From Ectocarpus siliculosus (lineage: Eukaryota; Sar; Phaeophyceae; Ectocarpales; Ectocarpaceae), in NCBI GenBank assembly GCA_000310025.1, contig FN649728.1:1800556-1848110 (forward strand): a stretch of 47,555 bases of DNA. The letters are read 5' to 3'. How positions within the stretch are numbered: position 1 is the first letter of the stretch; the number at the start of each line of letters is the position of its first letter. Positions 1-47,555 of the stretch are shown here, in pieces. The notes below the pieces were generated by a model. That model searched no databases, had not been told where the DNA came from, and saw nothing but the letters and a program-made list of their open reading frames with translations. The position numbers were made by a program, and so were the translations under genes.

Positions 1-1990
1 GCCACATTCGAAGAGTAGCAGACGTGGGCGGTCCTTTCCTTGAGCACCTTGACCGTGATGTCGGCGTGGTTGTCGCCGCCATTCAGGAAAAAACACGGCA
101 CTGCCCTGTCGTCCATCTTGGTCGCCGGCCGCTCCCACATGAAACCGTACTGGAAAAACGGTACCAAACGGAAGGGTCGTTTCTTGCCGGTGTAGAGCTC
201 CTGCGGCGAGGCACCCCCTGCGTTGGAAGGAGATGCAGACTGGTTCAGCTTCTGCGCGGCGTCTTTTGCGGACTCCGCCCAGAGCTCGTCGCCCCGAACG
301 CTCAGCCCGCGGATACGAGAAAATCCAGCGGGGCCAAGTATCTCTTGGGCAGCGCGGCGAGACGCCTTGCCGACCTTGAGGCACCTCTGGATGGCGCTCT
401 CGACGACGCCGTTGTACTGCTGCACGCCGGGAGGGGCAGTACTCGATCGCGATCCCCATGCTGGCACAGAACTCCTTGAAGTCGCCGCTGGTCCAGAGGG
501 CGTCACAGTCGCCCCGGACGCACTTGATCGCGGTGCCAGCCTTGTGGGCGGCGTCCACGACCATGCGCTTGAAGACCGCCAACGCCTCCGACTTCCGCCG
601 CATGGCATAGCAGACGATCCAGCCCGTGGCGGCGTCCACACCGAAGAGCATGTAGTGGTTGCCGCCGATGGTCGCCGTGTACCCGCCGCACATGTCGATG
701 TGGAACATGTCGTTCGGCGCCCTCTTGCCGCGGTATCCGCCCCCCTGCTTCGGCACCGGTGCCCTCGTCCCCCGCGCCGGCAAGCACCACCGGCAGCTGT
801 CCATTGTGCCCGTGAGGGTGATTCCGTGTTGTTTTGCGGATAACCTCAAGATTGGTTCGGACAAGTGGCCGGCACGGTGGTGGAACGTGTTAATATCCAT
901 AACCTTTGTTGCATTGCCGACATGGAAAGGCGTCTTACCCGGACCCAACACAGCCAAAGCACGATCACACTCAGCACCCTCCCAAACATCTATCATCCTG
1001 GCAGAGGATTCTGCCGAAACATCCGTCACGCGGGGGGGTTCAAAATCCGAATCCAGAAGGCAAGTCAACACTTCAGATCTCTGGGCATGCATAAAGATGT
1101 TCAACATGCAGGAATGGGCCCATTCTCTCGAGGGGTCACTACTCTCGGCAGTAGAGGCCGGCTTCACCAGAAAACTCTCACGCGCAACATTCACTTGAGA
1201 CACATCTTTGTGGGGAAGGCGGGAGGCGAAAAGGGAGTCACTTGACACTCCACGGATGAATCGTAGTTTACCGTGCAGCAGTTGAGTTCCGCTAGGGTTT
1301 ATGCGGACTTCATGCTTGTGCGAAACTTTCCAAACCGAAAAAAGATTGAATCCACACCCGGGCACAAACAAAACTTCTGGCACAGTAATGTCTATGTCTT
1401 CCTGTTTTCCCGTCGGCTCCGATTTGGTGGAACCGAAGGTCTAAGCTTCCTACAGCTGCAACCTTGATGAGAGCCGAGTCTCCAATTTGAATAAATTGTT
1501 CATCCTGGCCCAAGTGGCGAATGTCGTACATGTGATCTATCTGGTTCGAAATCATCGCGCTCGCTCCAGAATCGGCCTGCCACTGCTCGCTACCCTTCGG
1601 ATTCGGCATGTACGGTTGGCATAGAAAAGCTTTGTCTACTGTGGGACGCTTGGTGACACGAGCTACAATTAGCATTCCAGATACATCAGAGGCAGCAGGC
1701 ACAATCTTATCCGGCTCAGCAGTCGCGATCACAGCAGGCATAGAAGGCACCCTCACATCATGGACAGCATGCATTATCCCATCAGACTCAGTACTCACAA
1801 CCACGTCAGGCACAGCGGGCACAATCGCATCAGTCTCATGAAAATCGGTCTCCTTCTCATAATTCTCGAACATCGCAGACAGACTCGGAGAAGCAACCCT
1901 GTGCAAATCTTGCTCAGAAAAACAGTGATTCCTATCGTGACTCGCAAGCATTTCAGGGTCAACACCGCGGTACAGCAGGTACGAAAACGT
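1..1990 (-). pseudogene. pol: Copia-type pol: protease and integrase, frameshifted, 3' end outside window
   Basis: The frame overlaps the gag end with a +1 offset. The aspartic protease motif ADSGAS lies at about 1580-1560. After a shift at an A-run near 1410 come the copia-like 'VLFVPGCGFNLFSV' segment, a pre-integrase region with an HxxxGH signature (THHRAGHLSE-like, about 890-860) and CRWC (about 800). The integrase core starts with HIDMCGGYTA (about 690), followed by FGVDAATGW and RGDCDALW. A third shift in a C-run near 434 precedes QQYNGVVES, which carries the expected catalytic glutamate context. Between the breaks the frame is open for several hundred bases, so the decay is recent or the breaks are sequencing errors. 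The RT domain is not in the window. Confidence 0.85.
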
Positions 1991-4089
1991 CAGACGCCTT
2001 AAAACCAAACGCAGACTCAAGAAAAGAATCAAACTTGCCTCGAGGGCACACACTTCGTGCCATGAAGAGACGAAGAGGGGCGTCGCCAGCAGGAGGTAGA
2101 ACGTCGCCTGGATCTGGAGAGGGAGAGGAGGAGGAAGAGGCCGCCTGAGGCACGCCGTGGTACTGCTGCTCCTGCTGCTGCTCAAAACTCGCCTGCTGCT
2201 GCGGGAAGGGCGCCGGCTGCTCCGAGACGTAGAAGGCCTCGTTGTAGACTCTCGGCTGATACGCGTCAGGACCTGCAGCAGAAGGGCAGTATGTTACGTT
2301 GGCCTCCTGCTGCTGGTGCGGCCCGCCGTCTTCGGAAAAATAGCCGAAGCCAAATCCCCCGCCGGCGTTGCCGTAGGAACCGCCGCTGTGGTTCCCCCCG
2401 TGAGCCGCGAGCCCATACCCGTATCCCGCCTCGGAAGGTGATGGGGCCCAGCTTGGCGTGGGTGCCGGCGCCGACGTTTGCTGCCATCCCGAGCTGCTTT
2501 CGCCACCGAACGAATCTCCGCCCCCGATGGCCAGGTGAGCCGGAAAAAAAGGGCCGCGGGACGCTGGCAAGCTGCCCTGCAGGTACGTTGGCCGGCGGGA
2601 AATTGCCCCCGCGGCCGCCGCCTTGCCCACGGCTTTCGTAGGGGCGAGGCCCGTAGCCGCCGTAGCCCCGTCCCCCATCGTTGCGCCCCTGCATCTGCCC
2701 CCCAGCTCCGGGTCCTGGCCCACGCGGCGGCCCCTGAGGCGCATGAGGGTGGCCCTGACTCCAGCCCGCACCGTGTTGGAATTGGTACGACTGCTGTACT
2801 GATGGACCACCAACCCGCCCCAGGTTCTGCGATCCGCCTCGTGGATGAGCGGCCGCCTCGGCGTCCCTCCTGCCGCTCAAGTACGCGCTGATCTCGTTGT
2901 AATTCGCCAGGAACTCGCTGCGCAACTTGTGACAGTCAGCGGTCGCGTGCGAGGTGTTGGGCCCGTGGTACTGGCAGATGTACGGTCCCAGCTGCTGCTG
3001 CTGCTGCTGCTGCTGCTGCCGCTGCTGCTGCTGCGGTGGCTGCATCGACGCCTGTGGCTGCTGCTGCTGCTGCTGCTGCTGCGGTCCGCCGTGACCCATG
3101 CCGACAATGGCTGGTCTCCTCTGCCCGCCGCCCCGGCCCATGCCGGCAGCGACGAGGGCGTGCCTCGTCTCCTCTCCTCTCTCTCCAGACCTCCGCTCGT
3201 ACCTCTGCTCGTGCTCAGCCGTCCTCAACGCCTCCTGCATTTGTGCACTCGACAACATGGGGTGAAAAAGGACACGCTCTTTAATTTTCTCAAATTCTGG
3301 CAAAAAACCCCGAGCGATGTGCTTGCACATGGACACTTCAGCACGATTATCACCGTATGACACCAGTCTCATCCAAAGCGCCTTAGCTCTACCAAAGTAG
3401 TCCATCAAACTTTCTCCATTCCTCTGACACAGCACATTCCACTGATCATCAAACGTCTGTCTTTCCTCGTTTTTACTGCGTCGGTAGTAGTCCAAGAAAA
3501 TTTTGTACCCGGCTTGCGGACTCTCCGCTGCGAGCAATTGCCCTTGAATAGATTGTGCCGTGATCTTCGACAGCATGAAAATCCATACCTTCCTAGACTG
3601 CTTTACTCTCTCCTCACCAAACGAACGTTTCATCCAATCCACATTCACTTGAGCTGCAGCTACAGGAATCTCTGGGCCTCTCATTGCGTCAACCACTCCC
3701 TCGTTCTCCATCCACGCTTCAAACGCACTCGTGAAAATCCGCAACGCAACCTCCATCGATCGATTTTTGAGGAAATCATCACTCCAAACAGGGACCTCGA
3801 CTTTGTCCCGCTGTTTCAACTCTACTGTCTGGGCGCTAGACGTGCCTGAATGGGCACGATGCCCCTGGTCCTGGGAGTTTGCCGTGAAAGCATGCTTGAG
3901 AAGGTCGACCAGCTGACGCATCGAGTCTTGCTGATCTCCCCCCGCCGCCGCTCTCCCTCCCAGATTGTCTTGTTCTTCTGCATCGGCGGTGAACGAATAG
4001 TTGGTTCCTCCATCGCCGGTGCCTTCTCCCGGGGAAGGATCACCATGACCTTGTCCCCCCGGAGGCTGTCGTCCGTCTCCATCCGGCAT
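1959..4089 (-). CDS. gag: Copia-type gag polyprotein (frame change near 2540)
   Basis: The start is the ATG at 4089. The first frame is open to 2266, but its sensible composition ends near 2540. There a run of seven T (minus strand) moves the coherent frame by +1, and that frame then runs to a TGA at 1959. Residues about 70-330 have the look of the UBN2/retrotransposon gag family, including the 'FLDYYRRSKNEERQTFDDQW' region and the 'MDYFGRAKALWMRLVSYGD' region. A polyglutamine tract (CAG runs, 2989-3083) comes next, then a zinc-knuckle-like Cys-His cluster (CQYHGPNTSHATADCHKL), and then a Gly/Pro/Gln-rich tail. The protein would form the virus-like particle and bind the element's RNA. The T-run shift may be an indel or, less likely, programmed frameshifting. 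Confidence 0.85.
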
Positions 4090-4245
4090 CTTGCGCGCGT
4101 AGACACAGCGGCCACTCTCTTGATCGAAACGCTAGCGTGTTGAGTAGCTTTGTGCGTGGGTGCCTCGGCGCGGGGTCCCGTAGTGGGAAACAAAAGGTGC
4201 CAGCAGCTGGGTACTGCCAACGGTCAAAATGTAGAAACTATCCGC

Positions 4246-4436
4246 GGGCGTGAAAGCCCTTCTACGTGGTGGAGCGTGGAAGCTCGTGTATAATATAGTT
4301 GTGGCGTGGAAGCCGGGTGGCGTGGTGGCCCTGATGTAAAGGTATATTTAGGGACGTGGGAGTCCTGAAGGCGTGGAAGCCGGGTTGGCGTGATAGCCGG
4401 AGTATGGGCGTGGAAGCCGGGGTTGGCGTGAGAGCC
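4246..4436. repeat. Array of nine short hairpins with conserved GTGNNA loop
   Basis: Nine copies of a stem-GTGNN(A/G)-stem unit lie at 4246, 4272, 4303, 4319, 4352, 4370, 4387, 4407 and 4425 (12-14 nt each). Most stems are GGC/GCC. Three are 4 bp: GGGC/GCCC, GAGC/GCTC and GGAC/GTCC; in the last two the stem bases changed in a compensatory way. The loops are GTGAAA, GTGGAA (four times), GTGGTG, GTGGGA, GTGATA and GTGAGA. The array sits 157-347 bp upstream of the copia gag start, so on the element's RNA each unit would read GGC-UNNCAC-GCC. Function is unknown; it may lie in the element's leader or LTR. Confidence 0.8.
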
Positions 4437-4631
4437 GGAAAAAGGACTTGATTATACACAGAAAAAGGAAGTGAGGAACCACAAGCCACGCACACAAATT
4501 CCGTTGTAGACACCCATACCCTCAAACCTGCAATATGTGATAAAGTTGGTACCACCAAATCTAATCCATAGCAACCATTGAACCCCCAAACTCCCCGCTC
4601 CATCTGCTCGGGAAATTCTTGCTCGCAATAA

Positions 4632-5185
4632 TCTGTTGATGCTGTGAGTACATCCAACAAAGGTAACCTGTGACCACGGGAATCGACCGCGTCGAGTGTT
4701 GGATCAGTACGGACATGCGAAGGTACTGGGTAGAGAGAGATCGGAACGGTTTTTAATGTGAAGACAACAACAACAACAACAATTATGTGACTTCTGTCCG
4801 AAGTCCGAAAGCAACTGGCAGCCACGAAAAAACAACTGCTGCTGTGACTGACGTCTTTAGACAATGCAAGAGATATCTCCGATAAGAACGCGACGTGCCG
4901 TACAGGCAGGAGAGTATAGCAAGATCGTGCGGTGCATCGCATGCGGTGCGGTGTTATTCAAGGGACAACGCGGTGGGTGCACACACCGGAAAAGAGCGGG
5001 TGCATACATACTCCGAGTACAGCTAGTACAGCGACGAAAAACTCACCGGCTTGATCCTTGTCCTCGACGATACCCAAGTGGCGCACCATGTACCCCGCGT
5101 AAGCAATCACGCCTAGCTGGACGATCCAAGCGCTGAGCAAACCGACCGTGAGCACTGCCATGGATATGAACGGAAAGGATGCCAT
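4632..5185 (-). CDS. 5' exon(s) of an unknown membrane protein
   Basis: Exon 1 is 5185-5047. It starts at ATG (MASFPFISMAVLTVG...) and encodes about 46 residues with two hydrophobic stretches (residues about 5-17 and 20-33), then a charged HLGIVEDKDQA end. It finishes at a consensus donor G|GTGAGT, so the splice leaves one base of a codon. A candidate acceptor at 4633 (CAACAG) opens an exon in the matching phase, read as DYCEQEFPEQMERGVWGF. The SINE copy at 4662-4784 would then lie inside that intron. I do not recognise the family, and the downstream exons cannot be followed. The donor and signal-like hydrophobicity make exon 1 believable; exon 2 is a guess. Confidence 0.4.
4662..4784 (+). 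mobile_element. SINE-like retroposon copy 1, (CAA)n tail
   Basis: This copy shares about 120 bp with 6093-6221: the block CTGTGACCACGGGAATCGA, then a GTACGGACA-like stretch and GAAGGTACT, then AGAGAGA, then GGAACGGTTTTTAATGTGAA, ending in GACAACAACAAC. A (CAA)n tail of varying length on dispersed copies is typical of SINEs. The palindromic ACGGG-loop-CCCGT in copy 2 resembles a tRNA T-arm, but I cannot prove a tRNA origin. Confidence 0.7.
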
Positions 5186-5927
5186 ATTCTATCCGCGTTG
5201 CTTCTCTTTCCTCACTACTGTCTCATTCGACAGGGGTTCCACCCCTCCCTCCCTCTCCAGTTTTTTACCGCACGGGTCTTGGATGAGAATGCGTGTTTTT
5301 CTCGGTGAGAATAGCAGCCGTCGTGCTCACAGACGTGCAGGCGCTCCGCGAGCTCGTTTTCTCCTTCCTCTCGGGCAGGAGGGCCTCGAACAACAACGAA
5401 CGGCAGGCAATGGGACGTCCCGCTCAACGCCAGAAATCGCCGTGCTTACTGGTACTTGCTCTGCGTTGTATCATCCGCGCGGCTGACCGGAGAGAGGGTG
5501 GTGGCAACGAACAACAGCTGGTGTGCGTACCACGACAAGAGCGGATGGGGCCGCAGCCAAGCAAGGTGGGCCGCAGCAAGCACAATATTCACTACCATAT
5601 GCCGTGACGTGACGGAGTTTTGGAAATGAATATCGGAACACATGTCCAGTCTACCGGCAATGTGCAAGTACGTAGTACGTCATACAACTTCCAGCAGTTG
5701 CATTTAGTATCAGTAGCATGCCATGGGTATTTTCACAGGACCTTGCCAGCAGGCAGGATCGGCAGTCAGTATGATCCAAGTACGTATGTATGTATGTAAA
5801 TACAGGAGGGCAAAAGCATTGAACTTCGCCTGTGAGTTGCTGTGAGTCCAAACTTTTTCGCGTGCCTGCAGAGCGTGACCTCCGCGTGCAAGTTCGCCCG
5901 GGCAGGCCAGAGTGAGGCCACGGGATT
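5186..5927. other. Intergenic, no gene recognised
   Basis: A pyrimidine-rich stretch follows the putative start at 5185 and could be promoter or 5' UTR of the membrane-protein gene. I see only short overlapping open frames without recognisable motifs, plus a short (GTAT)n run near 5783-5798. Confidence 0.4.
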
Positions 5928-5981
5928 GTTGTTGTTGTTGTTGTCTTCACATTAAAAACCGTTCCGATCTCTCTCTACCTG
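5928..5981 (-). mobile_element. SINE-like retroposon copy 3, 3' fragment, inverted
   Basis: The (TTG)n-TCTTCACATTAAAAACCGTTCC sequence followed by CTCTCTCTACCT is the reverse complement of the 3' ends of the copies at 4662-4784 and 6093-6221. Only about 54 bp of the tail end are present, so this is a 5'-truncated insertion in the opposite orientation. Confidence 0.75.
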
Positions 5982-6092
5982 ACTGATTGCTTCTTCTGAT
6001 CTTTTATTTCCTCTTCTAAATCTGTCGTTGACTTCCATTTGCTTGCCGACCCTCGGGTCCATTATATTATCGTATACTGGTACATTTTTTGT

Positions 6093-6221
6093 AGGTAAGT
6101 TAGCCTGTGACCACGGGAATCGATCCCGTCAAGTGCTAGACTAGTACGGACAGACGAAGGTACTAGGCAGAGAGAGAATGGAACGGTTTTTAATGTGAAG
6201 ACAACAACAACAACAACAACT
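6093..6221 (+). mobile_element. SINE-like retroposon copy 2, (CAA)n tail
   Basis: This is the best-preserved copy. It contains CTGTGACCACGGGAATCGATCCCGT, in which ACGGG and CCCGT can pair around a 7-base loop as a tRNA T-arm does. It ends in GACAACAACAACAACAACAAC. It is related to copy 1 (4662-4784) over its whole length with scattered substitutions. Confidence 0.72.
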
Positions 6222-7319
6222 TGCAGCGAGCGGCATATATTATGCATATTATTGTAGAAAAGTAGAAAATACGAAAATACAAGCAGGTCGTCATACATCC
6301 CCGGACTCTTTCATGTATCTGTGGAAGACAGAGATTTGTTGTTCCTCCGCCAATCTGTGAACTGTTAAATATTCCGTGAACAGTGACCGTGTGCGGAACG
6401 GTTGTTCAGCCTTCAGCGGCGAGAGCGAAGTGCGATGCACTTTCATTTCGCGGAACCCCTCGGCCGCCCAAAGTTGCGCCGCATCTTTCAGCCGCCCAAA
6501 GTTGCTTTGCCCGCCCACTGCTCCCGACCAATTCTCCCCCCATGGCTACAATAACTGACCAGGGTTGCAGCTGTGCTTCCTGGATTGCCCGGCTGGCTTG
6601 CGCACGGCTCGCCCGGTCTCCCCTTTGCCCTTTTCCTTCTCCTACTTCAACGCGTGAGACCGGAGTCTCGATCATACGAACGGGTTCAAGGGCAAGCAGA
6701 TGGCCTCTTCTGAAGGTGAGAGAGCTGCGGCATTAGAGGCATGACGCGAGAATGGGTGTGCGTACGCACTTGGCACTGCCCTTGAGAACCTCTTCGCACC
6801 CAAAGACCCACAGCAGCAGCAGCTGATTCAAAATGTACTGCTTACGATGGGCCGTCTGCAGCAGAGCGAGCTGGAATGTTGCACTTTGGAAAGAAGCTTG
6901 GAGACCAACACCAGGCATCCGCCTTGCGGAGCCCCAACTTGAACATGAAACCAGTACTTGTACTGCCTGTACTTGTAGTATGCATAGCAGCAACATTCGC
7001 TGGCACGGCCAGCTGATTTTCTGTTGCTGGGACCGTGCTGTCGAAGGCTGCAGCCGTGGTCCACTCGGACAGAGAACGCAGACAAGAAAAGGGGTCTTTA
7101 TCGTTGTGTTCTACATAAAGCCCTACAACATGTATCAACAGTGCTGTGAGTTGACTCAGGAGCTAGCCGTTGCCGGGAAAGAACATCATCAGGCGGCTTT
7201 CTAAAGGGTCGCCCAAGAGATCATGTTAACTATATATTCACAGGATGTCGTCAGACATTACACTTGATTTTTTGTTGACACCAAAATTGGTGCCGTTTTT
7301 TTTTTTTGCGTGCCACACA
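6222..7319. other. Intergenic, no gene recognised
   Basis: Several open frames of 60-120 codons overlap on both strands here, but none has a recognisable domain, a biased composition or convincing splice sites. I see no RNA gene. Confidence 0.4.
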
Positions 7320-9215
7320 GCAGTTGCGTTGCGACGAAATGCCTAGGGTTGTGGCCACCACATGTCTCATGAACTTCGTGCAGAGCAACGACGACGTGTA
7401 TCGAACCTTAAGGTGCCCTCGTCACACCCTGTCATGAGTGCACTCTTCGGTGTCTCACGTTTGCTTTCAGTGTTGTTTTGATGTTGTGGCGACCACGTGC
7501 TCTTGCTGTGTGTACACCAAAGGGTGCCGTCTGTATTTTAAGGAATAATAAAAACACACACAGAAAGACTACCCATTCGAGATATACCCACAGTCGAACG
7601 GAATGTGTTTTGTTCGCGCCACGCAGCATGCGTTGCGACGGAATGCCTAACGTCGAGGCCACCACATGTCGAACGAACTTTGGTGCAGCAACGACAGCGT
7701 GTACTGCACCCTTGCGTGCTATCGTCACACCCTGCCATGGATGCACTTGACGGTTCGCAATTGGTTTTGGTGTTGTTTTAGAGTTGTTGCGACCACATGC
7801 GCAGTACCGATCACGAATGAATATGTACTTCGTCTACGGCATGTCGCTTTGCAACCCCGACTTCATTCCTGTCAAACTCCTATCAACTACTGCTGTGTAG
7901 TGTACGACAACACCCAGGTTCGAACCGGCGTACGGATGCTGCCTGCAGCGTGATCTTGCTGTAAAACCGCATGGAGTTCACCCACAATTACAACCTCGAA
8001 CATCACGTCTGTCTGCCCACCCTTGCTGCGGTAATCATGACAATCTGTTTACATATAATCTCCTCACAAAGAACAACTTACATCCACTACTGCTGGCTCT
8101 ACAGCATTGCACGCCCGCCGGCCCTTTATAAATACTTCGTGCTATCGCTACACCCTGTCATGAGTGCACTTGACGACGGTTCACGTTTCGTTTTATTGAT
8201 GTTTTGACGATGTGGCGACCACGTGCTGCGTGTGGTAGCCATCACGAATATGTACAGCAGTGTAGTTCATCTACATACGTCACGTGCGTTCTGTAACACC
8301 GACTCCACTTCTGCCAAACTCCCACCTCAACTACTGCTATACTGTAGTGTACAACAACACGCAGCTTCCAACCGGCGTAGAGATGTTGCCTGTAGCGTGT
8401 CCTTGCTAGAAACCAACGTGGAGTCCTCCACCCACATATATTTATGTGCAACCCTCGAACAGACGTCTGCTCACCTCTCCTCCGCGGTAATCATACCAAT
8501 TTCCTCACCAAACACAATTTACACCCACTGCCGCTGACTCCGCAGGTTCTACAGCACTGTACGCCGGCCTTCAATCTGCCTTATTCGAAACTGTTCCTGC
8601 GCAGAGTCTGCGTTGTCCGTATTACTGTTGTTTTGTGACCACAAGGTATACTGCTTGACTGCATCCGTGCGACATCGGCTGAAGATTCTGTGAGACGGAT
8701 CCATCACGTACAACATGTACAGTTAATCATGCTATGTATCTAATCGTCACAAGCATAAATATTTGAATTCCCCGCGGTTGGCACTACAACACGTTCCGCA
8801 ATCCCCGCCTATGTACTCCACCCGTTTCTTCTGCCGTTCCACCCGTTGTATCTTCTGCCATCCTCCATTATTATCGACCCACATTTTCGACCAAAAGTAG
8901 ACTTTGACATCCACCAGTACAAGTCATTGTTGGCTCTGAAACACTGCACGCCGGCCTTCAATAGAAGACTTCGTCTGCGATATTTTGCATCAGATCCTTC
9001 GACATCTATCATCACAAACATCACACTGTCCACACCTGGTGCTGTAATCATGCCATGGAATCTACATAATCGTCACAAGCATGAATATTTGAACACCACT
9101 GTCGGCACTACAACACGTTCCGCAACCCCCCGCCTACTCCACCCGTTGTATCTTCGGCCGTCCTACATTATCCACCCACCACATCTTCGTCGGGGCCGAC
9201 ATTAATACCAACGAC
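7320..9215. repeat. Degenerate tandem array, units about 300-420 bp
   Basis: The block 'gtcacaccctg(t/c)catg(a/g)-tgcac' followed by 'gttttgg-gttg-gcgaccac(a/g)tgc' occurs at about 7415, 7724 and 8147. The later parts (accggcgtag/acgg, acgccggcctt, actactgctg) recur at about 7925/8370 and 8105/8565/8950. At the right end, 'cgtcacaagcat(a/g)aatatttgaa' and the following 100 bp recur at 8747 and 9071. Copies are strongly diverged and partly deleted. No open frame is conserved among them, so this looks like an old satellite or nested duplication and not a gene family. Confidence 0.65.
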
Positions 9216-10384
9216 CGCCTGGCTAACTACACAAGTATTATTCTTTGGTTGCCACATATGTACCCCAAATTCCGTTGTATCCGACTGCCACAACCAACGA
9301 CACGCGCATTTACTTCGCGCCACGCCCGGACCCATTTGTTTTTTTTTTGTCTTCACTTCAAATCAGCGCTCACAGCACTAGTGCCGTTTACTCCAACCCG
9401 TAGTCACACAGAAGGAATCCTCTCTACCCTCCCCTCCTGCGGTGCGTTGCCTTCGATTTTTAATGCGAGAAGAGTTCAGCACTCTCTTCCTTCTGTGTAC
9501 ACACGAACTACTGTAGCGCTATCCACTAGGCCAGGAGCGGAAGCGAGAGAAAAACTCACTTTGCAAGAAAAGCTCGCTTACGCCGGGATTCGAACCCCTG
9601 ACCTGACCTCTAGAAGGTTTCGAGGTACTAACTAGTCTAGACCACCGGGGCGACCGGCATAAAGCCAACAAGTGATTGTGGTGTACGCAGTTTCGCATCC
9701 TCCACTATTGTCTGCATTTCGGACGCGATTCACTCCATTATGGAGAGGCAGTAGTATTATGTATTATCGACGCAGAAACCTCGTCATGACACTGTCCGAC
9801 ATTCATTCTCCATCCATCACTAGTGTCTTGCCACGGGAGTCTGGCCACCCGCCCCATTGGGGGGCGGGGGGCCAATCGTTGCCCCTAGTAATATCAATAT
9901 ACAGATTCGTAAAAGCTTCCACGGAACTGCGAAGAAAGTTCCTTGGGCTGAACGAAGACTATGCACTGATTCCGTCCAGCTGTCGCGTCAGCTGTCGGGC
10001 CAGTCGGGCCTGTCGTGTAGAATAGGCCGGCAGAAGACATCAGCTTCAGCCAAAACGTACACGGTGACATGCTGTTTCTGATCTGATGTTGAAACATGTG
10101 TCAGCACATGCCAACAACATCAGCTCAGTGTTGGCGTGGCAGCTGTCAGAGCGGCTGTGGAGCGAGCGTCTACGACTGGGGGGGGCACGAGAGGGGAAAA
10201 TAGCATACAGCAGTAGCGTTCCCAGCGTATATGGTATACAGCAAGCTGCGGTAACGGAAGCAATTTCAAGTTGCAGAGACATTGTGGACTGCTGTCTCAT
10301 CTCGCCTCATACCCACCGGATTTTTGAGATATCATGACGCTACGGCCACTACCTGATACTGTTCGCACGCTGGAAACGCACTTA
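9216..10384. other. Intergenic; contains a tRNA-like pseudogene
   Basis: Apart from the tRNA-like segment at 9581-9655 I recognise nothing coding. Open frames of up to 128 codons (for example 9249-9635) lack motifs and partly read through the tRNA-like sequence. Confidence 0.4.
9581..9655 (-). pseudogene. tRNA-like sequence (pseudo-tRNA or SINE head)
   Basis: On the minus strand, a perfect B-box GGTTCGAATCC (9597-9587) is preceded by an A-box-like TGGTCTAGACTAGTTAGTA (9644-9626), spaced as in tRNAs. Only three T-stem pairs hold, the anticodon loop is not canonical (no T33/purine37 pattern) and the acceptor ends do not pair. A working tRNA is therefore unlikely; a tRNA-derived SINE head or a decayed tRNA fits better. 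Confidence 0.55.
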
Positions 10385-11622
10385 CAGTCGTGGCTCCGTT
10401 GTAAGAGGGTACCTTACAAGAGGGGGCTCCGATATAAGAGGTTCGAAATCGGTTGTCACGGACTCGACTCGCCATAGAAGGGTTACCCTTTCACACAGCG
10501 ACTGGACCCTTTATAGTGGGGTCACTCCACTATAGAAGGGGTTTACCGCACTAAAGGGGGCTTGTAAGTGAGGGACTGTCGCCGGTGTGTGGCTCCCCCG
10601 GCCTTTTCACTCACACACAAACACACTTTCCTCACAATAACGCCGCAGGAAGAATAGACCAGGTATTTTGAAACTGGTGGCAAATGCAAGGAGGATGGTG
10701 CAAAGATGATGAAAGCACTCCGAACCGAACACATGTGCAAAGTAGCAGCCTTGGGTAAACACGTGCAGCTAGCATTGTTCTATTGCTACCGTCTCTATCG
10801 TTAATCTGGAGAGTAGCTTAGCATCCCCCATGGATGGGGTCCCACACCATGGCCGCACTGAGACTAACGTGTTTTCGTTGGTTAGCTGGTTAGCGCGGTC
10901 GATGATAACAATAAAGGTATAAAAAACACACACACAAACACATATCGCGGCGCCAAGTAGAAGCAGGTGTGTGTGTGTGCTAGGCTAGAATTTCGTTCCT
11001 TTCAGCATACGGTTCAAAACCTGCAGCGCAGACAGATGTGGTTCTCCTCTAAATAAATGTGGGCAATGTGTGTATGTTGGTGTGCGCCAGGGGCCAGGGC
11101 GAGGTAGACGTTTGTTGGTGTACATGAAGTTAGTTTCTCATGGTCGGAGAGGCGCCGAGGAATTGTAACATGTTGTTCGACTCTGTAGACTATGCGTTTT
11201 AAATGCATGCATGAACATGTACTTTACCTCCTAGTATCAATGGCTGCGTCAATTTGGCTACGAGGCAATTATTCTCTGCAGATGTTCCCACTCCATGAAA
11301 TAATTAAATACAAAACGGAAAGCGTTGCCGATACGATCACAATCACCCGGCTTGCTTTGGGCGTGTGAATTCGGGCAATCTGCCAACCACACGTGCTCTA
11401 CAGTCCAGCACACATACATGCTTGCACACCTACACGGCATACTGGTACGCTGTGCCGTAGTCAAAGTGCCTTTGTTGCTCGAGATTTCCCTACTTTCCCT
11501 CTATGAGAGGGTACCCTACTATGGAGCACCCGTATACAAGAGGGTAACCCTCTTATACCGATACAAGAGGGTGGAGAGCCGTTGTTACACCACCCTCTTA
11601 CAATAAAACGAAGCCACGACTG
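10385..11622. mobile_element. Non-autonomous DNA transposon, TA-flanked, pogo/Tc1-mariner-like ends
   Basis: The ends are inverted repeats. The left reads CAGTCGTGGCTCCG then TTGTAAGAGGGT; the right, reverse-complemented, reads CAGTCGTGGCTTCG then a short insertion and TTGTAAGAGGGT. Both ends are flanked by TA (10383-10384 and 11623-11624), the target duplication of Tc1/mariner/pogo elements. Inside each end is a cluster of variants of the motif TATAAGAGGGTNACC (about 10400-10560 and 11500-11600), which could be transposase-binding sites. The 1,238-bp interior has no transposase frame, so it would depend on an enzyme encoded elsewhere. The superfamily call rests on TSD and CAGT termini only. 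Confidence 0.75.
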
Positions 11623-12568
11623 TACATATATACATATGTTGTTCTTCGCTGCCCTTTCGAGGGTGGGTGAAAAATATCGCTTGACGCCGCTAAATCAATT
11701 CGTCGTTCTGCTGCCCATGATTCCGACTGCTGAATAAACTGCATACAGCAGCCCCATGTTTGTAGTTTTGAGCGGCAGGCGAGCACTGTATGTCGTGGCG
11801 GTGTCAGAGCAGTGCACACATCTCCGTGCAGACCGTCGAGTCCGAGGTCGGGAGGTCGGCATGCACATCTACACTTCCGCGCGGTTGCGGGCTTTCATCC
11901 AAAACAAATTCAGAAAATAGCCAAGTTCTTGTAGAAGGATCTATTTACAGCAGGCAGTATCGATGAAAGCTCGCGCCGACCTCCCAAAAATGGCGCGAAC
12001 CTATTTTTTCTTCGGGCACAGTTGTACAGCAGGATAGGAAATATGTATCTGTTTTTCTCTGTTTGCTAATTGCATGTGTTCTTGCATCACCCCTTGCCGC
12101 GGTGCTCTCTTTATCCCACTCCGGAGGGATGTCTTGTAACCTTCGATGTAATTATATCCCGAATGTATCAAGTCATGCGCCGATTTTGGGGATATTGACG
12201 TCGTAGCCAGGACAACGTCGTAGCCACGTCATAAGTCGGGATGCCAGTATTGTTCCTCTGAAATGGCTGGCCGAGCTCTTCGTGTTTGGCAACGCGGGAT
12301 CGTTACCACACGCATGAACTAAATTCACTCTTGTTCCGCTAGAGCATTATTCGGAAAGCGTTGCGTGTGTCCCACGGATCGACCAGGACGTGCGTGTGTA
12401 CCCGCCGCAGTATCTCAAGCTGACTTGCCGAGAATCGCCAAGCAGTGAGCTAGAGTTCTAAATAAGGTACATTCCAAAGCCCCCGGTATTGGAATAACAG
12501 AGCGTATCTACCCAGTTTGGCTTATTTGTGGATGTCGGCGCGTTGTCTGTCGTGCTCCCGTGAAATTG
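11623..12568. other. Intergenic, upstream of FNIP-repeat gene
   Basis: No coding frame with recognisable motifs is seen. The frame of the FNIP gene is open without an ATG back to a TGA at 12446, so the last part is probably its 5' UTR, or an exon border lies here. Confidence 0.4.
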
Positions 12569-13891
12569 ATGCGCGTTTTTTTGTCAGCACAACGCAGGTG
12601 CCTCGACGCCTTCGTCGTCGCGTTAAGCCAGTGCTACGAGGGCGGGGAGAAGCGCTGGTATACGTCTACTCTGCAGCTGCAGCTGGCGTCCTTGGAGTTC
12701 TGCGGAGCATGTAGAAGCATCCCGATGCTACATGTCTTTGTGGATGCCGAAACACCTCCCACTCTGTGGTCTCTTGGCCAAGCCAACCCGACTGCTGGCA
12801 CCTCTACCCGCGTGCCGGCCGTGCGGGCTGTTGGCTTGACGTGGGCACGTCCGACGGAGTCTCCGCTGGGGAGTGCTTCAAGCGAGCTCTGGACAAGGCT
12901 AGAATCTCTGCAGCTACAGGTCTCTCTTCGCACAGCTAATCTTGACTCGGTGGTTTGGCCTCAAGGGCTCCAAAGGCTGGTTATGGACTGTCCGTTTTGT
13001 ATGATCCCACCGGAGATGATGTCGTGGCCGTCCTCTTTGAAGAGCCTGACGTTTGCGGGCATTTTCGACCAACCCATCAACGAGATTGTGTGGCCGGCCT
13101 CCATACAGAAACTATTTCTTGGTTTTCGCTTCAACCAACCCATCAGCGAAGTCGTGTGGCCGGCCTCTCTCCAGCAGCTATCTTTCGGGTACTGGTTCGA
13201 CAGGCCCCTTGTTGGAATGATGTGGCCAGCGTCCCTGCGTAGCCTGTCGTTCGGGTTTCAGTTCAACCATCCCGTCGTCGACGTTGTGTGGCCTGCCTCC
13301 CTGCAGCATCTGTTTTTTGGTGTGTCCTTCAACCAGCCAATCGTCGGGGTTGAGTGGCCGAGCTCCCTGCAGCTGCTTTCGTTCGGCGTTTGCTTCAAGC
13401 AGCCTATTGCCGGAGTCGTGTGGCCGGATGATTTGCGAGAACTATTGTTCGGAGATCACTTCAACCAACCCATCAGCGAAGTCGTGTGGCCGTCGTCATT
13501 GCTGCATCTTTCTTTCCGGCGTCACTTCAACCAACCCATCAGCCAAGTCGTGTGGCCATCCTCGCTGCAACAGCTTTCATTTGGGCATATTTTCAACCAG
13601 CCCATCGAAGACTGTGACTGGCCGGCCTCCCTGCAGCAGCTGTCGTTTGGACAAAAATTCAACCAGCCTATCTCTGGAGTTGTGTGGCCGGCCTCCCTGG
13701 AGAATCTATTGTTTGGGGGCAATTTCAACCAGCCAATCGCAGACGTTAAGTGGCCGCCGTCCCTGAGGCAGCTATCGCTCGGACACCCTGAAGCAGCTAC
13801 GTTCGGGAGTAAATTCGACCAACCAATCAACAAAATCGTGTGGCCTGCCTCTATGCGAAGTGTCACCAAAAACGGGCAAAGTTTGTGGTAG
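12569..13891 (+). CDS. FNIP/leucine-rich-repeat protein
   Basis: The protein is 440 aa, a single open frame without introns. The first ATG is at 12569; a GTG lies 9 bases earlier. Residues 1-150 have no recognised domain. From residue about 156 the protein consists of 12 tandem 22-residue units of the form SLQQLSFGxxFNQPIxxVVWPA. The FNQP(I/L) core and 22-residue period match FNIP repeats, a leucine-rich-repeat-like family common in Dictyostelium, giant viruses and some algae, thought to form a solenoid for protein binding. The last unit has an 8-residue insertion and the protein ends soon after, with SLW. There is no signal peptide or membrane segment, so a cytosolic binding protein is likely. 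Partner unknown. Confidence 0.8.
   Translation: MRVFLSAQRRCLDAFVVALSQCYEGGEKRWYTSTLQLQLASLEFCGACRSIPMLHVFVDAETPPTLWSLGQANPTAGTSTRVPAVRAVGLTWARPTESPLGSASSELWTRLESLQLQVSLRTANLDSVVWPQGLQRLVMDCPFCMIPPEMMSWPSSLKSLTFAGIFDQPINEIVWPASIQKLFLGFRFNQPISEVVWPASLQQLSFGYWFDRPLVGMMWPASLRSLSFGFQFNHPVVDVVWPASLQHLFFGVSFNQPIVGVEWPSSLQLLSFGVCFKQPIAGVVWPDDLRELLFGDHFNQPISEVVWPSSLLHLSFRRHFNQPISQVVWPSSLQQLSFGHIFNQPIEDCDWPASLQQLSFGQKFNQPISGVVWPASLENLLFGGNFNQPIADVKWPPSLRQLSLGHPEAATFGSKFDQPINKIVWPASMRSVTKNGQSLW
13034..13849 (+). repeat. Twelve 66-bp coding repeats (FNIP units)
   Basis: The units are in frame with a 66-bp period. The CTTCAACCAACCCATCAGC core is almost identical at about 13129, 13459 and 13525, and units differ mainly at synonymous or loop positions, indicating recent unequal exchange. 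The final unit is 90 bp. Confidence 0.85.
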
Positions 13892-15982
13892 ACTGTCGTT
13901 GAATGAAGGTTGGAGAATAGGGTGGGTAGCATAAGACCAACCGCTTGTCCGTATTCATCATGAGCCACTTGTCGAATTTCTGCCGGCCTTTGCTCCTCGT
14001 TGTTTGATGGGTACGAGTGCGCGTGTGTTCCACAGAGAGGTAAGGCAATTTCATCGCCGTGAGTAAAGACGCCTCACAAAACAAGTAGTGCTGGGCAGAA
14101 ATGACGCGAGACAAACTCAGTTTTGTTGGAGTAGATCGTAACAATGTTTTGTTTTTGGGGTCTATTTTTCCAGAGTATTGTGTGCAGTGCGATGGCAATA
14201 ATATAGGAAGTATCAAGTTTGTAAGTTTTTGTAGTAGTCGCCCGTCCACACTCGCGATACATGGGTGCAAGGACGGTAGATAATCATTCTCTCAAATAAT
14301 GATGCTTACGATGAGTAATAGGTATATGCATTGGTCGAAATTCAAATTCGCCCCCCCCAAATCGGAGCCGACGATATAGCATAGCTAGGTGGGTGGGTTG
14401 ACGTGACGTTCCGCTCGTTCACTTTCACTTGAACAACATGGCGTGACGGAGTCCGGGAGGCATGTCATACTATGTAGACTAAACCACCACGCCACGCTGT
14501 GTTGTAGCGGTTCCCGACACTTTCTTTGTTTCTGATTGCCGTAGGACGCTCCCTGCTGATAGTTATGATGGAACACCGCGATTTCTGCACCACTACAAAC
14601 AAAAATATCTCGCCGAATAAGGGGATCATCTGGCCGCCGCGTATTGACACGCTTATTTCCAGGGTGTGGTAACGTTTCAACGTAACGTCAGACCAACGCC
14701 AAAAGTCACCTACAATAGCTGCGCTCGGGTACCGGTTGTAGCGCCTGCATCATCGTCGCAACGACGAAGCAGGCTCGCCGATTCCTAACCCGACACAAGA
14801 CCGATTAATCGACTAAGGTTCTTCGCCTCAGATACGACATCCACGTACGTACGTCTGGACCGGCACTTGCCCCTGAAAGTACCACAAAAAAGGGGGCCAT
14901 TTTGTTTTGTTGATTGAGTGGAGCACGCACGCGCAGTCATGTCTGAGGAATGTATGCGGAGCAATTGCGCGCATGCAACTTGAGGAAGCATCCTTTGAAC
15001 TGCGACAACCTATGATACCTCCAGCGTCAAGATCGGCTACACGACCTAACCATCTACGAGGCACAAAACACATCCGGTACGGCAAAGGAAATGGCTTTTT
15101 TTTCAGGATACAGTACGCTCTGCACACACCTCGCAGGCAGCTCGTCCCACCAGCCCCCACTCGGTAACGTTCACGGTGCCGCTAAGGACATCGTCCACAC
15201 ATTCACTCGTCCCGCTCCCTACGGAAACATGGTACAATTGAGGGCTGTCCGGTCCCATCTCTTCCGCTCCGTCGTCTCAAGTCATTTACTACTTCACGCA
15301 ATTGTCGGTCATGTGTGTTCCTCAGATTATAGCATCGACAGCGCCAACTGGCCCACCAATCAAATGAAGCCAACCCTACCTCGCAGCACCCCAGGTGTTT
15401 TAAGTCTGGAATCATCCGCCCGCGTTACACAGGACGTGTACACTTCGAACGAAATCGGAATTCGAATCTAAGCTCGTTGGTAAACACACAACCACACAGC
15501 GCACACACAAACGTGGACATGCACAGGCAGGGAGGGCTCTGGTACGATAGTACGGGGTCGTACGCATACCGGCGCTGAGCCAAGCTCCTGGCTGAACAGC
15601 CGACAGTCCAATATGCAACTCGATATCAGTGCTTCCCCGACAACAAGTAAATTGTACCAGCCGTTTCATGAGCTAAGCACGCGTCCAAGGCCTCAAAGTC
15701 AAAAACCCTTCAGACTAGACGAAACACACCGTGAAAAACACACAGGCTCCTGCTCGTAGACTCATGGTACCGGGGTTCGCGGAAAAAACACCTCCCTCTA
15801 CGTGCGCTCTCAAAAACCTTGCCGTTTACTTCAAGATTTCAGCAGCAAGCTTCAGGGCACCTGGTAGTTGGAGGGGATGACGATTTTGCAACGACAGCGC
15901 TGTGCTGACCTACACGAGTAGAGCTTTCCACATGCAGAGCATCCTGCGCCTTCCATCACTGCCGGGGACTGTAAATTAGAGG
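13892..15982. other. Intergenic between convergent FNIP gene and ESF1
   Basis: Scattered open frames (for example 15091-15471) show no motif, repeat structure or splice pattern that I can support. The part nearest 15982 should hold the ESF1 3' UTR. No RNA gene is seen. Confidence 0.4.
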
Positions 15983-18900
15983 CTAACCCTTCCTGCGCTT
16001 CTTCTTGCCCCTTCGGCCCTTGCCACCACCTCCCCCCGTCTGTGCCTCCTTCCCACCCCCATCAGCACCGTCAGCACCGAAACCTTGTTGCCCCCCCGCC
16101 TTCCGCTGCCCACCCGCGCTGCCAGATCTCTCGGCACCGAAACCCTTCACACCGCTACCGCTGCTGCCGTTTTCTGCTAGGCCCCTCGTTTTGAGCTTGT
16201 TGACGAGCAACGACAGGTCACCCTTCTTCCCGCCACACAAGCCAGCACCAACACCATTGCTGGTGCCGCCGCCGCCGCCGCCGCCGCCGCCGGTTCGACC
16301 GTCGCCGGCGTTGTCGCCGGCATCGGGGCCGTCGCGATCGGCGCGTCTCTTCTTGCCCTTCCGTCGGGTGCGCTCTTCCAGGATGGAGCGCATCCCCTCG
16401 GTATCCTGAGAGGCAGCGTTAGGCGACGGCAAGCAGGAACACAACACAGCACCAAGAGAAGGTCTCAGTAAAAGTTGGTGTTCGCGTTCTAGGATAATGT
16501 GGTGGTGATGTTCGCAGAAACTGGTGATCGCGTCGAAGGGTTGTGTTGTGGCGGCGGCGGTAAAAATTGATTTTACCAAATATGCTCCGAAAACCCGAAC
16601 GAGTACTGTCCCTGGGGAAAAAAAAAAATAGAGCAAGATCGCGTGTTCCCCTTGCCGTTGACTCTTGTACACAAAAAAGCCCGTCGCAACATGCACGCGC
16701 CCGAGACACACGGGCCAGGAGCTCATTTTCCGTTCCACTTCTCGAGGAGCTAGGACGTCATCGGTCACGGACCACGTGACTCTTATCTACGGGCAGGCGG
16801 CGAAACCATGTCCTGAAGAGAAGACCGCCTCAAGCCCCAGGGCGCTCACCTCGCCAACCAAGGCCACGATTGAATAAGTATTCGAGACCAATGACAAAAA
16901 AAAAGACGCAAATAACCACACGTCTGAAAGAAATCGTACCGCGTACAAATATTCTGTGTATGTGAAAAACCTACCGCCTAATCAAACCAAACTTCCTCAA
17001 CCTGCGCAGCTTCGCGCTAAATCCGCTCACCTTGAAGCTGGAGTCTGTTCGATCGATTCCGAACCGCGTGTCCCCCTCCAGCAGGGCCGCGAAACGCTCG
17101 TCCGCCACGTCCACCCTGAAGTCTTGCCCGGGCGCCTTCTCTCTCGCGGCCTCCTTCCGTTTCCGCTTGCCCCTGAGCTTCTTGCCCTTGAGCTTCTCCT
17201 CGCGGGCCAGCCGGTGCATGTCGTAGTCCCGCCGGTCCTCTTCCTCCTCCTGTTGTCGTTTATTGTTGTTTATTATTGACCGAAACAACAACAAAAAAGC
17301 GTGGGACGGATGTACACCATTACTAGATATGAAACGGATGTGTCTATTGCTTCCGAATTCACTTCCCGACTGCGAAAGAAATTCTTGTCCGTACGATCAA
17401 CAGGTGCCGGCCGGTTTGTGCCGGAGCACTCCATCAGCAACAACAGGGTGGATAGGGTGAAACAGTTTTCCCACCTCGGAAAGCCCCCGAAAACGGGTAC
17501 CACGAAGACACTTACCCCGCCCCGCTATTTAGAATACACTGTCTGTTTTCCATCGACAAGAAACTGTCTGCTGTCTTTCGACATATTGTGGCATCATTCG
17601 TTCAAAATAGCGAGGGACGGCTCACATCATCCGCCCCCCCCGCGATTCCCGCGGCGGCCGAATCTCCATCCGTGTCCCCCGAACCCCTGTCCTTCGCCAT
17701 CCCGTTCTTGCCCTTCCTGTTGCTGCTCTTAGACCCCTTGCCCTTCGACACCGCCTCCTCCAAGAAGAAACCGTCGGCCTAATGACACGGAGGAAACGTC
17801 GTGAATGCGTTCGACAATGAACCGGGACCATGATCGACGACGAGAACAAAGTGCGGCGGAAGTACGGCGTGATGGGAGGAAAGCGCGAGTTAAACAAAGC
17901 TATCACGGAGTATTGTTTACAGGATGCGGTAGCCTCAAAGTTCTATTTCCTTTCTGTTGTCCATGGAATAAACAGGTTACCTCTCACGCACGGTACCCAT
18001 CGCTCAAATATAATCTGAAAAAAACTGCAAGAAATGATGAACGCAAAGCCGTCGTGAGTACTTACAGCGAAGAGGGAAGGGAATCATCGTATAAAATATT
18101 CGAAGCATAGTTGTACGGTTGTACCTCACGCAACTCTCCCCTATCGAAGTTGCGATACTTCCGCCATCATCAAGACCTTGAACAAGACGCCCTACTACAT
18201 CTCCCCCATTTTTCTAGCTAGCCTTGACCACGAGCTGCGTCCAGCCATCGAGCGCTCCATGTCGCGCTCCCATCATGTACAAGAGCATGCATCACAACCC
18301 TCCTCCCCATCTATCCTCCTGAATGCCATACGAGCAATCACGTGTTCTACGGGAAAAACAATAGCTGCATACCGCTGTCTCTCGCACCTCTCCATCTTCT
18401 CCGTCATCATCCGCTTCTTCCGCCTCGATACGCTCCTTGATGGCCTTCTTCCTAGCCCTCTTTCTCTCCCTCTCCTTTCGCAGGGACGCCTCCCACGGGG
18501 TCTCCTTGGCCAAAGCCTCCTTCGCCTTCCGACGGGCCAGCAAACCCTCCGCCCCTCCTGCAGACCAAAAACAAAACAACGAAACAACACTAGCCGTAAT
18601 GACTCCATTCAACACGTTCCCTGCGAATGGGTATCATAGTACTTTATTTTGAGGTAAATGTATGTCTTGCGTGATATATTCCAGTGGAGAGAATACCCAC
18701 CTTTCGAAGCACGGCACAGCTTGCCTCAAAGAAACGGCTCGGGTCGCTTCGGTGTATTACCATATTCTTCGAGCCGGCGTAGGTTCGTTTGAGCTGATCA
18801 TGGATTCAAAGCGTCCATCTTGGCTCCCAAGATTTCGGCCTTCTGTTTATTCTATGTGGTTCGATAATCTAGCCAGCGGGGCGCAGCAGTGGTGGCATGC

Positions 18901-21900
18901 GACGGTCCCTCGAGTTTGATTCGAGTCCCACGGTTCCCCTTCGTGCAGTGGTTGTTGGCGTGTTCACAGGCAATAAAACGTGTGGATGTGTTTTAGAAAA
19001 ATAATCCCATGCCCGAACAAGCGTATGTTTCACAAGTATGAAGCAGGTGATGGTCAATATCCTTGCGTTTGCTGTGTCAAACCAGAAATGCTATGGGTTG
19101 ACAGCAGTGGTACGCTGATTCGTATATGTTTGTGTGTGAACATAGTGGGGGGGGGGGGGGGGGGAAAGGGCCCTCAACAAAAACAAAACCCCAAAATTTT
19201 TACCCTGGGATGGGGGTACGGGGATTACGTTGGGCAAAAAAAAACCCCCAAACTTTTTTAAGGGAAAAACACCCCCCCCCCCGCAACGCCCCCAGGGTTA
19301 ACGAAGGGGAAGAAAATAACAACATGAATAAAAAAAAAAAAAATCCCCCCCCCTGAAAAGATTTTTGATCCATCCTCGACCACCCCACCAGCCGAAACCC
19401 GAGGAAAAAAAAAAAAATCCTTGGCTTCCCCCTCCTCCCCCTCTTGGCCCCCCCCCCCCCAAAAAAGGTAACGGGCAAACAAAACAAAAGAAATCCCATT
19501 NNNNNNNNNNNNNNNNNNNNNNNNNNNNNNNNNNNNNNNNNNNNNNNNNNNNNNNNNNNNNNNNNNNNNNNNNNNNNNNNNNNNNNNNNNNNNNNNNNNN
19601 GGGGGGGGGGGGGGGGGGATAGGTCGCTCAACAAGATCAAGACTCGAACATTTGTACCATGGCATGGTGGTACGGGGATTACGTTGGCAGACGAACAACC
19701 CACAAACTTATTCAAGGCAATAGCACCACCGCCACCGCAGCGCCACCAGCGTCAACGACGGCGACGACAATAACAACATGAATAAAAAACAAAACAATCA
19801 CCACACCTGAAACGATCTCTGATCCATCCTCGACCACCGCACCAGCCGAACCGCGAGGAACGAAAGTAAACTCCTTGTCTTCCCCTTCGTCTCCGTCTTG
19901 GCCTCCGCCCCCCGAATAAGGCTAGCGGCGAAACAAGACAGACGAAATCCGATTACAGGTCAGAACAGCGTGGTACCAGCTGTCGAAGGCCCCGATTGGT
20001 CAGAAACATGACAGTCCAACATGCACGAAATCAGTGCGAATATACAGGGTATAACCCCCCTTATAAAGCGAGAGGTGTCTGTGTAAGCCCATGGAGACGC
20101 ACATTTCCTTCACCTCCGGAGAAAGCGTGCTATGCTGACAAGTGGGTTAACGGGGCAAGCAAGTTGTGCGATTGAGGTATGTTTGACAAGGTGGCCGAAA
20201 ACGACGCGCACGGAACACACGCAAACGCAATAACATCCGCGCCTCGAATCGGGGAGAGCCTCCAAAGCAGACCAACAACAGCATGCCGCAATCAACACCC
20301 CGACAACGACCGGCTGCACCACCAGACAAAAAACCGGAAAAAAACGCCGTCGCTCAATCCTTGACCACCAAAACTACAACCAATTCTCCCCACCTCCCAC
20401 AGCACACATGGAACCGATGGCCCAGGGTGAAACGTGCAGGTATGGTAGCCCCCCCCCCCCCCCCCGGAAAAAAAATGGCATCGCTACATAACGATAACAC
20501 CACCGATAGAGCGCACCTCTCCACCGCCGGCACTCCCCATCGATGCATCAGAATCTTCGTCGTCATCATCCGAAGACCCTCCGAGCGCGTCTCGCAGGAG
20601 GAGCTTCCGAGCGCTGCGGGCAGCGGCCTTCTTGTCTTCCTTTGCCGTTGCCGCCCCGCCCTTCTTGGCCCTGCCACCACCCCCGCCTCCTTCTTCCTTC
20701 TCACCGTCGTCGTCGGAGGCCGAGTCGTCGTCGTCGCTTGATGACGCCAGGTACGCCTGGCCAAACCAAACACGTCCCGGGATGATAATAGGGTCTCCAT
20801 GAGGGAGGATTGATCATGGAGCTTTGATTGGGGCGGCTCGGAGATGTATTCTTGTCTGACGATGCTTTGACCAAGCCGAAAGGGTACTCCGGGCTAGGTC
20901 TGCTGGGCCCTCGAGACTTTAGAGACAATGGTGTTCATTACAAGTCGCCGCCGAAACGTTGGTGCGGGGCCCTCTGCTATCGAGATACAGTAAATGCCCC
21001 TGTCCGCAACTATCACTCCCGCGGGATGAAGCCGTCGACTTTCGTCAAAAAAGGAGTAGGAGGGTGGGGGTATTGTTGTCCTACTGGCGGGATGAGGTGG
21101 TGCAGAATTGTGGTTGGCAGAAATAACACAAGGCAGCACTATTGGCTGCGTATTTTCGAGAAGAGTTGTCCTGTCACAGATACCACGGAACGTGATGGGT
21201 GGTATGGTATGGTATGGTATGGTACCCGAAGCAACTGCCCCAGCTTCCTCGCAGGAGTACACGGCAAACAACGACTACTGGCGACAACAATAATAACAGC
21301 TGCAGCAGCAGCTGCAACAACAACAGCAGCGGCCAAAGCGGCCACCAGGGAGAGCACCGACGTCGAGTTCTCTCACCTCGAAGTCCTCCTCCGCCGCGTC
21401 CCTCCACTGAGAGACCCTCCCCAACAGCACCTGCCTCTCGGAAGGTGCCTCGTCCCAGGTGCACTCCACCCTCGTCTGCTGAAGGGCCTGCGATGGTGAA
21501 CGAATGGGCATGGTTTTTTCTTCATCGGCCACGAGCAACTTCAACCGGAATCCCTCCAAAGGAAGGTTCGAATTTTGTAAGTACTAAAAGAATGAAATCG
21601 GTAATGCTGCCGCATGCTGCAGGACATAGCGTAGCACAGCGTAGCATAGCTACAGGTAGGCATAGCGAAACATAACGTAGCATACCGCAGGTGAGAGTAG
21701 AGAGCACAGCAGGGCAGTGGCAACGCGACATGTTCTCTCTCGCGGACTCGTGTGGTATGGTGTGGTATGGTATAGCATGATGGTAGCATGGTGTTAAATA
21801 GTATGGTATGGTGTGGTGTGGTGTGTTGGTGTGCTTACCTTGCAAATGAAGGAAGGCGGCTGGTACGACGAGGGCACGGAGGAACTCTTGTCCCGGACCT

Positions 21901-24749
21901 GCCTGCCCTCGAACGAGACCTCGTCCGGGATGAACCGCAGGTCTAACGCCACCGAGGAGTGCTCGAACTCCATCCCGTCGACCTCCCTGGTTTGTGGCAC
22001 GGTTGGTCCCGACAAAAAAGAGTCAGCTAGCAACAAGAGAGACAGCTTCGACGCTAGCGAAAACGATGTTTCGTTGGCTTCACCGTGCAGCGGTGCGAAA
22101 ATGATGTGATGTTGCCGTTGCCATTTAGTGCTACTCTTCAGGCCACCGATCTTCTCCTCGGTTATTTGTGGATCGTCTCGCACTCATGCGCGACAAAACA
22201 GACGCCGGGAACGCGCCGGTTCCCTCTCCCTGGCGACATGTCCAATTCGCTACAAGGGGAGGGGGGGGACGTGTTGAGACCGCTGTGGTTCCACGTATTA
22301 ATAGTCGGACCGTCGTTCGACTCCACTTTGCCAATACGCACGTCACACAGCTTTCGTTTTTCGTAAAGTTCTTCCGCTCGTTTCCCCGACAAACATAAAA
22401 ATACGCGGGCGGCACAAACACCGGGCAAGGCTCATAACCTGTAGATGGCTTCCGCGGCGGCCACGGAGCTGCACTCCAGCACCGCGAAGTAGTACTTGAG
22501 TTTCCGCAGCTCATAAACCCTCAGCGTCTCCGGATCGAAGCCCTTCGAGTCATTCCCGCGACGTCCCACGTCTCCTTCGCCCGCCGCAGAAGGAAGCCCT
22601 TTCTTAGTCGCTCCGGAACCGTCGAGATTTTCTTCCCCATTGTCGTCGCCGTTGTCTTCCTCATCCCCCCCGGTGGTGCGGTACTCTTCGATGATGACGC
22701 CGGGGCGGCGGCGGCTCACCACCCTGCCGTCCACCGCGGTCCCTGCAGGGGTGGAAACGCCGCCCGCCGCTCCTTCCCCGCTACCGCCGTCGCCGTCGCC
22801 GCCGGAAGCCGCATCGTCGTCGTCGTCGTCTTCGTCTTCGTCTTCGTCGCTGTCGGAGTGGCCACCGCTTTGTGCGGCTGGTATGCTGGAAGGGGTTTCG
22901 TTGCAAGGTGGCGTGTGTGGGGGGAGGGAGGTTAACAAAATGGTGGTACAACATCTATCCAAAAATTTTTCTCCGGTTCGCGTGGTTCTTGGGACGTTTT
23001 CGAAGGATCATATCGCGGGTGTGTCCCGTTTCTCAAAAAGGAACGAAAATACATGCACCGTTTCCACGTTAAGGAACCCTACCGAAGGAAAGCCTCACTT
23101 GCTCCCCACGTACGATACAGACAGTGATAGACGCACGTGCTACCAAAAACAACCCCAACATAGGCGACAACATAATGCAAACACGCCCCAACTCAAACGC
23201 GCGAATGCAAGGAGATCAGGGCGCTCGGATGGTTTGTATGAGCGTGAAGGCTGTTCGGGGCATGTGATTGAGGAAGTCCGCCCGCCGCTCGCAGATTTCG
23301 GCTGGGGAGGAAGAGGAGCGGCAGACGAGATCACCGCAAAGTTCTGCGTGACACAGAATCGAGGACTACGAGGAGGAGCTGATTGAGCGGGAGCCGGACA
23401 GCTGTAGCTTGTGCACCATGCCATGGTGGACATCGGTAGGTGCCGCGGCCTGCTACACTCCTCTCCAGGAAGACAAGAAACGACACGTCTTCGTTGCACT
23501 CCCTGGCACACCACAAGACCAACGGATAACAAGAACATCACAACATGAAGGAATAGCAAGGACACCCCCAAGACCAAGGAATGGCAAGAATCAACTACCT
23601 GTATAACAACATTGCCAACACCATGAACCATGCCCAACCACCGCAAAAACGAAAAAACCATCATCACCATGAACCAGTTCAACAAGAACGACAACACCGC
23701 CATCACCATCAACCACTTCCTGCCACCATAATAGCAGCCCCCAAGTTCCCAAGCACCGCGCCAACGTCCTCGCCCCCCCCCCCCCCCCAAGAAAAAGCCC
23801 CCACCCACCTGCCGGAGAGAGCCGCGTGAGGACCCGCGGCCGCCTCCACTTTCATCATCTCAAGCCCGAAGTCCGACGGGTACACCTCCACCGAGAGCAG
23901 CCGGGCACTGCCGGGGCAGAAGGACCCGCACAGCACCATCAGGTCCCTTGCCCTCATGTGGTCCCAGTCGCAGTTGGTGACCGCGAGCCGCCTGGAAGTG
24001 TCCTCCGACACGGGAATGGCCTCTCTGGAGGGGTCGTCCAGTCCCGCCCTGCCAACGCCTGCCGTGGGGAGGGGGTAAGATAGGGGCGTGGGGTCGTTCA
24101 GCGCGAGACCGGGCGAGGAGTTGTACGAGAGAAGGGCAGTGGAGCGGGAATAGGTTTGGTCTGGTTTCAAACGCGTTCTTCTTCGGAACGACGAACTGGG
24201 GCGGTGCGATCACAACGAGGCGCATTGGGTGGTAACCCGGTGGGCAAAAAAGAGGACCAAGCTCCGTCGAACCAATGCCCGGCATAATCATAAGCAGCTC
24301 AAGAGCAATATAGTCTGTCAGAGGAAAAATTGTGTTACGGGAGGAAAGAGCGCGGTTGTGTGTCTGGAAATTGTAGTATCTGCGGGGGGTCGATGCAGTC
24401 GGCAAGGGTTTCATCTTGCGCGGGAGGGCTTGAAATACATCTGTACAGGAAGAAACAGGCGGGAGATGTACGACTTAAATCCGCCAAGTGTGCCTGGTAT
24501 GGGTCAAACACACGGGCCACGAGGGAGCAAGCACCAGGGAAGGGCTGTGCACTCACGCCCACGTGCCCTCTGCAGCCACACGCACCAGACTCAGACCCGC
24601 CTTCGTCATCCTCATCGCTGTCATCGTCGTCATCGTCCGACGTATCCGAAGATGACCCCGATATCTCCCCGCGGGAGAGTCGAGTGAGGTAGGACTGTCG
24701 AGATTCTTCCACAGTGGCCATTCCTCCTTCCCCGGTCTCTTCCTCCTCT

Positions 24750-24781
<32 letters not shown>

Positions 24782-26490
24782 CCCCTCCTTCTCTTCCTCC
24801 GCTTCCTCTTCCTCTTCCTCCTCGTCCTCATCGTCTACACCTGACCCCTCATCGGTTTCGTCGTCAACCTGTCCGTCTTCTTCCACTTTGTAGAATGCGC
24901 GGAGCTGGCTCTTGGCCTTCTTGGATGCCTTGTCCACCTGACGCCCGTACTTGTCGACTTTGGCTGAAAAAAAAAGAGTACAACAACGGTGTGAGGGGCC
25001 AAGTCAGGTAAGTACTAGACGAGGATGATTGTTGGCCCAGGGTAGCGTCAAAACTTGAGCGGTAGGACGACAACAACACAGAGCAACAGCTACCTCCCAC
25101 GACATTCCCCAGCATATGCGATCAAACTGTCCTTGGACCACTAAACGGTACGGAGTTCGCTCGATAGGTTCAACAGAGACACGAATATTTTCTTTTGATG
25201 ACTCTGCACCACCCACACACCGCCGTTCGCAGCCCCCATGATGACTACAAGCCCCAGTGTCTGCTTCTCTCGCGCAACCCCGACTGCCTGAAGCGGCCAC
25301 AGAGCAATGACACTGCTCCGAAGCCTCCGGCTCTAAAAGAAACATCCGCGTTCCCACCCTGAGCGGGCACACTTCCCCAACTCCCGGCTCCAAAATTCGG
25401 CGGTACAGGGGGAACAACAGAACCTGCGACTCTGTGTGGGAAATTGGGAGGCTAGTAGGTTCACTCTGCGACGCATCCCTTTCCTGGAGTACGCATAGCA
25501 CTCACAAGCAGAAACCTGAAACCGCGGGTCGGTGAGCACCGCCTTGAACCTGTCGTCCAGCTGCACCTTACGCTCGTCGGGCTTAACTCTTTGGAAGGCC
25601 TGGGGATTTGAAGTGTTTGTTGGGTGGAACGGTACAAGCGGTGTAAAAAAACCGTGATATCTAGTTGTGCTAATATATGACCCAGCAGAAGGTAAAAATG
25701 GCGTGGAAATATATGTCTGGAGAAGCAACGTATGTAGTGTCACAGAAACGCTTGGGTCAGTTCGACATTGATTATGCTCAGAGGGTATTTGTTGACGTCT
25801 TCACAAGCGTGAGGCTAGGAGTAAAGACGGCAGGGCAAGAACAACGATGCAGAACCCGACCATCACGCTTCCTATACACACCCGAGAGATTGAGGTATCA
25901 CAAACCATGGCTTGTCATGCTACGAGGCTCAGCCTATATCACTGCGGCAACCTTTCGACATGTGTAGCCAAGAACACTAGGCAACCACGGCCGGTGGAGG
26001 AGGTACGAAACAACTTGCGACTGTGCTTCTACCGAATGATCATGTGGAGCTCGACTAACCTCGAGTAAAGGGCATCAACCAGTGGCTGCGCTTCGGGGTT
26101 GCGCGCCGTGGGCAACTGTACGACACATCGACTAGAAAACGTAGCAGACAAAAGCTACACTGAGTACCGAGAGCCAGCCACACGGGCTGGACTACTGGAC
26201 ATTCAGCGCGGCAGGTAATCCACCGCCACATGTCACCGGAACCCGAACGCTCCGCCGGACACGAAACGTGGCTGTTGCATGTGACGTGACAACCTATCGT
26301 AGCCCACACTCACCGGTGCGCTGTGCATGGAGGAGAACCTCGAGTCTGACACCACAGGAAAGGACTGCCCACCGTCGACAGCACCTGGGCCGCCACCATT
26401 GTCACCCTTGTTGTTGCCGCGCCCGCCATTAGTTCCGCCGCCAGCTCCATCCCGGGCCTTCTTGCCTCCCCTTCTGCCCTGCGGCTTCAT
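15983..26490 (-). CDS. ESF1: ESF1-like pre-rRNA processing protein (13 exons)
   Basis: Exons 5'->3': 26490-26314, 25599-25506, 24963-24586, 24058-23809, 22867-22439, 21986-21839, 21487-21377, 20756-20517, 19921-19843, 18557-18388, 17778-17626, 17249-17031, 16405-15983. All join in phase and give about 956 aa (human about 850). Recognisable ESF1 features in order: DSRFSSMHSAP; ERKVQLDDRFKAVLTDPRF; a long acidic tract; the RRM-like domain starting RRLAVTNCDWDHMRA and continuing to YELRKLKYYFAVLEC and LDLRFIPDEV; CTWDEAPSER; DFEAYLASSSDDDD; EFTFVPRG; TPWEASLRKE; the NUC153 motif VDVADERFAALLE...TDSSFK then GMRSILEERTRR; a basic KKKRRKG end. ESF1 is a nucleolar protein of the small-subunit processome needed for 18S rRNA maturation. 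Its 5' end faces ATAD3. The least certain junctions are exon 9 (TAG acceptor, 79 bp) and the GTTATG donor after exon 5. Confidence 0.93.
19145..19500. other. Corrupted duplicate of 19601-19960 (likely assembly artefact)
   Basis: After a run of 22 G, this stretch follows 19620-19960 base block by base block (both have 'ctcaacaa', 'ggtacggggattacgttgg', 'aataacaacatgaataaaa', 'gatccatcctcgaccacc', 'accagccgaa'), but with homopolymers lengthened and other bases lost. The better copy also starts with a G-run right after the N gap. This is what base-calling slippage beyond a poly-G would give. It contains a damaged image of ESF1 exon 9 that should not be annotated. Confidence 0.85.
19501..19600. 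other. Assembly gap (100 N)
   Basis: Exactly 100 N in ESF1 intron 9, between a corrupted and a clean version of the same locus. True gap length is probably zero or negative (overlap). Confidence 0.95.
21200..21224. repeat. (GGTAT)n microsatellite in ESF1 intron 7
   Basis: Five near-perfect GGTAT units lie in the intron between exons 7 and 8. Related GGTAT/GGTGT and GTAGCATAGC-like runs occur in intron 6 at 21630-21680 and 21750-21832. Confidence 0.8.
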
Positions 26491-27016
26491 GTCACCGCCG
26501 CCCACTATGATCGAGCCGTCTGTCTCCGCCGTCCTATGCAAATGCTGTATGCTACCCAGCGCACAGAGGTATACAGGTTGCACTGGACCACTGCTGTCCA
26601 CGCCTCGCCTGGCTGAAAGCTAACAGTCCCGCCAGCGATCAGCAGCGAGCTGCTGCTTGTGTCGGACGTTGTTGTAGTTCTTTCTCTACGCGAATTTCCG
26701 CCCGTCTGTATCAGGGTGCTGATCAACCACGCCAATCCTTGACTGCCGGCCTTCTTTCGTGTAGCAGGCCCACCCAGCTGCCGTGAGAGAGGTGTGTGGA
26801 CATGATGTGGGCCTTGACCGGCGGAAAAAAAAAACGGAGGGTAGCTGTCCCCATAACGCCTTCTAGCCAGACTGAAACCTTTGCGCTGGATTCTGTTTGG
26901 AGCCGCTAGTCAGTAGCATCTCGTGTCTCTCTCAACACTCACCCTCCTTAGTGCAGAGGGTCAGATCGGTCCAAGCCGTCCACTACGACAACTCGCGCAG
27001 CACTCTAGCATCGACC
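26491..27016. promoter_or_regulatory. Bidirectional promoter region between ESF1 and ATAD3
   Basis: Only 526 bp separate the two start codons (26490 minus, 27017 plus), so both promoters and 5' UTRs must share it. No TATA box stands out on either side. A purine run with A10 at about 26825-26834 lies near the middle. No transcription-factor site is claimed. Confidence 0.6.
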
Positions 27017-30000
27017 ATGTTCAAGCCAGGCGGATTGTTCGGGCCGAAGCCGGGAAAGGCCGCTCTGGATCAGGCAATGGGCGGCTCAGCTTCCGCAGGT
27101 GGCGGCGGCAGCGGCGGCAGTAGTAGCAGCAACAGGGACGACAACAAGAAGGGGGGGGACGACAAGAGCTACGGCGGGTCGGGGTTCGATCCCAGGGGCC
27201 TAGAACGAGCGGCCAAGGCTGCCAAGGTGTGTGCTGTTGAGAGCGGGTGGCGGCGATGCGATGCGTGTGTGTCTGTGTGCTGTTTTTGCACGGCGGAGCT
27301 GTCCGTTTTTTTCGTTTTCTGAAGAGGTTTGGATGTGTGATGTGCGGCTACAACGTACCACAGCAGCGATGCGGCGTTGCTACTACGGAGAGGAGCCGAG
27401 AGTGTGCTTCCCAAGCTTGCATGTCTGACTCTGGGGGCACGGCTCGACGTTAGCAGCCAACAGAAATGTCTTGCAGTACATAAGCAGTTCGGCTTCGTTC
27501 GCCCTCCTGCACTCCATGCGCCGACAGCAGCACACGCTGCCTGCCACTCTCGGTGCGTCGTTTTGGTGCACAGCTTCGTCTGTCGTTGCCTTACGAGCGA
27601 TCCTGCTCAATGCCATCTCTCTTCGCGACGCCTCGAGAGAATATTTTAGTGAAGAAGCAGCCTACCAGGCTCCGAAACTGCTGGGCGGCAGGCTGAACAA
27701 CTTAAAGTGTCCATTGCATGCTACGGCCGGTGTGCCTTCGCACCTACAAGTATATGGGGGTGAAAAAACGGGCACACACGGGCTTACGATAAGAGGCCGT
27801 GGCAGACAGACCTTAGGGAGGGTCTTCGCACTGCTGCTGTTGGTGCCGTGTCGTTGCCGTAGGCGCAGGGCAATAGGTGTGGCCTCCGCTATTCTGCCAG
27901 ACAGTGGACGTCAAGCAGTAGATATCTGTTATGTAGCGTTGGTCGTTGAATACGGCCTGGAGTATCGGAACCACAGAGAGCTCTTAGATGTGCAGTCGTG
28001 GAGTCACGGTTGGGAGGGCTACCCCTTGGTCCGTCGCACGCTGGGTGAAGCGTGCCGCATTTGAACCCCGGGTGTTGCTGAATCCGATCTGGTGCCGTCC
28101 GAATGGCTCTATCTGGAACCCGTTCGCTTTCTATCCCAACCCCTACCCCCCCCCTAAAGTCGTACTGTCATACGGTATCCAATCTCCGAAACTTGTGAAG
28201 GTGCAGACAACAACTTATATGCACACCGTAGGTGACACAATACCACACCCCCTGGACCGATTTTCATAGCTCGATTACTCCGCAGTAGAAAGAGTAGGGC
28301 GGTGCTGATAAATGGCGGTGGTAGAACCGTCTCGTCGAGAACTTTTCGAAAACGTGTCGTTTGATTTTGGCATCCCCTTTCGTTGTGAAAGTAGTCGAGC
28401 TTTGAAAATCGGTCCAAAGGGTGTGATTGACATATTCCGTCACCTGCAGCACCCTTTGATCCGTCGCACGCGTCAACTGCCTGGGTGAAGCATTGCCACG
28501 TCTGATCCCCGGAAGTATTGCTGAATCCGACGTGCTGCCGTCCGGAGAGCTCTTCTGGAGTCCGTTCCCTTTATATCCCAACCGCCGGCCCCCCTTAGAC
28601 GTGTCGATCCTGAAACTTGTCAAGACGACTATTATATTATATGCAAGCAGGCCCTTGTCTCCCCGAGCAACACTTGCGGGCAACTCCAAATCGTTACAAT
28701 TTGAACCCCAAACAACCGTCCGAACAGGTTCTTAATGAGTCGCCCAATGCGTCCATGGCGCTGGACCTGATCAAGCAGCAGGAGATGACCAAGGCCGCGG
28801 AGCACCGCAAGCAGGAGGCTGAGTACGCCGCATACGTCAAGCAGATGGAGGTGTGTGCACGTTTGTGCACTGCTGCTGCTGCTGCTCATCAGAATTTTGT
28901 TGGGAAGCCATGAGCAGGATCTATTTGTCTCTTCAGAAGCTGGCGTCGGTCGACCTTCCCGTGAGAACTGAAAGTTTCATCTCATGCCTCCATGAGGGAA
29001 CGACTTTGAAACTCTAAAACTATCATACCTACAGCAATGAGTTTCGTCTGAGCTTTAGCACGGGAAGAGTTGGGGATGATAACCTTACGAGCGAGGATGA
29101 TGAGAAGGAGGTTTGGACGGGAAGGGCGAGCGGCGTCTGCCCGAGATCCTTTCGAAGTGGAGCAATCGAACGACCGCCGAAAGCCGGCAACAAGTGCATT
29201 CATTGATTGCCAGAAGGAAGTTCGGCGAATCAAGCGTAACTACCTTGGAGCCGTGTACGATTGTAGCCCCCCGCCTCTTCCGTGCCGAAATCGGGGAACT
29301 TGGAGGTCCCAGTAACCGCCTCCCTTTCTCATGATTCTGAAGTATTTGCCATGTTCTTCCCCTCCTGTGTGTTTTGCGGGGAGCAGCTGCAACGCGTGGA
29401 GGAAGAGGCCGAGGCGGCGCGCAAGACTCTGGGGCTGCAGACGGAGGAGGACAAGAAACGGGCGCAGTTCGCGGACGAGCTCGAGAGGAAACGACACGTA
29501 GATCAGGTGCACAATCAAAACCCAATCGCATCTGTACATGAAGTGATCGATCATCTCTGTTTTTTTTTGTAGCGGCAACCCTCCGTGAGGGATTGGGACG
29601 GACAAATCGACCCGACAGCAGTAGAGTTAAAAAGAGTCTGCTGGTTTTGCGCGGGTCTAATTTTTCAGGGTACTCGTTGGATTTTTTCCAGTCGTTTTTT
29701 CCCGCCCTGGTGCTGCGTTTATGCTTTCTTTCTTCCCCGTAGTATTCGGGATCGAAATATGTTCCTGTTCGCCAGCTGGGGGTTCTGCAAACAGGACAGG
29801 GCTGACCTTACCGACCATAAGTTACTGGCACGTAAGATGGTATCATTTAATGTGTACGGTCGCCGACGTGAACTTTTTCCTAGACTTGCATGTCAAAATG
29901 ACGCGATCAATGTACTTTCGAACAAAAATACATGGATAAACGACGGAAGATGTTTTGCTGTCGCTATTTTGACGCTCCTTCTTTTCTTGCCCTGTCGGGG

Positions 30001-33000
30001 GGGGCATGCGTACATGCCTGCGACAGGTGCAAGCCGACCGCTACATGCGCGACGAGGAGATGCGTAAGCAGGAGGAGCTGACCCGCAAGCAGGAGGCCGT
30101 GAGGCGAAAAACGCTCGAGTATGAGGCGGAGCTGAGGCAGCAGACGGAGCTTGCCCGCGTCAAGGCCGAGACGGAGGGGAAGATTAGGCAGGAGAGGGAG
30201 AACCACGACCTTAGACTGGAGGAAGCTAGGGAGGGAGCGAAGGAGTACCGAGACACGGTGCTGGAGGGTGAGTCTGTGTGGGCCTCGTGCAGCTTGTTTA
30301 TTTTGCACATGTGTTTTTTCTCGGGAAACTTGTGTAGACATGGCCTATGTGGTGTTTGAGGATGATCTTTTGTGTTGATGCTTGGTGCTGCTGGAGTCGC
30401 TGTGGAAGCATCACGTGCGTAGTAGCGCGACACAAAGAGACATCGTATGAGAATGAGACAGGCAGATAGGGAGAGTGTGTTGGCCCTTGTGCTTCAATAT
30501 AATGAGCTTCTGGGGAATCATCTACAGCAGTACCTGGAGTTAGAGTGGGATCCAAAACGTAGACGCTGCTTACGGCCTACTTCTACATTAGGCATCTTGC
30601 ACTATAGTGTGTCTTTTCCTCAGGCGTTCTTCCTTCCCTCCTCACACCTACAGCAGTAGTGACTATACGGGACCCACCATGCCGAGTAGGAAAACCCTGC
30701 TGCGTCTGCGCCGGTGCCCGCGCCGGTGCCGGCGCTGGCTTCGGTCCCAGTAGCGTGTGTGCCTGGGCACACGCTCGGACGGCACAATCGCAACCCCCTC
30801 GCATCCCCGATACGAGCTCACCCCTGGAGCAACTAATGAGTTTTTCAGTTCACGAAGGACGAAAAAGGTGCACCCACAGCTGGAACTCGGGATCTCGCTT
30901 GGTGCATTTTTTCCTCGATTCGGACGGAAGACACATTTCAGGCCTCACTCCCTAATATCAACGCCACCATCCCCCCCCCCCCCCCCCCCCCCCTTCTNNN
31001 NNNNNNNNNNNNNNNNNNNNNNNNNNNNNNNNNNNNNNNNNNNNNNNNNNNNNNNNNNNNNNNNNNNNNNNNNNNNNNNNNNNNNNNNNNNNNNNNNCCC
31101 AAACCCCCCCCCCCCCCCCCCCCTCGTTCTGCATTTTTGCAGGGATAAAGCTGGCGGGGGACACGCTAGGAGCTGGTCTGCAGGAATTCTTGGGCGACAA
31201 GGACAAGATGGTGGCGGCCACCGCGACGTTGACGGCCATGGCCCTCGGCATCTACACCGCTAGAACAGGCACAGGTTCGTTAATGCGGGGCGGAAGGGGT
31301 GGCGATCTTTTATTTGAAAAGAGGGCGGCGGAGTCGGAAATTCCCCGTCCGAAAGCCCCGACTCATTCCACGCAGAGGAGATGCTACCCTGCTCGTGTGT
31401 TTTGGGCAGCATTGTGAACCGGTAGCTAGGGAGGGCTGGGCTCGAACCCCACTAATAGCTATTTGCGTGCGCGATGTGTTTTTTGTTGCCGCGATTGTTC
31501 TCGTTGGTCTTGACGCCAGCAGCGGTTTGCATGACCACTTGACTATTGCCGCTGCCGCACCTGTGAAACCTGACGCTGCAAGTCTTTGATCGCCCTGAAG
31601 CCTCCCGTTCACACCTTCCGGTGCATTTGACTCCTGATTGTTTTCGCACGTTTGTTGTGCAGGCGTGGCCGGGCGTTACATCGAGGCACGGCTCGGAAAG
31701 CCTTCCTTGGTTCGGGAAACCTCAAGACGCACGCTTATCCAAACCGTCCGCAACCCGATCCCCACCATGAAGCGGGCCTTCGGCATGCACAAGGTGGGTG
31801 TGGGTGAATTAACTCGATTGCCAGTGGTGTGGGATTCGTTACGTGTTGTGCTGCGTGATGAGTGTGTTGGCGATGCGTGGGTGGTGAATAGCGGCAGCGG
31901 CAGCGCGCACGACGTGACAGGGTGGGATTGAGGTGGAGACTAGATGGAGATCGAAGTGGTCCGTGATGTCGTTTTGCCTTCTTTATATGCATTAGGTTAG
32001 GTGTTGCGGACATGCAAGTGCGGTGGTTGCGGCATCCTCTAGAGATCGAAAGGGTGTTAGACCTTTCATGCGTGCGTCGTGTTCGCTGTTGCGTTATTTC
32101 GACCTTCTGACTTGCAACCAGGGGCGAGGTTTCAGCGACTTCCAATTCGAAAGAAATTATTTCCTCGTGATCTCAAGTCAGTTGTTCAAACCCACTGCTC
32201 TCTAGTAGTAGAACCGCAAATATCTGGCACTGTTTCGGTCAGCGATTGTGATTGCACTGAGAGCCCGAATGGACCCACCCACTCGGCCAACCTTGACCAA
32301 TCACGTTACACCTCAGCCAACCTTGACCAATCGCATGGATCTCATCACAAGGCACGGCCGACAATCAGCCATGTAACCCATCCTCCAAAAGTTCACGAAT
32401 ATGCCATGTTGTGTACATATTTCGTGGAGTGCTCCACAGTGAGCCCACCATACACACTATCGCGTGCCGCCTAAACAGCAGTACCAGAAAAATTTATGCA
32501 TTTACCGCATGAAATAAACGGATCAAAATCGTGCAACTTACATATTGCGTGTACATGCAACGGCGACGGCAGGTGGAAGACGCCCTTAGCGGCGTTGTTT
32601 TGGAGAAGGGCCTCGAGACGCGACTGTCGAGAGTGGCTCAGTCGACCTTCAACACCAAGCGGAATAGCGCGCCTTTCAGACACCTTCTTCTCTACGGTGC
32701 GGCGTGCTGCTTTCTTTCAGCCACTGGACACATGCGTGTGTTTTCCTTTTTTGTGTACAGATGGCAGACGAGCCGTGCAAGTGTTTATGTTGTTCGCGCT
32801 ACTTGAATCCACGACAGATTGTTCTTCATCGTTTTCGGGTTTGCATCTCGTTACCCCCACGGTTCCAACTCTGCTGGGTTGTCGGGTTTCCAGCGAAATG
32901 GATTGTCCACACCACACCGCAAATCGTTTACCACGACACAAGAAAACACCTCTCCGGTGATATCTAAAATTTTGGCCTGTATAATGATTGTCACGGGGTG

Positions 33001-36000
33001 CGTGGGGTATGTTGGTACATATCTAATGTCGCCCTGTTGTATGATATTCCATCGTAATTTTTATTTTTGTGTTTTGGTAAGTGTTGACCTACAAGAATAT
33101 CCCCACCGGGCGTTGGTGTTGTGTGTGGGGCGCTGCTGACTTACGCGGATATGTCATGCTGCTGACTTTTTTTTTTTTCTCTACAGGACCCCCTGGTACC
33201 GGTAAGACTCTCTTCGCCAAGGGATTGGCGCGCCACTCCGGCCTGGAGTACGCCATCATGACAGGTGGCGACATCGCCCCGCTGGGAAGGGACGCGGTCA
33301 CGGAGATGCACAAGGTCTTCGACTGGGCTCAGGTGCGGCAGGATTATTCATTCTCTCCTGCGCGTCCAGGAGCCTGTTTTTTTTTTTTTTTTTAACCTGT
33401 CAGTTTGTGGAAAACACGCAAGCAATCACAGAGAGACTTCCCGTCCGAGATATAAGCACGTTCGTTTTTTTCCGGAACCGATTAGTATGTTGGCACAGGC
33501 TGTGCTGCGCTGCCTGGTTGTTTCATTTGTCGGTGGAGCCAATCGTTGGTTTGGTTCCGTCTCGCAGCATCTTCCGGAATGAAATATCACTCGGGATCGA
33601 CGGCGAGAGACCTGGGGCGGTAGGTGATCGCTACCTGGTCTGCGTGTCAGTGGGGTGCAAACACACCTACACACCCTTCCGCCTGGTTGTTGACCTTTGG
33701 TCCTTCATGCTAGCCGAGAGGGATTGACGACGAGGGTACGTGTTTAATTGAGTGCCCCCCCCTCGCCTCTCTCTCTCTCTCTCGCTCCTCGTGGTGACCT
33801 TGTTCTGCAGGCGAGCCGTAAGGGCCTCCTGCTGTTCGTAGACGAGGCGGACGCCTTCCTTCGGCGGCGCAACACGGAGACCATCAGCGAGGACCTTCGT
33901 AACGCCCTCAACGCCTTCCTCTACCGGACGGGAGAATCGACGGTACGAGAACCGCGAACCTAGATATCGGGACAGAAAAGTACAGCAGCAGTGAATGCGG
34001 TTGAAGCCGCCCGGTTTTCATTTTTGATACCTCAAGGGAGGATGCTTTTCGTTCCATCGTGAACAAGGCGGCAGTAGTAATAGTTCCCATCACGCTATGT
34101 TTTTTATCGACGCGTCCAAACGGCCGACGTTGGTTTAGCTGCGAGACGCTTGCCCTGCCTTGCGACTGCCGTCGTTGGTTTTTCCTCGATCGGCACGTCC
34201 TCGTTTGTCCTTTGTTGTGGCGACTCGAGTCCTTTTTTCTCCCGACCGTGCCACTTGTTGTACGGTATGGCCTTCCGTGTTGTGTGACGGCGGCTGATGC
34301 GTCCCGTGAATTCTTCTGCCAAGGTGTAAAGAGTCATGTCCAGAGTGAACGCGGCGACACCTATTCGCACATGCTATTATTTGTGTATGGCTATTATCGT
34401 GGAGGGATGTGTCCTTACCGGCGCCTTGCATGGCTTTCCTGGAGCGACTTCGTGGCCCCCCGGTTTTGTTCGAAAGTGCCGTCTCGCCGATTGCCACGTT
34501 ACACCGCGAACACCCGACACGCTTGCGTGTGATACCGCACCATTCCGTACCGTAACGCACCGTACCCAACGGCAAGTTCGTGCTGGCGTAGGAATCTCAC
34601 CAACCCATCCGGCAATCACGCGTGGGATATCATACCAATACATCTCACCGTACAGCACCAAGGGCAAGCTGATACTGGCCTTCGCATCTCACAAGCCCAT
34701 ATGGCATCCACGCGTGTGGCACCATACCATGCTATGCCGTACCAAGACAGGGTCATACTGATGTACGTGTCTGACAAGTGTGTTCTTACCGCCACCATTC
34801 CATACCATACCGTACAGTACCGAGACGTTTTCATACAGACGTACGTCTCTAACCATGCACGCGTGTGATACCGCACCATTCCGTGCCTTACCGTGCCTTA
34901 CCGTGCCTTACCCAAGGGGAACCTCATGCTGGCGTATGCATCTCACCAGCCCATCCGGCATCCATGCGTTACCACACGGACCAGTTCATACTGATGTACG
35001 TGTCTAACCGTGCACGTGTGTTTTACCGCACCATTCCGTACCGTACCAGGACAAGTTCATGCTGGTGTACGCGTCCAACCAGCCGGAGCAGTTCGACTGG
35101 GCGGTGAACGACCGCATCGACGAGATGGTGCCCTTCGACCTACCCGGGCGAGAAGAACGCCTGCGCATGGTAAACCTCTACATGAAGAACTACCTCCTCG
35201 ACCCCCCGGGAAAAGCGAAGGTCATCAGGGTCGACGGAATCGAGGTATGTAGGCGCTCGGGCGCCTGCGGAGGCCGTGCGGTCTCGCTACTTGCTACGTT
35301 CCGCTTTTTGGTTATTTCGGTCTTGCCATTGCGAATACGTTCAGGGATTTTTGGCGAGGCCGAGGGTGTTCGGTGTATCTGCAACTTTCCGGTCGCAACT
35401 TCCGCCTGCTGGTTGTGTTTTCTGGTAAGCGTAACGTACCGTTATCAAATGCCTCGACCCTCCTAGTAAGATAGGCCTCAAAGGACGATCATTTTTGGCG
35501 CGACGCTACAGGATTTCATCTGGCTTATTCATCGGCTCCGTGGAATTTTTTTCTTCTTGTTTTTGTCGCTTCGAACGATTTTCATGGCGGTTACGTCACT
35601 CGACCTTCGCGTGTCCTCACTTTTTCGAGGTAGAATCCGCTCATGATATCAACGAACGCAGAAGAACTACTAGGGAGAACAGTTTGTTCTAGTGTAGGGA
35701 TCCAATAGTCATCAATTGGGTTTTTTGAAACAGTGTGGCTAACCTTAACCTTCGCGTGGGCTCTCTTTTCTCACTGGGACCATGCGACCATGCATGTGTT
35801 TTTGATGGGGTTTTTTATTCCCTTCCCCAAAGGACTCCCACCTTCAAGACGTGGCGGACTTGACGGAGGGATTTTCGGGGCGAGAGATAGCCAAGCTGGC
35901 CATCGCGTGGCAGGCGGCGGCGTACGGGACGCCAGACTCTTCCTTCAACGCGGAGCTAATGACGGAAGTCTTGCAGGTGGGTTGGTTCCATGGTAGTGTT

Positions 36001-36851
36001 TTTTGTTTGTGTCGTTCCGCCTCCAGACTCTTGGCTCGACGCAGAACTAACGACGGAAGTCTTAGAAAAGTGACTTGCATGGTACACAGTCATTAGTAAC
36101 TTTCCGCCACCGAAATCTTCCTTCAACGAAGAGTTAATGGCGAAAGTCGTGGAGGTGGGTTCCATGGTGGTGCTTTTGTGTGTGTGTTTGTTGTAACGTC
36201 CCGCTGCTAGACCCTTCAACGCGGAGCTTATCACGGAAACCTTGGCGGCGCGTTCCGTATTCCATACCATATTTGTCTCGTTTTTTTTGTGTTGTGTCAT
36301 TCCGGCTTCGTTCGTCGAGTTGTCGGGCGTTTCAGCAAAGCATCTGAACACCTCCATACAGTAGTGCAACCTGCGCATATGCTTGTCTTGGAAATATACG
36401 CGCTCTCTTCACAAGACACGCCTGATTTACTGCCCTCTTTGCCGACACCCCTCGCCCACCCAGATGATATTTCGAAGCAGTGGGTTGAGATCGTAGCTTG
36501 TACGCCGCATTGGTTTCTGCGAGCCACAAGGGAAGTTTCGTCGAACGCTTGCTTCCTGAAGCGCAGAAGGACCAGCCAATATCCCGTGTCTGATTTTTTC
36601 CTTTCCATCCCCTCCGTCGCTTTGTGCGGTGCGTTCTTTTCATGCACACGCCACAGGCGCACCTGCAGCAAAAGAGACAGAAGCAGGCCTGGCTCGAAGG
36701 GGCGCAGACTAGTTCAGGCGGGTTGATCATGCCACCCCCTTCCAAAACAGCGGGGGCGACCGTCGAGCCAATCACACCACGGCTAGTGCGAACGCTCACG
36801 CAGGATGCGGCAGAAGACGGCACGAAAGGGAACCCGAAGGGCACAAGCTAG
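27017..36851 (+). CDS. ATAD3: ATAD3-type mitochondrial AAA+ ATPase (13 exons)
   Basis: Exons: 27017-27226, 28728-28850, 28937-28960, 29387-29506, 30027-30267, 31143-31274, 31663-31793, 32573-32696, 33187-33332, 33811-33942, 35050-35244, 35833-35976, 36657-36851; all in phase, 638 aa (human ATAD3A about 634 in its longer form). The N-terminal part has [15 protein letters not shown] and a coiled coil of Glu/Lys/Arg-rich exons 2-5 (residues about 70-240), as in the ATAD3 N-terminal domain. A hydrophobic membrane segment follows (about 259-276, [18 protein letters not shown]), then [19 protein letters not shown]. The AAA+ core has Walker A GPPGTGKT (369-376), Walker [10 protein letters not shown] (423-431), the sensor strand [12 protein letters not shown] (467 on), [18 protein letters not shown] and [19 protein letters not shown]3 spans the mitochondrial inner membrane and organises nucleoids, cristae and lipid transfer. 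Exon 3 is a 24-bp microexon. Confidence 0.95.
28027..28220 (+). repeat. Dispersed repeat copy 1 (SINE-like) in ATAD3 intron 1
   Basis: This copy aligns with 28455-28645: shared blocks are CCGTCGCACGC, CTGGGTGAAGC, TTGCTGAATCCGA, TGCCGTCCG, TATCCCAAC and GAAACTTGT. A B-box-like TTTGAACCCCGG (28070-28081) suggests a tRNA-related head, but this is weak. Confidence 0.6.
28244..28425. mobile_element. Foldback element (MITE-like), about 39-bp inverted repeats
   Basis: The arm 28244-28282 (CACACCCCCTGGACCGATTTTC...) is matched by the reverse complement of 28387-28425 at about 32 of 39 positions. The 104-bp loop holds no open frame. It lies between the two SINE-like copies in ATAD3 intron 1. No clear target-site duplication is seen. 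Confidence 0.65.
28455..28645 (+). repeat. Dispersed repeat copy 2 (SINE-like) in ATAD3 intron 1
   Basis: Diverged second copy of 28027-28220, in the same orientation and about 430 bp away. It carries an extra GTCAACTGC insertion after the CCGTCGCACGC block. The B-box-like segment is degraded (CTGATCCCCGG). Confidence 0.6.
30998..31097. other. Assembly gap (100 N) flanked by poly-C
   Basis: 100 N in ATAD3 intron 5, with long C runs on both sides (about 30971-30993 and 31104-31123). Exon 6 begins 45 bp after the gap and is intact, so the coding sequence is not affected. Confidence 0.95.
34570..35090 (+). repeat. Tandem decayed pseudo-exons ahead of ATAD3 exon 11
   Basis: Six degenerate copies of the intron-end/exon-11-start junction precede the real one, beginning near 34570, 34662, 34746, 34822, 34916 and 34978; the real exon starts at 35050. 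Each has a CCGTACC-like lead and then a version of ACAAGTTCATGCTGGTGTA. The copies fall into two types: GGCAAG...CTGGCGTA...CATCTCACCAGCCC, and GACAG..TCATACTGATGTACGTGTC. Spacing is 62-94 bp. Some copies keep a plausible AG acceptor and encode (L/I)[13 protein letters not shown] peptides; others contain stops. Confidence 0.8.
35930..36262 (+). repeat. Tandem decayed copies of the ATAD3 exon 12 end and donor
   Basis: The exon-12 3' end (CTTCCTTCAACGCGGAGCTA, then ATGACGGAAGTCTTGCAG|GTGGGTT) is followed at about 90-bp intervals by three degraded copies near 36022, 36117 and 36206. Copy 3 keeps GTGGAG|GTGGGTTCCATGGTGGTG. The repeat unit thus includes the last 50 bp of coding sequence, the donor and the start of the intron. 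Confidence 0.8.
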
Positions 36852-37874
36852 TTGGGGGGAACCATTGGGGTAGCGGGAAGGGAAGGGGGGATGGTTGTAA
36901 GCCTGCTGGCATTCAGTGAGGGCGCACCTGATATATTTCGTTCCCGGGGTGCACCCCTTTTTTTTTGCTGTGCTCTGATTCCGTACTCTGTGGAGTGTCG
37001 TAATCTTGGCTCTGAGCACCACTCGCAGCTGCTTAAGTATTATTATTGTGGGATGTGCGGAATCCAGCTTCGATGCACAACGTAGGCTTCGACGGCATGG
37101 AGGTAGGGAAGGTTTTCCGCTGTTCCTCTCGGATGCGATAAAGCAATGGCAGACGTTACGTGCCTATCCCATGACTCTGGTCCATGCACCGGATATCCAT
37201 CGAAAGGTGTGCCTTGCTCAATGGACTATTCCGCAATGCCCTCTGACTTGACATTCGAGTGCTCTCCAGCGGAAGAAAGTCTTGGGGGACTCCATGTCGT
37301 GCGGCCACGTTTTCGGCCGCAACAACTGTTATTGTCGCGTTCATCTTTGAATCTGCTGGGCGGACGCAAGCAACCGCTGTCACCTTCTGGAAACGTTCGA
37401 AACGAGCAAGCGCACCGTGAGGAATCGAAGAGGAAATTCGCATTCAAGTCTTGTACCGCCAGCACCAGCATCAGCACCAGCTCGAGCGCTTCAGTCGAAC
37501 ATACTTTGTAACGCTGCGGGTCCACCCGAACACCTATATCACTCGCAGGCCCTGAACTCCGCGTTCATTGTTTCGCAGGCGTCAAAATGGGGCTAGGTTT
37601 GGTCGCGGGGAATCAGGCAAATTTCCCCAGGGCGAACTCTGCTACATAGTACGGCGATGGTGGGTTCAGCAGCACAAATCTATCTGTAGAGCCACGCCAT
37701 TCGCCGGCGTTGATATGAACTTGACGGGACTGGTGTCGTGGTCGTCACAGGCAACCCTTGTGTATTCAGCGTGTCTTGCGCAAAGTTTCGAATGCAATAG
37801 CATGAACTATGCCCCGAGTAGTACTAGAACTCGGTCACACAACAGAGGTTAACTTGCTGCAGTTGATAACCCTG
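36852..37874. other. 3' flank of ATAD3, no gene recognised
   Basis: This should contain the ATAD3 3' UTR. A 121-codon open frame (37146-37511) ends in a Ser/Thr-rich tail but shows no domain, and its antisense is equally open; I do not call it. Confidence 0.4.
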
Positions 37875-38850
37875 TTGGAGGTTCGAGTTTCATTGACTGA
37901 AAACTCTCGCAGTCTGAGCGCCAAGGGCCATCCCGTAAATCGTTATGGATCTATGTTGGAGATTCGAGCAAAGTGAAAACTCGTCGCAGTGGTGAGCACC
38001 TTGCACCTTTTCATCGAAGATGGAAGGGACTGCTATACTTGGGCTTTCTCGAAAATCCTCAAGTTGGAGATTCGAGTCTCATGAAGTGAAAAATCGTCAC
38101 GGTCGTGAGCACCCTCAACGAACAGGAAAGGGACAGCCATAATAGGGCCTTCTCGTAAGTCCTCATGGATCTAAGCTAGAGGTTCGAGTGAAGTGAAAAC
38201 TCTCGCAGTCGTGAGCACCTTCAACGAAGATGGAAGGGACTACTGTAATAGAGTCTTCTCGAAAATCCTCCAGTTGGAGATTCGATCATCATGAAGTGAA
38301 AAATCGTCACGGTCGTGAGCACCCTGAACGAAGAGGGAAGGGAGTGAGATGGAGGTTCGAGTGAAGTCGAATCTCTCGCATCGTGAGCACCCTCAACGAA
38401 GCGGAAAGGGACTGTAGGGTCGTCTCGTAAATCCTCATGGTTCTATGCTAGAGGTTTGAGCCTGATGTAGTGAAGACTCGTCACGGTCGTGAGCACCCTC
38501 AACGACGAGGGAAGGGACTGCTCAGGTCTTCTCGTAAATCCATATGGATCTACGTTGGAGGTTCGAGTGAAGTGAAAACTCTCGCAGTCGCGAGCACTCT
38601 CAACGAAGAGGGCAGGGACTGCTAGGGCCATCTCGTAAATCCTCATGGTGGTATGTTTGAGGTTCGAGTCTCATGAAGTGAAAAACCGTCACGGGTGTGA
38701 GCACGCTCAACCAAGAGGGAAAGGACTGCTCTAGGGCCTTCTCAAAAATCATTGTTTAATGTTGTCTCATGAAGTGAAAACTTGTCCCAGTCGTGAGCAC
38801 CTTCAACGAAGAGGGAAGGGACTGCTTAGGAAGGCCTTCCGTGGGTATCT
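37875..38850. repeat. Tandem repeat, about ten units of 75-110 bp, two alternating types
   Basis: Each unit has GTTGGAGGTTCGAG, then GAAGTGAAAA, CTC(T)CGCAGTCGTGAGCACC, CAACGAAGAGGGAAGGGACTGCT and GGGCCTTCTCGTAAATCCTC(ATGGATCTA). Type A reads GAGTGAAGTGAAAACTCTCGCAG and type B reads GAGTCTCATGAAGTGAAAAATCGTCACGG; from the second unit on they alternate A-B-A-B-A-B-A-B. Units start near 37875, 37953, 38063, 38173, 38271, 38348, 38447, 38554, 38655 and 38761. No conserved open frame runs through the array. Confidence 0.85.
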
Positions 38851-39497
38851 TGAGGCAGGCGCCGCAGGAAGAAAGATGTACAAAAAAACATCACGGGTGG
38901 TGCTATGAACCTTCCCACTGCCTTTGCTAGCCTCTGGCCGGTGCCCGAACATGCCGAAACTGCCATCGGATGTCACTCACAATAGTGGGGCACGTACGTA
39001 AACTAACTGTCCGCAGATGGCCGCTGATAACCTGCAGTCCTGCTTACTAATGTCCCCCCTCGCCATGTCATCTTGGCGACAACCCCGGGATCTGAGGTGT
39101 GTACCATTTCAGGATTAATTGTGGCAACATCACCCATGGCGTCACAGAAACAGAATACAAAGTGAAACTGTAAGGGGGTGGTGGGTGCGCAGGAGGTTTG
39201 GGGAGGGAACAAGTTGATTCTAGCGTCTTTGTGGAGGTTGTTTTACGTACCACCTCCTGCTCATTACAGTAGATAAATCACTTCTAATGAACCCCAGCTT
39301 TTCATCTCGACACAACCCCTTTCTTCCCAATCCGGGTGCAACAAACCCTCACCTACAAGCAGTACGTCAACACGGGCTCAAATCTAAGAAAGGGAAGACA
39401 GTACACCGGAAATTTATCCTCATCAAAAACCAAATCGAAACAAGGAAGAACTCAGTACCATGTGAAATACGACCGGAGGTCACAGGTAGTAGATCAA
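38851..39497. other. Intergenic, no gene recognised
   Basis: Two overlapping plus-strand open frames (39287-39541 and 39336-39614) are basic in composition but have no recognisable motif; the second overlaps the minus-strand ORF at 39498-39953. The base composition is more AT-rich than in the surrounding genes. Confidence 0.4.
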
Positions 39498-39953
39498 TTA
39501 CGAAACATGTTGCACAATATGAAAACATCCGACGAAGTTAGCCGGAAATACCGATCCCGCATCCGCTTGAAGGAAATCGAAAACAGCTCCTTTGAATCTG
39601 TAACGTTGGTTTGAAACACCAACATTTACTGCATCGCTGTCCCCTCTATCGGTAACCAAGATGGCCAGGAGAAGATTCTTGTTGTCAATGCGCTCTCTAA
39701 CGATGGTACTGGCATGATGGCTAACGTGTCCCATGTAGTTGAAGCTCTTGCGTTTTCCGTCCCGGAAGAAGACATGAATTGGCTTCTGAAGCTCCAAAGC
39801 TCCTTTGAGAATCCAGTCGTCCCGCCCGCTGGTCTGCCCCTCGATCTTGAACGATGTATATTCGGAGCCCATGTCGACACGATCGTTGTACATCCCTTTG
39901 GTGATGCAGACGGTGACTGAGAGAGCGTCTATCAGGCGTAGGTCGGACGCCAT
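39498..39953 (-). CDS. Hypothetical 151-aa protein
   Basis: The start is ATG in a good context (CAAAGATGG) after a pyrimidine-rich leader, and the stop is TAA. The sequence alternates hydrophobic and polar residues as in a beta-rich fold. The middle part, WILKGALELQKPIHVFFRDG followed by KRKSFNYMGHVS and LLLAILVTD, loosely recalls the 'hlFVR...F.YlG.v' pattern of small beta-barrel domains attached to helicases and nucleases (DUF3427-like). That comparison is from memory and weak. No membrane segment or signal peptide is seen. It could also be one exon of a larger gene: the C-terminal 25 residues look less structured. It stands alone between repeat-rich spacers. Confidence 0.4.
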   Translation of the reverse strand: MASDLRLIDALSVTVCITKGMYNDRVDMGSEYTSFKIEGQTSGRDDWILKGALELQKPIHVFFRDGKRKSFNYMGHVSHHASTIVRERIDNKNLLLAILVTDRGDSDAVNVGVSNQRYRFKGAVFDFLQADAGSVFPANFVGCFHIVQHVS

Positions 39954-40797
39954 CTTTGACCCGCTCTTCGTCTTGTAAAGTAGGCAACGACAGGAGGAGA
40001 GGAGGCGGTATGAAGAGAAAAATGGAGGCAGTAGATAGAGTGGTTATGGTTTGGTTTTAGGGAGGAACAGAGAAGCGCGGTTGAGGAACCTCTAGATAGA
40101 TAGGTGTCTCGTTTGGTTCGACCCACCTCACGTCGAGACTTACTCGTTTTTCTGTGGGTGGGTCTAGGAATGGATATAAAGAATCCTGGTGATCGAGCAG
40201 CCCCCGAAACACCCGCCAGCAAGAGTATGGTTGGGGGACCCCACCCCCCTTACAACCAGCATCATCGTGAATGTGTTCTGAAAGAAGATCTTACATGAAA
40301 GATGGCTTCAATCTGCTAACAACCAGGTGATTCGTTGGCTTATTTCGCGCAGCGCATTGCTTGACGTATAACCCAAAAGAAGTGCGGTCCTACTGTAGGT
40401 AGTAGGTCGTCTGGATTGCGGCAGATTTTAAATGTACCGCGACGACAGCGGTTTTGATTCTTTTTCAATACGTTCGTGCCCGCAATTACTTATTGTTATG
40501 CCGTGTGTGACAAAACCTAACTCCACTTCACAGACAGGTAGACGTCACGCAGTGTCTTCTGCAAGAATCTGTATTTTGAATCATCATATTTTTCTGGAAT
40601 TATTCAGGGGGTGCACGATTTTTTTTTCTTGACACCACCAATACATCAGCAGTATAGGAAAATGGGCTCGTGCACGTTGGCTCTTTCGCTCTCTCGCACC
40701 AGGGGCCTACTCCTACCCCCCCCATACTTCATACCCATGTATGTATCCCCCCATGGCGCACAGTGCATGTACCATGGTATGTATGTGACCCCGTGTG

Positions 40798-40828
40798 TAT
40801 GGACCCGATTCTGCGAATCGGGTCCATA
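40798..40828. repeat. Perfect 14-bp inverted repeat with 3-nt loop
   Basis: TATGGACCCGATTC, loop TGC, GAATCGGGTCCATA. There are no mismatches. Not followed by a T-run on either side. Confidence 0.9.
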
Positions 40829-41103
40829 TCTATCTGTGGATAGATCGGACAGATATCCAAACAAAGTGTACCCAAGGTACCACAAACAAACAACCAACCA
40901 AGTAGACATTACGGTATGGCAGTGACTTTTCCCATCTAGGGCTTTTACGCCCTCTGATTGGTCGATCATTGGATGGGGCGATTGATTCCTCTCCAGCGCC
41001 CTCTCCCCATTTCGGTATTCCGATAATAACAACGTGGCGCAACCGCGTTTTGGCCCAGTTCACGGCCGCTAGGCCGTGCGTTGGTCGTGGATGAGGGTGA
41101 GGA

Positions 41104-41138
41104 TTAGGGTTGGGTTGGGTTGGGTTGGGTTGGGTTGG
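41104..41138 (+). repeat. (TTGGG)n short tandem repeat
   Basis: TTAGGG is followed by five TTGGG units ending in TTGGCC. It resembles, but is not, the TTTAGGG or TTAGGG telomere repeat. Confidence 0.85.
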
Positions 41139-41874
41139 CCACGGTGTGTGACACATCCCATGTAAGGAACCTACAGGTTCAATGTCCGGTTAGACCTAAA
41201 GAGTCACAAACATACCAAATACTCCGCCAAATGAGCCCGTCGAAGAACCATCATTCCTTGTATGTGTTATTTAGGTTGTGTCAGTGATGCACCACCACAC
41301 AGGAAGGTTGTCTGTGAGATCAATGTTTTTTTGTGTGGTATGGGGACATGGGAACAAACCAAACAGGAGTCAGATCAAGCGGACGAACTTTCCTGTCTTG
41401 TTTTTTGTGGTCCGTAGTTGACCCGTTGTGTTGAGGCTATCCCTTGGTATCATGTCGTCGCCAATCAATGTTGTGAACATCATTGGTGAAGGACGATACA
41501 GCAGTCAGTCATCTTCATGCGGAGACGTAGAGGCACTAGAGAGGCGCATATAGAGACACGTAGACAAGTTTACCCACCTGGAAGGAGCTAACCAGCAGCA
41601 GAAGAAGACGTTCTTGGCAAGTTCTTGCGCGCGCGACCCCTTGCCCTCTTGACCTAATCAGTCTTCAGCCTTCAGCTCTTCGACTCTTCGACTGTGCTAC
41701 GGAGGTGAAGCGTTAGCTATTACGCCGCCGGGACTGTACAGCAGGCTGTAGGCGAAAAAATACGCTCTCATTATAATTCGAGCGCCAAGCCTTGGGTGCG
41801 CAGAAGCAACCAACCACAACTAGAGCTTACTCGCGAGAATCACCAGCTGAAGCCCTTTTGTCCCGACCTTGAAG

Positions 41875-42039
41875 ATGCCGCCAACTCCAGAGGAAGCAGC
41901 CAACAAGCGAAAACGAAAGAATCTGACCACAGCAGAAAAACGCGGCATGATCTTCGAGCTCTTGGAGGGCACCAACAACGGCATCCTCACGCACGGTGAC
42001 CTCGGCAGGGTGGCAGACATGTACCAGCAGCACCGGTGA
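41875..42039 (+). CDS. N-terminal transposase-like fragment (DUF7769-like HTH)
   Basis: A 54-codon frame starts at ATG 41875 (MPPTPEEAANKRKRKNLTTA) and ends at a TGA that overlaps a good donor (CACCG|GTGAGG). It may therefore be a first exon. The pattern KNLTTAEKRGMIFELLEG, then NNGILTHGDLGRVADMYQQ, fits the helix-turn-helix start of oomycete/algal Tc1-type transposases ('LT.eqR..iye.Ll....nGkL..g....vA..f.vs..tV..iW'). The rest of the transposase, including any DDE catalytic part, is not found downstream to 43370. Either introns and decay hide it or only this piece is left. Too short to have been listed among long frames. Confidence 0.5.
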   Translation: MPPTPEEAANKRKRKNLTTAEKRGMIFELLEGTNNGILTHGDLGRVADMYQQHR

Positions 42040-43370
42040 GGAAAGGGACTCTGGTGCATGGTCCTTACTCTCTCGCTCACCTATGCATGGGCTCCGTGCG
42101 TACCAACAAGACAAATGCCCTGTACATGGAAGCACGTCTTCCACATCTCCACCCTGAAGGCATGGGCAGCAACACCGACCGCCCAGGGTGGGAGGGTGTG
42201 TGTGTTCATGGGCTACCGATGTACATACGTTCTACCGGGTATAGCTAAGTGTGAAAGCAGTTGGTTTTCGGAACGAAGCGGAGGAGGGGTTGGGGGGGGC
42301 GGAGTCTGTCCGAACGGGCATGGTGCGCCGGCATGCGGTGAACTACCGATTGAGGCGCCCGATCTCGTAAGAACCCAGCCAGATTGCTTGGTGGTCCGGC
42401 AGTAATAGTGGCGATTATCGGCCACCACGGTATACTCTGGATGGTCTTGTGACGGTACTGACGGGTGCGGTTAGAAGTGAAAATGAACACTAGCTTTTGA
42501 GATGTAGTACGAGGAATGGTACTCCGTGCCACCAACTACTGCCAACCCGGGGATTATGTACTACAATCCCAGTTACCCCCAGATGTTTTCACACCCTTAA
42601 GTTGGCATTGGCCGTGGTATCTGACAGGGTGCTGTTCGGTCTCAAAGAGAGCCGTCTGTTCCTTGCCACTCCAAATGTGAACGATACTCCGGCAATTCCA
42701 GCACGGAGTTAGTAATCCCAAAAGGAGGAATGAAAGACGCACATCAATCAATTGACCGGCCTCTGCTCACTCTGCTGAGGATCTCCTCCCAGAGTAGTCG
42801 GGTCCTCGATCCATGCTCTTGTGTTCTTCAGAACTCATGTCGTAGTATGAACTTGGGGATTCCTTCACGAAAATTGAACAGCGGCATCAGTAACACGAGA
42901 AGACGCTCGCTTCCTCCGGGTGGGGGCGAGACAAGGACGTATACATATTCTGCACCACCGCATGGTGTTCAAAATGTTGCTGCATCTCTCCGCCCCGTAG
43001 CGATCAAGAGGGGCCAAGACACGGCATCCAACACCGAGGCCAGGCCATCTCAGGGCACACCTCACATCTCGCGCGTCACCGCGACAAGAGCATCACAGCC
43101 ACTGTTCACATCTCTGGAAACAAACGCTGGGACTGACCGGCCCTCTGCCGCGCTCCTTCGTTCTCCCCTACTTCTAACATTACCCGTATACCAAAAAACA
43201 CAAGTAACTACAGCAACCGCCAGAGCCACCGACGATGCATCTGATGCAAGTAAAAAAAAACGGCGTCTGGTTGTACGCAACGCCTTTAGTACCAAGCAAC
43301 GGGTTTGGCAAACCGCTACGTACGACAACATACAACAACCCGATGAGAAAGGAACGTTCTACATACTGCA
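42040..43370. other. Intergenic, no gene recognised
   Basis: A plus-strand frame of 214 codons (42730-43374) runs antisense into the CHERP last exon. It is Ser/Thr/Arg-rich, without motifs, and I do not call it. The stretch also holds the CHERP 3' UTR. Confidence 0.4.
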
Positions 43371-46300
43371 TTAGAATCTGCGGAACGAGTAGCTCTTGTT
43401 TCGTCGGTAGGCCTCGAAGGCATCCTGTTCCGCTGCGTCCGTCTTCTTCTTGATGCTGCCGTCCCCTCCCCCGATGCCCGACTTGTCCATCTGCAAAAAA
43501 CAAGGGCGAAAACAAGTCAAAACTAACCATGTTTGGATGAATGTCTCAGGGCCAACTTTTCTTGTTTTGCTTTTCAGAGGTTCTTGCCCTTTTTGGATAT
43601 AGTTTGGGCTGTGGCCATGGGAGGCGCCCGCGTCAGTTGGGCGGGTGCGGATGTTCGAAGGTACTGAGCAACGACCGCCAAGGTTTCTTAAAGTGAAGGC
43701 AACAAGTGGCAACACCTGCGGTAGCAGTCATCAGGCGTGCACATGGAACGGTCTGATGACGCTAACACCGAGGAGACCCTGGCTGGACACGATATTCCCT
43801 CTTGCATGGAGGGTCGCGACACGAATGCAGTCATAAACTACACGTTATAGGGTCGAATCCGTGCGATATGTGGGTGGCAGGTTGGCAACTAACCGTTGAT
43901 GACACCTCTCGCAAGCAAAAACAAGTACTCACTCGGTCGAACGACCGATGGTAGAAAAAAGAAGAAAATAAAAAACATACAAACGCCATCGAGACCTGAG
44001 GCCTCCAACCTCTTCGCGCAGGCACAACAACACGCCGTTAAACACATGTCCACAAAAAAAAACACCCCACTGGTATGTAGACCAAACCAAACGTCAACAA
44101 CGACCGAGACCAAGACCGCTGGCCACACCCCAGTGCTGCTTCGATGCGAAGGAAACAAGCAATAACGCATGAAATAGAGCGGGTTAGCCAACCAGCAGGC
44201 AGTCCTTTATTGAATTGACACTTGCCTGGCCGGAGCCGGAGATGGGTTCCACCATGCCTGATCTTGACGAGCCGAGGCCGGTGCCTTCGCTCCATCCTGT
44301 CATGACGTCATGAGGGTCAACGACGAGAAACACGGCCGGGAATCATGAGAAGAGTTCAATAGTGGTTGAGGCCAATCGAGTGCCCGGGAGTTGAGCAGTA
44401 ACATGCACACCCAAAACAAGCAAGAGGAGACACAACAGCAACAACATCATCGGCAACAACAGACGCGACTACCGCTTCAACATCAACATCAACAACACAA
44501 CAACAGCGACAACCACACCAAACAAACAAACAAACAAACAAGTGAAGACCAACAACAACAACAACAAACAAACAAACAAACAAACAAACAAACAAACAAA
44601 CAAACGACGACCAACTCACCCATCTTCTTGAGGAGGTTGTGGCCGATGTTCTCCTCGCCCAGAACCTTTTCCCTGCCCTGCATGTCGCTCTCGAGCTCAA
44701 GCTGCGCCTGCTTCGCCCGAAGGCCTTGCTGGCTGCCTCCGGCCCCGAACCCCTCGTCCCGATTCCTGCACAAAACGAAGCCACAGGCAATAGCCGTTTC
44801 ACCGTGAAACAAAACATACTCGAGTATATAAGAACGTGTATGCAAGTCTTTCTGTGTTTGTTTGTAAATTATCTGTTAAGGAAAGGCGCTATTTGTGCCC
44901 AGACTCTTGACGAGTCGGCCGCGAGGAAACCGTGTGGTCTGGCGGCACATTGGAGACCGGCTCAGAATACTCGCTGCTTTGAACCGTCGCGGACGCCACC
45001 ACCACCACCAACACAGAGTACTCCAAATCCCCAACACGCGCTGGGGATGGAAAAATCGAGGTGTTACAGTTGTTTGTTCGAGATTGGTGAAGGGAACAAA
45101 AAGTTAAGTCGTTGTATTGTTTATCATTCTTGGGGTTTGATGCACCGAGGCAAGCACACTGCATAGGTAAAGGGATCTTGCTATTAGTGAACGTCAAACG
45201 TTTGCAAGGGAGTCAGCGAGTCCGTCAAAACCAGAACCACTCTAAAGAAACAATCCGTTATAGACCGCAGTGACGGGATGCCAACTGACTACTTCCGCTG
45301 TGTACCGTACCTTCGGCCCCTGTCGTTTTGCCCGCTGCCGCCCCCGCCACCTTCTTTCCCCGCGAGTTTCCTCTCTTCCTCCACTTTTCTCTGCTCCTTC
45401 TCCTTCTTCCGCTCCTCGTGCACTTGTTCGAGAGTGGCCCGGCTATAGAACTCATCCACGCGGACCTTTTTGTTAGGCCGGGTGCAAAACAAAAGACAAG
45501 AAGCGACGCAACAAGGGTTGAATAAGAGACAAGCCAAAATAGAAACGAAACATGAAACTGAAACAAAAAAACTTGTATCCGCTCACGCGAGACACGCGAC
45601 CCACCAAGGGATAGCAATCAAGAGACAAATCAACCCGACAACAAAAACAAAACAAAACAATTTCTAACCACTCAGCAAAAAATGTGGTAGTGAGAGTGAT
45701 GAAGGAAATCGTCAACCCGAAACCCTAGCACCGGCGGTAAACGTTACTTTCACATTCACGCCGATATTGTCGAACAACGAAGACGTCGACGACCACCACG
45801 ATGGCGACAACGGTTGACCAAACCGCTACCTCGCACGGCGGTGGCAACCCGCAAACGTTTCGAATGCTGCACGGGCTCTGTACCAGCCAAAAGGGCCAGG
45901 GAAGGATCGAAATACTCACGTCTAGTCTCCCGGGCTCGATGTGAGGAGTCACGTACTTGGGCAGCAGCTTGATGTCCACCGGCTTGTATCTCCGGAACCC
46001 ATTCCGAAGAGAAACCTACGCACAAGTCATGTCACAGCAAAATTTGCACAAAAAACGAAAGTATCAGACAGATGGATGGAAAAGTAAAATCACCAGACAT
46101 TGCGGGGGGCAGTGGTGCAGCGAAATCTGTGTGGCTTGTCTGGTTTCGCCTCGTGAAATAACAGATCCACACGTGGACGCGGGCGCAACACGTAAGGGTA
46201 CCCCCTGAGCAAGGAAGGACCAACTTGCTTATCTCCCTCTCACATGCCCGCCCTCTGCCTCTCTCATCCTCTGGTGCCTATGGTCTCTCTCTCTGCTTCT

Positions 46301-47555
46301 CTCCGTCACTATTTCACTCCCACCACGACGCCTCATGGCATCGTTCGCATGTCTCCAGTATATGCATCTGCGATTGTCCATCGGTCTAATGCCAATCATG
46401 GCTCGCTCTTCCCCTCGCCCATCTCCCTGGCCGACACACCCCTCTGTACACACACGCAAACACTGCACAGAAAACTACCCAGAAGTGATCGTCTTTCCGG
46501 GCAATGGGCAACGGGCAACAACCACTTGATATCTCTTGTTTCTTTCTCGCCACGTTTCTTTTTCCATTTTCGCTGTTTTCTAACCAGTCTAAGTAGCAGC
46601 GATTAGTAGTGCATAGCCAAGCTGCTCCCCCCCCTCCCCCCGCGTTGCTGAGGCTCACCCTGAGGATCCCGGCCATCGTGCCCACCGGCAGCTTCTCGAG
46701 CATGTTATCCGTCCCGTGTGCCGTGCTGGCCAGCCCTGCCGCCACCGGGAACTTGCTGGCGTTGTCGCTCTGAACGCTCTGCGCCTTGCCCCTGCGTAGC
46801 ACCGAAAGGCGCCGGCGGCAAAAAACAGGGTGGTCGAACAAAGGTTATGGGACGAGCTGCTCCGAACAACAAGCGTGTGCCTTCCTTAAGTGGTATCCTT
46901 CCGTTACATTTCGTATTGCTTTCCCTGCAAGTTTGATTGGTACACCTTGCTGCGTCTTGCCTCTGTTGACAAAAGGCGAAACGCGGTGACCGAACAAGGT
47001 TATGGGACAACCACGAAGTGAGGGTCATCTCCATACCATGCTCTTTCAACCGTATGTTCACGGCTGTGTTGTGTGTGATTTCCAATTTGTACCACACTTT
47101 TGCAATACCAGTTGGTGTTTTGGACGCACCAGCCGGGGCCACACTGAAGGGAGAACCAAACACTGGAGTGTTTGTTTTTACTTTCTGTTTTCTCGACTGT
47201 CCTTCTCATACCAACGACTTGCAAAAAGCGAGAAAAACCGCATACGGAGTACGTGACAACACGCAAACTGCCGAAATAGAAACCAATAGAAACACACCGC
47301 CACAAACGCGGAAACAACCGAGCCAAAAAAAACTATACAAAAAAACAAAACGGGACAAAAAAACAACACAAAAAACATCAAACAGAGAAACCTACAGTAA
47401 CACACCATTAAAAACACCCAACAAAAAAAAAAAAACAAAAACAAAAACAAAAACTGCGAAAAAAAAAATACAAAAACTCACATCACCGGGTACAGCGCCC
47501 CCCGCCAGGGGTACTGCACGTGGCACGCGGGCATCGTTTCGGGTGCCGATGCCAG
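43371..47555 (-). CDS. CHERP: CHERP/SCAF6-like splicing factor, C-terminal part (7 exons, 5' end outside window)
   Basis: Exons 5'->3': 47555-47482 (partial), 46791-46659, 46015-45920, 45465-45311, 44765-44620, 44296-44226, 43490-43371; all phases agree, giving 264 residues to TAA. In order: a KLPVGTMAGILR...YKPVDIKLLP segment like the conserved 'LPAGLMA..V....YKPLDP..I.LP' of CHERP and SR140; VRVDEFYSRATLEQV; a charged coiled coil; a G-patch split over two exons (ENIGHNLLKKMG + WSEGTGLGSSRSGMVEPI); and the C-terminus EAYRRNKSYSF, which matches the CHERP ending. Known CHERP proteins are nuclear U2-snRNP-associated factors; the SURP and CID domains expected upstream would lie beyond the right edge. 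The 44225 donor is GC (CAG|GCAAGT). The acceptor before 45465 is weak. Confidence 0.88.
44519..44605. repeat. (CAAA)n microsatellite in CHERP intron
   Basis: Two runs of CAAA units are separated by a (CAA)n stretch, ending 15 bp before the exon that carries the first half of the G-patch (donor at 44619). On the transcript it reads as a GUUU-rich tract just inside the 5' splice site. Confidence 0.85.

Follow-up and report, generated by a model that had tools for sequence, protein, structure and literature searches.

A nine-hairpin array with a shared loop and paired stem changes in a copia-type element of Ectocarpus siliculosus

A copia-type element of the brown alga Ectocarpus siliculosus carries nine short stem-loops within 191 bases (Table 1), and this array is real, non-random and fold-preserving. 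It was found in a 47,555-nucleotide stretch of contig FN649728.1, hereafter called the window. Our tentative reading, to which we give somewhat less than an even chance, is that the units act at the RNA level, as repeated protein-binding hairpins in the sense RNA of the putative 5' LTR of a copia-type element.

The sequence-only reading had described nine hairpins with a GTGNN(A/G) loop, and a pattern search for perfect Watson-Crick stems closing the plus-strand loop GTGNNR (R is A or G) returned all nine where they had been placed. The stems measure 3 bp in six units and 4 bp in three, the units are 12–14 nt long and the spacers between them 4–21 nt. Dinucleotide shuffles of positions 4240–4440 (n = 2000) gave a mean of 0.08 units and never more than 2, against the nine observed. 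Across the whole window, 16 such hairpins occur on the plus strand, nine of them in the array, and the 9 on the minus strand are scattered. Additionally, when groups of G+C-containing hairpins sharing any common loop of 4–8 nt were sought, the array came out at the top with 8 members, as counted by the mismatch rule of that scan, while the runner-up among the best 12 listed had 3.

Table 1. Features of the array and of the surrounding element. Positions are those of the window; sequences are given in the sense of the element.
Feature	Position	Strand	Description
Array of nine stem-loops	4246..4436	-	sense consensus GGC-UNYCAC-GCC, G-poor spacers
Unit 1	4246..4259	-	stem GGGC/GCCC, sense loop UUUCAC
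Unit 2	4272..4285	-	stem GAGC/GCUC, outer core pair doubly changed, sense loop UUCCAC
Unit 3	4303..4314	-	GGC-UUCCAC-GCC
Unit 4	4319..4330	-	GGC-CACCAC-GCC
Unit 5	4352..4365	-	GGAC-UCCCAC-GUCC, middle core pair doubly changed
Unit 6	4370..4381	-	GGC-UUCCAC-GCC
Unit 7	4387..4398	-	GGC-UAUCAC-GCC
Unit 8	4407..4418	-	GGC-UUCCAC-GCC
Unit 9	4425..4436	-	GGC-UCUCAC-GCC
Putative 5' LTR	4230..4659	-	430 bp; sense strand above gag, TGTTGGATG (from 4659)...TTTCTACA (ending at 4230), by eye
TATA-like TATAAT	4451..4456	-	just upstream (sense) of all nine units
TATA-like TATTATA	4289..4295	-	inside the array, seven of nine units upstream (sense)
Gag-like ORF	2266..4089	-	from first sense AUG downstream of 4517; stop to stop 2266-4131
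Pol pieces	1..2293	-	Pol_BBD (in 1310-2293), integrase core rve (in 1-1440); overlapping ORFs, different frames

When the units are aligned, the inner C-G pair is invariant, the middle and the outer core pair have each changed on both sides once, from G-C to A-U (GGAC/GTCC and GAGC/GCTC, respectively), and there are no one-sided changes and no broken pairs; a fourth stem pair is present in three of the nine units. The earlier claim of paired stem changes therefore stands, pairing being kept wherever stems change, and two doubly changed pairs arose in 7 of 500 shuffles. As the units had initially been selected by pairing, the intactness of all core pairs is partly built in, and the search was therefore repeated on letters alone, allowing up to 3 mismatches to GGCGTGNNAGCC and not requiring pairing. 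On the plus strand of 4230–4440, this search returned the same nine sites with stems intact in all nine, and found no broken-stem unit in that range. Sites with two mismatches had an intact stem in 2 of 2 cases in the array versus 2 of 45 elsewhere in the window on both strands. The word GTGNNR occurs 13 times in 4240–4440; the four occurrences outside the units pair at 0 or 1 of 3 positions and, by the letters-only search, are not degenerate units. The covariation is real but small evidence, comprising two events between units of one copy.

These results also bear on the possibility that slippage and local duplication spread a short palindrome through a decaying LTR without any function, with the four units at 4370–4436 forming a young 18-bp minisatellite and the others being older copies. 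Tandem Repeats Finder does report 3.8 copies of 18 bp at 4370–4439 (76% matches), covering the last four units only, several spacers have GGGT(T) in common, the reading frames of the element look interrupted, and many prokaryotic and viral loci are simple repeats of the same short motif. However, drift would be expected to give units with broken stems, of which the search that did not require pairing found none, and the unit cores are kept (mean identity 81%) while the spacers are mostly unlike in both length and sequence, the shared GGGT(T) apart. The centre-to-centre distances of the units are 26, 30, 16, 34, 17, 17, 20 and 18.

For comparison, 175 viral and prokaryotic control loci were chosen by pattern, with a two-unit pattern giving 10 viral loci and a three-unit pattern giving 48 viral and at least 120 prokaryotic loci. 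The best control locus reached seven units per 200 bases, versus nine in the array. The best 13 of the 175 each had a single stem type and spacings that were mostly one period or its multiples, in contrast to the three stem cores and irregular spacing of the array, and the two-unit viral matches were likewise mostly repeats with one stem type. We take the pattern-matched loci for chance matches. Because the spacing is irregular (16–34 nt) and the control loci never reach nine units, the array is not a plain minisatellite; an entire unit copied at a single period is not what is found here. We regard functionless spread of the palindrome as improbable.

The array lies just upstream of a gag-like ORF, as had been claimed, and this ORF and the integrase gene are on the minus strand. 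The element is probably of the Ty1/copia type, as judged from the order of its protein matches, in which Pol_BBD is followed by integrase; an integrase straight after the protease region and before the reverse transcriptase is the copia order. The rve match is above its curated cut-off (E 5e-9, 36.8 bits, cut-off 32.6), and the Pol_BBD match falls under it (E 8.6e-4, 20 bits, cut-off 27). No reverse transcriptase was matched in the ORFs scanned, and the element leaves the window at base 1, beyond which an RVT_2 domain would lie. The ORF at 2266–4089, which we take to be gag, gave no match to a Pfam gag family; it contains a CX2HX5HX4C stretch and a glycine/arginine-rich part, which we assume to be zinc-knuckle-like and RGG-like motifs. 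In 1–4131, gag, Pol_BBD and integrase are split over overlapping frames, which looks like damage, although programmed shifts or sequence errors may be the cause. Searches of viral contigs with the gag stretch 3106–3831 and the integrase-side ORF 1–1440 found no relatives by protein.

The proposed LTR ends are plausible, given the TG...CA termini and the edge of a repeat at 4660. Similarity to a dispersed repeat begins at this position (at 4668 for a weaker copy) and so adjoins the proposed LTR edge. No second copy of 4230–4659 was found in the window, and the 3' LTR would lie outside it. By eye, no clear tRNA match was seen for a primer binding site, tRNA scans were empty, and Rfam 15 gave 0 matches at gathering score in the window. 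A scan for sigma-70 promoters and terminators returned 0 promoter-like and 1 terminator-like hits, about as in shuffles, with bacterial models applied to a eukaryotic host. If the LTR ends are right, the array would fall in the downstream half of the putative 5' LTR. The sequence-only reading had placed it in a leader; its position upstream of gag is confirmed, but it appears to lie inside the 5' LTR and not in a separate leader.

Several other repeats were noted in the window. The dispersed repeat adjoining the LTR has an (AAC)n tail and is perhaps a SINE; it occupies 4660–4785, with copies at 6097–6219 (88% identity), 5925–5979 (inverted, 100% over 55 nt) and 43609–43705 (69%). Positions 7325–8962 hold several dispersed direct repeats of 31–89 nt that are 74–85% alike, and 37924–38830 is an array of about 104-bp and 208-bp units with 73–83% matches. 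A 480-codon ORF at 12449–13891 has eight FNIP repeats (Pfam E 1.9e-52) and overlaps a 66-bp DNA repeat; this protein had by itself hinted at a brown alga as the host.

With gag encoded on the minus strand, the units have the form GGC-UNYCAC-GCC in the element's own RNA, one of them with a CACCAC loop. The suggestion that the array acts in the RNA of the element gains from the fact that the sense strand is the one that stands out, but the loop displayed would be UNYCAC and not GUGNNR. The CAC of the sense loop is constant in all nine units, and the outer stem pairs vary. The sense strand of 4230–4450 folds more stably than shuffles (z −3.08, with 0 of 200 shuffles as stable), whereas for the antisense strand z is −1.13 and 32 of 200 shuffles are as stable; the value of −3.15 for the array was reached by 1 of 96 sampled 191-nt stretches from both strands of the window. 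The mean hairpin probability over the nine units is 0.72 for sense and 0.16 for antisense.

This strand bias is accompanied by a confinement of G to the stems. In the sense strand, G makes up 28 of 60 stem letters, 0 of 54 loop letters and 3 of 77 spacer letters, compared with 100 of 377 in the flanks. The depletion of G in spacers relative to flanks has P 2e-6, and P 2.7e-4 when four related spacers are left out; among 6783 stretches of 77 nt elsewhere in the window, 19 are equally poor in C and 46 equally poor in G. When the spacers were redrawn from flank letters, the sense mean fell to 0.47 and 6 of 300 draws reached 0.72, and when they were complemented it fell to 0.15. Permuting the spacer letters left it at 0.66, with 88 of 300 permutations reaching the observed value. 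Permuted spacers thus retain most of the effect, and it is therefore the composition of the spacers, not their order, that frees the hairpins. Taken one by one, the six 3-bp units have little stability in sense RNA (−2.4 to −2.7 kcal/mol each), and any single hairpin gains 0.9 to 1.3 kcal/mol in stability when read as antisense RNA, so it is the surroundings that favour the sense strand.

Over a longer stretch the preference is smaller. Over 4659–4080, the hairpin means are 0.45 for sense and 0.28 for antisense, with 4 of 9 sense hairpins at 0.23 or below, and for 4440–4080 the sense value averages 0.62, one hairpin dropping to 0.02. The letters-only search strengthens the case for the fold and the long-stretch means weaken the strand argument about equally, and our weighing of the readings is unchanged.

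On the RNA-level reading, the sense RNA, which is G-poor and has little structure otherwise, would fold into a row of short hairpins, and every hairpin would display a nearly identical UNYCAC loop to an RNA-binding protein. The partner could be the Gag of the element itself, with its RGG-like part and zinc-knuckle-like motif, or a host protein, and many weak, similar sites may sum to selective binding, which would serve to package the genomic RNA or to control how it is translated. This function, the protein that binds and the point where transcription starts are inferred, and so are the LTR ends. What is observed is that one TATA-like box precedes the array, a second lies inside it, and the gag AUG follows. 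No sense AUG occurs from 4517 to the gag AUG at 4089, which suits a leader but is not significant, the same being seen in 7 to 23% of shuffles in three versions of the stretch. The RNA-level reading is weakened because the TATA-like box inside the array, if real, would leave seven units untranscribed. The choice between leader RNA and an upstream DNA element depends on where transcription starts.

The main competing explanation, which we consider a substantial possibility though not the likeliest one, is that the array works as DNA, its units serving as palindromic binding sites or as enhancer boxes in a cis-regulatory region of U3, as proposed for the repeated motifs of Sireviruses. The true TATA box would then be the one at 4289–4295, and the array would either activate or repress transcription. 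The array is within the putative LTR and seven of its units are upstream of this TATTATA. The closest precedent is in the LTRs of Sireviruses, plant Ty1/copia elements with 3–14 palindromic boxes per LTR; each of the 13 elements listed has at least 8, and most of the boxes precede a TATA box and are found in the upper half of the LTR (PMC2829016). According to the consulted part of another source, cis-regions of transposable elements are often arrays of repeats and sometimes palindromic (PMC10760457). However, the six central bases of our units (GTGNNR) are conserved, asymmetric and in one orientation in all nine, and paired changes that keep the symmetry alter both half-sites, which makes little sense for a site read by its base sequence. 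The depletion of a base on one strand of the spacers is likewise unexpected for double-stranded sites, and by eye the unit spacing shows no helical phase. We slightly prefer a role in RNA to a Sirevirus-like DNA enhancer.

Another explanation considers the palindromes as a source of small RNAs, that is, as hot spots of host silencing. This has been described for the palindromes of maize Sireviruses, which attract small RNAs according to the consulted parts of two sources (PMC10760457, PMC5311732), and for Ectocarpus an association between small RNAs and intact elements is stated in the consulted part of a third (PMC12477816). Silencing, however, would be a consequence and gives no reason for conservation. 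Stems of 3–4 bp are also far below the usual length of small-RNA substrates, and we hold this explanation to be very improbable.

As for the modes of action suggested by the sequence-only reading, dimerisation through kissing loops between units is unlikely, since the longest Watson-Crick run between any two sense loops is 2, and kissing was rejected as a structure; duplexes through the stems may nevertheless form. A closing stem around units 3–9 (4286–4299 with 4446–4459) was also rejected, as 57 of 100 shuffles contain one or more pairs of arms that match it in quality. A search for an anti-loop elsewhere in the element (1–4245) gave one TTCCAC on the plus strand at 3437, and two longer motifs were unmatched.

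A more specific proposal, which we consider less likely than not, is that in an algal copia element the R-U5 leader is built almost entirely from a protein-binding RNA hairpin repeated nine times, on a single strand with nearly no G, making up a modular multi-site signal for packaging or translation. Searches of the open-licence literature brought up no description of such a multi-hairpin signal in copia-type elements. Outside yeast, little is known about how copia-type elements pick their own RNA for packaging. If the proposal is true, a leader that repeats one small hairpin many times would offer a simple means of testing this choice. An array acting at the DNA level would instead suggest that the palindromic LTR regions of plant Sireviruses arose in another copia lineage too.

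In titles and abstracts of the open-licence literature, nothing closer than the Sireviruses was found for hairpin arrays in copia or brown algal elements, and the main text of an Ectocarpus survey with 35 Copia families does not contain "hairpin" or "palindrom" in the part consulted (PMC12477816). The earlier statement that no described copia leader has such an array needs a qualifier in view of the Sirevirus boxes. Like the Sirevirus motifs, the array belongs to a Ty1/copia-type element, has at least eight palindromic boxes (nine here) clustered near a TATA-like box, and has mostly G+C-rich, symmetric arms; in both cases the motif differs between elements. Unlike in 12 of the 13 Sirevirus elements, which share a CGG-CCG core signature (PMC2829016), this core is absent from our units, where CGG forms the left arm in 5 of 9 and CCG the right arm in 0 of 9. 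The conserved centre of the array is six bases long and asymmetric, whereas that of the Sirevirus consensus is about 0–4 bases when read without the underlining of the table being visible, and the array differs further in its two paired stem changes and strand-biased spacers. The stretch ahead of the 3' LTR, where Sireviruses have multiple polypurine tracts, would fall outside the window here.

In plant copia elements such as Tnt1, U3 also carries tandem enhancer boxes. These resemble the array as short repeated motifs in a copia LTR, but the array is made of nine short hairpins whose changes preserve the fold, and its folding is biased toward the sense strand. Finally, retroviral packaging stem-loops have exposed conserved loops, and the array is like them in placing several small hairpins with a conserved exposed loop ahead of gag. 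It differs in having more units, which are nearly alike and have very short stems, and the binding is only putative here. Palindrome arrays in copia LTRs are already known from plant Sireviruses, and the present array is a variant of that kind.
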